Assembly: GCF_000280925.3 (NCBI RefSeq)
Contig: NZ_CP012109.1
Location: 2,686,501 to 2,750,500, forward strand
Direction: 5' to 3'
Length of the DNA: 64,000 nt
From: Myxococcus hansupus
GTDB lineage: Bacteria; Myxococcota; Myxococcia; Myxococcales; Myxococcaceae
Shown here: positions 1-64,000 of the stretch, piece by piece
Layout: each line of letters starts with the position of its first letter
How positions within the stretch are numbered: the stretch's first letter is position 1
Program-made: the position numbers and the translations under genes
Notes under the pieces: model-generated
Databases searched by the model: none
The model's input: the letters and a program-made list of their open reading frames with translations, nothing else
Told to the model about the DNA's origin: nothing

Positions 1-60
1 CCCCCTTTGAGTCCGGGAGCATGCCGGGATAGACAGGCCGCTTGAGCCGGGAGCGGTCTC

Positions 61-1719
61 ATGGACATTGCAGGAGATTCCAAGTTGAACGATGGCGGCA
101 AAGACAGGGGCGGCTCGATGCCCGCCTGGATGAAATGGGCGTGGATGGTTGCTGGGCTGGTGCCAATTGTCGCCATGTCCGGCTGGACCGCCAGTCTCCT
201 GCGCCGCATGGTGGACGTGGGCATGCAGGAGGACGCCATGATCGGCATGCGCCACCTGCGCAACCTCCTTGACGGGAAGGGCCTTGTCTACAATCCGGGA
301 GAAGGCGTCGTCGGCGTCACCGACCCTTTGTTCTGGTTGGGCTCCGCGCTCTTTCATGTGCCTGGGAAGTTCCTGGGGGCCTCCGATCTCATCGTGAGCC
401 ACTACGCCTACGTCTGGGGCGTGGTGGTGGTCGCGTTGGTGCTCCTTGCGACGTTGGGCAAGGGGGCTCGGATGCCTTTGGCCGCGGGCATGGGCGCCTT
501 GCTCTTCGCCTATTTTGTCGCGCCCCTCCGCTTCATGTTCCTGGGCCTCGAGGGGCCCTTCCTCTTGCTGTCCGTAGGGGTGCTGGGGTGGCTGTATCGC
601 CGTGCAACCCCCACGGTCTTCTATGCCGCCGCGGCCTTTCTTTCGTGGAATCGCCCGGAGGTCGCCATCGCCGCGCTCCCGCTCCTGGTGTTCTTCTCCC
701 TGTTCAGGGTGCGGGAGCACGGATGGGTTCGCGCGCTGGGGCCCGTTGTCGTTGGCGGCGCGGTGTTTCCGCTCACCTTGTGGCTGCTGACGGGGTCTCC
801 GATTGTCCAGACCATCGTCGCCAAGTCCTACTTTGGTGCGCGGATTTCCCTGTCTCAAATGTTGATGGGGCTGGGCGGACGACTGGAGCAGATCAGTTCC
901 TTCCTGGAGAAGGGACAGCATTCCGCGCTCCTGCTGACGGTGATTGTGACCGCAATCGCCGCCCATGACTTCGTTCGCTTTCTTGTCTCGAAGCCGAAGT
1001 CGGCGCCTTCCGCGGCGTTGCTCTATTCGATGTTCTGTGTGGCATACACCGGGTTCATCATTCTCGTTCCGAACCTCTGGGAGTGGTACATCACCAATTG
1101 GCTGGGGTTCGTCCTGGTGCTCCTGGCAGGCCGTTTCGCGGCACTGGTGGATGTCGCCACGCTCCGAAGCCCACGCTTCCAGTTGACGACTGTTGTCGCC
1201 GTGCTCGTCGGAGTCGCCATCCTTGTCAGGCCGCAACAGCCCGTCCGGCGAGCGCTGACGACGAGCCTCCACACGTGGCTGAAGCAGGAGAACGAGTTCC
1301 GGGGGCGCTTGGGCCGCGAGCTCGCGACGGAGTGGAATGCGAAGTCGGTCTGGATGGAGGCGGTTGGGTGGCAGGGGTACTACAACTCGGCTCGCGTCTT
1401 TGACGAAGTGGGCCTGGTTGACCGCGACACCCTGGCCCTCGCGAAGAAGTTCAAGTGCCGCTATTTCGTCGCGGCGCTCCTCGAGTTGAAGCCGCAGTTC
1501 ATCGTCAAGCGGCGCTTCGAGGTCGAGCAGAATCGATTGATGCTTTCGCCAAAGAGTTGCCCAGGCGCTCCGTTGTTTGAGTCGGATGCTGACCGGGCGT
1601 TGTTCTTCCAGCACTATGAGCTGGTTCGTGAGTACAACACGGAGATTCCCGACCTCTTTGGCGAGTACTCGTACCTGAACCTCTACCGGCTTCGGGAGTC
1701 GCCCTTGACGCAGGGGTGA
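61..1719 (+). CDS. GT-C-like integral membrane protein, probable sugar transferase
   Basis: A 552-residue polytopic membrane protein. About ten hydrophobic segments are visible, the first near residues 24-42, followed by a soluble C-terminal part of about 150 residues. The tail has the pattern E-x-GWQGYY-x-SARVFDEVGLVD (around residues 440-460). Membrane glycosyltransferases of the GT-C class that use lipid-linked sugars often carry a similar E-x-GxxGYYS-x-V-x-D-x-GL stretch, so I infer a polyprenyl-phosphate-sugar-dependent transferase in the inner membrane. An acidic TDP motif in the first loop (near residue 90) could hold the catalytic Asp. GGGAG lies 8 bases before the ATG. It converges with the glycosyltransferase fusion at 1738 and sits beside the rhamnose genes, which fits envelope polysaccharide work. 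The acceptor is unknown, and the exact family is not certain. Confidence 0.7.
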   Translation: MDIAGDSKLNDGGKDRGGSMPAWMKWAWMVAGLVPIVAMSGWTASLLRRMVDVGMQEDAMIGMRHLRNLLDGKGLVYNPGEGVVGVTDPLFWLGSALFHVPGKFLGASDLIVSHYAYVWGVVVVALVLLATLGKGARMPLAAGMGALLFAYFVAPLRFMFLGLEGPFLLLSVGVLGWLYRRATPTVFYAAAAFLSWNRPEVAIAALPLLVFFSLFRVREHGWVRALGPVVVGGAVFPLTLWLLTGSPIVQTIVAKSYFGARISLSQMLMGLGGRLEQISSFLEKGQHSALLLTVIVTAIAAHDFVRFLVSKPKSAPSAALLYSMFCVAYTGFIILVPNLWEWYITNWLGFVLVLLAGRFAALVDVATLRSPRFQLTTVVAVLVGVAILVRPQQPVRRALTTSLHTWLKQENEFRGRLGRELATEWNAKSVWMEAVGWQGYYNSARVFDEVGLVDRDTLALAKKFKCRYFVAALLELKPQFIVKRRFEVEQNRLMLSPKSCPGAPLFESDADRALFFQHYELVREYNTEIPDLFGEYSYLNLYRLRESPLTQG

Positions 1720-1737
1720 AGGGCGTAGGGGCCGTCG

Positions 1738-3972
1738 TCAACGACGGCGGCCAAGCAGTCGCTCCAGGACTTGTTGCCGCAGCGGTCGCGAATCGTCTTC
1801 CGCGCCCGCTGCCCACGCCACCGCCCGCCGCACGGTGCCGTGGACCGCGTCGAACCGCTTGAGGGTGCTGTTGACCCGATTCGCCACCTGACTCATCAGG
1901 GGAGGCGCGGCGGCGCGAAGGTGGGTTTCCTGCCGCTGGGCGCGGCCGAGCTGCATGCGCAGCGCCCGGTCCGGGCTCCGTGGCAGCGTCGGGTGTTTCT
2001 GGCTCAGGTAGGCCATCTGCGCGTAGCGACCGCTGACGTCGATTCCGCGAGTCATCGAGTCGGGCCGCTGCCGGTAGAGGAACAGCGGCTCCGGGATGAC
2101 GGAGCCCTCGAGGCCTCGCTTCGCGAGCGAGCAGAACACGTCCCAGTCTTCATAGGCCGTGAGCCATTCGTCGTATCCGCCGATGTCCTCGAGGTGCGTT
2201 CGCTGCATCAGCGCGGTGCAGGTGGACGCGACGTTCTCCGCGAGGAGCGCGTCACGCTCGGTGCCCCAGGGAATCCATCCTCCCACGGGCTGTCGTGGGT
2301 CGTCGACGAAGTAGGAGACGAGCGACGTGACGTAGCCCAGCCCGGGCGCGCTCTCCATGACCGCGACGGCCTTCTCCAGGAAGGTGGGCTGGATGAGGTC
2401 ATCCGGGTCGAGTGGAAGGACGTACGGGCCTCGCGCCACGCGCAACCCCGCGTTTCTGGCGGAGCTGAGTCCTCCGTTGGCCTTGCGGATGATGCGCAAG
2501 TCGGGCGCCTGGAGTGTTTCCAACAGGGCCACGCTGTCCGCGTCGGTGGATCCGTCATCCACGAGGATGATTTCGTAATCCGTGAACGTCTGGGCGCGGA
2601 TGGAGTGGAGGGTCTCCGGAAGGTAGCGCCCCATGTTGAAGTAGGGCACGAGGATGGACACGCACGGTGAGGCCTTGGCGGGCTTCGTGCGCGAGCTGGG
2701 TGCTGGGCCGGGATGGCGATGGGGCAGGGCGCTCGTGGCCGCGGCTTCGTAGTCACGGACGAACCGAGCGGGAGCGCAGAGGCTCGCGACGCGCGCTGGC
2801 GCCGCCGCTCGGAGCGTGTCTCGCAGCGATGTGGACGCGAGCGCGCGTTGGAGCACGTCCTTCAGGTGTCCGGCGTCATCATGATGAAACAGCAGGCCGC
2901 TGCGCCCGTCTTCGATGAACTCCGCCATGCCGCCACTGTCGCTGGCCACCACTGCCGCGCCAGCGGACATCGCCGCCACGCCGGTCCCGTGCAGCGCGTC
3001 CCAGCGCGTGGGGATGCAGCACAGCGTGGCATGGGCGAACGCGGACGTGAGTTCGTCCCCGGCACGGGCGGGCAGGAATTGGAACCGGTGCCTCCACGCG
3101 GGCGCGATGCGCTGTTCCAGCCAGCTTCTCAGCGAGCGCCCGAACGGGCCGGTGCGGGTGTCGTCACCGACGAGGTCGACCTCCGCTGCCACGCCTTGCT
3201 CGAAGAGCGCTTGCATGGCGTCGATGAGCAGGTGGACGCCTTCGCGGTACTCCAGACGCCCGGCGTAAAGCACCCGGGGCGCCGCCTCGGAGGGGCTGGG
3301 CGTCGCGGCTTGGGCGGGAGCCGATTCGATGGGCGGTGGCAGCACGATACCGCCCGTCTTCAAGCCCAGTCGCGTGCGGGTCTGCTCCAAGGCCACGGCG
3401 GACGGCGACACCAGCAGGTCCGCTTCACGGAGGGCCGTGTCCTCCATGTGCTCTCGCTGCGCGGTGTCCATGTCCAGCGTGGCCACCTGGTTGAGCCGCA
3501 GCACATCGTGGCTGGAATGGTACAGACGGACGGCGAGGACCGCTGTGTCGAACTGTCCCAGGGTCCTGCGGGCGCGCAGGGCGAAGTGGCCTTCGCCTCC
3601 GCTGTCAGGGAACTCGATGATGTCGAACTGGTGGCTCGCGTGGAGCACCCGCAGCGCCCGGTACGCATCCCAGGCATGCCGGAGCTCGGCATGGGGAAAG
3701 GCGCCCTGGAGGTCTGTCTCTTGCTCGTCCACGTGGTGGATGTGGACGGAGGGGTGCACCGACGCTGCCCACCGCGCGTCCACGTGGGGCGCGGTGAGCA
3801 CGTGCACGTCATGGCCCGCCTGGACGAGCGCCCGGCTCATGTTCGCGACGGCGGTTCCGACGCCGCTCTCCGTCGTGGACGCGAGTTCTCTGGAGACGAA
3901 GCAGATGCGCAAGGGCGGGACTCCAGACGGCGGGAATCTTCGAGACGGTTGTGGCGGGGCGTCCCGTCGCAC
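1738..3972 (-). CDS. Two-domain glycosyltransferase, GT4 fused to GT2
   Basis: A 744-residue cytoplasmic fusion. Residues about 20-395 are GT-B/GT4-like: a SGVGT donor-side loop near residue 37, LYAGRLEYREGVHLLIDAM, and GGMAEFIEDG near the end. Residues about 415-660 are GT-A/GT2: VSILVPYFN, VDDGSTD, the metal-binding DPDD and a late YEDWDVF acidic motif, all intact. In the GT4 half the usual E-x7-E motif reads D-x7-A (WDALHGTGVAAMSAG), so that half may be weakened or have altered specificity. It is the last gene of a minus-strand trio with 4487-6085 and 4015-4497, 42 bases after the latter. The product probably adds two sugars to a polysaccharide such as O-antigen. The start is taken as GTG 3972; TTG 3912, directly before RICFVSREL, is also possible. 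Confidence 0.85.
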   Translation of the reverse strand: MRRDAPPQPSRRFPPSGVPPLRICFVSRELASTTESGVGTAVANMSRALVQAGHDVHVLTAPHVDARWAASVHPSVHIHHVDEQETDLQGAFPHAELRHAWDAYRALRVLHASHQFDIIEFPDSGGEGHFALRARRTLGQFDTAVLAVRLYHSSHDVLRLNQVATLDMDTAQREHMEDTALREADLLVSPSAVALEQTRTRLGLKTGGIVLPPPIESAPAQAATPSPSEAAPRVLYAGRLEYREGVHLLIDAMQALFEQGVAAEVDLVGDDTRTGPFGRSLRSWLEQRIAPAWRHRFQFLPARAGDELTSAFAHATLCCIPTRWDALHGTGVAAMSAGAAVVASDSGGMAEFIEDGRSGLLFHHDDAGHLKDVLQRALASTSLRDTLRAAAPARVASLCAPARFVRDYEAAATSALPHRHPGPAPSSRTKPAKASPCVSILVPYFNMGRYLPETLHSIRAQTFTDYEIILVDDGSTDADSVALLETLQAPDLRIIRKANGGLSSARNAGLRVARGPYVLPLDPDDLIQPTFLEKAVAVMESAPGLGYVTSLVSYFVDDPRQPVGGWIPWGTERDALLAENVASTCTALMQRTHLEDIGGYDEWLTAYEDWDVFCSLAKRGLEGSVIPEPLFLYRQRPDSMTRGIDVSGRYAQMAYLSQKHPTLPRSPDRALRMQLGRAQRQETHLRAAAPPLMSQVANRVNSTLKRFDAVHGTVRRAVAWAAGAEDDSRPLRQQVLERLLGRRR

Positions 3973-4014
3973 GGTGCGGCCCCGAGGCCCGTGAACCGCG
4001 CGCGTGGGTTGGAA

Positions 4015-4497
4015 TCACCGGCCCCGCTTGCGCGAGCGCTTCGTGTTCGAAGGGGGCGCGCCCGGGGCTTCGAGCTGCGCCAGTCGCCGCTCCAGTTCCT
4101 TCCTCCAGGCGGCTTGGGTCCGGGCTTGCTCGCGCTGGACGTCATGCATCGTGGCCAGCGCATCGAGGATGGACTCGTTGAACTCCACCTGCTTGCGCAG
4201 GACTTCGTTGATGAACGGCTGGAAGGTGAGCCGGAAGGCGCGCTTGGCCAGCACCAGCGCCGTTCCGGTGAGCCCTCCCCGGTGCGACGTCGCCGGCTCC
4301 GCGTAGCGGCTGTCCATCTTCCCGCGCGCTTCCTGGAGTAGCGCGGGCCATGGCGTGGGCGTGGAAGGCTGGGACGCGGCCTCCAGCGTCCGCCGGAGCG
4401 ACTCCTCCGCCTCGGGCGAGGGCGAGGGAAGCCGCTCGGTTTCTCGCGCCACTGCCTCGGCGGTGGGGGCCCGGGTGATGAGGTCTTCAGGTCGCAT
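4015..4497 (-). CDS. Small coiled-coil protein of glycosyltransferase locus
   Basis: A 160-residue soluble protein with no signal peptide. The N-terminal 60 residues are Pro/Ser/Glu-rich. Residues about 85-145 are strongly helical (AKRAFRLTFQPFINEVL, then RKQVEFNESILDAL and RREL-type heptads), ending in a basic tail (KRSRKRGR). Similar short helical modules preceding or accompanying sugar transferases occur in myxobacterial polysaccharide loci, but I do not recognise a named family. The ATG at 4497 lies inside the end of the upstream glycosyltransferase gene (11-base overlap), so the two are translationally coupled. A scaffold or membrane-edge adaptor for the neighbouring transferases is inference only. 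Confidence 0.75.
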   Translation of the reverse strand: MRPEDLITRAPTAEAVARETERLPSPSPEAEESLRRTLEAASQPSTPTPWPALLQEARGKMDSRYAEPATSHRGGLTGTALVLAKRAFRLTFQPFINEVLRKQVEFNESILDALATMHDVQREQARTQAAWRKELERRLAQLEAPGAPPSNTKRSRKRGR

Positions 4498-6085
4498 GCG
4501 TGATGACTCCCTCGGACGCCAGGGCCGCGAGCAGCTCTTCGCGTGTGGGCTCGGAGTTGGCGGATTCCACGACGAGCACTTTGTCACCCAGGTGCTCGCG
4601 GGCAACAGCGCGCAGTTCAGCGGGCACCGTGGGTGTGGCGATGGCCCAGGCACGCTCCGCGACGCGAGGCAGCAGCGCCCGCACGGACGCCGTCTCCAAG
4701 CCCAGCAGCAGCACCCGCCCATTCGAGGCGCGCACCGCCGTCTCCAAGGACGACGAGCCCGGCAAGGGGGCCTCCGCATGCCGGCTCACCGGTTGGTCGG
4801 GCGTGAAGTACGCCACGGCGTGCGTGTCGTGCCCGTGTGCCTCGTCCGCGCCCCAGGGTTTCAAGGCGAGAATCCGGGCGCCGTCCAGTTGCTCCACGAG
4901 GAGGCGGGCGAGCCGGGACTCGGGGGCATCTGGGCGCACCGCGAAGGCGGGACAGACGACGTCGATGCCGCTGTGAAGGGCCTGCGCGCCCGGGCGAAAA
5001 CCCGTGAGCACCTCCTGGAAGGCCTCGCGCACCTGCTCGGCGATGGTGTCTTGCGACAGCGCGGCGATCCGTTCGCGTTGCGCCGCGATCACCTGCCCGC
5101 GCAGGTTCGGGTTTCGCTCCAACACCGCGAGCAGCTCCGCGACCTCGCGGGGGTCATCGGAGCGCGTGGCCAGGCCGGCACCGCCCATCGTCTCAGGGAC
5201 GGCGGCGGCGCCATAGGCCACCACGGGCACCCCGCGGTACATGGCCTCCAGCAGCGGCACCCCGAAGCCTTCGTGGCGGCTCATGGACAGGTACGCCGAC
5301 GCGGTCGCGAAGCAGGCGGAGAGCTGCGCGGCGCTGACGCGGCCCAGGAACCGCACGCGCTCCGCACCGAGGAGGTCCTTCAATCCGTGCAGATATGCGC
5401 CGTAAGGACCATCGCGGTGCAACGCTCCGGCGATGACGAGCCGACTGCGTGGCTGATACAGCCTTTGGAACGCGGTGAACACGCGCAGCACGTCATCCAC
5501 CTTCTTGCTGGGCACCGCGCGGCCCACGAAGAGGATGTTGGTGTGGCCGTCATCGAGTTCGGCCTGGAGCGCGGCATCAGGCGCCGTGTCGAACGCGGCC
5601 CAGTCGATGGCGAAGGGCAGGAGCGTGACATTGGAATATCCCGCTGACAGCAGCTCTTCCGCGCTGAAACGCGAGTAGGCGAACGCGGCTTCGACGTGCG
5701 GTTGGAGCGCGAGCAGCTCATCGCGCGCGGCGTCACATGCGGCGGCGATTTTTCGCTCGAAGCCTTCGAACAGCCGCGCGGGCGTCACGTTGTGATAGAC
5801 AAGCACCTTGCGACAGTGGGTGCGCGCCAACCTCGGCACCAACCGAGACTCGAAGCTGTGGTGCACCAGCACGACATCGTCGCGGCCCACGTCGCGTGCG
5901 AGGTCTCGCACCGGGCGGACCTGGTCCTTGCAGGCGTCATCCCAGGCGTCGGCGTAGATTTCCGAGACATGGCCCCAGCGGCGCAGCAGGCCCTGGAGGT
6001 AACGCACCTGGTTGCCCACGGCGTCTCCCCAGGCCAGGCGGGGGAGCACTTGATGAATGGCGGGAGTGGGGCGCGGAGTACTCAC
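4487..6085 (-). CDS. Glycosyltransferase family 4 protein
   Basis: A 532-residue cytoplasmic GT-B transferase. The N-terminal Rossmann part contains VLVHHSFES and KVLVYHNVTPARLF. The C-terminal part contains ILFVGRAVPSKKVDDVLRVF and the intact E-x7-E nucleotide-sugar motif HEGFGVPLLEAMYRGVPVV followed by PETMGGAG. It therefore probably moves a hexose or deoxyhexose from a nucleotide sugar to a growing polysaccharide. An extra domain of about 150 residues at the C-terminus (after about residue 375) resembles no family I recognise. The GTG start at 6085 has GGGAG about 8 bases upstream and leaves a 120-base divergent region before rmlB. It heads the minus-strand trio ending at 1738. Confidence 0.88.
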   Translation of the reverse strand: MSTPRPTPAIHQVLPRLAWGDAVGNQVRYLQGLLRRWGHVSEIYADAWDDACKDQVRPVRDLARDVGRDDVVLVHHSFESRLVPRLARTHCRKVLVYHNVTPARLFEGFERKIAAACDAARDELLALQPHVEAAFAYSRFSAEELLSAGYSNVTLLPFAIDWAAFDTAPDAALQAELDDGHTNILFVGRAVPSKKVDDVLRVFTAFQRLYQPRSRLVIAGALHRDGPYGAYLHGLKDLLGAERVRFLGRVSAAQLSACFATASAYLSMSRHEGFGVPLLEAMYRGVPVVAYGAAAVPETMGGAGLATRSDDPREVAELLAVLERNPNLRGQVIAAQRERIAALSQDTIAEQVREAFQEVLTGFRPGAQALHSGIDVVCPAFAVRPDAPESRLARLLVEQLDGARILALKPWGADEAHGHDTHAVAYFTPDQPVSRHAEAPLPGSSSLETAVRASNGRVLLLGLETASVRALLPRVAERAWAIATPTVPAELRAVAREHLGDKVLVVESANSEPTREELLAALASEGVITHAT

Positions 6086-6141
6086 GACCGGCTCCCTTAG
6101 CGCCGTGCCGGGCTGATACACAAGCTCGCCTCCATCGCGTC

Positions 6142-6170
6142 TTGACGGTCGTGGACCCCTTCGATACGCA
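6142..6170 (+). promoter_or_regulatory. Possible sigma70-type promoter of the rml operon
   Basis: In the 120-base divergent gap, TTGACG at 6142-6147 is a good -35 box. TACGCA at 6165-6170 lies 17 bases later but is a poor -10; GATACG at 6163-6168 matches better with only 15 bases of spacing. It would transcribe rmlB and the genes after it. The assignment is weak. Confidence 0.3.
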
Positions 6171-6205
6171 GTCGCACACTCCGAGCGATTTGAGGTCCAC
6201 GCGAC

Positions 6206-7231
6206 ATGAATGTTTTGGTGACAGGCGGCTGTGGCTTCATCGGCTCCAACCTCGTGAAGTATCTGCGCCGCGAGCGGCCGGGTTGGACGGTGGTCAACCT
6301 GGACAAGCTCACGTACGCCGGCAACCTCGAGAACCTCTCCGAGCTGGAAGGCGACCCCCAGCACGTCTTCATCCGGGGCGACATCGGCAACCGTGAGCTG
6401 GTGGAGCACGTGATGTCGGTGCACGGCATCGACGCGGTGATGCACCTGGCGGCGGAGAGCCACGTGGACCGCTCCATCCTCGGGCCGGAGGAGTTTGTCG
6501 CCACCAACGTGCTCGGCACGCAGCGCCTCCTGGAGGCCAGCCGCGCGCGCGGCGTGCAGCGCTTCCTCATGGTGTCCACCGACGAGGTCTACGGCTCGCT
6601 GGGCCCCACGGGCGCCTTCACGGAGTCCTCCCCCTTGCAGCCCTCGAGTCCGTACTCGGCCAGCAAGACGAGCTCCGACTTGCTGGCGCTCGCGTACCAC
6701 CACACCTTCAAGCTGGATGTCGTGGTGACGCGTTGCTCGAACAACTACGGCCGCTACCAGTTCCCGGAGAAGCTGATTCCGTTGATGGTGGTGAACGCGC
6801 TGCACGACAAGCCGCTGCCCGTGTACGGCGACGGCGCCAACGTGCGGGATTGGCTCCACGTCGAGGACCACTGCCAGGCCCTGCTGCTCGCGCTGGAGAA
6901 GGGCCGCGCGGGAGAGGTCTACAACATTGGCGGCGGAGCGGAGCGGCGGAACATCGAGCTGGTGAAGGCGATTCTGGGGCTGGTGGGCAAGCCCGAGTCG
7001 CTCATCCAGTACGTGAAGGACCGGCCGGGGCATGACCGGCGCTACGCCATTGACCCGTCGAAGATTCGCGCGGAGCTGGGCTGGACGCCCGCGCACACCT
7101 TCGAGCAGGGACTGGCGGAGACGGTGCGCTGGTACGTGGACCACCCCGCCTGGTGGCAGCGGGTGACCAGCGGCGCCTATCTCCAGTACTTCGACACCCA
7201 GTACCGCACGCGGTTGCAAGGGAAGGCCTGA
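6206..7231 (+). CDS. rmlB: dTDP-glucose 4,6-dehydratase
   Basis: A 341-residue extended SDR enzyme that converts dTDP-glucose to dTDP-4-keto-6-deoxyglucose, the second step of dTDP-L-rhamnose synthesis. The NAD-binding motif GGCGFIG is at residues 7-13. STDEVYG (124-130) carries the Thr/Asp/Glu catalytic trio of the RmlB family, and Y150-x3-K154 (YSASK) is the SDR pair. RCSNNYGRYQFPEKLIPL and the C-terminal NRPGHDRRYAID-like stretch (DRPGHDRRYAIDPSK) are typical of RmlB. Length is normal. TTTGAGG lies about 9 bases upstream of the ATG. It is first in a tight operon with the rmlD-like gene (3-base gap), rmlA, rmlC and an MFS gene. Confidence 0.97.
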   Translation: MNVLVTGGCGFIGSNLVKYLRRERPGWTVVNLDKLTYAGNLENLSELEGDPQHVFIRGDIGNRELVEHVMSVHGIDAVMHLAAESHVDRSILGPEEFVATNVLGTQRLLEASRARGVQRFLMVSTDEVYGSLGPTGAFTESSPLQPSSPYSASKTSSDLLALAYHHTFKLDVVVTRCSNNYGRYQFPEKLIPLMVVNALHDKPLPVYGDGANVRDWLHVEDHCQALLLALEKGRAGEVYNIGGGAERRNIELVKAILGLVGKPESLIQYVKDRPGHDRRYAIDPSKIRAELGWTPAHTFEQGLAETVRWYVDHPAWWQRVTSGAYLQYFDTQYRTRLQGKA

Positions 7232-7234
7232 GCC

Positions 7235-8137
7235 ATGCGCTTCCTCGTCACGGGGTCGAATGGCCTGGTGGGCAGCCGCCTCTGCGGGCTGTTGCACCAG
7301 AGCGGGCACCAGGTGGTGGGTCTGGGGCGCGGAGCCCGGCGCACGGGCGGCGAGTACGGCTACGTGAGCGTGGACCTGACGCGCGAGGCGGATGTCGCCT
7401 CCGCGGTGGAGGCCGCGGCGCCGGAGGTCATCATCCACTGCGCGTCCATGACGGAAGTGGACGCCTGTGAGAAGGACCCCGAGGCCGCCTACGCGGGCAA
7501 CGTGACGGCCGCCGCGGCGGTCGCACGCAGTGCCCGGAAGGCCGGCGCGCACCTGGTGCATGTGTCCACCGACTACGTCTTCGACGGCGACGCCGGGCCG
7601 TATGACGAGGCCGCGGTGCCCAACCCTCGCGGTGTCTACTCCGTGACGAAGCACATGGGGGAGCAGGCCGCGCGGGTGCTCGCGCCGGGCTGTGCGATTG
7701 CGCGCACGGCGGTGGTGTACGGCTGGCCCCCCGTGGAGGGCCGGCTCAACTTCGGCGCGTGGCTGGTGACGGCGCTGGAGAAGGGGCAGCAGGTGCGCCT
7801 CTTCGAGGACCAGGTGGTTTCTCCGAGTCTCGCGGACAACGTGGCCGCCATGCTGATGGAGCTGGGCACGCGGCGGCTGGGTGGAGTGTGGAACACTTGC
7901 GGCGGCGCCGTCATCGACAGGGTGGGCTTCGGCCGCGCGCTGTGCGAGGTGTTCGGCTTCGACGCCAAGCTGATTGTTCCCACCCGAATGGCGGAGCTGA
8001 AGCTCGCCAGCCCGCGCCCGCTGAAGAGCGGCCTGCGCACCGACAAGGTCCGTGCCGAACTTTCCGTTCCTCCCTTGGAGCTGGCCGAGTCCCTGTCGCG
8101 TTTCCACGCGACGTGGCTCGCGGCCCGGGGACACTGA
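7235..8137 (+). CDS. rmlD: RmlD-like dTDP-4-dehydrorhamnose reductase (SDR family)
   Basis: A 300-residue SDR protein. The N-terminal TGSNGLVGS gives the nucleotide-binding glycines, STDYVFDGD is at residues 111-119 and Y135-x3-K139 (YSVTK) is the catalytic pair, the arrangement of the RmlD/RfbD reductases that use NADPH to make dTDP-L-rhamnose. Its sequence is less canonical than the other three rml genes, so a related sugar-nucleotide reductase giving another 6-deoxyhexose is possible. Its position between rmlB and rmlA, with almost no intergenic space, supports the rhamnose role. The symbol rests on context as much as on sequence. Confidence 0.82.
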   Translation: MRFLVTGSNGLVGSRLCGLLHQSGHQVVGLGRGARRTGGEYGYVSVDLTREADVASAVEAAAPEVIIHCASMTEVDACEKDPEAAYAGNVTAAAAVARSARKAGAHLVHVSTDYVFDGDAGPYDEAAVPNPRGVYSVTKHMGEQAARVLAPGCAIARTAVVYGWPPVEGRLNFGAWLVTALEKGQQVRLFEDQVVSPSLADNVAAMLMELGTRRLGGVWNTCGGAVIDRVGFGRALCEVFGFDAKLIVPTRMAELKLASPRPLKSGLRTDKVRAELSVPPLELAESLSRFHATWLAARGH

Positions 8138-8152
8138 CAGACCGAGGTGGAC

Positions 8153-9034
8153 ATGAAAGGCATCATCCTCGCAGGGGGCTCGGGAACGCGGCTGTATCCC
8201 CTGACGCGCGTGGTCAGCAAGCAACTGCTCCCCGTGCACGACAAGCCGATGATCTACTACCCGCTGAGCACGCTGATGCTGGCGGGCATCCGGGACGTGC
8301 TGGTCATCTCCACGCCGCAAGACTTGCCGCGCTTCCAGGAGCTGCTGGGCAGCGGCGACCAGTGGGGCATGCACCTGCGCTACGCGGAGCAGCCCCGGCC
8401 CGAGGGCCTGGCCCAGGCGTTCATCATTGGCCGTGAGTTCGTGGGCAACGACAGCGTGTCGCTGGTGCTGGGCGACAACATCTTCTACGGCCACGGCCTG
8501 AGCGAGCTGGTGAAGCGCGCGTCGGCGCGCACCTCGGGCGCGACGGTGTTCGGCTACTACGTGAAGGACCCGGAGCGTTACGGCGTGGTGGAGCTGGACG
8601 CCCGGAATCGCGCGGTGAGCCTGGAAGAGAAGCCGCTGAAGCCGAAGTCGAACTACGCCGTCACCGGGTTGTACTTCTACGACAACCAGGTGCTGGACAT
8701 CGCGGCGGGGCTCAAGCCGAGCAAGCGCGGCGAGCTGGAGATCACCGACGTCAACGCGGAGTACCTGCGCCGCGGGCAGCTCGACGTGGAGCTCATGGGC
8801 CGCGGCTATGCGTGGCTGGACACCGGCACGCACGAGTCGCTGATGCAGGCGTCGAACTTCATCGAAATCATCGAGCGGCGTCAGGGGCTCAAGGTGTCGT
8901 GCCCGGAGGAGATCGCGTTCCGCATGGGCTACATCGACGCTCAGCAGCTTCGGGCGCTGGCCGAGCCGATGCTCAAGAACGAGTACGGGCAGTACCTGCT
9001 GGCGCTCGCGGAGAACCGGGGGGCCGTGTCGTGA
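8153..9034 (+). CDS. rmlA: Glucose-1-phosphate thymidylyltransferase
   Basis: A 293-residue nucleotidyltransferase that joins dTTP and glucose-1-phosphate, the committing step of dTDP-rhamnose synthesis. It begins [18 protein letters not shown], the pyrophosphorylase signature, then [25 protein letters not shown] and [20 protein letters not shown], all classic RmlA. Length matches the short RmlA class. The ATG at 8153 is preferred over the in-frame GTG at 8147 because GAGG at 8144-8147 is then correctly spaced and because the family starts at MKG. The gene overlaps rmlC by 4 bases (GTGA). Confidence 0.97.
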
Positions 9035-9582
9035 AGGTGACCCCGCTGGAGATTCCGGACGTGCTGCTGTTGGAGCCGAAGGTGTTCGGCGATGACCGCG
9101 GCTTCTTCATGGAGATGTTCCACGCGGCGAAGTACGCCGACGCGGGCATCCCCGGGCCCTTCGTGCAGGACAACTACTCGCGCTCGGCGAAGGGGACGCT
9201 GCGGGGCCTGCACTTCCAGGAGCCGCAGGCGCAGGGGAAGCTGGTTCAGGTGCTCGCGGGGGCTGTCTACGACGTCGCGGTGGATGTGCGGCGCGGTTCG
9301 CCCACGTTCGGCAAGTGGGTGGCGGCCGAGCTGTCCTCGGAGAACCGGCGCCAGTTGTGGATTCCGGCTGGCTTCGCCCATGGCTTCTGCGTGGTGAGCG
9401 ACTCCGCGGACTTCCATTACAAGTGCACCGCGCTGTACTCGCCGGAGACGGAGCGGAGCATCGTGTGGAACGACCCGGACCTGGCGATTCCGTGGCCGGC
9501 GGCGGTGCCACTGCTGTCGCCCAAGGATGCCCGGGCGCCGCGTCTCAAGGACGCGCCGGTGTTGCCGGAGTACGTGGGCTGA
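9031..9582 (+). CDS. rmlC: dTDP-4-dehydrorhamnose 3,5-epimerase
   Basis: A 183-residue cupin epimerase acting between RmlB and RmlD. It starts [29 protein letters not shown], contains TLRGLHFQ with the catalytic-base His at residue 61, then [27 protein letters not shown] and [13 protein letters not shown], all family hallmarks. The late Tyr in [13 protein letters not shown] is the usual proton donor region. Length is standard. The GTG start at 9031 overlaps the rmlA stop, so translation is coupled. Confidence 0.97.
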
Positions 9583-9585
9583 GCC

Positions 9586-11019
9586 GTGGAGGGTCGCGCG
9601 ACTCCCAGTGCGCCGGAGGTGCCTCCGGCGTCTCCACGAGGCTCCCGGCTGGCGTCGATCGCCGTGGCCAGTGCGCTGTTCATGGAGTTCGTGGACTCCA
9701 CCGCGCTGTCCACCGCGCTGCCGCGCTTGTCCGTGGCGTTCGGCACGGACCCCATCCACCTGAAGCTGGCGCTCACGTCGTACATCCTGGCGCTGGCCGT
9801 GCTGGCGCCCGCGAGCGGCTGGGTCGCGGACCGCTTCGGTCCCCGGCGCGTCTTCTTGTTCGCGATGTGCGTCTTCCTCACGGGCTCGGTGCTCTGCGGC
9901 TTCTCTCAGTCGCTGACCCAACTGGTCATCTTCCGCACGATTCAGGGCCTGGGCGGCGCGTTGATGACGCCGGTGGGGCGCATCATCGTGGTGAGCTCGG
10001 CGCCGCGTGAGCGGCTGGTCGCCGCGCTGAGCTGGTTCACGATGCCGGCGCTGGTGGGGCCGCTGGTGGGGCCTCCCCTGGCGGGCATCATCCTGGGCGT
10101 GGCGGACTGGCCGTGGATCTTCTTCATCAACGTGCCGGTGGGGTTGCTGGGCATGCTCGCGGTGGCGCGCTTCGTTCCGCCCCTGCACCAGCCGGACCCG
10201 GGGCCCTTCGACACGCGGGGCTTCGTGCTCGTGGCGGTCGCCATCACCACGCTGATTGGCGCGGCGGAGACGGTGGGCATCGGGCTGATGCCGCTGCCAT
10301 ACCAGTTGGGGCTCGCGGTGGTCGCGTTCTCGTCGCTGGGTGCCTACGTGTGGCACGCGCTGCGGGTGGAGCGGCCCGTGTTGAACCTGCGGTTGCTGCG
10401 CATCGACACCTTCCGGGCCAGCATGATTGGCGGAACCCTGGCGCGCATGGGGCTGGGAGCGTCTCCCTTCCTGTTGCCGCTGCTGTTCCAGGTCGGCCTG
10501 GGCTGGTCGCCCGTCGAGGCGGGCCTGGTGACCATTGGCAGCGGCGCGGGCGCGATGGCCTGCAAGTCGGTGGCGCCCTCCATCATCCGGCGCTTCGGCT
10601 TCCGGCAGACGCTCATCTTCGCCAACCTGGCATCCGCCGTCCTGACCGCGCTGCCGGCCTTCTTCCGGCACAGCACGCCGATTCCGCTCATCGTGGGGCT
10701 GCTGGTGATCAGCGGGTTCATGCGCTCGTTGCAGTTCACCGCGACCAACACCGTGGCGTATGCGGACATCCCTCCGGACACGGTGAGCAACGCGTCCACG
10801 GTGTCCGTGGTGACGATGCAGATGGCGCTGGGGTTGGGCATCAGCTTCGGTGGCTTGATGCTGCACCTGGCGCGAGGTGCGGGCGATGCGCCGTTGACGC
10901 CGGACCGCTTCGTGCTTCCGTTCATCGCGGTGGGCGTCATCTCCTCGCTCGCCGGCCCGCTCTACCGTCGGCTTTCCCCGAATGCGGGCGCGCACATCGG
11001 CGGCCGCAGGGTGGGGTGA
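9586..11019 (+). CDS. MFS transporter, DHA2 (EmrB/QacA) type
   Basis: A 477-residue inner-membrane protein with about 13-14 hydrophobic segments, the count expected of the drug:H+ antiporter-2 branch. FMEFVDSTALSTALPRLSVAF in the first helix is the DHA2 equivalent of motif D1 (D-x-T-x2-x-ALP), and GWVADRFGPRRVFLFAM is MFS motif A. VGPPLAGIILG carries the antiporter motif C-like glycines. It starts 3 bases after rmlC, so it is very likely in the rml operon. Whether it exports a sugar-linked product or an unrelated compound cannot be told from sequence. Confidence 0.9.
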   Translation: MEGRATPSAPEVPPASPRGSRLASIAVASALFMEFVDSTALSTALPRLSVAFGTDPIHLKLALTSYILALAVLAPASGWVADRFGPRRVFLFAMCVFLTGSVLCGFSQSLTQLVIFRTIQGLGGALMTPVGRIIVVSSAPRERLVAALSWFTMPALVGPLVGPPLAGIILGVADWPWIFFINVPVGLLGMLAVARFVPPLHQPDPGPFDTRGFVLVAVAITTLIGAAETVGIGLMPLPYQLGLAVVAFSSLGAYVWHALRVERPVLNLRLLRIDTFRASMIGGTLARMGLGASPFLLPLLFQVGLGWSPVEAGLVTIGSGAGAMACKSVAPSIIRRFGFRQTLIFANLASAVLTALPAFFRHSTPIPLIVGLLVISGFMRSLQFTATNTVAYADIPPDTVSNASTVSVVTMQMALGLGISFGGLMLHLARGAGDAPLTPDRFVLPFIAVGVISSLAGPLYRRLSPNAGAHIGGRRVG

Positions 11020-11030
11020 GGCGGGGTGTT

Positions 11031-12113
11031 TCAGGTGCCGGAGCGGAGCCACTCCGCGAGGCGGTCGCGCTTCTTGCCTCGGAGGTTCGTCCTCGGAGGG
11101 CTCTCGCTGAAGTCCCACTCCGTGCCGAGCTGCCGGGCGGCCCGCGCAATCCATGCGGGGAGTTGCAGCGGTTCGCATGCTCCGACGCCGAGGACATCCT
11201 CGTGCAGCTTCTCGTTGTCGAAACGCGTGTCGCTCCAGTCGCCCGACAGCGGGACTTCCCGTCGGCTCAGCGAGACCTGGAACCAGACGGGGTTGCGGCT
11301 GTCGACCCGGATGTGTCCGTTGTAAGCGCGGAACATCAACCCGCCTTCCTCTCCGTGGAAGGCGTCGCCCCAGGACTCGGTGAACCAGAAGGTGTCCAGT
11401 TCCGCGAAGCCCAGGTGCTTCGCGAGGTCGAGCGCGGGCGAACGCGCACGGCGCGATTGGAGCAGCGCCTCCATGCGCGCGAACAGCTCATTCATCGCGG
11501 GCGTGGCGCGCGCGTGTTTGCGCAGGTCCTCCAGGCGGTCCAGTTCCATGCCCTGGCTTTGGACGGCCCGCTCGACATGGGGAATCAGCGCGTCGACCGA
11601 CGCGTCCGAGGCATCCACCGTCAACACCGCGAGCATGTCCAGGGACACCTGCTCGCAGGCCACGACGGCGGTCTGGATGGCCTGGAGCAGGACAGGATTG
11701 TTGGCCAGGGCCTGGAACTTGGCTTTGCGCTGCTTCGAGCCCCACCCATAGGTCGTATCCAGGTCCAGCAGCCCGAGCAGTGCATCCGTCCATGCGGCTT
11801 GGACCGCTTCGTCAGGGGCCTCCACGGGGACGGCTTCGCGGAGGAAGTAGGCGTAGGGCTCGGAGTCCGCTTCGAGGCGGCGCAGGAGCACACGGATGAC
11901 CGGCGCTGGCAGGTGCTGGCACTTGCGTCCGAAGGACCAGAGGGAGGGCCGAGGTCTCGGGATGAGGCTCAACGCGGCTTGCGCGGCCAGCTCGGGGTCG
12001 ACGCCGCTGGGAAGCGCCTTGAGCGCCTGGGTGAACTGCTCCCAGTTCTTCTGGGTCGGCGAGCGGAGAATGGACTCCACGTCCGCCACCGTGCGGCGTT
12101 GGGGCATTCCCAC
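11031..12113 (-). CDS. Hypothetical protein
   Basis: A 360-residue soluble protein that I do not recognise. The N-terminal 220 residues are alpha-helical with HEAT-like spacing (repeated LLxxL helices). The C-terminal 120 residues look like a beta-rich domain (LMFRAYNGHIRVDSRNPVWFQVSLS) and end in a basic helix. There is no signal peptide. It converges with the MFS gene (11 bases between stops) and diverges from the SRPBCC gene. GTG 12113 is the outer start; ATG 12107 is two codons inside and equally plausible. A two-domain layout with a solo position next to decayed genes fits an accessory gene, but no function can be assigned. Confidence 0.7.
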   Translation of the reverse strand: MGMPQRRTVADVESILRSPTQKNWEQFTQALKALPSGVDPELAAQAALSLIPRPRPSLWSFGRKCQHLPAPVIRVLLRRLEADSEPYAYFLREAVPVEAPDEAVQAAWTDALLGLLDLDTTYGWGSKQRKAKFQALANNPVLLQAIQTAVVACEQVSLDMLAVLTVDASDASVDALIPHVERAVQSQGMELDRLEDLRKHARATPAMNELFARMEALLQSRRARSPALDLAKHLGFAELDTFWFTESWGDAFHGEEGGLMFRAYNGHIRVDSRNPVWFQVSLSRREVPLSGDWSDTRFDNEKLHEDVLGVGACEPLQLPAWIARAARQLGTEWDFSESPPRTNLRGKKRDRLAEWLRSGT

Positions 12114-12154
12114 GCTCTACCAGAACCGAGGCGGACCCCTCCCGTGGCAAAGGT

Positions 12155-12208
12155 CAACCGAGTGGTTGTGCATTGCCGTGTCCGGCGCTATCTTTTAACC
12201 AAGTGGTT
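12155..12208 (+). promoter_or_regulatory. Promoter framed by two AACC-N4-GGTT palindromes
   Basis: Two related palindromes lie upstream of the SRPBCC gene: CAACCGAGTGGTTG at 12155-12168 and AACCAAGTGGTT at 12197-12208. They differ by one base in the core and their centres are 41 bases apart, about four helical turns. Between them sits a sigma70-like promoter, TTGTGC (12166-12171), 17 bases, TATCTT (12189-12194). The first palindrome touches the -35 box and the second covers the expected start site, the layout of a repressor-controlled promoter. Genes for SRPBCC/AHSA1 proteins are often paired with ArsR-family repressors, but no such regulator is encoded next to it here. Confidence 0.55.
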
Positions 12209-12247
12209 TACCAACGAGCTTCATCCCCGTTGAAAGGGAGTTCGCCC

Positions 12248-12696
12248 ATGTCCTCTTCCCAGAGTGTCCAGGTTCGCGTCACTCGGCAATTCAACGTGTC
12301 GCCCGAGCGGGTCTTCGATGCCTGGCTCCAGCCGGACCTGGTGGGCCAGTGGATGACGGGGCCGTCCGTTCGTGACGAAGAAGTGCTGCGGCTCGCCATC
12401 GACGCTCGGGTGGGCGGGAAGTTCTCCTTCTTCGTGCGCAGGGACGGGAGGAGATCGACCACGTGGGCACCTACCTGGAGATCGACCGGCCGCGCCGACT
12501 CGTCTTCACGTGGCACATCGACAAGGAAGAGGACGAGCTCAGCCGGGTGACGGTGGAAATCGCTCCGCGCGACAGCGGCTGTGAGCTGACCCTGACGCAT
12601 GAGATGGACGCCAAGTGGGCGGAGTACACGAGCCGGACCGAGAACGGCTGGGCCACGATGATGGGCGTGCTGGCCCGCTTTCTGGCGCAGGGCTGA
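12248..12696 (+). pseudogene. SRPBCC/AHSA1-domain protein, single-base frameshift
   Basis: The start is clear: AAAGGGAG at 12233-12240 then ATG 12248. The first frame gives VRVTRQFNVSPERVFDAWL, the N-terminal strand-helix signature of AHSA1/START-like proteins, up to FFVRRDG. At the GGG run 12446-12448 the frame is lost and stops at 12550. Shifting one base restores EEIDHVGTYLEIDRPRRLVF and continues to a normal end at 12696 (LARFLAQG). One missing G would give a full product of about 149 residues, the usual family length. This is either a recent mutation or a base-call error in a G run. The family binds hydrophobic ligands in a helix-grip cavity; the ligand is unknown. Confidence 0.8.
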
Positions 12697-12804
12697 CACT
12701 TCCCGCGCTCGTCGTTCCGCTTTCGGCGGTTATTCTTGATTTGTGGCCAGGGTCGCCACTCCCGTCCGGTCTGCATCGCGACACGAGGAGAGGTGACCTT
12801 GGCG

Positions 12805-13250
12805 ATGAATGGCACGACGACATGGAAGTGGACGTTCCTGCTGCAATCCACGTGGGCGCTGTGGTGGGGCGCCGCCGCGGAGGCGGTGACGCCGTCGAAC
12901 GTGACGAAGGTCGCTCGTGTGACGGGCGCGACGCCCTCCGGCGAGGCACTGCCGAACCCGAACCAGACGCACACGGGCTACGACGTGTATGGGACGGACC
13001 TTTGCATCGTCTGGGACAAGGGCGGTGGCGAGGTGTTCGTCCTCTTCGGCGACACCTTCGGCGCGGGCTGGTGCGAGGCGGCTCCATCTTGAACGAGGTC
13101 CGCATCTCCCAGCCCCTGGGCAATTACACGCAGCTCTCGGTGACGTTCAATTCGGGGGCGCAGCACAGCGTGGAGGTGTTCGCGGGCCTGTGGGCGAACC
13201 ATGGCGACACCTGGATTCAGGTGGACGACCTGCGCCTGACACGGAACTGA
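12805..13250 (+). pseudogene. Remnant of a DUF4185-like exported protein
   Basis: The first frame (ATG 12805; upstream GTG 12793 or TTG 12799 also in frame) encodes a hydrophobic leader ending WWGAAAEA and then VARVTGATPSGEALPNPN, GYDVYGTDLCIVWDKGGGE and FVLFGDTFGAGWC, which resembles the N-terminal blade of DUF4185/DUF5005 beta-propeller proteins. It stops at 13092. A second frame from about 13075 gives NEVRISQPLGNYTQLSVTF and HGDTWIQVDDLRLTRN, a carbohydrate-binding-module-like beta-sandwich tail, ending at 13250. The several hundred residues normally expected between these parts are missing. I read it as an internally deleted pseudogene, with the join near 13070-13085. Confidence 0.6.
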
Positions 13251-13669
13251 GGCGAGCGCTCAGCCGCCAGAATCCAGCCACGCTCCGAGTCGCGCGCAGG
13301 TGGCAGTGGTGGCGACGCAGGGTATTCGCCTCCACCGATGCGCGCTGTCGAGGCATGCCCAGGGCTCTTTCGAAATGCGGGTGGCCTGGCCTCGTGGAGG
13401 ACGGATGCTCCGAACGAGGTGGGCCGGTGTTCCTCGAGGACCGGCGTCACAGCGACTCGAGGGTGATGCACGGTCTCGCCGTGAACGCTCTCCCGCCGGA
13501 GCGTTGTCCCGCCCGCACTTCCAGCGGGCAGACGAAGCACCGTCAACGAGGCGAGTGCTAGGTCCCGGGCGCGGCCAGTGCTCCTCGACAGCCCAGCGTG
13601 TCTTGAGTTCGCAGCATGAGGCCGTGTCGCTGCAGCCACCCCGAAGCGCCCAGTCCAAGGAGAACCCCC
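13251..13669. other. 419-base stretch with no convincing gene
   Basis: Open frames exist on both strands, but none shows a recognisable domain, signal peptide or ribosome site. Together with the remnant before it, this looks like decayed sequence. The last 60 bases lead into the ribosome site of the next gene. Confidence 0.5.
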
Positions 13670-13999
13670 ATGAGCCTCAACATCACGACCCAGCATGCCG
13701 TGCTGAAGAAGGAGATTGACCGAATCAACGCGGACAATCGCGTCTCCTTCTCCGAGTTCCAGCATGTCCGCGATGCGGCCGATACCCAGATCGAGAAGCT
13801 GAAGGCCCCGGAGCTGCAGGCGCACCTGAAGAAGCTTCAGAAGTCCGTCGATGATGCGGTCGAAGCGCTCCAGCAGGTGGCACTGGCGGCCAAGAAGGCC
13901 AAGCTCGATGAGCCCACCAAGGCGGCGCTGAAGGAGTCCACGTCCTACCAGATCGCCTACCTGGTCATGGGCTTCAAGACGAGCGTCGACCGGCTCTGA
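13670..13999 (+). CDS. Small helical hypothetical protein
   Basis: A 109-residue, almost wholly helical soluble protein. Residues 35-80 are rich in Lys/Leu/Ala/Glu with heptad-like spacing (IEKLKAPELQAHLKKLQKSVDDAVEAL), suggesting a short coiled coil. No catalytic motif is seen and no family is recognised. The start at ATG 13670 is well supported by AAGGAG at 13657-13662 with 7 bases of spacing. It stands alone between decayed genes and a strong hairpin at 14012-14040. Confidence 0.75.
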   Translation: MSLNITTQHAVLKKEIDRINADNRVSFSEFQHVRDAADTQIEKLKAPELQAHLKKLQKSVDDAVEALQQVALAAKKAKLDEPTKAALKESTSYQIAYLVMGFKTSVDRL

Positions 14000-14011
14000 G
14001 AGAACGCCGCT

Positions 14012-14040
14012 GGCACGAGGCTCCCGAGGGGCCTCGTGCC
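14012..14040 (+). terminator. Hairpin between convergent genes
   Basis: GGCACGAGGC (14012-14021) and GCCTCGTGCC (14031-14040) form a perfect 10-bp stem with a 9-base loop. There is no T-tract. It lies between the plus-strand gene ending at 13999 and the minus-strand kinase gene ending at 14071, so it may stop both transcripts. Confidence 0.6.
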
Positions 14041-14070
14041 GACCGGCGCTGATACGAAAAGGCCGCGCTG

Positions 14071-15819
14071 CTAATCCGAGACGTCCGGAGGCAGCATGTC
14101 CTGGCAGCGGCGGAGGCCACGCTGGGCCTCCGCGAGCTGCGGGTAGTCACGCTTCAGCGCGCGGTAGAGCCCGATGGCCTCCTCGCAGCTTCCGTCGTTC
14201 TCCTTCGCGCGGGCACGCGTCATGCGCTTCGACGCGTCCTCGACCTTCCCGGCGAGCGCCATCAACTCGGGTTCGACCGCGTCCAGTCCCAGGCTCCGGG
14301 CCTGCGCCAGTCGCTTCATCGCGCTGTCCAGCCGGCCCTCGTTGAAGTCATTGCCGATGTCGATGACCTGGCCCGCCGCGAGCACCTTGAGCTGCTTCGC
14401 CGCGATGTCTCCGGTATCGGTCGGCACCGCGTGAGGTGCAGGCGCGGCTTCCGCGTGCGGAGCCGTGGCGGGAGGATGCGCCTGGGCGGGCTCACCCACG
14501 GGGACCAGCGTGCCGATCTTCGCGTCATCGCCGCCCCGCATCGCCACCACGCCCACGCCGCTCACCAGCAGGACGCCGGCGATGCCCAGCCCCACGACGA
14601 CCCCGGACCTCGAACGCGGAGGCGGCGTGTACGGCGAGGCCGCATGCGCCGTCTTGTTGAAGCCCTCCGGTCCCACCCGGAGCCCACCCTCTGGGGCAGG
14701 CTGCGTCAGGGGAATGGGCGCCGCGGCAGCGGGCGCGGCGTCCGCTGGGACGGTGCGCACCAGCGTGGCCTCCGAGCCCTCCGCCCCGAAGAGGAGCGTC
14801 GCCGGCCGCACCGGCTCCAGCCCGCCTCCGGTGACAGCGGGGTTGAGCCCGCTGACGGCGCGGCGGTTGGTGAGCGTGGGCAGCGCGTTCACCAGGTCCG
14901 ATGCGAAGGCCTCCATCGTGGCGTAGCGCTCCGCGCGGTTCTTCGCGGTGGCCTTCTGGATGACGGCGTCGACGCCCGGATGCTGGAGGTCCGCCACCGC
15001 CTGCGCCAGATGCGGCATGGGCTGGTGGACCTGCTTCTGCATGATTTCCGAGACGCTGGCGCCGTCGAAGGGCTGCTGTCCCGTGAGCAACTCGAAGAGG
15101 ACGATGCCCACCGCGTACACGTCCGCGCGGGCGTCCACGTCCAGGCCCATGGCCTGCTCGGGGGACATGTAGCGCGGCGTGCCCGCCACCGAGCCCTGGA
15201 TGGTGAGCCGCGTCGCGCCGTCCGCGATGCGAGCGATGCCGAAGTCGAGCACCTTCACGTGCCAACCCCGCATGCCCTGCCGGACCATGATGTTCTCCGG
15301 CTTGAGGTCGCGGTGGATGACCTGCCGGGCGTGGGCGTACGAGAGCACGTCCGCGACCTGGAGCACGATGTCCACGGCCTCATCGAGCGCGAGCCGCCCG
15401 CAGGTGGCGAGCAGGTGCTTGAGGTCGTCACCCTCCACGTACTCCATGGAGATGTAGAGCCCGCCGTCCTCGTCCTGCCCGAAGTCGTGCAGCGTGACGG
15501 CGTTCGGATGGGCGACGCGCGCGTAGCTCTTCGCCTCGTTGAGGAAGCGCCGGGCCACGTCCGGGTCCATGGACAGGCCGCTGTTGAGGAACTTCATGGC
15601 CACCTGCTGGCCAATGCCCACCTGCTCGGCGAGGTACACCGAGCCCATGCCACCCTGGCCCAGCCTCCGGAGGATGCGGAAGCGGCCGGCGACGACGCGC
15701 CCGAGCATCCGGTCCACCTGTGGGGCCACCGTCAGCAGCTCGGTGCCGCCACACGACGGACAGGCGCCGCCCCATTTCTCGTGCTGCGCCTCGCACCGCT
15801 GGCAGATGAAGAGGGACAT
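14071..15819 (-). CDS. Zinc-ribbon Ser/Thr protein kinase with TM and C-terminal helical domain
   Basis: A 582-residue eukaryote-like kinase. C6-x2-C9 and C20-x2-C23 form an N-terminal zinc ribbon. The kinase domain (about 45-310) has the Gly loop GQGGMGSV (54-61), Lys76 in AMK, catalytic HRDLKPEN (169-176) and DFG (192-194), so it should be active. After a Pro/Ala-rich linker a single membrane helix (VVVGLGIAGVLLVSGVGVVAM, near 410-430) places the C-terminal helical, TPR-like domain outside the cytoplasm. AAGGA lies 5 bases before ATG 15819. It is the last gene of an operon with the TPR protein (38-base gap) and the PEGA protein. The partners suggest the module senses or builds something at the envelope. 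Confidence 0.93.
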   Translation of the reverse strand: MSLFICQRCEAQHEKWGGACPSCGGTELLTVAPQVDRMLGRVVAGRFRILRRLGQGGMGSVYLAEQVGIGQQVAMKFLNSGLSMDPDVARRFLNEAKSYARVAHPNAVTLHDFGQDEDGGLYISMEYVEGDDLKHLLATCGRLALDEAVDIVLQVADVLSYAHARQVIHRDLKPENIMVRQGMRGWHVKVLDFGIARIADGATRLTIQGSVAGTPRYMSPEQAMGLDVDARADVYAVGIVLFELLTGQQPFDGASVSEIMQKQVHQPMPHLAQAVADLQHPGVDAVIQKATAKNRAERYATMEAFASDLVNALPTLTNRRAVSGLNPAVTGGGLEPVRPATLLFGAEGSEATLVRTVPADAAPAAAAPIPLTQPAPEGGLRVGPEGFNKTAHAASPYTPPPRSRSGVVVGLGIAGVLLVSGVGVVAMRGGDDAKIGTLVPVGEPAQAHPPATAPHAEAAPAPHAVPTDTGDIAAKQLKVLAAGQVIDIGNDFNEGRLDSAMKRLAQARSLGLDAVEPELMALAGKVEDASKRMTRARAKENDGSCEEAIGLYRALKRDYPQLAEAQRGLRRCQDMLPPDVSD

Positions 15820-15857
15820 CGCGTCCTTGCTGGGCAGAAGAGGGTGGGGCGTTGCTG

Positions 15858-16850
15858 TCAGCGCTGGGCCGGCGCGTAGCGCTGGAAGAGGAGCCGCTCC
15901 AGCTCGCGAGCCCCGGCTTCGGGGGACTGGCGCTGGGCGGACGCCGCGCGCAGCACGTCCGTGCGCGAGTCCTGGGGCAGGTCCGCTTCCATCACCGCGA
16001 GCGCCCCCGGCAGGTCTCCCGCGCGCTGGAGCGCGGCGGCGCGCCACACGCGGTACTCCGAGCGCTCGGGCGCGGCGGTGGCCGCCTGGGCGAACAGGCG
16101 CTGGGCCTCGGCGGTGTCGCCGTCCTGCAGCGCCGCCACCCCTTCCAGGAACGGCGCCTGGGAGGAGGCCTTCGCGTGCGGCGCGCCCATGTCGCGGGCC
16201 AGCGCGAACAGCGCGGCGCTCTCCCGCAGACGCTGGCTGGGGAGCGACTCTCCGGCCAGGGCGCGCTGGTGCGCGTCATCCGTGGTGGTGTGGCAGGCGG
16301 TGCTCAGCCGCGCGGCCATGTCGCCCAGGTCCGGGCCCAGGTAGCCCTCGGTGACGAGCGTGCGCAGCGTGTCGCCCGCGGCGTTCGGCCCCACGAGCTG
16401 CCCGTCTTCCAGCGCGGCGAAGAAGCCGGCCTTGAGCTCCACATGGCGCGCCGTCAGGTCCGCGGGCACCTTGTTGCGCTTGTTGCGCCGGGCGGCCTTC
16501 AACTTGCGCTCGCACAGCGACAGCTCGCGCTGGGCCTTCTTGCGGTCCTGGATGTCCGGCGCGCTGCGAACATAGGCGCGGTACGCGGTGCAGGCCCCGA
16601 AGACGTCCTTGGCGCCCATCCGCGCGCGGGCCAGCCCCAGGTAGGCGGGGAGGAGGGACGGGTTCGCGCGCGTGGCCAGGAGGAACCGCTCGGCGGCGTC
16701 CTTGTGCTTGCGCTTGTTGTAGAGCCGCGTGCCCTCGGCGAGCAGCGCGTCACCTTGTCCGACGGAGGGGCCCACCAGGGGCTCGGCCAGCGCGACACCG
16801 CACATCAACAGCGCACAGGCCCATGTCAGGCGCCGCAGGTCAGAACGCAT
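15858..16850 (-). CDS. Exported TPR-repeat protein
   Basis: A 330-residue protein with a signal peptide (MRSDLRRLTWACALLMCGVALA, likely cut after ALA). Two helical repeat blocks are visible. The first, residues about 35-110, has TPR-like spacing (LYNKRKHKDAAERFLLATRANPSLLPAYLGLA). The second is in the C-terminal half (FLEGVAALQDGDTAEAQRLFAQAATAAPERSEY and GDLPGALAVMEA). It should act as a periplasmic or outer-membrane-associated scaffold. The start overlaps the PEGA gene by 11 bases, and the Ser/Thr kinase follows, so all three are co-transcribed. Confidence 0.85.
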   Translation of the reverse strand: MRSDLRRLTWACALLMCGVALAEPLVGPSVGQGDALLAEGTRLYNKRKHKDAAERFLLATRANPSLLPAYLGLARARMGAKDVFGACTAYRAYVRSAPDIQDRKKAQRELSLCERKLKAARRNKRNKVPADLTARHVELKAGFFAALEDGQLVGPNAAGDTLRTLVTEGYLGPDLGDMAARLSTACHTTTDDAHQRALAGESLPSQRLRESAALFALARDMGAPHAKASSQAPFLEGVAALQDGDTAEAQRLFAQAATAAPERSEYRVWRAAALQRAGDLPGALAVMEADLPQDSRTDVLRAASAQRQSPEAGARELERLLFQRYAPAQR

Positions 16851-18390
16851 AACCCAGCCCTCCGCGAATGTTGCTCGTCCCGGCGATCTTGTTCAGCAGC
16901 GTGAAGCTGTGCTGGTACGCCACGGAGGCGTACAGGCCTTCGTACATGAAGACGCGCGCGGTGGCCTGCGCGGACGCGTGCAGGTCCAGCGCGTAGAGGC
17001 CGTCCTTGAAGATGGCCGCGTCGCGGGCGCGCTCCTTCATCAGCAGCCCGCGCCCCTCCAGGCCCGCCTGGAGGGAGAGGGACACCGGCCCCAGGACGTA
17101 GCGGAACTGAGGTTGGAGCGCGCGCAGCGACACCGCCTGCACCTGCGTGTCCAGCGCGGAGAGGCCCTCCGGGCCCACGCCGGGCACACCGGCGGGCACG
17201 TCGATGCCCAGCGTCCAGGTGTCTCCGGTGGACGCGTAGGTGGCGCCCACCAGCATGACGCCGAAGAACTGGCCATAGCGGCCGTACTCGATGCCCACGC
17301 CGCGCAGGTTGCGTGCGCTGGGGGCGCGCACGTCCTGGCTGCGCAGGTTCTCCAGCTCCGCGGAGGTGCTCAGCGGCTGGGACGTCAGCGACGCGCTGGT
17401 GAGGCGCTGCATCTCGAACGACGCTTCCAGGTAGCTCTGCCGCGCCATCGTCGCTTCCTTGCGGCGGCGCATGGCCAGCTTGAAGGACTGCATCGACGTG
17501 GGCGTCATCGTGTGCTCCAGCGTGAACGTGCCGCCGGGCGAAATCTCCGCCTTCTCCTCGTGGGGCTCGTAGCCGTCGAGCGTCAGCGACAGGATGCGCG
17601 TGCCGGGCTGGATGCCCTGGTCCACCGCCGTGGTGCCCACGGGCTGGCCGTCCACGCGAATCTCCGTGCCCTCCGGCTGCGCCTTCACCACCAGCCGCGC
17701 GGGCACCTTCTCCAGGGCCGCGGTCAGCTTCACCTGCTCGCGAGAGCCCACCACCCGCGTCTCTTCCTTGGGCAGGTGCGAGGCCATCTCGAACCGGAAG
17801 GTGTGCTCACCCGGCAGCACCTCCGTGTGGAAGGGCGTGGTGCCCACCTTGAGGCCGTCGATGAAGACGGTGGCGCCCGCGGGCGTCGTCTCCGCGTCCA
17901 CCGTGGCGTTGAGCGACAGGAACTTCACCAGCACGCCGGCCAGGGCCTTCTCGAAGGCGGGATTCGCCGTCTCCGCCTGTCCTCGCGCACCGGAGCCGGG
18001 GCGCACGCTGACGGCGCGGAAGCGGTAGCCCGCGTCGTCCTGGCCCACCTGCACCAGCACCACGCGCTCCAGGCCCAGCGAGTCCAGGTAGGACTCCAGC
18101 GGCTCGCGGCAGCGCGCCTCGCCGGACACGCAGCGCAAGTCGCCGGTGCGGCCCTTCAGGTGGCCCGTGAGCGCCTCACGGCCGATGAGCTGCTGTGCGC
18201 GCACGTCCTCGGGCAGCAGGGTGGCGATGCCTTCCTCGGTGCGCTGCAGCAAGGCGTCCTGGCCGGGGTACAGCGCCTGGACGAGCCACAAGGTGTGCGA
18301 GGGGGCGGGTGTCTGGGTGCCCGGAGGCAGTCCGGGTGCGGCGCCGGCGCTCAGCGCCAGGCTGACACTCAGGAGACAGGAGACGAACAT
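16840..18390 (-). CDS. Exported PEGA-domain protein
   Basis: A 516-residue secreted protein. The leader MFVSCLLSVSLALSAGAAPG is a signal peptide. Residues about 30-155 form an N-terminal domain that includes a Cys pair (C87, C94). Two PEGA-type beta-sandwich repeats follow at about 162-212 (PAGATVFIDGLKVGTTPF) and 231-285 (PEGTEIRVDGQPVGTTAV). The C-terminal 180 residues are rich in alternating aromatic and small residues and end in LGYAF, as in outer-membrane beta-barrel or surface-associated proteins. PEGA repeats occur in envelope proteins of many deltaproteobacteria. GAGG lies 5 bases before ATG 18390. It is the first gene of the PEGA-TPR-kinase operon. Confidence 0.85.
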   Translation of the reverse strand: MFVSCLLSVSLALSAGAAPGLPPGTQTPAPSHTLWLVQALYPGQDALLQRTEEGIATLLPEDVRAQQLIGREALTGHLKGRTGDLRCVSGEARCREPLESYLDSLGLERVVLVQVGQDDAGYRFRAVSVRPGSGARGQAETANPAFEKALAGVLVKFLSLNATVDAETTPAGATVFIDGLKVGTTPFHTEVLPGEHTFRFEMASHLPKEETRVVGSREQVKLTAALEKVPARLVVKAQPEGTEIRVDGQPVGTTAVDQGIQPGTRILSLTLDGYEPHEEKAEISPGGTFTLEHTMTPTSMQSFKLAMRRRKEATMARQSYLEASFEMQRLTSASLTSQPLSTSAELENLRSQDVRAPSARNLRGVGIEYGRYGQFFGVMLVGATYASTGDTWTLGIDVPAGVPGVGPEGLSALDTQVQAVSLRALQPQFRYVLGPVSLSLQAGLEGRGLLMKERARDAAIFKDGLYALDLHASAQATARVFMYEGLYASVAYQHSFTLLNKIAGTSNIRGGLGYAF

Positions 18391-18636
18391 GGCGTCCTCG
18401 GGGGAGGGGGCTTCGGCGCGACGGGCCGGCGGCCCCCAGCCATGGTGTACGCCAATGAACGCTGTCCTGCCTAGGGGGGAGGGCTGAGAACAGAGGGTTT
18501 TCTGGGAAGTCGATTCCCAGAGGGCTCCTGCCCGCCTGCTCTCCGGGCGCATGCGAGGAAGCTGGGGGCTGGAGGTCGCCTGGGGTGTGGGGAATGCGCA
18601 TCGTTCCGCAGGTCGCAACACCTCCGAGGAGGCGGA

Positions 18637-19716
18637 ATGGTTCTCCCTGGCAAGGGAATGAGCTGGAAGCGGTTCTTCATCGCGTTGAAGGACGAGTGGG
18701 CTCGCGACGACGTGGAGGATGTCGCCGGCGCGCTCACGTTCCGGGTGATTCTGGCGCTCTTCCCGTTCCTGCTGTTCCTGGTGTCGCTGGCGGGGCTCCT
18801 CATCGAACCGGCGCAGGCCCAGGCGCTCATCCAGGAGCTGGCGCGGGTGGCGCCGCGGGAAGTGACGACGATTCTCAGCGAGCGCATCGATGCGTTGGCG
18901 GAGAGCCGGCCGGTGGGGCTGCTGACGGTGGGCGGTGTCGGCGCCGTCTGGGCGGCGTCCAAGGGCGTGGCGGCGCTGATGAAGGCGCTCAACAAGGTCT
19001 ACGGCGTGACGGAGTCCCGACCCGTCTGGAAGCAGAAGGGCACGGCGGTGCTGGTGACGCTGGGCGGCGCGGCGGTGGCCATCCTCGCGGCGGTCGCCGT
19101 CGTCGTGACGCCTGTCATCGCCGGCAAGCTGCCCGGTGCGTTGGGCACGGTGCTGATGTGGCTGCGCCTCCCGGTGGCCGGCCTGCTGATGATGTCCCTG
19201 TGGGCCGTGCTGTACTACGTGCTGCCGGACGTGAAGCAGCGGTTCCGCTTCATCACCCCGGGCTCGGTGGTGGGCGTGCTCATCTGGGTGGTGGCGTCGT
19301 GGGGCTTCTCCAAGTACGTCGCCAACTTCGGCAGCTACGACGTCAACTATGGCGCCATCGGCGGTGTCATCGTCATGCTGCTGTGGATGTGGCTCTCCGC
19401 GATGGTCGTGCTGCTGGGCGCGGAGATCAACGCCATCCTCGAGCACCGCTCCCCGGACGGGAAGGCGCCGGGCCAGAAGGTCCCCGAGCAGGGCAAGGCC
19501 TTGACGGCCACCAAGACGGAGCTGGAGGAGGGGGGCGCGGAGCTGCCGGGTGCCCCGGGCTTCCGGCCCACGGTGGACCCGGTGACGGGCAAGCCCCTGG
19601 ACGGGCCACCCGCCATGCCGCCTCGGCTGCGCGATACGCCGCTCGCGGCGGCCTTCAAGTGGACGGCGGGCCTCGGGTTGGGATTGTTCCTGCTGCGCAG
19701 GTCGTCGACCCGGTAG
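18637..19716 (+). CDS. YihY/UPF0761 family membrane protein
   Basis: A 359-residue inner-membrane protein of the YihY (formerly BrkB) family. It has the family layout of six membrane helices: an early segment FRVILALFPFLLFLVSLAGLL, then VLVTLGGAAVAILAAVAVVVTP, LPVAGLLMMSLWAVLYYVLPD, VVGVLIWVVASWGFSKYVANF and GVIVMLLWMWLSAMVVLLGAEIN. The YVLPDVKQRFRFITPGSVVG stretch and NYGAIGG motif are diagnostic. The C-terminal 90 residues are hydrophilic and end with a short hydrophobic patch. The function is not settled for the family. A strong GAGGAGG-type site lies 5 bases before ATG 18637. Confidence 0.92.
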   Translation: MVLPGKGMSWKRFFIALKDEWARDDVEDVAGALTFRVILALFPFLLFLVSLAGLLIEPAQAQALIQELARVAPREVTTILSERIDALAESRPVGLLTVGGVGAVWAASKGVAALMKALNKVYGVTESRPVWKQKGTAVLVTLGGAAVAILAAVAVVVTPVIAGKLPGALGTVLMWLRLPVAGLLMMSLWAVLYYVLPDVKQRFRFITPGSVVGVLIWVVASWGFSKYVANFGSYDVNYGAIGGVIVMLLWMWLSAMVVLLGAEINAILEHRSPDGKAPGQKVPEQGKALTATKTELEEGGAELPGAPGFRPTVDPVTGKPLDGPPAMPPRLRDTPLAAAFKWTAGLGLGLFLLRRSSTR

Positions 19717-19780
19717 GCCCGCCGTGCGCAGGGCCATCCTGGCTCAAAGCGGCAAATCGGTGTGCGCGGTGCCAAGGTAG

Positions 19781-19928
19781 GGGCTTGCGAAGCGCCTACT
19801 CCGAGTGAGAGTGTGCGCGCCTTGTTGACTGGACGACACGGCTGTCGTCGTCCACTGGCACCCCCTCGGACACTCCCCCGCACCCCGATTGCCTGGCGCA
19901 CGGCCGACGTGTGCCCCTTGGAGTTTCG
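19781..19928 (+). repeat. Duplicated leader, copy 1 (copy 2 at 23044-23197)
   Basis: The stretch from GGGCTTGCGA to the start codon of the lipoprotein gene recurs before its paralogue at 23044-23197. Identity is highest at the outer end (TACTCCGAGTG) and in the last 40 bases, including the ribosome site CCTTGGAG and TTTCG before ATG. The duplication therefore carried the 5' control region as well as the gene. Confidence 0.75.
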
Positions 19929-22900
19929 ATGTCCCCGACGCTTTCCTGGCCCCTGCGCTGTGGCGCGGTGCTTCTCGCCGCGCAGCTCGTCCTCGCGTGT
20001 GGTGGTGGGGGTGGGCAACAACCGCCTCCGCCTTCCGATCTCACGCCGCCCACGACGCGCGTGACGCCCGCGGGAGGGGAGTTCACCAACTCCGTGGCGG
20101 TGACGCTGACGTGTGATGACGGAAGTGGCAGCGGCTGCGCGGCCACGTACTACACGCTGGATGGCACGACGCCCGGCACCGGCTCCACGCAATATCGCGA
20201 GCCCTTCACGCTGGGGAGCACCACCACGGTGCGCTTCTACTCCCTGGACGCGGCGGGCAACGCGGAGGCGCCGGGGACGGTGACCTTCACGCTGGTGGGG
20301 GCGGGGGACACGGCGGCGCCCACCACGGTGGCCAGCCCCGCGGGTGGCGCGTTCAACAGCCCCCGGAACGTCACGCTGACGTGCTCCGACGGCGAGGGTT
20401 CTGGCTGCGCGGCCACGCACTACACGCTGGATGGCAGCGTGCCCACGCTGGCCTCGCCGCGCTACACGGCGCCCGTCTCCATCTCCACCTCCGCCACGCT
20501 GCGCTTCTTCTCCGTGGACCGGGTGGGCAACCTCGAGGCGGTGCAGCAGGCTCGCTATGTCGTGGACACCCAGGCGCCCCAGGTGGTGGCGGCTCCCAGG
20601 GGAGGGGGCTTCACCACGTCGCGCGCCGTCACGCTGTCGTGTGACGACGGCGAGGGCAGCGGCTGCGCGGCCATCCACTACACCACCAACGGCAGCCTTC
20701 CCTCGCTGGACTCCGCCATCTACCAGGAGCCGCTGCTGCTGACGGCCACCACCCGCGTGCGGTTCATCGCGGTGGACTTCGTGGGCAATGTCTCCGACGT
20801 GGTGTCGGAGCAGTACACGCGCGACGCCTCGGTGGAGGATCGCACCGCGCCCACGACGGTGGCCTCACCCGCGGGCGGTGTCTACTGGAGCGCCCAGTCC
20901 GTCGTCCTGTCGTGCACGGACGACGCGGTGGGCAGTGGCTGCGCGGGCACGTACTACACGGTCGATGGCAGCGCGCCGACGACGTCCAGCATCCGCTATA
21001 CGGGGCCCGTCTCCGTGACGCCCCCCACCACGCTGCGTTTCTTCTCCATGGACCTCGCCGGCAACGTCGAGGTCGCCAAGTCCGAGCAGTACACGCTGGA
21101 CACGACGCCGCCGGTGACGACGGCCTCGCCCTCGGGCGGCGTCTATCAGGAGGCTGTCTCCGTGACGTTGGCGTGCAGTGACACGGCTTCGGGCTGCGCC
21201 GAGACGCGCTACACGCTGGATGGCTCCTCGCCCACCGCGAGCTCGCCGCGGTACGAGGGGCCCATTACCCTCACGCGCACCTTGATGCTGCGCTTCGCCT
21301 CCACCGACGTGGCGGGCAACGTGGAGTCAGCGAAGCAGGAGTCCTACGTCCTGCCCGAGCTGGACCGGCAGGCCTCCGAGCAGATTCTGGCCGTGCGCAA
21401 CGCTGTGAATGGCACGGTGAACCTCGTCATCCACGGCGCCTGGATTACGTACATCAAGCAAGGCGTGGGCAACCTGGCGAACGACCCGGCGGGCTTCTTC
21501 CTCCAAGCGGAGCGGACGGGGCCAGCCTTGTTCGTTCCGGTGGACCCGTCGACGCTGACGCCCGTGCCGCACGTGGGAGACCGGGTGCGCGTCACGGTGA
21601 ACGCGAAGAACGTCGTCAATGGCCAGGTGCGGGCGACCCTCTCCGGCCTCAGCGTGCTCAGCCGGGATGCGTCGGTGTCGGCGCTCCTCCAGGATGTCAG
21701 CGCGGTGGACGTCACCTCCGGCGGGACACAGCCTGACTATGAGTCCGAATACGTCTCCATCACCGGCACCATCGGCGCGCCTGGCTTCTCCGCCTCCGGT
21801 GACGGGCACCTCCAGGCACCGTTGACGACGGTGGGGGTTCCCTCCGGGTCGACGTCCGCGGCCTCGCTGCGGCTGCGGCTGGTGGAGCCCCTCCGCGACG
21901 ACCTGGCCCTCACATCGGGATGCGAGGTGACGGTGACGTCGCCGCTCTGGGTGTTCATGTCGGGGACGCAGACGCGGCCCGCCATCCAGGCCTCCGGGTG
22001 GAAGGCGAGCGATGTCACGGTTCGCGCGTGTCCCGCCCCTCGCGTCATCAACGCGTGGGCCCCGGGCCGCAACACGGTCATGGTGCGGTTCGGTCGGCCG
22101 CTCGAGCCGACATCGCTGGTGGCCAATGGCAGCCAGTTCTCCATCTCGGGGCTGAACGTCACGCAGGCTCGGTTGGAGACCGACACCGTGGTCGCGCTGA
22201 CCACCAGCGACCAGGCCCCCCGCCAGTCGTATGCCATCACCGTGGCGACCACGATTCGGGACAGGCTCGGCGTCCATCTCGACTCCATGGCGACCCAGAC
22301 CACCTTCGCTGGCTATGTCCGGACGGCCCGGTTGCGCCTGAGCGAGGTGGCGCCCAACGTCCCCAATGGCAGGGACCTGGTGGAGCTCCTCGTCCGGGAG
22401 GGAGGCTCCACCGGGGGCGCCACGCTGATGGATGGCAACGCGACACTGGCGACGTTGCCGGACGTCGAGGTGGCCGCGGGAGACATCATCGTGGTCCATC
22501 TCAACCCGGACCGGGTGACGCCGGGGGTGGACGCGCCGGCCTCCGAGACGCTCGGCAAGACGCAGTATCCGGCGTCCAGCTACAGCTCGAACTACGACAA
22601 CGCCTGGGACTTTCATGGCACGACGTTGGGGGTGGGGACTGGCAACCGGACCCTGCGCATCCGGGATGCCTTTGAGGTCACCCAGGATGGTGTGGCGCTC
22701 GTCGTGACGGGCAACACCTTCGCGGGCTACCCGGCGCTGCTCCAGGCGCTCCAGAGCGAAGGGCACTGGTTCCCGACGACCTGTTCCGGCGTGCCGTGTA
22801 CGTATGAATCCAGCCCCTCGGCCCTCGATGTCTCGTTCGACTGGGGGATGGCTTTCTATTACGCGGGCCGCGAGTACACGCTTCAGCGCAATGGCACCAT

Positions 22901-22967
22901 GGATAACGGCAACCGAGGGGACTGGAAGGTGGACTACGCCACGCTGGGTGCGCCCAATCTCCATTAA
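19929..22967 (+). CDS. Repeat lipoprotein with chitobiase-C-like repeats and lamin-tail-like domain
   Basis: A 1012-residue lipoprotein. The leader MSPTLSWPLRCGAVLLAAQLVLAC ends in a lipobox (LVLAC) followed by GGGGG. Five repeats of about 88 residues follow, each with PTT-x-V-x-P-x-GG-x-(F/Y), TLTCDD, SGCA-x-YTLDG and TTLRF-x-S-x-D-x-AGN, matching the chitobiase/beta-hexosaminidase C-terminal-like fold. Next is an OB-fold-like region (GFFLQAE, VGDRVRVTVNAK), a bacterial Ig-like segment (NTVMVRFGRPLEPTS) and a C-terminal lamin-tail-like domain (LRLSEVAPNVPNGRDLVELLV). It is probably displayed on the outer surface, perhaps for adhesion or nucleic-acid/polysaccharide binding. TTGGAG fixes the start at ATG 19929. 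The gene at 23198 is a tandem paralogue. Confidence 0.9.
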   Translation: MSPTLSWPLRCGAVLLAAQLVLACGGGGGQQPPPPSDLTPPTTRVTPAGGEFTNSVAVTLTCDDGSGSGCAATYYTLDGTTPGTGSTQYREPFTLGSTTTVRFYSLDAAGNAEAPGTVTFTLVGAGDTAAPTTVASPAGGAFNSPRNVTLTCSDGEGSGCAATHYTLDGSVPTLASPRYTAPVSISTSATLRFFSVDRVGNLEAVQQARYVVDTQAPQVVAAPRGGGFTTSRAVTLSCDDGEGSGCAAIHYTTNGSLPSLDSAIYQEPLLLTATTRVRFIAVDFVGNVSDVVSEQYTRDASVEDRTAPTTVASPAGGVYWSAQSVVLSCTDDAVGSGCAGTYYTVDGSAPTTSSIRYTGPVSVTPPTTLRFFSMDLAGNVEVAKSEQYTLDTTPPVTTASPSGGVYQEAVSVTLACSDTASGCAETRYTLDGSSPTASSPRYEGPITLTRTLMLRFASTDVAGNVESAKQESYVLPELDRQASEQILAVRNAVNGTVNLVIHGAWITYIKQGVGNLANDPAGFFLQAERTGPALFVPVDPSTLTPVPHVGDRVRVTVNAKNVVNGQVRATLSGLSVLSRDASVSALLQDVSAVDVTSGGTQPDYESEYVSITGTIGAPGFSASGDGHLQAPLTTVGVPSGSTSAASLRLRLVEPLRDDLALTSGCEVTVTSPLWVFMSGTQTRPAIQASGWKASDVTVRACPAPRVINAWAPGRNTVMVRFGRPLEPTSLVANGSQFSISGLNVTQARLETDTVVALTTSDQAPRQSYAITVATTIRDRLGVHLDSMATQTTFAGYVRTARLRLSEVAPNVPNGRDLVELLVREGGSTGGATLMDGNATLATLPDVEVAAGDIIVVHLNPDRVTPGVDAPASETLGKTQYPASSYSSNYDNAWDFHGTTLGVGTGNRTLRIRDAFEVTQDGVALVVTGNTFAGYPALLQALQSEGHWFPTTCSGVPCTYESSPSALDVSFDWGMAFYYAGREYTLQRNGTMDNGNRGDWKVDYATLGAPNLH

Positions 22968-23197
22968 GCGCCGCGACGCGTGAGGGGGGCGGGGCGGTCC
23001 ATACGCGGAGCGTCAGGGCCGGGGGCGCGGTGCCTGGGTGGGGGGGCTTGCGAGGCGCTTACTCCGAGTGCGAGTGTGCGTGCCCCCTTGGTTGGGCGAC
23101 AGGGTCGTCGTCGTCTGTCCATGGCCCGTCGTTTCGACTGTCCCTCCACACCCCAGCGTGGCCCGGCGCACGGCCGATGTGTGCCCTTGGAGTTTCG

Positions 23198-25585
23198 ATG
23201 TCCCTGACGTTGTCCTGGCCCTTGCGCCATGGCGCGGTGCTTCTCGCCGCGCAGCTTGTCCTCGCGTGTGGAGGAGGCGGGCAGCCGCCTCCCGCCGACC
23301 TCACGCCGCCCACGACGCGTGTGACGCCCGTCGGAGGGGAGTTCGCCAATTCCGTGGCGGTGACGCTGACGTGTGATGACGGAGGTGGCAGCGGCTGCGC
23401 GGCCACGTACTACACGCTGGATGGCACGACGCCCGGCACCGGCTCCACGCGGTACCGCGAGCCCTTCACGCTGGGGAACACCACCACGGTGCGGTTCTAC
23501 TCCGTGGACGTGGCGGGCAACGCGGAGGCGCCGGGGACGGTGACCTTCACGCTGGTGGGGGCGGGGGACACGGCGGCGCCCACCACGGTGGCCAACCCCG
23601 GGGGCGGCGCGTTCAACAGCCCCCGGAGCGTCACGCTGACATGCGACGACGGCGAGGGCTCCGGCTGCGCGGCCACGCACTACACGCTGGATGGCAGCGT
23701 GCCCACGCTGGCCTCGTCGCGCTACACGGCGCCCCTGACCGTTACCGCATCCGCCACGCTGCGCTTCTTCTCCGTGGACCGGGTGGGCAATCTGGAGCCG
23801 GCACAGCAGGCTCGCTATGTCGTGGACACCCAGGCGCCCCTGGCGGCCGCGACGCCCCGGGGTGGCAGCTTCACCGCGTCGCGCACCGTCACGCTGTCGT
23901 GTGACGACGGCGAGGGCAGCGGCTGCGCGGCCATCCATTACACCACCAACGGCAGCATTCCCTCGCTGGACTCGGCCGTGTACCAGGAGCCGCTGTTGCT
24001 GACGGCCACCACCCGCGTGCGGTTCATCGCGGTGGACTTTGTGGGCAACGTGTCCGACGTGGTGTCGGAGCAGTACACGCGGGACACCTCGGTGGAGGAT
24101 CGCACCGCGCCCACGACGGTGGCCTCACCCGCGGGCGGCGTCTATGAGCATGCCCAGTCCGTCGTCTTGGCTTGCACGGACGATGCGGAGGGAAGCGGTT
24201 GCGAGGCCACGTACTACACGGTCGATGGCAGCGCGCCGACGACGTCCAGCCTCCGCTACACGGGGCCCATCACCGTGGCGGCCACCACCACGCTGCGTTT
24301 CTTCTCCAGGGACCTCGCCGGCAACGACGAGGTCGCGAAGTCCGAGCAGTACACGCTGGACACGACGCCGCCGGTGACGACGGCCTCGCCCGGGGGCGGC
24401 GTCTTTCAAGACGCCGTCGCCGTGACACTGACGTGCAGCGATGGTCTCTCAGGCTGCGCCGAGACGCGCTACACGCTGGATGGCTCCGCGCCCACCGTGA
24501 GTTCGCCGCGGTACGAGGGACCCATCACCCTCACGCGCGCCGTGACGCTGCGCTTCGCCTCCACCGACGTGGCGGGCAACGTGGAGCCGGCGAAGCAGGA
24601 GTCCTACGAGCTGCCCGACCTGGACCGGCAGGCCTCCGAGCAGATTCAGGCGGTGCGCAACGCCTCCAATGGCGCGGTGAACCTCGACATCCACGGCGCC
24701 TGGATTACGTACATCAAGGAAGGCGTGGGCAACCTGGCGAACGACCCGGCGGGCCTCTTCCTTCAGTCGGAGCGGACAGGGCCGGCCGTGTTCGTTCCGG
24801 TGGACCCGTCGACACTGACGGCCGTGCCGCAAGTGGGAGACCGGGTGCGTGTCACGGTGAACGCGAAGAGCGTCGTCAATGGCCAGACGCGCGCGAGCAT
24901 CGCCAGCCTTGACGTGCTCAGCCGTGGGCATCTGGTGTCATCGCTGCTCCAGGAGGTCAGCGAGGTGGACGTCACCTCCGGCGGGACACGGCCTGCCTAT
25001 GAGTCCGAGTACATCTCCATCGACGGCACCATTCGCCCGCCCGGCTTCTCCGCCTCGGGGGCGGGACATCTCCAGGCGCCGTTCACGACGTGGGGAGTGC
25101 CCGCGGGGTCGACATCCGCGTCCTCGCTGCGGCTGCGCGTGGTGGAGTCTGTCAACGACAGCGTGGCCCTCTCGGCGGACTGCAGCGTGAGGGTGACGTC
25201 GCCGCTCTGGGTGTTCATGTCCGGAACGCAGACGCGGCCCCACATCCAGGTGTCCGCGTGGCGGGAGAGCGACGTCACGGTGAACTCGTGTCCCGCGCCC
25301 CTCTTGCTCGAGGCCTGGGCCACGGACCGCAACACGGTGATGGTGCGCTTCAGCCGCCCCATGGATCCTGCCTCGATCATCGCCAACGGCAGCCAGTTCG
25401 GCATCCCGGGATTGAGCGTCACCCAGGCCGGGCTGGCGGAGTCCTCGGTGATTTCGCTGACCACCGGCAACCAGGGGCATCGTCAGAACTACACGCTGAC
25501 GGTGGCGATCACGCTGAGGGACCGTCGAGGCGTCTACCTCAACTCGACGTTCACCCAGGTCGCGTTCCGGGGCTTCCCAGGGTAG
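23198..25585 (+). CDS. Tandem paralogue of the repeat lipoprotein, without the C-terminal domain
   Basis: A 795-residue lipoprotein that matches 19929-22967 over nearly its whole length: lipobox LVLAC, five chitobiase-C-like repeats, the OB-like region (GLFLQSE, VGDRVRVTVNAK) and the Ig-like segment (NTVMVRFSRPMDPAS). It ends with FTQVAFRGFPG where the longer copy continues into a lamin-tail-like domain of about 215 residues. Many repeats are close to identical between copies at the DNA level, while the distal third has diverged more. This fits a tandem duplication followed by loss, or gain, of the last domain. Start by the same leader and ribosome site as copy 1. The function is presumably surface binding. 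Confidence 0.9.
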   Translation: MSLTLSWPLRHGAVLLAAQLVLACGGGGQPPPADLTPPTTRVTPVGGEFANSVAVTLTCDDGGGSGCAATYYTLDGTTPGTGSTRYREPFTLGNTTTVRFYSVDVAGNAEAPGTVTFTLVGAGDTAAPTTVANPGGGAFNSPRSVTLTCDDGEGSGCAATHYTLDGSVPTLASSRYTAPLTVTASATLRFFSVDRVGNLEPAQQARYVVDTQAPLAAATPRGGSFTASRTVTLSCDDGEGSGCAAIHYTTNGSIPSLDSAVYQEPLLLTATTRVRFIAVDFVGNVSDVVSEQYTRDTSVEDRTAPTTVASPAGGVYEHAQSVVLACTDDAEGSGCEATYYTVDGSAPTTSSLRYTGPITVAATTTLRFFSRDLAGNDEVAKSEQYTLDTTPPVTTASPGGGVFQDAVAVTLTCSDGLSGCAETRYTLDGSAPTVSSPRYEGPITLTRAVTLRFASTDVAGNVEPAKQESYELPDLDRQASEQIQAVRNASNGAVNLDIHGAWITYIKEGVGNLANDPAGLFLQSERTGPAVFVPVDPSTLTAVPQVGDRVRVTVNAKSVVNGQTRASIASLDVLSRGHLVSSLLQEVSEVDVTSGGTRPAYESEYISIDGTIRPPGFSASGAGHLQAPFTTWGVPAGSTSASSLRLRVVESVNDSVALSADCSVRVTSPLWVFMSGTQTRPHIQVSAWRESDVTVNSCPAPLLLEAWATDRNTVMVRFSRPMDPASIIANGSQFGIPGLSVTQAGLAESSVISLTTGNQGHRQNYTLTVAITLRDRRGVYLNSTFTQVAFRGFPG

Positions 25586-25610
25586 GCCCGGTTTCTTCCG
25601 GTAGGACGAA

Positions 25611-25657
25611 CATCGCCGCCTCGTCCCGGGAGTGTTTCCCCGGGCCGGGCGGCGATG
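25611..25657 (+). terminator. Bidirectional hairpin between convergent genes
   Basis: CATCGCCGCC (25611-25620) pairs with GGCGGCGATG (25648-25657), a perfect 10-bp stem, and an inner CCCGGG pair tightens it. It lies between the lipoprotein stop at 25585 and the ABC-F stop at 25683, which face each other. No T-run is present. Confidence 0.65.
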
Positions 25658-25682
25658 CGTACGTCAGCGGGTGGCTTCGTGA

Positions 25683-27281
25683 CTACCGGCGGCGCGCGGC
25701 CACGTCGGAGTGCTTCTCCACGAACTCGGAGTAGGGCCCGTTGAAGTCGAGCACCTCCTGGCCCGCCTGGAGCGACCAGATGCGGGTGGCCACCTCGGAG
25801 ATGAGCTCCTGGTCGTGCGTCACGACGATGACGGTGCCCTCGTACTTCTGGAGACCTTCGGCGAGCGCGGCGATGGACTCGAGGTCCAGGTGGTTGGTGG
25901 GCTCGTCGAGCACCAGCACGTTGTCCTGCATGATCATCAGCTTGGACAGGAGCAGCCGCACCGTCTCACCACCGGAGAGGGTGTCGGTGTTCTTCATGCG
26001 CTCCTCACCGGAGAAGAGCATCCGGCCCAGCACGCCGGAGATCTCCTCGTTGGTGAGCTTGTCGTGCAGGTCGCGCAGCCAGCCGAAGCAGGTGGTGCCC
26101 TTGCGCACGACGCCGTGGTGGTCCTGCGGCAGGTAGCCCACGGAGGCCTGGTGGCCCCAGCCAATCTTCCCGCCGTCCGGCTCCAACTGCCCGGCGATCA
26201 TCTTCACCAGCGTGGACTTGCCCACGCCGTTGCGGCCGATGACGCAGACCTTCTCGCCCTTGCAGACCAGGGAGGTGAAGGGCTTGATGACCGACTGGCC
26301 GTCGAAGGACTTGTGGATGCCTTCAATCATCAGCGTCTGCTTTCCGCTGACCACCTTCTGGTCGAAGCGGATGAAGGGACGCGCGATGTTGGAGCGCTTG
26401 AGGTCGTCCGACTTCAGCTTGTCGATCTGCTTGATGCGGCTCTGCACCTGCGAGGCGCGGGTACCGGCGTGGAAGCGCGCGACGAAGTCCTGGAGCTGGG
26501 CGATCTTCTTCTTCTTCTCGGCCGTCTCGGACTCGACGCGGCTGCGCACCTGCGCCTTCTGCCGGACCATGTCGTCGTATCCACCGGGGTAGTGGATGAT
26601 GGCCTCGTAGTCGATGTCCGCGATGTGCGTGCAGATGGCGTTGAGGAAGTGCCGGTCGTGGCTGATGGTGATGAGCACGCCCTCGTACTCGTGGAGGAAC
26701 GTCTCCAGCCAGCGGATGGAGTCGATGTCGAGGTTGTTCGTGGGCTCGTCGAGCAGCAGGCCTTCGGGCTTGCCGAACAGCGCCTGCGCGAGCAGCACGC
26801 GGAGCTTGAGGCCGCCGGTGAGCTGCTTCATGGGCTCTTCGTGGAAGGCCTGGTCGATGCCGAGGCCCGCGAGCAGGGTGGAGGCGTCGCTCTCCGCGGA
26901 GTAGCCGTCCTCCTCGGCGATGACGCCCTCCAGCTCACCCAGCCGGTTGCCGTCCTCCTCGGTGATGTCCGACTTGGCCAGCAGCTCGTTCTTCTCGGAC
27001 ATGGCCGCCCAGAGGGGGCCGTTGCCCATGAGCACCACGTCGAGGACGCGGTTGTCCTCGTAGCGGAAGTGGTCCTGGCGGAGGATGCCCAGCTTGCGGG
27101 GCCGGACGATGTTGCCCATGTCCGCTTCCTCGTCCCCGGCGAGGATCTTCATGAACGTGGACTTCCCGGCCCCGTTCGGACCGGTCAGGCCGTAGCGACG
27201 GCCCGGTGAGAACGTGACGTTGACGTCCTCGAAAAGCTTCTTGGGCCCGTAGGCCTTGGAGACGTTGATGACGTTGAACAT
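25683..27281 (-). CDS. ABC-F family ATPase (YbiT-like)
   Basis: A 532-residue soluble protein with two ABC ATPase domains and no membrane segment, as in ABC-F translation factors. Domain 1 has Walker A GPNGAGKST near residues 35-43, signature QLTGGLKLRV and Walker B LLLDEPTNNLD. The charged inter-domain linker (ESETAEKKKKIAQLQDFVARF) is the P-site tRNA interaction arm. Domain 2 has GRNGVGKST, LSGGETVRLLL and VLVLDEPTNHLD. The overall pattern is nearest to YbiT. Such proteins bind the ribosomal E site and adjust stalled or initiating ribosomes. It is a single gene, divergent from tgt, which also serves translation. Confidence 0.93.
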   Translation of the reverse strand: MFNVINVSKAYGPKKLFEDVNVTFSPGRRYGLTGPNGAGKSTFMKILAGDEEADMGNIVRPRKLGILRQDHFRYEDNRVLDVVLMGNGPLWAAMSEKNELLAKSDITEEDGNRLGELEGVIAEEDGYSAESDASTLLAGLGIDQAFHEEPMKQLTGGLKLRVLLAQALFGKPEGLLLDEPTNNLDIDSIRWLETFLHEYEGVLITISHDRHFLNAICTHIADIDYEAIIHYPGGYDDMVRQKAQVRSRVESETAEKKKKIAQLQDFVARFHAGTRASQVQSRIKQIDKLKSDDLKRSNIARPFIRFDQKVVSGKQTLMIEGIHKSFDGQSVIKPFTSLVCKGEKVCVIGRNGVGKSTLVKMIAGQLEPDGGKIGWGHQASVGYLPQDHHGVVRKGTTCFGWLRDLHDKLTNEEISGVLGRMLFSGEERMKNTDTLSGGETVRLLLSKLMIMQDNVLVLDEPTNHLDLESIAALAEGLQKYEGTVIVVTHDQELISEVATRIWSLQAGQEVLDFNGPYSEFVEKHSDVAARRR

Positions 27282-29620
<2,339 letters not shown>

Positions 29621-29830
29621 CGGCGCTGGAGGCGCCACGTGCCTGACGGCGGTGGCCGCGCCGCGCGCCTGACGGTGGAGGAGGCGCCGCGTGTCGGATG
29701 GCGGTTCCGGGTGGCCGAGGCCGGTGTCATGGGCGGCACGCTCGTGGCGTTCCATGTCACGCACGGCAGACGGGCCGCCGTCAGCTCGTGAGGGAAGACA
29801 ACCTGTGCGGTCCGAGGTAATCGACGGAGC

Positions 29831-30697
29831 ATGCGCGAAGCCCTTCAGATGGAGGACTGGGGTGGTACCGGTCCGGTCCTGCACCTGGCCCACGCCAACG
29901 GATTTCCACCGGGCTGCTACCGGAAGCTCATCGAGCACCTGAAGCCGCGCTACCACGTCTTCACCCTGCGCACCCGCTGCCTCGTGCCGGGCTCCGACCC
30001 TCGGGAGCTGCGGACCTGGGATGACATGGCGGATGACCTGATTCATGCGCTGCGTGCGCAGGGCGTGCAGGGCATCGTGGGGGTGGGGCACAGCATGGGC
30101 GGCGTGGCGACACTGCTCGCGTCCGCGAAGGCCCCCGCGCTCTTTCGCGCCGTGGTGGCCATGGACCCGGTGTTGTTCACCGGGGCGCGGGAGTGGGCCC
30201 TGCGCGCGTTGACGCTGCTCGGATTGCGCAGTCGCGTGCCTCCCGCGAGCCTGGCGCGCCGGCGCCGGGAGGCCTGGGGCGCGCGTGAAGAGGCCGCCAC
30301 GAGCTACGGCAAGAAGCCGCTGTTCGCCCGCTTCGACCCGGAGTGCTTCCAGGACTACATCCACCACGGCCTGACGGATGCTCCCGGTGGAGGCTTCCGG
30401 CTGACCATCCCCAAGGCCTGGGAGGCGCGTGTCTTCGAGACGTCTCCTCGCGACGCCTGGCAGACGCTGAGCACGGTGAGCGTGCCGACGCTGGTGATTC
30501 GCGGCGCTGACTCCGACACGCTGACCCGTGACGCACTGGAGCGGGCGCGACTTACGGTGTCGGACATCCAGACCGAGGAGCTGTCCGGCACGGGGCACCT
30601 CTTCCCGTTGGAGCAGCCCGCTCGGTGTGCCGAGCGAATCCTGGCCTTCCTGGACGGGCTGGACGCATCCCGCGCGGTGGCCATGTCCGCGCGCTGA
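29831..30697 (+). CDS. Alpha/beta-hydrolase
   Basis: A 288-residue single-domain hydrolase. It has HLAHANGFPPGCY (oxyanion region, HG-like NG), the nucleophile elbow GVGHSMGG with Ser near residue 90, a lid region of about 80 residues, the acid IRGADSDTLT and the catalytic His in SGTGHLFPLEQP. There is no signal peptide, so it acts in the cytoplasm. The likely substrate is an ester or lipid-like molecule, but the family is too broad for more. The 210 bases before it hold no gene. It converges with the membrane protein at 30775. Confidence 0.88.
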   Translation: MREALQMEDWGGTGPVLHLAHANGFPPGCYRKLIEHLKPRYHVFTLRTRCLVPGSDPRELRTWDDMADDLIHALRAQGVQGIVGVGHSMGGVATLLASAKAPALFRAVVAMDPVLFTGAREWALRALTLLGLRSRVPPASLARRRREAWGAREEAATSYGKKPLFARFDPECFQDYIHHGLTDAPGGGFRLTIPKAWEARVFETSPRDAWQTLSTVSVPTLVIRGADSDTLTRDALERARLTVSDIQTEELSGTGHLFPLEQPARCAERILAFLDGLDASRAVAMSAR

Positions 30698-30774
30698 GGC
30701 CGCGCGGTCCGGCGTCGGTGCGTCGCGTCGCGCTGTTCATCTCCCATGGGTAGGGGAGGCATGGCGCTGGTGTG

Positions 30775-31251
30775 TTACGTCGCGCTGCTCGGCCGCCGTG
30801 AGTTGGGGGGCTCTTGGTGTGCGTCATGGCCTGGCCGAGGCGTGGTGCTTCGCTGGGACCTTCGCCGCAAGACGTAGTTCATGAGGGTAAGACCGAGGCC
30901 ATGAATGGCCGCGTCCGCGAGGGGCGCCAGTCCGAAGTGCAAGGCGCTCTCGCCGAGGCGCGGTCCCGGGCCAAAGTGCTCGACCGGAATCGCGACGAGC
31001 AAGAAGAGCGACATTGCCTCGAAGAACATGAAGCGCAGCCAGCAGCGCCAGCGCGCGTCCCGGAGTGCCCCCGACGAAAGCAGGGCAACGACCAGGGCAG
31101 GCGCCATCATCAGCATCGCGCGGAACTGCCAGAACTGGGAGAGGGTGCCCTCGGACCAGGCCCAGAAGGCCACGAAGCTGGCCACGGCTCCACCGACCAG
31201 GACCACCACGTCCAATGCGATGCCCAGGAACAGCCTCCCCTTGGTTTTCAT
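30775..31251 (-). CDS. Small four-helix membrane protein
   Basis: A 158-residue protein with four clear hydrophobic segments (FLGIALDVVVLVGGAVASFVAF, MLMMAPALVVALLSS, FMFFEAMSLFLLVAI, and FGLAPLADAAIHGLGLTLM) and a basic, disordered C-terminal tail. No family is recognised. GGGGGA lies 6 bases before ATG 31251, which is preferred to an upstream start because it leaves a short Lys-rich N-terminus directly before the first helix. Its upstream side faces the inverted-repeat region. Confidence 0.75.
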   Translation of the reverse strand: MKTKGRLFLGIALDVVVLVGGAVASFVAFWAWSEGTLSQFWQFRAMLMMAPALVVALLSSGALRDARWRCWLRFMFFEAMSLFLLVAIPVEHFGPGPRLGESALHFGLAPLADAAIHGLGLTLMNYVLRRRSQRSTTPRPGHDAHQEPPNSRRPSSAT

Positions 31252-31491
31252 GCGCGATCCCCCATGTGGATGCGGAAGGTATCGGCTCACGTCGAACACC
31301 GTGAGGAACAAGTTGTTCGAAGATTGATAGCCAGGAGTAATCAATGGACCGGCGGCTGTTGGGGGCGGAAGCCAGGTTCACGGGCCACCTGGTCGCGGCC
31401 GCCCCATCCCGACGCGCACCGCCATTGCGCATGGCAAATCTCACCCAGGCACATGTGCCTGCCACCTCCGCCGAAGTGCCTTTGGCCGCTA

Positions 31492-31569
31492 GCTGTTCGG
31501 AAATGTCGGGACATTTGCGGTGGGCGGTTGAGCGCGCCCCTCACAAAACCCCCGACATTTCCGAACAGC
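31492..31569. repeat. 78-bp element with perfect 19-bp inverted repeats
   Basis: GCTGTTCGGAAATGTCGGG (31492-31510) recurs exactly inverted at 31551-31569, with 40 bases between. The left arm overlaps a second palindrome, AAATGTC-GG-GACATTT (31503-31518 region), so GACATTT/AAATGTC occurs three times. The rest of the 461-base gap 31252-31712 has no gene I can support. The arms, beginning TGTTCGG, resemble transposon ends with internal repeats, such as those of IS21-type elements, so this may be a short non-autonomous relic or a pair of ends left by a deletion. Confidence 0.65.
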
Positions 31570-31712
31570 GAGCGGAGAGGCGACCTTCGGAATGGCCTCG
31601 ACCGGCGTTCGCATCTTCGACGGTGGATGCGGGGACGCGTCGGGTCCGCGCCTCCGACCGATGCGCAGCCGCTCGCCCGCCAGTGCATCGGCCTCGAGCT
31701 AGCGGGCCATCC

Positions 31713-32441
31713 TCAGCCGGCGCTCTCCGGATGGCCGGGGAGTGGCGCTTCCTGACTCCTGGCGCGTGCCCGTTCACGAGCAAGAAACGCCTGTCGCGCG
31801 AGCCGGATGTCCTGACCCCTCCTCGCCTCAAGGACATCCAGGTAATGCCGGATGACCTTCGTGACGCGGCAGATTTCCGCGAAGCGCCAGATGTCCTCGG
31901 CCGTGCTGAGTCCAGACAGGAGCGTGTCGCGGATCGCACTCACCGCGATGGGGAATCCCAGCTTGTTGCGATACTTGAACAGGTCCGCGACAGTCTTCGC
32001 GGCCCCATAGACCACGATGGGCAGTGGCCCGAGGCGTCGGTGCTCGACGCCTTCCGTTCGAGCCCGCCCCGAGAAGCGCACCAATTGGAGTGGTGGCTCG
32101 GTCCACGTGGGCTTTCGAGCTCGCTCCCCGATGGCCATCCAGACTTCCGAGGGGGCTTGCGGCAGCAGGCCATGGACCCACAGCGCGGATTTGAGACAGA
32201 GCACGCCCTGGGGGACGCGCTTGGCCGCGATTGCCGTTGCGTTGACCCAGGCGTTGGATGGCGCCCAGACGCCCGGCGCGACTTCCCGCATCGCACCCAG
32301 GTTGCGGAGCAGGTTGAGCTCGCTTCGTGGGACGCCATGTGCTTCCAGGTCCCGCGAGCGAAGCAACCCCAAGTGCTCCGCCAGTGCCATCACGGAGGGC
32401 CGGGTCTTGTATCCAGGCCTCCGTCGCAATCTGTTCCCCAT
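31713..32441 (-). CDS. AbiEi-type antitoxin-like protein, no toxin partner
   Basis: A 242-residue DNA-binding protein. The N-terminal region (about 10-80) is a winged-helix-like domain (GLLRSRDLEAHGVPRSELNLLRNLGAMREV, PGVWAP). The C-terminal part has VLCLKSALWVHGLLPQAPSEVWMAIG, LQLVRFSGRARTEGVEHRRLG and VYGAAKTVADLFKYRNKLGF, the pattern of AbiEi antitoxins of type IV toxin-antitoxin systems. These normally sit directly upstream of an AbiEii nucleotidyltransferase toxin. Here nothing resembling AbiEii follows: the next 460 bases hold only the inverted-repeat element. AGGAGG lies 8 bases before ATG 32441. It may be an orphan that survived loss of its toxin, or a stand-alone regulator. Confidence 0.85.
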   Translation of the reverse strand: MGNRLRRRPGYKTRPSVMALAEHLGLLRSRDLEAHGVPRSELNLLRNLGAMREVAPGVWAPSNAWVNATAIAAKRVPQGVLCLKSALWVHGLLPQAPSEVWMAIGERARKPTWTEPPLQLVRFSGRARTEGVEHRRLGPLPIVVYGAAKTVADLFKYRNKLGFPIAVSAIRDTLLSGLSTAEDIWRFAEICRVTKVIRHYLDVLEARRGQDIRLARQAFLARERARARSQEAPLPGHPESAG

Positions 32442-32522
32442 CGCCACCCCTCCTCGGCGCCCAGTCCCCGGACGGTGCTCCGGGGCCAGCATCGCGAGGA
32501 GGTCCAACACGCCACTGCCCGG

Positions 32523-33071
32523 TCAGTGGGACTTCGCGCGCGTCGCGTGCTCGGCCGAGGAGAAGGTGAACTCCGCGCGGCGGTTCTTGCGGAACGCCTC
32601 GTCCGTGTGGGCCTCCGACAGCGGCCGCTCCTCACCGTAGGAGATGATGGAGAGCTGCGCGGGAGCGACGCCCAGGTTGCGCAGGTAGTCGCGCACCACG
32701 GCGGCGCGCCGGTGGCCCAGCGCGATGTTGTACTCGACGGTGCCCAGCTCGCAGGTGTGGCCCGACACGGTGACGCGCGTCGCCGGCCGCTCACGCAGCG
32801 CGGTGGCGAGCTGGTTGAGCATCTCGCGGGACTCGGGCTTCAGCGTGGCCGAGTCGAGCTCGAAGTACACGGGGTCCGCGGCCAGTGCGCCCATGCGCCG
32901 CAGCGCCTCCTCGTCGTCATCGGCCGACGTCCGAGGCGTCGCCGCCACGGCGGTGGGCGCGCGGTTGTTGTGCGAATCCGGCAGCGTGTCCGTGGCAGAG
33001 GACGTCTTCTGCTTGGAGGCGCAACCAGTCAGGCTGACCACGACCAGGAGGGACAGGAGGGTTCGGTTCAT
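32523..33071 (-). CDS. OmpA/Pal-like lipoprotein
   Basis: A 182-residue outer-membrane lipoprotein. MNRTLLSLLVVVSLTGC is a lipoprotein leader with the lipobox LTGC. The disordered linker (about 20-60) is followed by an OmpA C-terminal peptidoglycan-binding domain (about 65-180): VYFELDSATLKPESREML, VTVSGHTCELGTVEYNIALGHRRA (canonical GHTDxxG... with Cys replacing Asp), YLRNLGV and ISYGEERP. It resembles Pal but stands outside a tol operon. The Asp-to-Cys change in GHTD is at a ligand-contacting site, although Pal proteins often read GHTDERG/GHCDERG, so binding is probably kept. Confidence 0.92.
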   Translation of the reverse strand: MNRTLLSLLVVVSLTGCASKQKTSSATDTLPDSHNNRAPTAVAATPRTSADDDEEALRRMGALAADPVYFELDSATLKPESREMLNQLATALRERPATRVTVSGHTCELGTVEYNIALGHRRAAVVRDYLRNLGVAPAQLSIISYGEERPLSEAHTDEAFRKNRRAEFTFSSAEHATRAKSH

Positions 33072-33160
33072 GCCCTTCGTTGATTACAAACGCCGTGCCG
33101 CGGCCCCTTCACTCGGAGGCCCCCACGCGGGGGCCCGGGCACCGTTGCAGACCGCGCAGG

Positions 33161-34522
<1,362 letters not shown>

Positions 34523-34533
<11 letters not shown>

Positions 34534-36661
34534 GTCGCTCCTCTCCGGCGAGTGCGGCCACGGGCCAGCGCACGGTGACGCGGGTGCCGCGCTCGGGCGC
34601 GCTGTCCAGTTCGATGCGGCCTCCGTGGTTGCGCACGATGTGCGCCACCATCGTCAGGCCCAGGCCGGTGCCCTGGCCTCGCTTCTTGGTGGTGAAAAAG
34701 GGGTCGAAGACCTGGTGGACGTGGTGGGGGGAGATGCCGCAGCCGTTGTCTTCCACTTCCACGCGCACCATGTCCCAGGCGCCCGGCGCGTTCTCCGTGT
34801 CCAGGCTCGCGCTCAGCCGCACGCGGCCGCCGGGTTCGCAGGCGTCGCACGCGTTGATGACCAGGTTGATGAGCACCTGCTGGAACTGGTCGGGGTCCGC
34901 CGCCACGGCGGGCATGCCAGCGGCCACGTCCACCTCCAGCTTCAACCGGCGGCGCTCGACCTCCATCCACAGGAGCTCGCGCACGCTGTGCACCAGGGGC
35001 TCCAGCGCCACGGCCTGCGCGTCCGCCGGCTGGAGCCGCGAGAAGTCGAGCAGTTGGCGCAGCGTCCGGCTCACCCTGTCAATCTGCTCGACGATGGTGC
35101 CCAGGCCGGGCCCCTGCGCATGGCCCGGGCCCAGCTTCTCCATGACGTACTCGGCGCGGCCACGGACGATGCCCAGCGGCGTGCCAATCTCATGCGCGAT
35201 GCCGGCCGCCAGCACGCCCACCGTGGCGAGCTTCTCCGCGCGCAGCAACTGTCCCTCCAGCGCGCGCAGGTTGCTCAGGTCCTCGATGACGACCAGCGTG
35301 TGGACGTCCGAGGTGCTGGGCTCCAGCGGCACCGCGTGGACGTTGTACTGGCCCTGCTCCTCGAAGAGGCACAGCGGCTCGCCATGGAGGTTGCGCACGC
35401 GGCCATCGAGCGTGGCCGCGTGGACCAGGTCCTCCAGGCGCTGGATGACGGGGGCCTGGGCGTGGGGGAAGGCGGCGGCCAGCGTCTGGCCCACGGCGTC
35501 CGCGGGCATGCGGGCGCTGAGCGCGCGGTTGGCGGCGGAGATGTGCCGGGACGCGGAGAGCGCCAGCACCCCCGTGGGGATGTGGTCGAGAATCTTCTGC
35601 GTCTTGTCGTGCAGGTGGGCCAGCCGCTGCGCGTGGCGCTGACTCTCCCGCAGGGCCTCGGCGCGGCTGTGCGCGAGCACCACGTACACGCCAAAGGCGA
35701 TGATGAACCCGGAGACGAGCACCGCGGCCAGCGACAGGCGCAGAATCAAGCTGCGCTCGTGCGTGCGCAGCACCCGGGTGCTGGCAAGCGTCGCCACCGG
35801 CCACGCCGTGCCGTTCTTGAAGCGAACGGGGCTGAAGGTGACCACCGCCTCGGAGTCACCCAGCCCGAGCCGGGCGGCCTCCTGGCGCTCGATGACGAGG
35901 GTGCCGGATTCGCCCGCGCGCATCCGCTGGACGAGCGACGTCAGCCCGGGCGTCTGGTGGCCCTCGGTGGCGAGGCGCCCGAAGGCGTCCGACAAGCTGG
36001 GATGCGTCAGCGACCCGGGCGTGCCGTGAACCCCCAGCACCAGCAGCCGTGTCTCCGAATCCGAGGCGAGCAGCTTCAGCGGGGCGAAGAGCGGCTCGGC
36101 GTCCACCAGCACCACCACCACGCCGCCGCCGTCCGGCGCGTCTTCCGGAAGCGCGGTGGCGAAGGCGCGCAGCCAACCGGTGCGGGCGCGGGGCAGGGGC
36201 GGGGAGGAGACGATGTGTCCCGGCGGATGACGCCGCGCCTGCTCCACGGTGTGCGCGAGGTCCTCGGCGGTGAACTGGTGCGTCATCGACGCCGCGCTGC
36301 GCCGGTCCACCAGCCGGAGCCGCTCCTGGCCGTCCGTGCCGAAGACGAGGATGGCCTTGTATTGCCCCACCGCCTCCAGCAGGGCGCGCATCTCCCGGCG
36401 ATGCTCCTCGGCGGTGCCGGGCTGGGCGAGCAGCTCACCGGCGAAGCGGAGGTCCTCCTCCGCGCCCTCCAGGGCCGCCGAGACGCCTCGCACGGCCTCC
36501 TGGAGCTGGGCCTGCCGCTCGCGGGCCATCTGGTCCACCAGGGCCTGCCTGTCTCGCTGCATGAAGTGCAGGACCCCCGCGATGATGCCGGAGAGCACCA
36601 GGCACAACAGCAGGACTGGCAAGACGGACAGGCGCATGAACTCGGGGGCCGGACGCTTCAC
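34523..36661 (-). CDS. NtrB-like sensor histidine kinase
   Basis: A membrane histidine kinase, 712 residues from GTG 36661. The first membrane helix is [22 protein letters not shown], then about 290 residues of extracytoplasmic sensor, a second helix ([19 protein letters not shown]), a PAS-like domain ([23 protein letters not shown]), the phosphoacceptor AHEIGTPLG and an HATPase domain with N box ([10 protein letters not shown]), DNGCGI and GTGLGLTM. It pairs with the NtrC gene that overlaps its end. The frame is open upstream to GTG 36736, but that codon lies at or before the expected start site of the sigma54-type promoter at 36743-36758, so an internal start (GTG 36661 or ATG 36637) is preferred. 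Confidence 0.9.
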
Positions 36662-36742
36662 CCGGACCTGGATGGGCCCGAGTGCCTGCTGGACCTCCGC
36701 GCCGCCTGGCAGCGCTTCAGCCCGGAGGAAAGTCACGCAGGT

Positions 36743-36758
36743 AGCAACGCGCGTGCCC
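36743..36758 (-). promoter_or_regulatory. Sigma54-type (-24/-12) promoter of the NtrB/NtrC pair
   Basis: On the minus strand the sequence reads GGGGCACG-CGCG-TTGCTA. This matches the sigma54 consensus TGGCACG-N4-TTGCW at every position except the first T. The -24 GG and -12 GC have the required spacing. Transcription would start near 36732 and run into the kinase and the sigma54 activator, so the pair could control itself. It is in the 233-base gap between this operon and the DUF3014 gene. Confidence 0.65.
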
Positions 36759-36840
36759 CGCGGGCCGCTCCTCTGCGCGGCGATGGAACAGCCCAGAACA
36801 CCGCCGCAATCTGCATGGCTGTCGTTGCATCCTGCCAGGG

Positions 36841-36863
36841 CCGGAGCGGGTGACGCGCTCCGG
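36841..36863 (-). terminator. Hairpin downstream of the DUF3014 gene
   Basis: CCGGAGCG (36841-36848) pairs with CGCTCCGG (36856-36863), an 8-bp perfect stem with a 7-base loop. It lies 31-53 bases past the minus-strand stop at 36894. No T-run is present. Confidence 0.5.
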
Positions 36864-36893
36864 CACCGGCAGGTCCCCCGGGAAGGCGGGCGC

Positions 36894-37688
36894 TCAGCGG
36901 CGGGACGCCTGCTGGGTGAGCTGCTGGGACGCCTCGCGCACCTTGCCCTGGATGCGGCGGAGGTTCTGCGGACCCATGCGCAGCAGGTGCTTCTGCGCGG
37001 CCGTCAGCGACTCGAGCTTCGGGTCGGCGTAGACGTACATGGCGCCCTTGGGAACCACTTCCACGTCACCGTCGATGACGGGCACGGAGAGCACCTGCTC
37101 GAAGGCGAGGTGAAGCGTCGCGTCGAACGTGCTGCCCGGGCGCGCGTTCTCCTTGTGGAGGCGCTCGGCCAGGTGCCGCACCTCGCGGTACGTGGACACC
37201 AGCACGCCCATGTCGAGCGAGCCCACCACCTTGCCGATGACGTCGTAGCGCGCGTAGCTCTGCTTCTCGATGACGTGCTTGCCGGCCTTGCGGCGCGCCT
37301 CGAAGGTGCCGCCCGGGGCGAGGAAGCTCACGGCCTCGCGCGGGCTGTCTCCGGCCGCCACGTTCCCCACGACGGTGACGAAGCGGCGCAGCAAGTCATT
37401 CTCCCGCAGCCACCCGGCGAACTCCGGCAGGGCCGAGGCCCGCGCGAGCCGCGAGCGCATCAGCGCGTCCATCTCCGCCGAGGAGGGCAGCGCGCTCTCC
37501 GCGCGAGGCGCCACGCTCGGATGGGACGGCTTGGGAATCACCGCCTGCGACGGGTTGGGCAGCGCCGTCGACGACTGCCGGAGCACCAGCCACGTGCCCA
37601 TGCCCGCGAACACCACCACCACCGCCGCAACGGCCACGCCCACGTGCAGCCGGCTGGGAGACTTCGTCACCACTTCAGGGTTGTTCAT
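36894..37688 (-). CDS. DUF3014 family membrane-anchored protein
   Basis: A 264-residue protein with one N-terminal membrane helix (LHVGVAVAAVVVVFAGMGTWLVL, about residues 17-39), a Pro/Ser linker and an extracytoplasmic domain of about 190 residues. WLRENDLLRRFVTVVGNVAAGDSPREAVSFLAPGG, YARYDVIGKVVGSLDMGVLVSTYREV and GSTFDATLHLAFEQVLSVPV are the DUF3014 pattern. The family's role is unknown; its conservation suggests an envelope task. GGAGG lies 8 bases before ATG 37688, which is chosen over an upstream in-frame ATG because it starts the short cytoplasmic tail. Confidence 0.88.
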   Translation of the reverse strand: MNNPEVVTKSPSRLHVGVAVAAVVVVFAGMGTWLVLRQSSTALPNPSQAVIPKPSHPSVAPRAESALPSSAEMDALMRSRLARASALPEFAGWLRENDLLRRFVTVVGNVAAGDSPREAVSFLAPGGTFEARRKAGKHVIEKQSYARYDVIGKVVGSLDMGVLVSTYREVRHLAERLHKENARPGSTFDATLHLAFEQVLSVPVIDGDVEVVPKGAMYVYADPKLESLTAAQKHLLRMGPQNLRRIQGKVREASQQLTQQASRR

Positions 37689-37878
37689 GCGCCATCCTCC
37701 GAGGGATGCCGCATGGGATTGCACCCGCGATGCCAGGGGCTCGCGCGAGGCCAGGATGCCTCGCGTTTCCCTCTGAGAGGCGCTCCACCGCGTGGTCCCC
37801 GCGGCACGCCCGCCTGCTCAGCGAGCGTGGCGTACCGCGGTTCACGCCGTGGCGAAGCGCCACGGCGCGTGGCCAGGA

Positions 37879-38496
37879 TTACGCGCGGGGCCGGGACGCG
37901 CCGGAGTCGTCATCCGTCGCGGTGAGGGCCGCCTCGGCGGGAGCCTCCGCCCAGCGGATGTGGAACGTGGCCGCGGTGCCGTCGAACTCCTCGGGGATGG
38001 AGACCACCCGCCAGCCGCCGCACAGCTCCACCGCGCGCGCCAGCAGGCCCGCGGCGAAGGTCGGCATGTCGGCCAGCACGTCGTTCATCCGAAGCTCCAG
38101 CGACGTCGGCCCTCGCTCGACGATTTCGACCACACTGAAGTTGTTGCCGGCGCGAAAGCCCATCCCCGAGCGCAGCAGCATCCGCCGCGGACCGGCGAGC
38201 CGGACAACGCCCAGCAGGGCCCGGCCGAAGAAGGTGCCGAAGTACGCGTCCATGAACCGCTCGCCCAGCGAGTAGTAGGCCGCCTCGGCGGGGACGCCGC
38301 CGTAGACGTGGCCAGCGGCGATGCGGAGGAACTCCTTCCACTGCTCCAGGGTGTAGGACCGCTCCAACTTCTGGTCGAGGTCCAGTCCCGCCCGGCGCAG
38401 GTGCTCGCGGCACGCCGGGGTGAGCCGGTTCTCGAGGGCGCGAACGAAGAGCGCCTCAACGGTTTGGGTGAAAACAAGCTTCTCGGAAGAAGTCAT
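37879..38496 (-). CDS. Myxococcus paralogous family protein (TIGR02265/DUF2378)
   Basis: A 205-residue soluble protein. The pattern TVEALFVRAL, LRRAGLDLDQKLERSYTLEQWKEFLRIAAGHVYGGVPAEAAYYSLGERFMDAYFGTFFGRALLGVVRLAGPRRML, and a C-terminal beta-rich half (VEIVERGPTSLELRMNDVL) identify the TIGR02265/DUF2378 family, which is expanded in Myxococcus and close relatives. Function is unknown. It supports the taxonomic reading of the window. Its divergent upstream gap faces the acyl-CoA synthetase fusion. Confidence 0.92.
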   Translation of the reverse strand: MTSSEKLVFTQTVEALFVRALENRLTPACREHLRRAGLDLDQKLERSYTLEQWKEFLRIAAGHVYGGVPAEAAYYSLGERFMDAYFGTFFGRALLGVVRLAGPRRMLLRSGMGFRAGNNFSVVEIVERGPTSLELRMNDVLADMPTFAAGLLARAVELCGGWRVVSIPEEFDGTAATFHIRWAEAPAEAALTATDDDSGASRPRA

Positions 38497-38757
38497 AGAG
38501 GCGCCCCGTATACACCGAGCGGGCCGTGGGATGCTCGCCTACTGGTGAATGTTCGTTCAGGTAGACTGTCCACGAGCGTCAGAACGGCTCGCGTCACGTA
38601 CTGGTTGTAAGTGCGACATGTGCGACTTCCGCCGGACCTGTCCCCCTCTGGGCAGCCGGGAGTGCCCGTAATTCAGTTCTATCTCATTTGGGCGCGGCTG
38701 CGGAGGGGGCACGCGAAGGCCATTGCGCGCGGGGGGCGGGGCCGCGATGACGGGGGC

Positions 38758-41496
38758 ATGGACACGCGCGCCCCTGGCACCCGGAAGACGGACCCGTCCT
38801 ACAACGTGCTGCACCAGCAGCCGGCGCGGCTGCCGCTGGACGTGCTCTTCGCGCCGCGCAGCGTGGCCGTCGTGGGGGCCACGGAGCGCCCGGGCAGCGT
38901 GGGCCGCACCGTCCTGTGGAACCTCATCAGCAACCCCTTCGGCGGCACCGTCTACCCCATCAACCCGAAGCGGCCCAACGTGCTGGGCATCAAGGCGTGG
39001 CCGTCGCTGGCGGCGCTGCCGGAGCGGGTGGACCTGGCCGTCGTCGTCACGCCCGCGCAGGCGGTGCCCGGCGTCATCCAGGAGTGCGCGGCGCTGGGCA
39101 TCCGGGGCGCCATCATCCTGTCGGCGGGCTTCAAGGAGATTGGCGAGGAGGGCGAGCGCCTGGAGCGGGAGATTCTGCGCATCGCCCAGGACGCGAAGCT
39201 GCGCATCATCGGGCCCAACTGCCTGGGGGTGATGCGGCCGCCCAGCGGCTTCAACGCCACGTTCGCGGGCGCCATGGCCCGGCCGGGCAACGTGGCCTTC
39301 ATCAGCCAGAGCGGCGCGCTCCTGACGTCCATCCTGGACTGGAGCCTGCGGGAGGCGGTGGGCTTCAGCGCCTTCGTGTCGGTGGGCTCGATGCTGGACG
39401 TGGGGTGGGGTGACCTCATCGACTTCCTCGCCGATGACCCGATGACGCGCTCCATCCTGCTGTACATGGAGTCCATTGGTGACGCGCGGGCCTTCCTCTC
39501 CGCCGCGCGCGAGGTGGCGCTCACCAAGCCCATCATCGTCATCAAGGCGGGGCGCACGGCGCAGGCCGCGCAGGCCGCGGCGTCCCATACGGGCTCGCTG
39601 ACGGGCAGCGACGAGGTGCTCAGCGCCGCGTTCCGCCGCACCGGCGTGCTGCGCGTGGACTCCATCGCGGACCTCTTCTACATGGCGGAGACGCTGGCCC
39701 GGCAGCCGCGTCCGGCGGGGCGGCGCCTCACGGTGCTCACCAACGCGGGGGGCCCGGGCGTGCTCGCCACGGATGCCCTGGTGATGGGGGGCGGTGAGCT
39801 GGCGGTGCTGGGCACGCAGACGCGCCAGGCGTTGGACGCGTTCCTGCCGCCGCAGTGGAGTCACGGCAATCCGGTGGACATCCTCGGAGACGCGGACCCG
39901 GAGCGGTACGCGAAGGCGCTGGAGGCCACCAGCCGGGACGCGGCCAGCGACGGGCTGCTCGTCATCCTCACCCCGCAGGACATGACCGAGCCGACCCAGA
40001 CGGCGGACCGGCTGAAGGCCTTCTCGAAGCTGCACGGCAAGCCGGTGCTGGCGAGCTGGATGGGCGGCTCGGAGGTGGCGGCGGGGGAGCGCATCCTCAA
40101 TGACGCGGGCATCCCCACCTTCGGCTATCCGGACACGGCGGCGCGCATCTTCAATTACATGTGGCGCTACACGTACAACCTCGCGGGGCTGTACGAGACG
40201 CCCTCGCTGGCGCGGGGCGTGGACGCCGCCCGGGACGAGGCGCGCCAGTGGGTGGACGCCGCGCGCGCGGCCGGCCGCACGCTGCTGACGGAGTTCGAGT
40301 CCAAGAAGCTGCTCGCCGCCTACGGCATCCCCACGGTGGAGACGCGGCTGGCGGTGACGGAGGATGCCGCCGTGGCCGAGGCCGCGGCCCTGGGCTACCC
40401 CGTGGTGGTGAAGCTGCACTCGCTCACGGTGACGCACAAGACGGACGTGGGCGGCGTGCGGCTGAACCTCCCGGACGCGGAGGCGGTGCGCGGCGCGTTC
40501 CGGGACATCCGCGCGCGGCTGGAGGCGCTGGAGCAGGGGAGCGCGTTCGACGGCGTCACCGTGCAGCCCATGGTGCGGCTGGACGGCTATGAGCTCATCG
40601 TCGGCAGCAGCGTGGACGCGCAGTTCGGCCCGGTGCTGCTCTTCGGCGCGGGCGGGACGTTGGTGGAGGTGTTCCGAGACAGGGCGCTGGGGCTGCCGCC
40701 GCTGAACACGACGTTGGCGCGGCGGATGATGGAGCAGACGCGCATCTACGAGGCGCTGAAGGGCGTCCGGGGCCGTCCGCCCGTGGACCTGACGGCGCTG
40801 GAGATGCTGATGGTGCGCTTCAGCCAACTCGTGGTGGAGCAGCGCTTCGTGAAGGAGGTGGACATCAATCCGCTCCTGGCCTCACCCGAGCGGCTGCTGG
40901 CGCTGGACGCGCGCGTGGTGCTGCACCCGGCCTCGATGACGGAGGCCGAGCTGCCGAGGCTGACCATCACGCCGTATCCGACTCAGTACGTGGCGCCCTT
41001 CCTCCTGCGCGACGGCGAGGAAATCCTGCTGCGGCCCATCCGCCCGGAGGACGAGCCGCGCATGGCCGAGTTCCACCGCACGTTGTCGGAGCAGACGGTG
41101 TTCCTGCGCTACGCGGGGCTGATGCAGCTCAGCACGCGCGTGGCGCACGAGCGGCTGTCGCGCATCTGCTTCAACGACTACGCGCGGGAGATGGCCCTGG
41201 TGGCGGAGCGCGAGGATGGGGAGCTGCTCGGGGTGGGACGGCTCACCCGGCTGCGGGGGACGCGGGACGCGGAGTTCGCCATCCTCATCAGCGACCAGGT
41301 GCAGCGGCAGGGGTTGGGGGCGGAGATGCTGAAGCGGTTGGTGGCCATCGGCCGGGACTGGGGGATGGAGCGCATCGTCGCGGACATCCTCTCCGGCAAC
41401 CGGGCCATGCAGACCATCAGCCGGAAGCTGGGCTTCTCCATCCTCCAGCACGAGGAGTTGTCCCCGGACATGGTCAAGGCCGTGAAGGTGCTCTGA
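38758..41496 (+). CDS. ADP-forming acyl-CoA synthetase fused to GNAT acetyltransferase
   Basis: A 912-residue fusion. Order: CoA-binding domain (about 30-125, [15 protein letters not shown]), succinyl-CoA-synthetase-like domain with the phosphorylated His in [13 protein letters not shown] near residue 275, ATP-grasp domain (about 505-735, [16 protein letters not shown] and [19 protein letters not shown]), and a C-terminal GNAT domain from about 757 ([30 protein letters not shown], with [17 protein letters not shown] as the acetyl-CoA loop). This is the architecture of Pat/PatZ protein acetyltransferases, which acetylate and switch off acetyl-CoA synthetase, but the N-terminal part here looks catalytically intact. 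ATG 38758 is chosen because the domain begins soon after; upstream GTG 38611 would add 49 unlikely residues. Confidence 0.92.
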
Positions 41497-41525
41497 CGCG
41501 CGGCTCGGGGACCCGTCCCATCACA

Positions 41526-41549
41526 CCCGGAGCCTTCACGCGCTCCGGG
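41526..41549 (+). terminator. Bidirectional hairpin between convergent genes
   Basis: CCCGGAGC (41526-41533) and GCTCCGGG (41542-41549) form a perfect 8-bp stem with an 8-base loop. It lies between the acyl-CoA synthetase stop at 41496 and the DUF4142 stop at 41571. Confidence 0.6.
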
Positions 41550-41570
41550 CGGATGGCAGGCGCGCCGCGG

Positions 41571-42164
41571 CTACGGCTTGTAGGCGTTGTAGAGCGTGAC
41601 CTGGATGTTGGAGGCCTCCTGCAGGTGCATCTGCACCGTCTTTCGAATCGCCATCAGCTCCTGCTTGAGCGCGGGGTTCTGCACCTGCTGCGCGAGCAGG
41701 CCGTCTCCGAGCAGGGCCGTGCCGGCGTGAGCGGCCACCTGCGCGTCCATCACCGACAAGTCGAAGGCGCCGCCCTGGACGGCGTCGAGCAACTCGACGG
41801 TCCGCTGCGTCGTCATCTGGAGGTGCTGCGACACCGGGTTCTCCGCGGGGGCGATGCCCTGGGCCTGCGCCACCTGCTCCAGCCGCTGGATGACCTCCGT
41901 GTGCATGGTGACCATGCGTGCGTTGAAGTCGCGCGCGGTCGGGTCGGTTGCCCGGGCCTGGCCCACCTGTCCCAGCATCACCTCGCCCGCGTTGGCCACC
42001 AGGAGGACGCTCAGGATTTGACCGTCCGAGAGCATCACCGGCTGCCCGGCGGCCGCCTCCTGCGGGCCCACCAGGTTGTCATGGGCGTTGCCCTCGCCGC
42101 AGCCGCCGAACATCACGGTCGTCCCCACCATCGCCAGCCCCAGCATCGTGCGTGTGATTCGCAT
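41571..42164 (-). CDS. DUF4142 family lipoprotein
   Basis: A 197-residue probable lipoprotein. MRITRTMLGLAMVGTTVMFGGC is a leader ending in a lipobox-like FGGC. The body is helical: LSDGQILSVLLVANAGEVMLGQVGQARATDPTARDFNARMVTMHTEVIQRL, with the DUF4142 hallmarks (a long helix with D-x-AR-x-FA-x2-M and H-x7-L). Proteins of this family form ferritin-like helical bundles; the biochemical role is unknown. GGGGGA lies 7 bases before ATG 42164. Confidence 0.85.
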   Translation of the reverse strand: MRITRTMLGLAMVGTTVMFGGCGEGNAHDNLVGPQEAAAGQPVMLSDGQILSVLLVANAGEVMLGQVGQARATDPTARDFNARMVTMHTEVIQRLEQVAQAQGIAPAENPVSQHLQMTTQRTVELLDAVQGGAFDLSVMDAQVAAHAGTALLGDGLLAQQVQNPALKQELMAIRKTVQMHLQEASNIQVTLYNAYKP

Positions 42165-42308
42165 GACTGTTTCCCCCTCCGTGTGCCGTTCAGCGGAAGG
42201 TTGGGCAGTTGAAAAGCACACCGCCATGGGCGGGAAGCACGAGCCGGATGTCCCCGGGGTGACGAATGCGCCGTCGGCTCGGTGACGCGCCCGGGCGGGC
42301 GCGTGCGC

Positions 42309-43726
<1,418 letters not shown>

Positions 43727-43730
<4 letters not shown>

Positions 43731-45234
43731 GCGTCATTCCTCTTGGCCGTCGTATCCGGCGTCGTGGAGGCCGGCACACCCAGCCCCATCGGGAACACCA
43801 GCGCGAATCGCGCGCCGGGGTTCGCGTTTTCCAGCAGCAACACATCTCCGCCGAGCGCGCGCATCATCCGCTGCGCCAGCGGCAGTCCCAGCCCCAGGCC
43901 ATCCGCGTTGGCGGCGCCCACCGCGCGCGTGAAGAAGGGCTCGAAGACGCGCGGGCGCGCATCCTCGGGCACGCCGGGGCCTTCGTCGCGCACCTCCACC
44001 CGGGCCCACGTCCCCGACTCGCCGTTCGGGCCGCGCGAGGCGAGCGTGCGGGTGACGTAGACGCGCTGCCCGGGGACGAGACGCGCACGGCGTTGGTCAT
44101 CAGGCTGACCAGCGAGCGCTCCACCAGGGCCGCGTCCAGCGAAGCGGGAGGCGTCGTGCCCTCGGCGAGGACCACCAGCTCCGTGCCGCGCTCCTCCGCC
44201 AGCTCGTTGACCTCCTCGACCGCGCGCTCGATGAGGTCATCCAACCGGCAGCCTTCGTCGCGCCGGACGGCCTTGCCCGCCTGGACGCGCGTCAGGTCCA
44301 ACAGCGCGGTGACCAGCCGGATTTCCCGCTCACACGCCACGCGCGCCAGCTCCACCACGCGCTGCTGCTGGGTCGTCAGCGGTCCGGTGGTGCCGTCCGC
44401 CAGCAAGCCAATGGCCGTGCGCAGCCGGGCCAGCGGCGTGCGCAGGTCGTGCGACGCGGACGCCACGAAGGCATCCTTGAGCTGGTCGAGCTCGGACAGC
44501 CTGCCGCGCATCCGGTCCAGGTCCGCCCACAAGGCGCGAATCTCACTGGGACCGGAGACGGCGGGCAGGGCGGCGAAGTTGCCATCACCCACCCGGTGCG
44601 CCAGCGCGGACAACTGCCCCAACGGGCGCGTCACGCCCTGGGCCACCCACCGGGCCACGGCCCACGCCGCCACGACGGCCAGGGCGCCGAGCGTGAGCCC
44701 CACCGCGATGGCGGAGGAGCCGATGTCATGCGCCCGCTTCTCGCGCTGCCGGATGGCGGAATGGAGCGCGAGCGTGGTGTTGATCCACGCGTCGGTGAGC
44801 TGCTCCGCCAGGTAGAGGCGCTCGTTGCGCAGGGCCGCGTTCTGGAGCCGCTCGCAGGTATCGCCCGCGAGGATGTGGTTCGCGTACGTTTTGAAACCTT
44901 CGGCCGCGCGCAGGAGCAGCGGCTGCGTGGCCGGGCCATGCCGCTTGAGCAGGGCGTCCAGGTGGCTCACGCGCTGCTTGAGCGTGGCGGCCGCGGCGGG
45001 GACCTCCTGGGGACTGTGCTCGCAAGCGAACAGTCCCTGCCTCGCGGCGACCTCGACCCCCCAGGCGGCCTGATGCACGGCCTCTTCCTTGATGACCCCG
45101 CCTAGCTGTTCTTCCCGGACCTCCGTGAGAAGAGACGTCATCCGGACGATGGCCACCACTGAGAATGCAGCGGCTCCCAGCAGTGCGGCGGTGAGAAGCG
45201 CGTGGGAGATGAGCAGGCGGTGAGCGAGTCGCAT
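43727..45234 (-). pseudogene. Sensor histidine kinase, single-base frameshift
   Basis: A membrane kinase of about 502 residues once one base is restored. A first membrane helix (LISHALLTAALLGAAAFSVVAIV) precedes a helical extracytoplasmic sensor of about 135 residues; a second helix (AIAVGLTLGALAVVAAWAVARWV) leads to a HAMP-like segment, the H box SHDLRTPLARL and the N box LMTNAVRV. At the four-G run 44072-44075 (CCCC in the coding strand) the frame is lost. The other frame restores VEVRDEGPGVPEDARPRVFEPFF and LGLGLPLAQRMM, the rest of the ATPase domain, to a stop at 43727-43729 that overlaps the regulator start. Same pattern as 12446 and 33782, so a base error is likely. Confidence 0.85.
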
Positions 45235-45468
45235 GGGCCGGATGCAAAGACGCGCGTGGGGGCACGCTTGTTCCGGGAATCACCTCTACTGATGTTGCGA
45301 ACGGCGCGCAGCATTTTCGAGCGAATGTTGCACTTCAAATACCGGGTGTCTGCTTCCGCAGACAGGTGTCGGCCAACAACCGGCGGCAGGGCGTCTGGAT
45401 CCGCCGACAGGTGAATCAGGCTTCAGAGGGAAGAGGGCGTCGGCACGGTCCATGTAGATGCGTCGGGC

Positions 45469-47202
45469 ATGGTCGAGACACCTACGCTCAAGACGCCCCG
45501 GGGATGGACCGACCGTCCCAAGCAGTTGTGGACGGAGTGGAAGCAGATGCTGTCCCCCCGGACGCTCCCCGGTGACGCGAGCGCCGCGCTGACGGTGGCG
45601 TGTGTGGCGCTGCCGCTGAACCTGGCGCTGGCGGTCGCCTCCGGTCTGCCTCCCGAGGTGGGGCTCATCAGTGGCGCGGTCGCCGGCGTGATTGCCGCGC
45701 TGCTGGGTGGCGGCCGACTCCAGGTGACGGGGCCGGAAGCCGCGCTCGTGCCCACCGTGCTGCTCATTTCGATGAAGCACGGCGTGGCGGGCGTGGTGGT
45801 TGCCACCTTGTTGTGTGGCGCGCTCCAGGTCCTGCTGGGTCTGTCGCGCGCGGGCCGGGTCGCGCAGTTCATGCCAGCCGAGGTGACGCGCGGCTTCACG
45901 GCCGGCATCGGGCTGCTGCTGCTGGACGGCCAGCTTCCCCGCCTGCTCGGCGCGGTGACGGAAGGCACGTCCTCGGCGCGGACGCTGGTCGTCCCGGCGA
46001 GCTGGCCCTCCTGGTCCGTGCACTGGAGCTCCGTCGCGGTGGGCGCCGTGGTGGTGGCCTGCATGCTCCTGATTCCCAAGCTCCACCGCTCCATTCCCGC
46101 CGTGCTGGTGGGCCTGGTCCTGGCCACCCTGGCGTCGGGCCTGGGCTTCCTGTCGGACGGTCTGGCCCGCGTTGGCGCGCTGCCCACCGGTCTGCCCATG
46201 CCGGTCCTTCCTTCGTTCGAGGCCCTGAACTTCGGCGCGCTCCTCCCGGACGTGCTGGCGTTGACGGTGCTGGCGTCGCTCGGCTCGCTGCTGTCGGCGC
46301 GGGCGCTGGACCAGTTGCCGGGCCTGGAGAACCACCGGACGGATGGCGACCAGGAGCTGGTGGCCCAGGGCGTGGGCAACGCGGCCTCGGCGATGTTCGG
46401 CGGCATGCCGGTGATGGGCGCCATCGTGCGCTCGTCCGTGTCCGTCCAGGCGGGTGGGCGCACGCGCGCCGCCTCCGTGCTGCACGCGGTGATGCTGCTC
46501 GCGGCCTGCATCCTGGCCGGTGCGCTGGTGGCCCTGATTCCGATGGCCGCGCTCGCCGCCATCCTGGTGGTCGTGGGAACGCGGCTGTTGGACATCAAGG
46601 GCCTGCGCGCGCTGATGGCGGACAACGCGGGCAAGGCGATGGTGGCCGTCGCCACCGCGGTGCTCATCGCGGCGATTGGCTTCCTCCCGGGTCTGGCCGC
46701 GGGCGTGCTGCTGTCGCTGGCGCGCAGCTTCTTCTCGCCGCCCAAGGCCAACGTTCGCAGCCTGCTGCTTCGCGAGGACGGCCGTCCGCTCTTCCGCAGC
46801 CTCGGCGCGGGGGGCGAGGATCGGGATGCGCGTCCCCCCGTGCAGCTCCTGCGGGTTCGGGGCGATTTGGATGTCCGCTCGTGCGCCAGCCTGAGCGCGG
46901 CGCTCCAGGGGCCGCCGTGGCCGCGCCACCTGGTGCTGGACCTGTCGGACGTGAAGTACATGGACGCCGCCGGTCTGCGCACCATCCGGGAGCTGTCGGA
47001 TGTCCTGGCCGTCCGCGGGGGCCGGGTCCTCGTGGCGGGTGCTCGCGGCGGGGTCGCGGCGATGCTGCAGGAGGCCGGGACGTGGACCGGCTCCGGGCCG
47101 CACGCGCTGATGGCGTCCATGGACGACGTCATCGAGAGCATCAAGCAGGAGAACGCCCGGGAGTCCACCGGCCAGGTCTCTCCGACGCCGCAGGCGACGT
47201 GA
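45469..47202 (+). CDS. SulP-family anion transporter with STAS domain
   Basis: A 577-residue inner-membrane transporter of the SLC26/SulP family. About 11-12 hydrophobic segments occupy residues 40-410, including LPLNLALAVASGLPPEVGLISG and LQVTGPEAALVP, the substrate-binding family motif. A C-terminal STAS domain follows at about 458-560 (HLVLDLSDVKYMDAAGLRTI), with Asp-x-Ala-Gly in place of the more usual Asp-x-Ser-Gly. Substrates in the family are sulfate, bicarbonate, chloride or carboxylates; which one cannot be told. It diverges from the kinase at 45234. The gap of 234 bases has no gene and no clear promoter. Confidence 0.93.
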   Translation: MVETPTLKTPRGWTDRPKQLWTEWKQMLSPRTLPGDASAALTVACVALPLNLALAVASGLPPEVGLISGAVAGVIAALLGGGRLQVTGPEAALVPTVLLISMKHGVAGVVVATLLCGALQVLLGLSRAGRVAQFMPAEVTRGFTAGIGLLLLDGQLPRLLGAVTEGTSSARTLVVPASWPSWSVHWSSVAVGAVVVACMLLIPKLHRSIPAVLVGLVLATLASGLGFLSDGLARVGALPTGLPMPVLPSFEALNFGALLPDVLALTVLASLGSLLSARALDQLPGLENHRTDGDQELVAQGVGNAASAMFGGMPVMGAIVRSSVSVQAGGRTRAASVLHAVMLLAACILAGALVALIPMAALAAILVVVGTRLLDIKGLRALMADNAGKAMVAVATAVLIAAIGFLPGLAAGVLLSLARSFFSPPKANVRSLLLREDGRPLFRSLGAGGEDRDARPPVQLLRVRGDLDVRSCASLSAALQGPPWPRHLVLDLSDVKYMDAAGLRTIRELSDVLAVRGGRVLVAGARGGVAAMLQEAGTWTGSGPHALMASMDDVIESIKQENARESTGQVSPTPQAT

Positions 47203-47260
47203 GCCCCCGCGCCACCGGCTTCACGCGGGTGGCGCACGGTGTCTTCCAAGGCTGAGCGCA

Positions 47261-47374
47261 CAGGCCCATTCCCCGCGTGTCGGGGGATGGGCCTTCGACC
47301 ATCTACGGGCCTCGTCACAGGCCCCTTCCGCGTGTTTCGGGGGACGGGCCGTCGATTATCTGAGGGCCTCGTCA
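47261..47374. repeat. Tandem 57-bp repeat, two copies, each a hairpin
   Basis: Copy 1 is 47261-47317 and copy 2 is 47318-47374, both beginning CAGGCCC and ending GGCCTCGTCA, with about 80% identity. Copy 1 folds into GGCCCATTCCCC (47263-47274) against GGGGGATGGGCC (47282-47293), a 12-bp stem with one G-T pair; copy 2 folds less perfectly. It lies 58 bases after the SulP stop and ends on the stop of the converging lipoprotein gene, so it likely serves as a terminator pair. Confidence 0.75.
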
Positions 47375-48076
47375 CAGACCCATGCGTCCGCCGGGCCCAT
47401 CGTCCGACGCGCCGGTGCCACTTCCCAGTCCCTCGCGTCCGCCGCCGCCCGAGCCGCTCCCGCCTCCGCGTGAGCCAGCGCCTCCGCTGGCGGAGCTGCC
47501 ACCCCCCGCGATGCCGCCGCCCGAGCCACTTCGTTCCGGGACGCCACTTCGGCCGCTGCTGGTTCCGCCGCCGGTCGAACTGGCCCCGCCGGTGACGCTG
47601 TTGCCGCTGGACAGGCTGGTGCCGCCGGTGACGCTGGTGCCGCCCGTCCTGCTGTCGCCGCCGCCAAAGCCGCCGCCTCGGCCCGGCGCGCGGCCTCCCA
47701 CGCCGCCGCCCCGGCCCATGCTGGAGACTCCCGAGCCCCCGCCGGACGCCGCGCCTTGGCCCACGCTGGCGCCTCCCGCCGGACTCCTGGCCGCGCCGCC
47801 GCTCGCGGCACTCTGGCTGCCACCTCCGCTCGCGCCGCCATGGGCGCTGGCTCCACCAGGATGGGCGCTTCCGGCCGATGGTCCCGTCGCCGCGCCGGGT
47901 CTGGCACCGCCCGCGGGCGGTGGAAGGGCGATATCGGGCGGTCCTCCCTCCAGGCCCGCGACCTCGGACGCGCCCGCGCCGTCCACCACGGGGCCTCGGC
48001 GTTGCTCACAGCCGCTGGTCAGCCAGGGCGCGGAGAGCAGGCCTCCCAGCAGCGCCGCTCGCCTGAGGCGCGCCAT
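47372..48076 (-). CDS. Gly/Ser-rich lipoprotein
   Basis: A 234-residue lipoprotein. MARLRRAALLGGLLSAPWLTSGC is a lipoprotein leader with a lipobox-like TSGC; the mature part is almost wholly Gly, Ser, Ala and Thr with recurring G-G-x-S/T units and no predicted fold. The start could also be ATG 48100, 8 codons earlier; GGAAAG before ATG 48076 is the better ribosome site. The opposite strand is also open because of the repeat composition, but lacks a leader. Such low-complexity lipoproteins are common on myxobacterial surfaces; the role is unknown. Confidence 0.65.
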   Translation of the reverse strand: MARLRRAALLGGLLSAPWLTSGCEQRRGPVVDGAGASEVAGLEGGPPDIALPPPAGGARPGAATGPSAGSAHPGGASAHGGASGGGSQSAASGGAARSPAGGASVGQGAASGGGSGVSSMGRGGGVGGRAPGRGGGFGGGDSRTGGTSVTGGTSLSSGNSVTGGASSTGGGTSSGRSGVPERSGSGGGIAGGGSSASGGAGSRGGGSGSGGGGREGLGSGTGASDDGPGGRMGL

Positions 48077-48326
48077 CCTCTTTCCAACGGTTCCTTGCAT
48101 CCCCAACCCCCGGGTCCGAGTCCAGCCGCAACGGTGAGGAGGGCCTCCAGGACCGGGTATCGCGCCCTCGGTCCTTGCGCCCGGGCAGTCGCCGACAACC
48201 CCTGGGGGAACACGCCTGGCTCCCCGTCCCGGCGGGCGGAGCAGGGCGTGCCTGGCTTCACCCACCGTGCAGCCGGATGCGATTTTCCCGGTAGGTGCCG
48301 GGCGCGCCGCCTATTGTCCGCGGGTG

Positions 48327-50876
48327 ATGGCCACCCCTGAAACCCAAGCTCCGCTCGCCGCGCTGCTCCCCAAGAAGGGCGAACCGCCCCTGGACGCGGA
48401 CGAAATCCTCAACCGCTTCGTCGGCTACGTGGCGGCCAATGGCTTGAGCCTCTACTCCGCCCAGGAAGAGGCCATGCTGGAGCTGCTGGCGGGCAAGCAC
48501 CTGTTCCTCAAGACGCCCACCGGCTCCGGCAAGTCGCTGGTGGCCACGGCGCTGCACTTCAAGGCCATGGCCGAGGGCAAGGTGTCCTTCTACACCTGCC
48601 CCATCAAGGCGCTGGTGAACGAGAAGTTCTTCGCCCTCTGCGACGCCTTCGGCGCGGAGAACGTGGGGATGCTCACCGGCGACGCGAGCATCAACCGCGA
48701 CGCGCCCATCATCTGCTGCACCGCGGAGATTCTCGCCAACCTGGCCCTGCGCGACGCGAGCGCCCGCGTGGACTACGTCGTCATGGACGAGTTCCACTAC
48801 TACTCGGACCGGGAGCGCGGCGTGGCCTGGCAGCTTCCGCTCATCGCGTTGCCGGACACCACGTTCCTGCTGATGTCCGCCACGCTGGGGCCCACGCACG
48901 TCATCGAGGAGAGCCTGGCGAAGCTGTCGGGCCGGGAGGTGGCCACCGTGCGCAGCGCGGAGCGCCCCGTGCCGCTGGACTTCGACTACCGCGAGTCGGC
49001 GCTGCACGAGACCATCGAGGACCTCATCGCGCGCGGGAAGTACCCCATCTACCTGGTGAACTTCACCCAGCGCACCGCCGCTGAGCAGGCGCAGAACCTG
49101 ATGAGCGTGGACTTCTCCACCAAGGAGGAGAAGGAGGCCATCCGCCTGGCGCTCCAGGACGCGCCCTTCGACACGCCCTACGGCAAGGAGTTCCAGCGCT
49201 TCCTGCGCCACGGCATCGGCATGCACCACGCCGGCCTGCTGCCCAAGTACCGCCTGCTGGTGGAGAAGCTGGCGCAGCACGGCCACCTCAAGGTCATCAG
49301 CGGCACGGACACGCTGGGCGTGGGCGTGAACATCCCCATCCGCACGGTGCTCTTCACGCAGCTCTTCAAGTTCAACGGCGAGAAGCTGGCCACGTTGAGC
49401 GTGCGCGACTTCCAGCAGATCGCCGGCCGCGCGGGCCGCAAGGGCTTCGACACGCAGGGCAGCGTGGTCGCCCAGGCGCCCGAGTACGTCATCGAGAACA
49501 TCAAGCTGGCCGCCAAGGAGGCCGCGGGCAAGAAGAAGACGCCCAAGGCCAAGCCGCCGCAGAAGAACTTCGTCCAGTACGACAAGAGCACCTTCGAGCG
49601 GCTCCAGAACGGCATGCCCGAGCCGCTGGAGTCCCGCTTCGCGGTGTCGCACGGCATGATTCTCAACCTGCTCCAGAGCGACCACCAGACGGAGCACAAC
49701 GCCGGGTACAAGCGGCTGGTGACGCTGGTGCAGCGCAGCCACGACTCGGACTACCTCAAGCGCCGGCACCTCAAGGAGGCCGCGCGCAACTTCCGCACGC
49801 TGCGCGAGGCGGAGATCATCGAGGTGGAGAAGGGGACAGGCGGCTCCGGCGCCACGGTGAAGGTGGCGGGGGAGATGCAGCACGACTTCAGCCTCAACCA
49901 CACGCTGTCGCTGTACCTGCTCGACACGCTGGAGCTGCTGGACCCGACCACGGAGTCGTACGCGCTGGACGTGGTGACGCTGGTGGAGTCCATCCTGGAG
50001 AACCCGGATGTGGTGCTCTACGCCCAGTTGCACCAGCTCAAGGGCGAGAAGATCAACGAGATGAAGGCGCAGGGCATCGAGTACGACGACCGCATGGCGG
50101 AGCTCGAGAAGCTCGAGTGGCCCAAGCCCAACCGCGACTTCATCTACGGCACCTTCAACAAGTTCGCGCAGAAGCACCCGTGGGTGGGCGAGGAGAACAT
50201 CCGGCCCAAGTCCATTGTCCGGGACATGTTCGAGCGCTTCATGTCCTTCCCGGACTACATTCGCGAGTACGGCCTCCAGCGCAGCGAGGGCGTGCTGCTG
50301 CGCTACGTGAATGACACGTACAAGGCGCTGATGCAGACGGTGCCGGAGCGCTACCGCACGGAGGAGGTGGAGGACTTCATCGACCACCTGCGCGCCACGC
50401 TGCGGCAGGTGGACTCCAGCCTGCTGGATGAGTGGGAGCGCATGCGCAACCCGGACGCCGCCGTCGCGGCGAAGCCGGTGGTGGAGCTCAAGCCGAAGGA
50501 GCTCACCGAGGACCCGAAGGCCTTCGCCGCGCGCGTGCGCGAGGAGCTGCACCGGCTGCTCAAGGCCCTGGGCCAGAAGCGCTACCTGGACGCGCTGACC
50601 ATGCTCGACAACGCCCTGGGCGAGTGGACCGCGCCCAAGCTGGAGCAGGCCATGGCGCCGTACTTCGAGGAGCACAAGATGGTGGTGCTCACGCCCCAGG
50701 CGCGCAAGCCGTCCAACACCCTCCTCAAGGAGACGGGCACGCGGCTGTGGGAGACCCAACAGCGCATCATCGACCCGGAGGGGCACGGCGACTGGATGCT
50801 CGACTGCGAAATCGACCTGCGTGACCGGCGCCTGGACGACGGCCCCATCCTGATGCTCCGCCGCATCACCGTGTGA
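48327..50876 (+). CDS. DEAD/DEAH-box helicase with DUF3516-like C-terminus
   Basis: An 849-residue Ski2-like superfamily-2 helicase. Walker A TPTGSGKS is at 63-70, motif II DEFHYY near 155, motif III SATLG, then HHAGLLPKYR, GTDTLGVGVNIPIRTVLF and motif VI QIAGRAGRKGFDTQG. The second half carries a long winged-helix/helical-bundle region and a C-terminal domain rich in acidic and aromatic residues (WTAPKLEQAMAPYFEEH, LDCEIDLRDRRLDDGPILML), which I match to the DUF3516 architecture known in actinobacteria and myxobacteria. It should unwind RNA in the cytoplasm. ATG 48327 has GTG directly before it and only a weak ribosome site. Confidence 0.9.
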   Translation: MATPETQAPLAALLPKKGEPPLDADEILNRFVGYVAANGLSLYSAQEEAMLELLAGKHLFLKTPTGSGKSLVATALHFKAMAEGKVSFYTCPIKALVNEKFFALCDAFGAENVGMLTGDASINRDAPIICCTAEILANLALRDASARVDYVVMDEFHYYSDRERGVAWQLPLIALPDTTFLLMSATLGPTHVIEESLAKLSGREVATVRSAERPVPLDFDYRESALHETIEDLIARGKYPIYLVNFTQRTAAEQAQNLMSVDFSTKEEKEAIRLALQDAPFDTPYGKEFQRFLRHGIGMHHAGLLPKYRLLVEKLAQHGHLKVISGTDTLGVGVNIPIRTVLFTQLFKFNGEKLATLSVRDFQQIAGRAGRKGFDTQGSVVAQAPEYVIENIKLAAKEAAGKKKTPKAKPPQKNFVQYDKSTFERLQNGMPEPLESRFAVSHGMILNLLQSDHQTEHNAGYKRLVTLVQRSHDSDYLKRRHLKEAARNFRTLREAEIIEVEKGTGGSGATVKVAGEMQHDFSLNHTLSLYLLDTLELLDPTTESYALDVVTLVESILENPDVVLYAQLHQLKGEKINEMKAQGIEYDDRMAELEKLEWPKPNRDFIYGTFNKFAQKHPWVGEENIRPKSIVRDMFERFMSFPDYIREYGLQRSEGVLLRYVNDTYKALMQTVPERYRTEEVEDFIDHLRATLRQVDSSLLDEWERMRNPDAAVAAKPVVELKPKELTEDPKAFAARVREELHRLLKALGQKRYLDALTMLDNALGEWTAPKLEQAMAPYFEEHKMVVLTPQARKPSNTLLKETGTRLWETQQRIIDPEGHGDWMLDCEIDLRDRRLDDGPILMLRRITV

Positions 50877-50883
50877 CGCGGGC

Positions 50884-51357
50884 TCAGCCCTCGGAGCCCG
50901 GTGCCTCCGTGGGGCGCGCGGCGGACACGGACTCGGGCTCCGGCGGCGTCATCTCGCTGACCTCGAGCCCGCCCCCCGCGCCCGCCGTGAGGACCATCCG
51001 CCACGCAGCCTTGGCCAGCACCACGCGGTCCGTCTCGCAGCGGACCTCCAGCCCCGTGTCCTCCACGGTCCACGAGCCCGCCCACACCGTGGTGAGGGCC
51101 TCGCAGCCGTCGTCGTCGCACGACTGCGTCTCCGCCACCCACACCCGTCCTTCGGGCGCGGCGGGGCAGGACATCGGCTCCGCGTAGCGCAGCATCGGCC
51201 CCTCCAGTTCCTGGGGGCCCGCGTCGGGGAAGCGCGTCTGCGCGTGGAACAGCTCGGTGGGCACCGCGTCGAGCTCCGGCCCTTGTGCGAACGCCATGGG
51301 CGCGGTCAGCCAGCCACACACCAACATCACCTTCCAACCCCGCATCGTCCACGTCAC
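50884..51357 (-). CDS. Small exported hypothetical protein
   Basis: A 157-residue protein with a signal peptide (RGWKVMLVCGWLTAPMAFA, cut before QG). The mature part has four cysteines, two close together (SCDDDGCEAL), and a C-terminal Pro/Glu-rich tail. No family is recognised. GTG 51357 is chosen because AAGGAG stands 7 bases upstream; ATG 51345 is four codons inside. It converges with the helicase at 7 bases and diverges from ppc. Confidence 0.7.
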   Translation of the reverse strand: MTWTMRGWKVMLVCGWLTAPMAFAQGPELDAVPTELFHAQTRFPDAGPQELEGPMLRYAEPMSCPAAPEGRVWVAETQSCDDDGCEALTTVWAGSWTVEDTGLEVRCETDRVVLAKAAWRMVLTAGAGGGLEVSEMTPPEPESVSAARPTEAPGSEG

Positions 51358-51594
51358 GACAGGCTCCTTGGCCGCGGCGTCGTCCGCGGCCCACGAAGGG
51401 AGTGATTGCAAGGCATGGACCGAGCGCGTGTGTGGCCCTGGAGCCACGGTGGGCCGCGCACCGTGGCGAATCGCCAGGGGCCTTCGTCGCTCGTGTCGGG
51501 GAGGGCAGACACCCGGCCGATGACTCGGCCCGCGCGTCATTTTCCGAGCGGAAATGCGGGCCATGTCGCCTGTCAGCAGCTACCGTCGCACCAT

Positions 51595-54264
51595 ATGGCT
51601 CGACTGCGTGCGGTGGATCAACCGCTTCGCCGGGACGTCCGCCTGCTTGGCCGGCTCCTGGGAGAAGTGCTCGTCGAACAGGAAGGGCAAGCGCTCTTCG
51701 ACCTGGAAGAGGAGGTGCGCCGCCTCGCCATTCAACGGCGGCGTGGCCCCGTGGCCGGACGGCGCGCGGTGGCGGCCGAGCTGGCGGAGGTGCTCCAGCG
51801 CCTGCCGCTGGAACAGGCCGAGCCCGTGCTGCGTGCCTTCTCCGTCTACTTCCAGCTCGTGAACCTGGCGGAGCAGCACCACCGCATCCGCCGCGCCCGC
51901 ACCCATGCGGACGCCGCGTCGGCGAAGCCCCAGCGCGGCTCGTTGGAGTCCACGCTGCTGCTGCTCAAGGAGGCCGGCGTTCCCGCGCAGCGGGTGCGCG
52001 AGGCCATGGGCAACATGCAGGTGATTCTGACGCTCACCGCGCACCCCACGCAGGCGGTGCGCCGCACGCTGCTGGAGAAGCTCTACCGGATGGCGGGGCT
52101 GCTGGAGGAACGGGACCGCTGCGAGCTGACGCCGCGCGAGTCCGCGACCAATCTGGAGTCGCTGCGCGAGGAAATCACGCTGCTGTGGCAGACGGACGAG
52201 CTGCGCCGCGAGCGCCCCACCGTGGGCGACGAGGTGAAGAACGTCCTCTGGTACGTGGAGGAGGTGCTCGCGGAGGAGCTGTCCCTGCTGCCGGAGCTGC
52301 TGGACTGGGCCTTCGAGCGCGCCTACGGCGAACCGCTGGGGCCGGTGGAGACGCCCGTGCGTGTCCACTCGTGGGTGGGCGGGGACATGGACGGCAACCC
52401 GCTGGTGACGCCCGACGTGTTCGCGGACACGTTGCGCGCGCACCGCGCCCGTGGGCTGCGGCGGCTGCTCCAGGACCTGGAGCGGCTGGGAGGCCGGCTG
52501 TCCCAGTCGGCGCGCCACGCGAAGCCGTCCGAGGAGCTGCTGCGCTCGGTGGAGAAGGACGCGCAGGAGCTGCCCGAGGCCGAGCGCCGCTACGGCCCGC
52601 GCACGCCGGGCGAGCCGCTGCGCCACAAGCTGCGCTTCATGGAGGAGCGGCTCCACCGCGCGCTCCACTACGTCACGCGGCAGCGCGCCGGAGAGCCCAT
52701 CCCGATGCCGTCCGGGGCCTACCGCACGCCCGAGGCGTTGCTGGCGGACCTGGACGTGCTGGCGCGCGCGTTGGAGGCGTCGAAGGGCACGCACGCGGGG
52801 CTTCGCGATGTCCGGCGGGTGCGGCAGCGGGTGCTCGCGCTGGGCCTGTCCCTGGCGGAGCTGGAGGTGCGCGCGCCCGCCGAGGACGCGGTGAGCGCGG
52901 CGGCCTCGTTCGACGGTGGCCCGGAGCCCACCGAAGGCGGACAGCGCCTGCTGCAGGTGCTGGCGCGCCTGAAGGACGCGCAGTCCGAGTCGGGTGAGCC
53001 GGCCTGCCGCACGCTCATCCTCAGCATGGCCAGCACGGCCGAGGACGTGCTCGCGGCCTTCAAGTGCCTGAAGCACGCGGGCCTGTGGGACGACGCGCGC
53101 GGCTGCGCCACCGTGGACGTGGTGCCACTGTTCGAGCAGCTCGGGGCGCTGGACTCCGGGCCGGACGTGCTGCGCACGCTCTTCGCGAACCCGGAGTACC
53201 GGCGCCAGGTGGACGCGCGGGGTGGCCAGGAAGTGATGGTGGGCTACAGCGACTCCGGCAAGGAGGTGGGGCTCCTCGCGGCGAGCGCGGCGCTCTACCG
53301 CGCGCAGGTGGCGCTCACGGAGGTGTGTCGCGAGGCCGGCGTGCCGCTGCGGCTGTTCCACGGCCGCGGCGAGTCCGTGGCGCGTGGCGGCGGCCCCGCG
53401 CAGGAGGCCATCCTCGCGCTGCCGCCCGGCGCGGTGGCGGGTGGCTACAAGGCCACGGAGCAGGGCGAGGCGTTGGACCACAAGTACGCACGCCCGGAGC
53501 TGGCGCGGCGCACGTTGGAGCTCATCCTGGGCGGCGTGCTGCTGCACACGCTGGACGCGCAGCCTCGGCCGGAGGTGGAGGCCGAGCGGACCTTCCGCAA
53601 GGCCTTCGACACGCTGGCGGAGACGGGCCGGAAGGCCTATCGCTCGCTGGTGTGGGAGGACCCGTCCTTCCTGGAGTTCTTCACCACGGCGACGCCGGTG
53701 GAGGAGATTGCCTCGCTGCCCATCGGCTCGCGCCCCAGCAAGCGCCGCGCGGGCGGGTTGGAGTCGCTGCGCGCGATTCCGTGGGTGTTCGGATGGACGC
53801 AGAACCGCGCCATCCTGCCGGGCTGGTTCGGCGTGGGCTCGGCGCTGGAGGCGTTCGCCAAGGAGGAGGGTGGGGCGGCGCTGCTCAAGCGCATGTACCG
53901 GGAGTGGCCCTTCTTCCGCGCCGTCATCGACAACGTCACCATGGTGCTGGCCAAGTCGGACATGGCCATCGCCGGGCGTTACGCGGCGCTGGCGCCCGCG
54001 AGCACCCGCGCGCTGTGGCGGCGCATCCAGCAGGAGCACCGACGCACGCGCAGGCAGGTGAAGCGGCTGACGGGGGAGTCGAAGCTGCTCGACAACAACC
54101 CGCAGCTCCAGCGCAGCATCTCCCTGCGCAACCCCTACGTGGACCCCATGTCCTTCCTCCAGGTGGAGCTGCTCAAGCGCAAGCGCGAGGGCCAGGCGGA
54201 GGTGGACCGTCCACTGTTGCTCACCCTGAACGGCATTGCCGCCGGCATGCGCAACACCGGCTAG
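51595..54264 (+). CDS. ppc: Phosphoenolpyruvate carboxylase, divergent form
   Basis: An 889-residue enzyme of normal family length that carboxylates PEP to oxaloacetate, refilling the TCA cycle. The first catalytic His is H150 in LTAHPTQAV (Glu usual after PT). SWVGGDMDGNP has Met where Arg is usual. YSDSGKEVGL replaces YSDSNKD. The mobile catalytic loop at 588-601 reads FHGRGESVARGGGP, with E593 and A596 in place of two usually invariant glycines. GSRPSKRRAGG, AIPWVFGWTQNR, TMVLAKSDM and the C-terminal MRNTG are intact. The set of changes marks a divergent branch, so allosteric control may differ. No clear ribosome site precedes ATG 51595. Confidence 0.95.
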   Translation: MARLRAVDQPLRRDVRLLGRLLGEVLVEQEGQALFDLEEEVRRLAIQRRRGPVAGRRAVAAELAEVLQRLPLEQAEPVLRAFSVYFQLVNLAEQHHRIRRARTHADAASAKPQRGSLESTLLLLKEAGVPAQRVREAMGNMQVILTLTAHPTQAVRRTLLEKLYRMAGLLEERDRCELTPRESATNLESLREEITLLWQTDELRRERPTVGDEVKNVLWYVEEVLAEELSLLPELLDWAFERAYGEPLGPVETPVRVHSWVGGDMDGNPLVTPDVFADTLRAHRARGLRRLLQDLERLGGRLSQSARHAKPSEELLRSVEKDAQELPEAERRYGPRTPGEPLRHKLRFMEERLHRALHYVTRQRAGEPIPMPSGAYRTPEALLADLDVLARALEASKGTHAGLRDVRRVRQRVLALGLSLAELEVRAPAEDAVSAAASFDGGPEPTEGGQRLLQVLARLKDAQSESGEPACRTLILSMASTAEDVLAAFKCLKHAGLWDDARGCATVDVVPLFEQLGALDSGPDVLRTLFANPEYRRQVDARGGQEVMVGYSDSGKEVGLLAASAALYRAQVALTEVCREAGVPLRLFHGRGESVARGGGPAQEAILALPPGAVAGGYKATEQGEALDHKYARPELARRTLELILGGVLLHTLDAQPRPEVEAERTFRKAFDTLAETGRKAYRSLVWEDPSFLEFFTTATPVEEIASLPIGSRPSKRRAGGLESLRAIPWVFGWTQNRAILPGWFGVGSALEAFAKEEGGAALLKRMYREWPFFRAVIDNVTMVLAKSDMAIAGRYAALAPASTRALWRRIQQEHRRTRRQVKRLTGESKLLDNNPQLQRSISLRNPYVDPMSFLQVELLKRKREGQAEVDRPLLLTLNGIAAGMRNTG

Positions 54265-54298
54265 GCTCCGCGCCGTCGGACCTTCCGAGGAGGTGGCG

Positions 54299-55012
54299 AT
54301 GGCCAGGGAGACGTTCAGCGTGGTGGAGGTCAACCCGGCGCACCGCTTCGCGCGGCTGCGGCCGGAGTCGGGCGGGGCCCTGCTGCACGCGGGGCTCTAC
54401 CCCGAAGAGGAGTCCCCCGAGCCGCAGCTCCAACTGCGCGAAGGGGACCGCGTGGAGGGACAGCGTCGCGGCCAGTCGGTGGCGGACTGGGGCTGGGTGT
54501 CCCGGACCGAGCCGCCCCCGGATTTGGTGGAGCGCATGGGCGAGCTGCTCGCGAAGCTGGAGGGCTTCGAGCTGCGCGTGCCCGCCACGGCCTACGATTT
54601 GGCCGAGCACCACTGGCGGCGGAGCCGGGCGGACCCGCTGCACCAGGAGCTGCTCGCGCAGCTCCCCACGTTCTTCGACTGGGAGCTGTCGCACCCGTAC
54701 GAGGACGGGGCGCTGCTCGACCGGCTCCAGGCCGCGATGCAGCCCTACCTGCCCGGCTTCGAGGTGGCGCCCCAGGCGGGCCGCTCCGCCTTCCGGCTGG
54801 AGCCCGGTGGACACGACGTGCCGGCGCCCGAGGGCAGCCGCGAGGCGCCCGCCACGACGTTCGAGCCGCTGCTCCTCCAGGTGAATGGCCTGCTGGAGGG
54901 GGCCGGGGCTCCCGTTCGCTGGGTGCCCACGGAGGACGATTGGATCCTGTCGCCTCCGGGGCTGGCCGAGCTGCTGGTGCTCCACGGCGTGCTCGGGCCT
55001 CGCCGGGAGTGA
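54299..55012 (+). CDS. Hypothetical protein downstream of ppc
   Basis: A 237-residue soluble protein, probably beta-rich at the N-terminus (SVVEVNPAHRFARLRPESGGALLHAG, like an OB or cold-shock-type strand set) and mixed after residue 70. No known domain is recognised; the motif WELSHPYEDGALLDRLQAAMQPYLPGFEV stands out. GAGGAGG at 54287-54293 gives a strong start at ATG 54299, 34 bases after ppc, so the two may be co-transcribed. It converges with the SGNH lipoprotein at 55022. Confidence 0.75.
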   Translation: MARETFSVVEVNPAHRFARLRPESGGALLHAGLYPEEESPEPQLQLREGDRVEGQRRGQSVADWGWVSRTEPPPDLVERMGELLAKLEGFELRVPATAYDLAEHHWRRSRADPLHQELLAQLPTFFDWELSHPYEDGALLDRLQAAMQPYLPGFEVAPQAGRSAFRLEPGGHDVPAPEGSREAPATTFEPLLLQVNGLLEGAGAPVRWVPTEDDWILSPPGLAELLVLHGVLGPRRE

Positions 55013-55021
55013 GCGCGGGGG

Positions 55022-56296
55022 TTAGAGGCCGCCCTGCTCACGCAGGACGCGGCTCACCTCGTCCGCCATCACCCGGTGGCCTTGTTGGCTGGGGTGGATG
55101 CCGTCCACCTCCAGCCCGTCCAGGAACAGGTGCACGTTCACCGACTGCCGCGTCACCGCGTCCAGGTCGATGACGTCCGGGCCCGCGCCGCCGCCGCGCA
55201 CCCAGGCGTTGAACTCCAGCCGCTGCGTCTTCACGGCCTCGTAGGGCGCGTAGTTCGACTTCTCCTTGGGCAGCAGCGTGCTGACCCACGTGCGGCAGAA
55301 GGGCGCCAGCCGGCTGAGCAGCGTGGTCATCCGCGTTTGAATCAGCGCCACGGAGTTCTTGTCGCCCAAGTCATTGGTGCCCAGCAGCACCACACAGTCG
55401 GTGATGCCTTGGAGCCCCAGCACCTCGCCGTCGAGCTGCATCAGCGCGTCGTAGAAGCCCTGGCCGCTCACGCCCGCGTTCACCACCGGCACGCCCAGCG
55501 CGGTCTCCACCAGCGCGGGCCAGGCATTGCGCGTGTCGTTCTTCGTGTCGATGTAGCCCTCGGTGATGCTGTCGCCAATCGCGACGACGGCGCGTCCGGT
55601 GGGGCCTTCCACGTCCACGGTGGCCACGCCGATGGCATGGTCGAACACCGCGCCTCCCAGCGCGCCGGTGCTCATCGCGTGGCTCCCCGCGCGCGAGCTG
55701 CTGCCGGGGAACGCGCTGATGGTGCTGGAGGCCAGCGCGCCTCGCGCCTCGAAGGTGATGGCCAGCTCGTCGCGGAAGGACACGGGGAACGCCACCGCAT
55801 CCGACGTCTTCCGCGTGCGCGCGGTCACCGTGAAGCCCTCGCTTCCGTCGAAGGTGAGCGGCACGGGCGCGGACACCAGCTCACCGGCCGCGCCCGCGTG
55901 CGCCACCGAGGCGCGCACCAGCGTCATGCTCCCATCGCCCGAGCGGAACGTCACGCGCACCCGCGCACCCGCGCGGGCCACGGGCACCTTCATGCGAAAC
56001 GTCGTCGTGGCCCCCACGCTGTGTGACGTGCGAAGCGCCTGGTGGAAGCCCGGCTGGAAGGACGTCGCGGCGGGGGGCGACGGCGGCGCGGTCTGCACCT
56101 GTCTTTCGTCGTTGAGCACCAGCACCGGTGCGACTTCCAGCGACGCGTCTGGCGCGTTGCTCTCGATGGTGGAGGCGTGGTTGTCATCGTTCGGCGGTGC
56201 AAGCTCGTCCGGCGCACCATCGATGCTCCCCGCGCACGCCAGCAGCATGCCGCCAGCGCACGCGACGATCTTCCGCAACCCCGGCTTCATTCCCAT
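55022..56296 (-). CDS. SGNH/GDSL hydrolase lipoprotein
   Basis: A 424-residue lipoprotein. MGMKPGLRKIVACAGGMLLAC gives a lipobox. After a linker, residues about 65-230 form a beta-rich N-terminal domain. The SGNH domain follows: block I VVAIGDSITEGY with the nucleophile Ser, block III-like GVSGQGFYDALM, VVLLGTNDLGDK with the Asn, and block V DGIHPSQQGH with the catalytic Asp/His. It probably removes acyl or acetyl groups from a surface carbohydrate or lipid. ATG 56296 is preferred because GGGAGGG lies 6 bases upstream; two ATG codons flank it. Confidence 0.88.
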   Translation of the reverse strand: MGMKPGLRKIVACAGGMLLACAGSIDGAPDELAPPNDDNHASTIESNAPDASLEVAPVLVLNDERQVQTAPPSPPAATSFQPGFHQALRTSHSVGATTTFRMKVPVARAGARVRVTFRSGDGSMTLVRASVAHAGAAGELVSAPVPLTFDGSEGFTVTARTRKTSDAVAFPVSFRDELAITFEARGALASSTISAFPGSSSRAGSHAMSTGALGGAVFDHAIGVATVDVEGPTGRAVVAIGDSITEGYIDTKNDTRNAWPALVETALGVPVVNAGVSGQGFYDALMQLDGEVLGLQGITDCVVLLGTNDLGDKNSVALIQTRMTTLLSRLAPFCRTWVSTLLPKEKSNYAPYEAVKTQRLEFNAWVRGGGAGPDVIDLDAVTRQSVNVHLFLDGLEVDGIHPSQQGHRVMADEVSRVLREQGGL

Positions 56297-56430
56297 TCCC
56301 ATCCCTCCCGGCTTTGCAGGATGCACACCGCACGGTGCCCTGCCAGCGGGTTGACTGGGAAGCCTGCCCCCAGGTCGCGGCGGCCGCCTGCCTGCCCTGC
56401 GGGGTTGCTGCGGGAGAGGGGAACACCGAG

Positions 56431-57312
56431 CTAGGGCACGCAAGCTCCCACGCCAGGGTTGCCGTCCAGCGCTCGGCAGTTGCCCGTACTGCAGGCAGGC
56501 GAGCCATTGGGTACGCACAGCGAACGGCAGGTGAGCCCACCGCCCGCATTCACACAGGCGCTGCCCGGCGCGCACTGGTTGCTGAAGTCGCAAGACTGGC
56601 CTTCGGTCCGCGTCCCGCTCCCCGCGCAGACAGGACCGCTGGTGGACGGGTAGCAACTCAGGGGGGCCGTGCAGTCCTGGCCGAAGGGGTCGCAGGCGAC
56701 GGATGGCGGTCCGCAGAGCAGCGGCAGCTCATCGGTGCCCTCCAGCCGGAGCACGGTGTTGCATTCACCCGAGTTCCCACACTGCGTCGTCGCGTGACAC
56801 ATCCGTTGGCACGTGAAGCCACCGCCTTGCCCTTCGGGTGCCTCACGGCAGAAAAGTCCCTGCCTGCAGGTGTCGTACGCCACGCCGCCGCCGGTGGGCG
56901 CCAGCGTGCATGGCGCGCCTTCGTCCGCGGTGCCCGGGGGCACGCAGCGCCGCCGCGTCCCGCCGGCCTCCGTCGCGTACGTGCAGCGCAGCCCGTCCGC
57001 GCAGTCCTGGGCGACGACGTCGCACTCCGCCTCGAAGCAGCGGCTGCCGGTGCCACCGTCCGCCAGGTCCGCGAAGTGGCAGCTCTGTCCCGGAGCGCAG
57101 GCGTCCTGACGGGCCACATTGCAGTCGAAGTCCTGTCCGCCCCCGCCGCCGCCGCCGTCGGAGCCCCCGCCGTCCGGCACGGGCGTGGTGCCCGCGTCCA
57201 TGCCCGCGTCGCCGTCCCCGCCGGGCCCTGGGTCGTCACTGCCATTGCAGCTCGCCCCCCACAGGGCCAGGAGCAGGGTTCCAGTCAACACATAGAGGCG
57301 GTACACACGCAT
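56431..57312 (-). CDS. Cys-rich lipoprotein
   Basis: A 293-residue lipoprotein. MRVYRLYVLTGTLLLALWGASC is the leader with a lipobox-like GASC; then an Asp/Gly-rich linker (about 25-60) and some 20 cysteines in EGF/TIL-like spacing (CAPGQSCHF, CADGLRCTY, CRQGLFCRE, CNSGECNT-type units). The spacing suggests a rigid stack of disulfide knots on the cell surface. It resembles the many Cys-rich surface lipoproteins of myxobacteria; no role is known. The upstream 206-base gap is shared with the PilZ gene. Confidence 0.8.
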   Translation of the reverse strand: MRVYRLYVLTGTLLLALWGASCNGSDDPGPGGDGDAGMDAGTTPVPDGGGSDGGGGGGGQDFDCNVARQDACAPGQSCHFADLADGGTGSRCFEAECDVVAQDCADGLRCTYATEAGGTRRRCVPPGTADEGAPCTLAPTGGGVAYDTCRQGLFCREAPEGQGGGFTCQRMCHATTQCGNSGECNTVLRLEGTDELPLLCGPPSVACDPFGQDCTAPLSCYPSTSGPVCAGSGTRTEGQSCDFSNQCAPGSACVNAGGGLTCRSLCVPNGSPACSTGNCRALDGNPGVGACVP

Positions 57313-57518
57313 TCCAGAGCACTCCCAAGGCAGTCCCCGAGGACTTAGGCACTGGAATTCGATCGAGGGGGCCCCTTGTATCGGGCGTGGAAAGCAGCGG
57401 ACACTTGGCGGACGCCCGGTGCTTCGAGGTTGGCCCGGCGCGTCACCCTGTGGGACTGTGGGTGTGGGAGCTCTGGAGTTTCGCCAGCAGCGTCGAACGT
57501 GGGGGTTATCGGGTGCGT

Positions 57519-57881
57519 ATGACAACCAAGGCGGCGGATGACATGGAGAGCGGGGATGCTGCCTACGCGAACCGGCGTGCCGACGAGCGTGTGGCGGCGA
57601 GGTTCGAAGTTCGCTTCGAGCAGACGCAGGACGCGGCGCGGGCGTTGCGCGCGTACTCCATCAACATCTCCGCGGGTGGGCTGTGCCTGAAGACGCGGAA
57701 GGCCTACGACGTCGGCTCGCAGGTCCGCCTGTCCATGTCCATTGAAGGCGAGGAGTTCCACCTCACCGGCATCATCGCCTGGGTGCGCGACGAGGCGGAG
57801 GCCATCGGCGTGCGCTTCACGGACATGAACGACGAGGACCGGGCCCGGCTCCAGCGCGTGGTGGACAGCTTCAAGCGGTAG
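57519..57881 (+). CDS. PilZ-domain protein
   Basis: A 120-residue single-domain protein. RADERVAARFEV (RxxxR) and NISAGG (D/NxSxxG) are the two c-di-GMP binding motifs of PilZ domains, both intact, followed by the usual strands (VRLSMSIEGEEFHLTGIIAWV and AIGVRFTDM). It probably binds c-di-GMP and acts as an adaptor in motility, exopolysaccharide or signalling. ATG 57519 has only a weak ribosome site; GTG 57513, two codons up, is possible. Confidence 0.93.
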   Translation: MTTKAADDMESGDAAYANRRADERVAARFEVRFEQTQDAARALRAYSINISAGGLCLKTRKAYDVGSQVRLSMSIEGEEFHLTGIIAWVRDEAEAIGVRFTDMNDEDRARLQRVVDSFKR

Positions 57882-57883
57882 GC

Positions 57884-57901
57884 CCGGGGCCGAAGCCCCG
57901 G
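57884..57901 (+). terminator. GC-rich hairpin between PilZ and GNAT genes
   Basis: CCGGGGC (57884-57890), loop CGAA, GCCCCGG (57895-57901): a 7-bp stem with a stable tetraloop. It lies between the converging stops at 57881 and 57910. Confidence 0.6.
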
Positions 57902-57909
57902 AGGGCCCG

Positions 57910-58404
57910 TCAGCGCTGCGACTCCGTATCCACGTGGCGGAACACGCCCGAGTCGATTTCGGAGAAGCCACACGCCGTGTAGAAGGTGCGCGTCTCCGGC
58001 GTCACCTCCATGGGCGAGACGAGCTGGAGCTGCTTCGCGCTCAGAACCTTGCACCGCTCCAGAATCTGGCGGATGAGCGCGCGGCCCACGCCCCGGCGGC
58101 GCCAGGTCTCCGTCACCACCAACTCGTCGATGGTGGCCACGCGCCCGCGCAGCCGAAGCTGCGGCCGGTGGGAGAAGGACAGCATGCCCACGGGCCTGTC
58201 TTGAGGATCGCCGGCCACGAAGATTTCAATCTCCGGATGGCTGACGACCCAGTGGACCGTCTGCTGGTCCGTCCCCTGGGGGTAGCCCAGCTCCTTCAGC
58301 AACGACGCCATGGCTTCGGCGTCGCCCCGGCGGGCACGGCGGATACGAAATGCCGGCGCGTCAGCACCAGCGGCGGGGATTGTCCGGACGATTGGTTGTG
58401 ACAA
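57910..58404 (-). CDS. GNAT-family N-acetyltransferase
   Basis: A 164-residue acetyltransferase: FRIRRARRGDAEAMASLLKELGYP, IDELVVTETWRRRGVGRALIRQIL (acetyl-CoA binding R-x2-G-x-G/A loop) and FYTACGF near the end. The substrate is unknown. The start is probably TTG 58404: an in-frame TAG lies 6 codons upstream and no ATG or GTG follows soon. GGGA is a few bases before it. Confidence 0.85.
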   Translation of the reverse strand: MSQPIVRTIPAAGADAPAFRIRRARRGDAEAMASLLKELGYPQGTDQQTVHWVVSHPEIEIFVAGDPQDRPVGMLSFSHRPQLRLRGRVATIDELVVTETWRRRGVGRALIRQILERCKVLSAKQLQLVSPMEVTPETRTFYTACGFSEIDSGVFRHVDTESQR

Positions 58405-58424
58405 AGCGTCCCGAGTCTAACGAA

Positions 58425-58460
58425 TGGGCCGCCATCCCTCCAAAGAGGAATGGCGGCCCA
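58425..58460 (-). terminator. Strong hairpin downstream of the E1 operon
   Basis: TGGGCCGCCATCCCTC (58425-58440), loop CAAA, GAGGAATGGCGGCCCA (58445-58460): 16-base arms with one mismatch. It lies 56 bases beyond the minus-strand E1-beta stop (58516) and 21 bases before the GNAT start, so it probably ends the E1 transcript. Confidence 0.75.
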
Positions 58461-58515
58461 AGGTGCTGGCCACGTGAGACAAGGCCTCACGGGCAGGGGA
58501 TTGTGGGTGCGGCGC

Positions 58516-59574
58516 TTACGGCTGTTCGGCCGCGAGCGAGCGGATGGCGGTGGTGATGTCGCTCAACTGCGGCACCGACGCCATCTCCAGCGCGTCCGCC
58601 AGGCCGATGCCCGGCAGGAACTTGCCGGCCAAGAGCCGCGGCGGCGCCAGCAGCGAGTAGAACAGCTCCTCCACCGTGCGGCGCACCAGGTGCTCACCGA
58701 AGTTCGTCACCTCGGTGTCCTCGTTGACGAAGAGCACGCGGCCCGTCTTCTGGACGGAGGCCTTGATGAGCTCCCAGTCGTACGGCCACAGCGAGCGCAG
58801 GTCGATGACCTCCGCGCTGATGCCGTCGGCGGCCAGGTTCTCCGCGGCCTTGGCGCACAGGGGCAGGGTGCGGCCGTAGCTCACCACCGTGAGCTGCGTG
58901 CCTTCACGCACCGTCTTCCCCTTGCCGAAGGGCACCGCGTACGCCTGGAGCCCTTCGGGCCACTGCGCCTTCCACTGCGAGCGGTCGCCCAGCGGCGCGT
59001 CGATGAGCTTCGACAGGGCGCGGTCGTCGTCCGGCTCGCCCGGAATCCGCTCCTCGCCCTTCACGCGCAGCAGCGCCTTGGGCTCCAGGAACATGACGGG
59101 GTTCTTGTCCTGGCACGCGGTGATGAGCAGCCCGTACGCGTCCAGCGGCGTGGAGGGCATCACCACCTTCCACCCGGCGATGTGGGTCATCGTCGCGTCG
59201 AAGGAGTGCGAGTGGTAGATGGACCCGCGGATGCCGCTGCCCACCGGCGTGCGCACCACCATCGGCAGGTTCCAGTCACCGTTGGTGGACCAGCTCGTGT
59301 TGCCCGCCAGCTTCAGCAGGTCGATGGTGTTGTAGACGTAGTCGCAGAACTGGATCTCCGCCACCGGCCGGCCGCCGGCCATGGCGATGCCCATGGCCGC
59401 GCCGATGATGCCGCGCTCGTCCAGGGGAGAGTTCCACGCCGTCTTCAGGCCCTGGGTGCAGGTGAAGACGCCGCCCAGGGGGGCGCCCACGTCCTCGCCG
59501 AAGATGTCGGTGACGCCCAGGTGCTCCTCGGCGTAATGCAGGGCCATCCGGATGGCCTGTGCCATGTTCGCCAT
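58516..59574 (-). CDS. bkdAB: Branched-chain 2-oxo-acid dehydrogenase E1-beta subunit
   Basis: A 352-residue transketolase-like beta subunit: MAQAIRMALHYAEEHLGV, VFGEDVG-like IFGEDVGAPLGGVF, GIIGAAMGIAMAGGRPVAEIQFCDYVY, SHSFDATMTHIAGWKVVMPSTPLDAYGLL and EDTEVTNFGEHL. With the alpha subunit it forms a TPP-dependent heterotetramer that decarboxylates branched-chain oxo-acids and passes the acyl group to E2. In M. xanthus the esg locus encodes this E1-alpha/E1-beta pair, needed for iso-branched fatty acids and E-signalling in development. Its ATG 59574 is 3 bases past the alpha stop; no E2 gene is adjacent in this window. Confidence 0.93.
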   Translation of the reverse strand: MANMAQAIRMALHYAEEHLGVTDIFGEDVGAPLGGVFTCTQGLKTAWNSPLDERGIIGAAMGIAMAGGRPVAEIQFCDYVYNTIDLLKLAGNTSWSTNGDWNLPMVVRTPVGSGIRGSIYHSHSFDATMTHIAGWKVVMPSTPLDAYGLLITACQDKNPVMFLEPKALLRVKGEERIPGEPDDDRALSKLIDAPLGDRSQWKAQWPEGLQAYAVPFGKGKTVREGTQLTVVSYGRTLPLCAKAAENLAADGISAEVIDLRSLWPYDWELIKASVQKTGRVLFVNEDTEVTNFGEHLVRRTVEELFYSLLAPPRLLAGKFLPGIGLADALEMASVPQLSDITTAIRSLAAEQP

Positions 59575-59577
59575 GGG

Positions 59578-60588
59578 TTACTTGTCCTCCGCGAAGATGT
59601 GCTTCCAGATGGTGTCTGGCTCGGGCTGCGGCTCGTCGCGCGCCGTCCGGGCCGCGGCGGCCATCTCTTCGGTGTAGCGGTTGCGCAAATCGTCCATCTG
59701 CTGCCGCGTCAGGACGCCGTCCTTCTCCAGCTTCGCCTCGAAGTCCTTGAGGCAGTCGACCTCGTTGCCCACGTAGTTGGCACCGGAGGCGGAGGAGTGG
59801 CCGTAGAGGCGCGACACGTTGGCCTCCAGCAGGAAGGGCTTTCGCTCCGTGCGCACGTAGGCCATGGCCTCACGCAGCTCGGTGTAGGCCTCCACGGCGT
59901 CGTTGCCGTTGATGGTCTTCGAGCGGATGCCAAAGGCCTTGCCGCGCTCGCTGACGCGCGGCTCGCCGTGCTGGCCCTCCGCGGACGTGGAGATGCCCCA
60001 CTTGTTGTTGGTGACGATGATGAGGATGGGCAGCGGGTTGGCGGGGCGGCTGCTCCACACCAGGCACGAGGCGAAATCGCCTTCGGCCGTGCCGGCGTCG
60101 CCACCGGTGACGATGGTGATGCCGTCGCCACCCAGGCGCTTCTGCACCATGGCGGTGCCCGGGGCGATGGAGTACTGGACCTCGATGGGCGAGGACACCG
60201 GCGCCACGTTGATCTTCCGGGCGGAGTAGTGGCCCGCGAAGTTCCGGCCGCCTGAATACGGGTCCGTGGCCGTGTTCTTCATCTGCCGCAGCGAACCGAT
60301 GGGCTCCTCGCCCAGGGCCAGCAGGGTGCCCGACTGACGGTAGTGGGCGTGCAGATAGTCGAACTCGGGGCCCTGGCCCTTCTTCATGAGCAGGCCCAGG
60401 GAGACGTTGAACGCCTCCTCACCGGGACCGCCAATCCAGAAGTACCCATGGCCCTGCTTGTACATCTGGATGAGGCGCTCTTCGAGCACTCGCGTCTTGA
60501 CCATCAGGTCATGGATGCGGACCAGCAGCTCCCGCTCGAGCGGCGCGGACGCTTCTGAGGATTCTTTGATGAGTCGGGGACGAGACAC
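59578..60588 (-). CDS. bkdAA: Branched-chain 2-oxo-acid dehydrogenase E1-alpha subunit
   Basis: A 336-residue TPP-binding alpha subunit. It has HDLMVKTRVLEERLIQMYKQG, GEEAFNVSLGLLMKKG, the TPP/Mg motif GGDAGTAEGDF then NNKWGIS (GDG-x-NN pattern), and the phosphorylation-loop-like YGHSSASGANY. It starts at GTG 60588 with GGAAGG about 8 bases upstream, no ATG being in a better place. Together with 58516-59574 it matches the E1 pair of the M. xanthus esg locus by type, order and tight spacing. The alpha gene comes first. The pair supplies branched-chain acyl-CoA primers for iso-fatty acids. Confidence 0.93.
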   Translation of the reverse strand: MSRPRLIKESSEASAPLERELLVRIHDLMVKTRVLEERLIQMYKQGHGYFWIGGPGEEAFNVSLGLLMKKGQGPEFDYLHAHYRQSGTLLALGEEPIGSLRQMKNTATDPYSGGRNFAGHYSARKINVAPVSSPIEVQYSIAPGTAMVQKRLGGDGITIVTGGDAGTAEGDFASCLVWSSRPANPLPILIIVTNNKWGISTSAEGQHGEPRVSERGKAFGIRSKTINGNDAVEAYTELREAMAYVRTERKPFLLEANVSRLYGHSSASGANYVGNEVDCLKDFEAKLEKDGVLTRQQMDDLRNRYTEEMAAAARTARDEPQPEPDTIWKHIFAEDK

Positions 60589-60714
60589 GCGCGACCTTCC
60601 TCTGGCTGGAGGGGGACGCCCCTATAACCCGGATGGGTGCCTTCCGCTCAAGGCAGTTGATGGGCCGCCTGTCGGGACGTCAGGCAAAGAGCACCTTATG
60701 TCGCGGCGCGGCAA

Positions 60715-61836
60715 TCAGCGGGACTCATCCGGGGCAGGAGTCCGGCCGTGTCGCAAGGCGGTGACGCGCTCCGCCAGTGTGGCCGGGGCCGCCTCCCCGG
60801 CGTGTTCGGAGATGAGGGCCAGGGTGTCCTCGGACAGTTGCTTGGCGTGAGAGCTGTCCAGCAGCGCGGACACATCCCGCAGCCGCCCCGTGCGCAGCAA
60901 TGCGAGCACCAGCGCGTGGCCCGTGCGCGGCAGCGGCGCCTGGGTGAAGGCCGTCTGGAGCGGATGGACCGCCAGCTCCGGCAGCCCGCTGTCCAGGAGC
61001 ATCTCGCCCACCAGCGCGGGGTCGTGCGGGCCCTCGAGTTCGTCCTCTTCCTCCGTCCACGCCTGGGCGGCGGGCGGGCCCCGCAGCGAGTCCATCAGCC
61101 GCTGGACGGAGACCGGGCCTTGCGAGGATGGCTCGGGCAATGGCGCGGCCCGGCGCGCCTTGGGTGGGAAGAACGTGCGCGCCGCCGCGGGGGCCTGCTG
61201 GGGCGTCCGGCGGAGCTGCTCGAAGTTCATCATCCCCAGCATCATCGCCAGGAGCCCCAGCCAGATGTGCTTTGACCAGATGGCCAGGCCCAGCACGGCC
61301 ACCGCCGTGGCGATGCCGATGCCGAGCAGCCAGCGCTCGTACCGGTACCCGTTGCGCGCGCGCACCAGGTCCGCCAGCAGATGGCCTCCGTCCATGGGCT
61401 GCACGGGCAGCAGGTTGAACAGGCCCCAGCCGATGTTGACGAACAGGAACTGCTGGAGCCCCTGGTGCACCAGTCCGCCCGGCTCGCCCGTGGGCAGCAG
61501 CTTCGACGCCGCCCACACGAGTCCTCCGGCCGCGAAGCCGATGCCCGGCCCGGCGAAGCTCACCCAGGCCGACTGCTGGTGGGTGAGGTGGCCGACGCCT
61601 GTCGCGTGGGTGGTGCCGCCCATGCCGTGCAGCTCGATGCGAGAGGCGCAGCCGTAGCGGCGGAAGGCGAGCGCGTGCCCCAGCTCGTGGAGCAGCACCG
61701 ACACGAAGACGATGGCCACCCACAGCGCGAGCCGCGCGGGTTCGGAGATGAGCGACCAGCCCGTCGCCAACGAGACGAGCAGGAAGAGCGGGTGGAGGTG
61801 GACCGGAAAGCCGGCCACGTGGAAATGGGGCCGCAT
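60715..61836 (-). CDS. M50-family (site-2-type) zinc metalloprotease
   Basis: A 373-residue membrane protease. HELGH at residues 50-54 provides the zinc ligands and Glu51 the catalytic base; N141-LLPVQPMDGG (D149) is the second motif of the family. Four to five hydrophobic segments surround these, the arrangement of compact S2P-type proteases. A C-terminal cytoplasmic part of about 150 residues (after about 240) is helical and TPR-like and could recruit substrates. There is no PDZ domain. S2P enzymes release regulators such as sigma or transcription factors by intramembrane cutting; the target here is unknown. It diverges from the SpoIIE-type phosphatase. Confidence 0.9.
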   Translation of the reverse strand: MRPHFHVAGFPVHLHPLFLLVSLATGWSLISEPARLALWVAIVFVSVLLHELGHALAFRRYGCASRIELHGMGGTTHATGVGHLTHQQSAWVSFAGPGIGFAAGGLVWAASKLLPTGEPGGLVHQGLQQFLFVNIGWGLFNLLPVQPMDGGHLLADLVRARNGYRYERWLLGIGIATAVAVLGLAIWSKHIWLGLLAMMLGMMNFEQLRRTPQQAPAAARTFFPPKARRAAPLPEPSSQGPVSVQRLMDSLRGPPAAQAWTEEEDELEGPHDPALVGEMLLDSGLPELAVHPLQTAFTQAPLPRTGHALVLALLRTGRLRDVSALLDSSHAKQLSEDTLALISEHAGEAAPATLAERVTALRHGRTPAPDESR

Positions 61837-62095
61837 GCGTCCGGCGAATGTAACCGGCGCGCGGGCGTGGCGCCTGGGGAAGGGCGGGGTGCGCCGCACC
61901 CGTGGTGAATGACGCAGGGCTTCCTCGGCGCGCCATGACACTGGGATGACATGGCTCCAGTGACATGCGGTCCGTGGCGCTTCCCCGGTGTGGCGTGGAT
62001 GTGGGGACAGGGCCTCGCGAAGCACGAGAAGTGAGATAGAGTCTCAAACACCCCTGTTCCCGCGCTCCCCCGCGCGTCCCCACCCCGGCCCGCCC

Positions 62096-63877
62096 TTGTC
62101 CAGTACGAATACGCGACTGAAGTCCGCGCCCCCGTCCGACGCGCCCTCGGACGATGCGGCGCTCCCGCCGTCCGAGCGGACGGGCACCCAGGACGTCACG
62201 GGGACGCGTGAGTCCACCGCCACCCGGCTGACCGGCCCCCTGGGCATGGGACAGGGGGAGGGGGGGACACGCACCCTCATCGCTCCGCTGGAGGCGGGCG
62301 AGCTGCCCAACGTGGCCCTCATCAAGGGCCTGCGGTTGGATCAAATCCTCCTGCTCACCACCGGTGTGCTGGTGGTGCTCATCGTCGGCCTGCTGGCGGC
62401 GCTGTCGGTGGCCTCCACGCAGTCGCAGTTCGAGGAGACGGCGCTGGTCTCCAAGGAGCGCATCCAGGAGCAGGCGCGCGAGCTGGGCCAGACGGTGGGG
62501 CAGACCATCGCGCTCACGTCGGCCACCAACCTGCGCGACAACAACTACGCCTTCCTCGAGGAGGTGGCCGGCTCCATCGTCAAGACGAACCCCAACATCC
62601 TCCGGGTGCAGATTTTCGACCCGGACGGGGTGCGCATGGCGGACAGCGAGGGCGCCTCCGAGGACAAGGAGGACGCCGCCCCGGTCCGCCGCGCCGAGCG
62701 CCGCATGGTGAGCGCCTTCTACCAGGGGCAGCCCATCTCCGAGATTCAGGAGCCCATCGACTATGGCTCCAGCAGCGGCAAGGGGCTGGTCGTCATCAGC
62801 TACTCGCTGGGCGGGCTGCAGAAGCAGTTGGAGGCGCTGGAGCAGGACAAGCGCGCGACGGTGCGCGCCAACACGCTGCGCATGCTGGGCCTGGGGCTGG
62901 GCTTCGTGGTGCTGGCCGGCGTGCTGGTGGCCTACCAGAGCCGGCGCATCACCCGGCCGTTGGGCATGCTGACCAGCAAGGTGATGCAGCTCGCCGCCGG
63001 AAACCTGGGCGCGCGCGCGGGCACCGCCCAGGGCGCGGGCCGCGAGGTGGTGACGCTGGGCGTGGTGTTCAACCACATGGCCGAGCGCATCAAGGTGCTG
63101 CTGGAGGACGTGCGCGCCAAGGCCCAGTTGGAGCGCGAGGTGTCGCTCGCGCGGACCGTTCAGGAGACGCTGCTGCCCGGGCGCGAGGGCGTGCAGGTGG
63201 GGCCGCTGCGCATCGCCGGGCTCGTCATCACCGCGGATGCGTGCGGCGGTGACTGGTGGTTCCGCGCCGCGCTGGATGAGCGGCGCGTCGTGATTGGCAT
63301 TGGCGACGTGACGGGCCACGGCCTGTCCACCTCGCTGGTGGCCACCAGCGCCACCAGCGGCTTCGCCTCCGCGATGACGCTGCGGGAGCCTTCGCAGGTG
63401 AACGCGCAGATGCTCATCACCGCGCTCAACGTGACGTTGGCCAACGTGGGCCGCGGCGAGCACCAGATGTCCAGCGCGCTGGCCGTCATCGACGTGTCCA
63501 ACGGCTACATCGACTACGCGGCCGGCGCGCACCCCAGCGCGGTGGTGTTCAACAAGCACAGCGGCCAGCTCGCGTCGCTGCCGGCGCGCGGCCCGCTGCT
63601 GGGCGCGTCCGTGGCGTCCCAGTTCACCTCGCGGCAGGCGCAGCTTCGGCCCGGTGACGTGGTGGTCTGGTTCACGGACGGCCTCACCGAGGCGCGGGAC
63701 GGCGCGGGCAAGCTGTACGGCACCCAGCGTCTGGCCGCCGCCATCCAGGCCCATTCCCACCTGTCCGCGGAGGCGCTGCGCGACGCGGTGCTGGCGGACG
63801 CCCGCGCCTTCAGTGCCGGCCAGCCGCAGCGCGACGACATCACCGTCGTCGTGGCCGAATTCAGCCCCGCCGCCTGA
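62096..63877 (+). CDS. Membrane SpoIIE-type phosphatase with HAMP domain
   Basis: A 593-residue sensor phosphatase. A disordered N-terminal 75 residues precede helix 1 (ILLLTTGVLVVLIVGLLAALSV, 84-104), an extracytoplasmic sensor of about 155 residues, helix 2 (LGLGLGFVVLAGVLVAYQ, near 262-281), a HAMP segment (SRRITRPLGMLTSKVMQLAAGNLGAR) and a PP2C/SpoIIE domain (about 350-590: ACGGDWWF, GDVTGHGLSTSLVAT, VVVWFTDGLTEARD, and RDDITVVV). It likely dephosphorylates an anti-sigma-factor antagonist in partner switching; no STAS or anti-sigma gene is adjacent. TTG 62096 is a tentative start because the coding frame continues that far but lacks a ribosome site. Confidence 0.88.
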   Translation: MSSTNTRLKSAPPSDAPSDDAALPPSERTGTQDVTGTRESTATRLTGPLGMGQGEGGTRTLIAPLEAGELPNVALIKGLRLDQILLLTTGVLVVLIVGLLAALSVASTQSQFEETALVSKERIQEQARELGQTVGQTIALTSATNLRDNNYAFLEEVAGSIVKTNPNILRVQIFDPDGVRMADSEGASEDKEDAAPVRRAERRMVSAFYQGQPISEIQEPIDYGSSSGKGLVVISYSLGGLQKQLEALEQDKRATVRANTLRMLGLGLGFVVLAGVLVAYQSRRITRPLGMLTSKVMQLAAGNLGARAGTAQGAGREVVTLGVVFNHMAERIKVLLEDVRAKAQLEREVSLARTVQETLLPGREGVQVGPLRIAGLVITADACGGDWWFRAALDERRVVIGIGDVTGHGLSTSLVATSATSGFASAMTLREPSQVNAQMLITALNVTLANVGRGEHQMSSALAVIDVSNGYIDYAAGAHPSAVVFNKHSGQLASLPARGPLLGASVASQFTSRQAQLRPGDVVVWFTDGLTEARDGAGKLYGTQRLAAAIQAHSHLSAEALRDAVLADARAFSAGQPQRDDITVVVAEFSPAA

Positions 63878-63900
63878 CTTCCTCCTGGGACTCCACACGC

Positions 63901-64000
63901 ATGCGACGCTCCCCACGCCATCCCCGGTCGCGCCGTCTCACGCCGGCACTCGCGCTGATGACCACCCTGTGCGGCGCCCCCGCGCTCGCGCAGTACCGGC
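63901..64000 (+). CDS. Start of an exported protein, cut by the window end
   Basis: Only 33 codons are visible. MRRSPRHPRSRR is a very basic n-region, LTPALALMTTLCGAP the core, and ALA-Q a signal-peptidase-I site, so the protein is secreted. It lies 23 bases after the phosphatase stop, in the same direction, so the two may be co-transcribed. Nothing can be said about its function. Confidence 0.7.
   Translation, partial: MRRSPRHPRSRRLTPALALMTTLCGAPALAQYR

Follow-up and report, generated by a model that had tools for sequence, protein, structure and literature searches.

Three adjacent genes on the minus strand of the window, a stretch of 64,000 nucleotides from the soil myxobacterium Myxococcus hansupus, encode a PEGA protein with a predicted outer-membrane β-barrel, an exported TPR protein and a membrane-bound Ser/Thr kinase, and are almost always retained or lost together across one order of myxobacteria. 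A shared function of the three genes is strongly supported, and we think it somewhat probable that their products form a single envelope-spanning signalling module, composed of an outer-membrane PEGA barrel, a periplasmic TPR protein and an inner-membrane kinase. The kinase appears to represent a new variety of the receptor-type bacterial Ser/Thr kinases.

Organization of the locus

The gene for the PEGA barrel protein (16840–18390, minus strand, 516 aa) comes first, and the start of the gene for the exported, putatively periplasmic TPR protein (15858–16850, minus strand, 330 aa) overlaps it by 11 bases. The gene for the membrane Ser/Thr (Hanks-type) kinase (14071–15819, minus strand, 582 aa) follows 38 bases after the TPR gene. 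These reading-frame coordinates confirm the three-gene operon, with its overlap and short gap, that a sequence-only reading of the window had described. The intergenic region at 18391–18636 separates the operon from a divergent BrkB/YihY-family gene (18637–19716, plus strand) and is, from the layout only, the likely site of the operon promoter. Scans of the operon for a sigma-70-type promoter, a terminator or an Rfam match returned none; as such bacteria also use other promoter types, the sigma-70 scan says little about the operon promoter.

Predicted architecture of the three proteins

The domains, barrel, membrane helix and helical tail described here are predicted, in large part from models. 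The PEGA protein begins with a signal peptide, followed by a PelC-like α/β domain (residues 33–158), two PEGA domains at about 162–225 and 231–294 (Pfam, 2.6e-19), a helix (299–316) and a predicted eight-stranded β-barrel (319–515) that ends in GYAF. When the model was compared with known structures, the barrel resembled OmpW (8qxp; Z = 17.3 over 160 residues, r.m.s.d. = 3.1), OprF (4rlc; Z = 16.9 over 132 residues, r.m.s.d. = 2.2) and OmpA (Z = 15.9). A C-terminal eight-stranded barrel with an aromatic last residue is that of the OmpA/OmpW type, a likeness that concerns the fold only. The PelC-like domain aligned with 5t10_A at Z = 9.5 over 103 residues (r.m.s.d. = 3.0), which is little above the chance level stated for the tool. 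By sequence, no PDB chain matched the PEGA profile at E 0.1, and the PHROGs search returned no match for this protein. Since residues 319–515 are predicted to form the barrel, the PEGA domains that precede it are most likely periplasmic rather than surface-exposed. The earlier description of a “surface or barrel-like” protein is thereby made more precise.

The TPR protein is matched by TPR families of Pfam at 1e-5 to 1e-4, under their curated cut-offs, and by one weak hit in PHROGs. In every protein of the trio the exported part contains a single pair of invariant cysteines, namely C87 and C94 in the PEGA protein (32 of 32 aligned orthologues), C87 and C113 in the TPR protein (32/32) and C545 and C572 in the kinase tail (31/31), as expected for oxidised extracytoplasmic domains.

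The kinase comprises an N-terminal zinc ribbon (residues 6–23), a kinase domain at about 45–315 (Pfam Pkinase, 5.6e-50), a Pro/Ala-rich linker, a single membrane helix at about 406–425 and an extracytoplasmic helical tail (470–582). To judge from the sequence, its catalytic motifs are intact, with K76, E95, HRD (169–171) and DFG (192–194) invariant in all 31 orthologues. The Pfam match to the zinc ribbon is weak and under the cut-off (Zn_ribbon_LapB, 0.033), and the ribbon cysteines C6, C9, C20 and C23 are invariant in the 31 aligned sequences. An AlphaFold model shows the 406–425 helix with low confidence (pLDDT about 44–56), coinciding with the hydropathy maximum of 2.55, and a tail that is helical at 470–575, with blocks between 481 and 570 at pLDDT 88–95. 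The last 115 residues (14074–14418, minus strand), from which the profile A7 was derived, are modelled as five helices, and residue 470 opens the first of them. Invariant cysteines, hydropathy and model together support the combination of zinc ribbon and extracytoplasmic helical tail first noticed in the translation; by prediction, the protein crosses the membrane with one helix and has its C-terminal domain outside the cytoplasm, as in a receptor-type kinase.

A Foldseek search with the kinase model listed only kinases among its best 50 matches, the nearest solved kinase domains being those of PknB and Stk1. Membership in the PASTA kinases was nevertheless rejected: with a score of 313, below its cut-off of 450, the NCBIfam model NF033483 covers residues 40–316 only, and no PASTA repeats were found among Pfam matches up to E 1. 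Thirty-six PADLOC models match the kinase. Among the 25 of these 36 matches listed, PD-T4-6 predominates and most end near residue 300–340, with three reaching 368, 463 and 464; PADLOC returned no match for the PEGA and TPR proteins. The anti-phage label PD-T4-6 looks like generic kinase-domain similarity. The kinase ends in E or D in 28 of 31 aligned rows, compared with 6 of 17 complete other kinase frames read in the genome. A C-terminal acidic residue serves as a TPR ligand in the Hsp90 tail; as the aligned rows are related, the same role for the kinase C-terminus is a lead only.

Conservation and joint presence of the trio

We surveyed 145 genomes of the order, including that of the window. 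The TPR family occurs in 51 and is absent from 94, so the function of the trio is dispensable or replaced in many members. The search for the gene order in relatives, which had been set as a refutation test, found the kinase adjoining the TPR gene downstream in 49 of the 51 TPR-bearing genomes, that of the window included, and the module idea survives it. In the two exceptions, G091 and G137, the PEGA and TPR genes stay together and an orthologous kinase has left the locus and lies on another contig, in G091 with an LpxL-type gene still adjoining it. As the kinase is kept although unlinked, joint retention is not a matter of linkage only. The kinase-tail family is present in 49 of the 145 genomes, the same set as the TPR family except for G049 and G050, where the contig stops within the kinase gene, and the 94 genomes without a TPR gene gave no tail match better than 1.2e-8 (up to 31 candidates scored per genome). 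Three genomes of the window's own genus (G098, G099 and G100; 99–100% complete) lack all three genes, and G143 retains the PEGA gene alone. The order of the trio is the same in relatives and 44 of 47 loci retain the overlap of 11 bases, whereas the immediate flanking genes vary by clade, which indicates that the adjacency is more than chance. Constant order, retained overlap and joint presence or absence support the module proposed for these genes.

A gene for an LpxL-type lipid A acyltransferase usually follows the kinase in other genera; in 17 of the 25 loci outside Myxococcus and Citreicoccus, it starts within −30 to +60 bases of the point where the kinase gene stops. In the genome of the window, the best LpxL-like match is located away from the trio. 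GDSL-lipase genes are also found near the trio in relatives. At locus L067 an ABC-ATPase gene precedes the PEGA gene by 674 bases; the supposed conserved ABC transporter family turned out to consist of unrelated ABC-ATPase proteins at varied positions 0.7–6 kb from the trio. No polymer synthase or modification genes were recognised among the multi-genus neighbours read, to about 6 kb on each side. The genome of the window holds 101 kinase-domain matches, and 16 of its 30 PEGA reading frames also carry a kinase domain, so PEGA domains often accompany kinases in this genome. The PEGA frame of the trio is the only one within 3 kb of a kinase yet unfused to one.

Divergence of the kinase tail

No other part evolves as fast as the tail. 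In alignment A7, tails from other genera are 15–29% identical to that of the window, compared with 42–50% for the TPR protein in the same loci (alignment A6), Citreicoccus apart. In the two genomes of the Citreicoccus group, tail identity drops to 29%, against 70% for the TPR and 66–67% for the PEGA protein, which is not like a tightly co-evolving interface; the rapid divergence speaks against a fixed interface. With kinase-domain distance removed, partial rank correlations over 43 sequence sets were 0.31 for tail with TPR and 0.50 for tail with PEGA, values to be read beside 0.48 for TPR with PEGA and the non-independence of the sequence pairs. The tail and the TPR protein both carry an invariant cysteine pair 26–27 residues apart. 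This likeness was not accepted as a sign of homology: hhalign gave a probability of 7.7% for the whole tail and, for the two cysteine hairpins, 0.3% (global) and 1.1% (local). The suggestion of a sensor kinase fits the predicted architecture; that the tail reads a complex of its operon partners is more tentative, in view of its fast evolution and its lack of recognisable kinship with the TPR protein.

A possible envelope-spanning signalling line

In the module that we favour, the PEGA protein would be anchored in the outer membrane by its eight-stranded barrel, with the PelC-like and PEGA domains facing the periplasm, and the exported TPR protein would act as a periplasmic scaffold linking it to the inner membrane. 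The kinase would cross the inner membrane once, its zinc ribbon and catalytic domain being cytoplasmic and its helical tail, stapled by a disulphide, projecting into the periplasm. The oligomeric state of the kinase and, through it, kinase activity would then be set by contact of the tail with the TPR protein and the arm from the outer membrane, so that damage to or change in the outer membrane, lipid A being the best guess, would lead to Ser/Thr phosphorylation in the cytoplasm. The disulphides, the assembly of the proteins into a complex, the kinase substrates, and what signal is carried and in which direction are our inferences; the case for an outer-membrane or lipid A stimulus comes from neighbouring genes in other genera. 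That the trio is a line from outer membrane to cytoplasm that ends in a Ser/Thr kinase and monitors the outer membrane or lipid A, as a Hanks-type counterpart of Rcs, is a tentative proposal that may well prove wrong.

The influence could also run in the opposite direction, which we regard as unlikely. The PEGA barrel and TPR protein would then make up an outer-membrane complex with a structural or transport role. The kinase, docked by its tail, would regulate this complex or act as a checkpoint for its assembly; its targets would be enzymes of the cytoplasm, such as those that make lipid A or the envelope, and it would not read an outside signal. A PelC-like domain, TPR protein and barrel do resemble parts of outer-membrane export complexes, the nearby genes of the LpxL and GDSL-lipase types point to construction of the envelope, and PEGA and TPR remain paired in the two genomes where the kinase is off-locus. 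Export systems have large barrels, however, and the predicted barrel aligns with the small OmpA/OmpW type; this, and the failure to recognise a polymer synthase among the conserved neighbours read, count against such a reading, a polysaccharide exporter included, although the nearby ABC-ATPase genes leave room for some link to a transporter.

Less likely still is that the genes are co-regulated without physical coupling, the kinase having its own ligand and the PEGA and TPR proteins acting elsewhere in the envelope. Such independence would suit the fast-diverging tail, the absence of a clear co-evolution signal and the PEGA gene that persists alone in G143, but it sits poorly with the long-kept overlap and with the almost complete agreement of the three genes in presence and absence across the 145 genomes, even where the kinase is unlinked. 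A chance neighbourhood due to recent common descent, with no shared function, is very improbable. Orthologues are confined to one order among the genomes searched, and this genome is rich in both kinases and PEGA domains, as that explanation would have it; against it, the trio stayed together while its immediate flanks changed between clades, its proteins have diverged to about 35% identity among relatives, and the kinases retained though unlinked already contradict it.

Relation to known systems

The sequence-only reading knew of no named system of this composition, and a PubMed Central full-text search likewise found no description of the operon. With the PASTA kinases PknB and Stk1 the kinase has in common a cytoplasmic catalytic domain, a single membrane helix and an extracytoplasmic sensor domain; unlike them, it has no PASTA domains, carries an N-terminal zinc ribbon and a helical tail, and comes with two fixed partners, an exported TPR protein and a protein predicted to form an outer-membrane barrel. 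The 16 kinase–PEGA fusions of the same genome also tie PEGA to a Ser/Thr kinase, but in the trio the PEGA domains belong to a separate barrel protein encoded in its own frame. Unlike the PelBC complex, in which PelB also carries TPR repeats, the trio joins its PelC-like domain to PEGA domains and a barrel of small size in one polypeptide, and has a kinase in the operon. The likeness to this exopolysaccharide export complex lies in a predicted PelC-like fold and an outer-membrane barrel (PMC12141448).

Rcs differs from the trio in that it uses a lipoprotein and ends in a phosphorelay, which includes a histidine kinase. The Rcs system of E. coli (OmpA/RcsF/IgaA) reports envelope damage, and its pairing of an outer-membrane barrel that has a periplasmic domain with an inner-membrane signalling protein offers a working analogy only (PMC7553776).

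Through the operon, one of the many kinases of this genome has two constant envelope partners, one of them predicted to be anchored in the outer membrane. To our knowledge, the input signal is not known for most myxobacterial Ser/Thr kinases, and how an outer-membrane event reaches a cytoplasmic Ser/Thr kinase becomes a testable question in a harmless and genetically tractable organism. If the proposed line exists, it would give a myxobacterium a new means of monitoring the condition of its outer surface, as an Rcs-like line restricted, in the genomes searched, to a single myxobacterial order.

Results

The three genes lie on the reverse strand in the order PEGA protein (16840-18390, 516 aa), TPR protein (15858-16850, 330 aa) and Ser/Thr kinase (14071-15819, 582 aa). 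The close linkage proposed in the sequence-only reading was confirmed: the PEGA and TPR genes overlap by 11 bases, and the kinase gene begins 38 bases beyond the TPR gene. Signal-peptide-like N-termini are seen directly in the sequences of the PEGA and TPR proteins, and Pfam recognized two PEGA stretches, the TPRs weakly and the kinase domain strongly. A BrkB/YihY-family gene (18637-19716, forward strand) is divergent to the trio. Further along the same strand, 19911-22967 encodes a long exported protein that contains repeats of the 'TLDGSxPT' type; of 23 other genomes of the genus, 20 carry it close to the operon (two of them only in part), as do both genomes of the Citreicoccus group. A small helical protein encoded at 13673-13996 (forward strand), convergent to the kinase gene, is found nearby in only one (L041) of 51 loci compared. 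The genome carrying the window is a single contig of 9.49 Mb and is closely related to named Myxococcus genomes: its TPR gene is 84% identical to that in a record named M. xanthus AM003.

In the structure predicted for the PEGA protein (mean pLDDT 83.3), an α/β domain (residues 33-158) is followed by two PEGA domains and a helix; after these comes a strand region (residues 319-515) in which the DSSP line of the model gives eight long and two short strands. A VIA-align comparison of this predicted barrel with solved structures returned OmpW (Z = 17.3), OprF (Z = 16.9) and OmpA (Z = 15.9). The first domain of the protein matched PelC (5t10_A) with a Z-score of 9.5 over 103 residues, little above chance level, and the first PEGA domain matched several domains, a transthyretin-like one included, at Z-scores of about 9-10. 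Eight-stranded barrels have both ends on the periplasmic side, and since such a barrel follows the PEGA domains in the model, the most likely location of these domains is the periplasm.

In the kinase model (mean pLDDT 74.8), a zinc ribbon and the kinase domain are followed by a disordered linker, a helix of low confidence (residues 406-425), for which hydropathy supports a membrane crossing, and a well-predicted tail of five helices (residues 470-575). Among the matches listed, PknB and Stk1 are the solved structures nearest to the kinase domain, and the kinase motifs are invariant in all 31 aligned orthologues. Judged by its predicted parts, the protein is a receptor-type Hanks kinase and not a PASTA kinase. 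Each of the three proteins has a single pair of cysteines in its exported part that is conserved across all aligned orthologues: C87/C94 in the PEGA protein and C87/C113 in the TPR protein (32 of 32 in both cases), and C545/C572 in the kinase tail (31 of 31). These pairs are consistent with disulphides in oxidized extracytoplasmic domains, and thereby support the predicted topology.

Matches to Pfam Pkinase occur at 101 places in this genome. A kinase domain is also present in 16 of the 30 PEGA-bearing reading frames (paired by equal open-frame length and position), that is in about half, which makes PEGA a domain often joined to kinases in this genome. Apart from these fusions, only the PEGA gene of the window has a kinase within 3 kb. 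Among the best-scoring 30 of the 101 loci, 25 kinase frames were readable, and an N-terminal zinc ribbon was seen in two of them, the window's included.

Of 145 genomes of the order, 49 have a PEGA orthologue (E-value 1e-57 or better, with some matches in two pieces), 51 the TPR family (8e-25 or better) and 49 the kinase-tail family (2e-15 or better); absences rest on a first-look scoring of no more than 31 tail candidates and 15 TPR candidates in each genome. When contig ends are allowed for, presence and absence of the TPR gene and the kinase are concordant over all 145: in two genomes (G049, G050) with a TPR gene and no tail match, the kinase gene is truncated at a contig end, and three genomes of the window's genus (G098, G099, G100) have lost both. 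A phylum-wide TPR profile search of 195 genomes recovered the same 51 (E-value 2e-59 or better; next best match 9e-11); the 50 from outside the order yielded no member of the family. The named-genome collection yielded 34 loci, many on the same contigs as in the other genome set; they come from 23 metagenome assemblies and 11 isolates, labelled Myxococcus or Pyxidicoccus (nine), Citreicoccus (one) and Comamonas (one). The record titled Comamonas sp. KCTC 72670 (L101, BNCN01000007.1) carries the operon with a 93% identical TPR protein, and its contig is exactly as long (519,574) as contig G107:C7, which is placed in the window's own genus and has a 96% identical PEGA protein; the Comamonas record looks mislabelled.

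Gene order was read in the loci of 51 genomes with a PEGA or TPR gene, the window's genome excluded. PEGA and TPR genes occur together in 47; the remaining four are the locus of G143 (L070), from a distant family of the order, with the PEGA barrel gene alone and neither TPR protein nor kinase tail, and three loci (G138, G130, G054) where the TPR gene is truncated at a contig end. With gene starts chosen by alignment to those of the window, the 11-base overlap recurs in 44 of the 47, the other three having an overlap of 14 bases and gaps of 9 and 82 bases. The kinase follows the TPR gene on the same strand in 48 of 50 loci with a TPR gene, at a distance of -1 to 45 bases in 45 and of 93, 140 and 532 bases in the others, six of the 48 distances being approximate because a gene is truncated at a contig end. 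The expectation that the three genes would be neighbours in relatives is thus borne out, the kinase following the TPR gene in 49 of 51 genomes when the window is included. In the other two (G091, G137) the kinase gene is found on a separate contig, and its product retains the zinc ribbon, the tail and the cysteine pair of the tail; in G091 the LpxL-type gene stands behind it.

The surroundings of the block differ between genera (distances are those between edges of protein matches). The divergent BrkB/YihY gene adjoins the trio in 25 relatives from Myxococcus and the Citreicoccus group, and was not found at the other 25 loci, two of which have a contig ending inside the kinase gene and two the kinase elsewhere. 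Of these latter loci, 20 have a gene for an Fpg-like DNA glycosylase upstream on the same strand (within 120 bases in 18), 17 have the start of an LpxL-type lipid A acyltransferase gene within -30 to +60 bases of the block end (two more have this gene about 1 kb beyond it), and 11 have a GDSL lipase gene upstream, at about 0.9-1.0 kb in ten and at 2.6 kb in one. Downstream, on the opposite strand, genes for proteins that from their sequence we call barrel-like (nine loci) and LolA-like (eight loci) are found. None of these five families had a match in the 25 loci of Myxococcus and the Citreicoccus group. The trio therefore stays while its neighbourhood changes. In the window's genome the best LpxL-like match (49% identical) is located away from the operon, and there is no close Fpg match (best 28-30% identical). 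As a side observation, the Fpg/MutM-like gene heads the cluster at 20 of 25 loci (L066-L091), a DNA-repair enzyme amid envelope genes; at one locus from a distant family (L067), the PEGA gene is preceded at a distance of 674 bases, on the same strand, by an ABC exporter gene that looks MsbA-like from its sequence.

Discussion

The best reading of the trio, which we favour by a modest degree, is a trans-envelope sensor. Gene order and overlap are kept, the genes are present or lost jointly even when unlinked, the kinase motifs are intact and the exported cysteine pairs are invariant; the models add a predicted outer-membrane barrel, PelC-like and PEGA domains, a membrane helix and a helical tail. 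Physical contact would run through the TPR protein, and the LpxL-type and lipase genes found near the trio in other genera suggest that the signal may be the state of the outer membrane or of lipid A. Signalling would presumably run inwards, towards cytoplasmic substrates of the kinase, with a possible role for its zinc ribbon. Against a sensor stand the fast divergence of the tail, sharpest in the Citreicoccus group, where the partner proteins do not diverge in this way, and the lack of recognizable kinship between the tail and the TPR protein. The module is also missing from 94 of the 145 genomes, and one genome retains the PEGA gene without its two partners.

In the Rcs system, an outer-membrane barrel protein is involved in passing a signal to an inner-membrane protein (PMC7553776); the module resembles Rcs in its way of working, and the PelBC export complex (PMC12141448) in its parts, membership being implied in neither case. 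Searches of the PubMed Central library turned up no description of the operon. The operon is of solid interest because it assigns defined envelope partners to one of about a hundred kinases.
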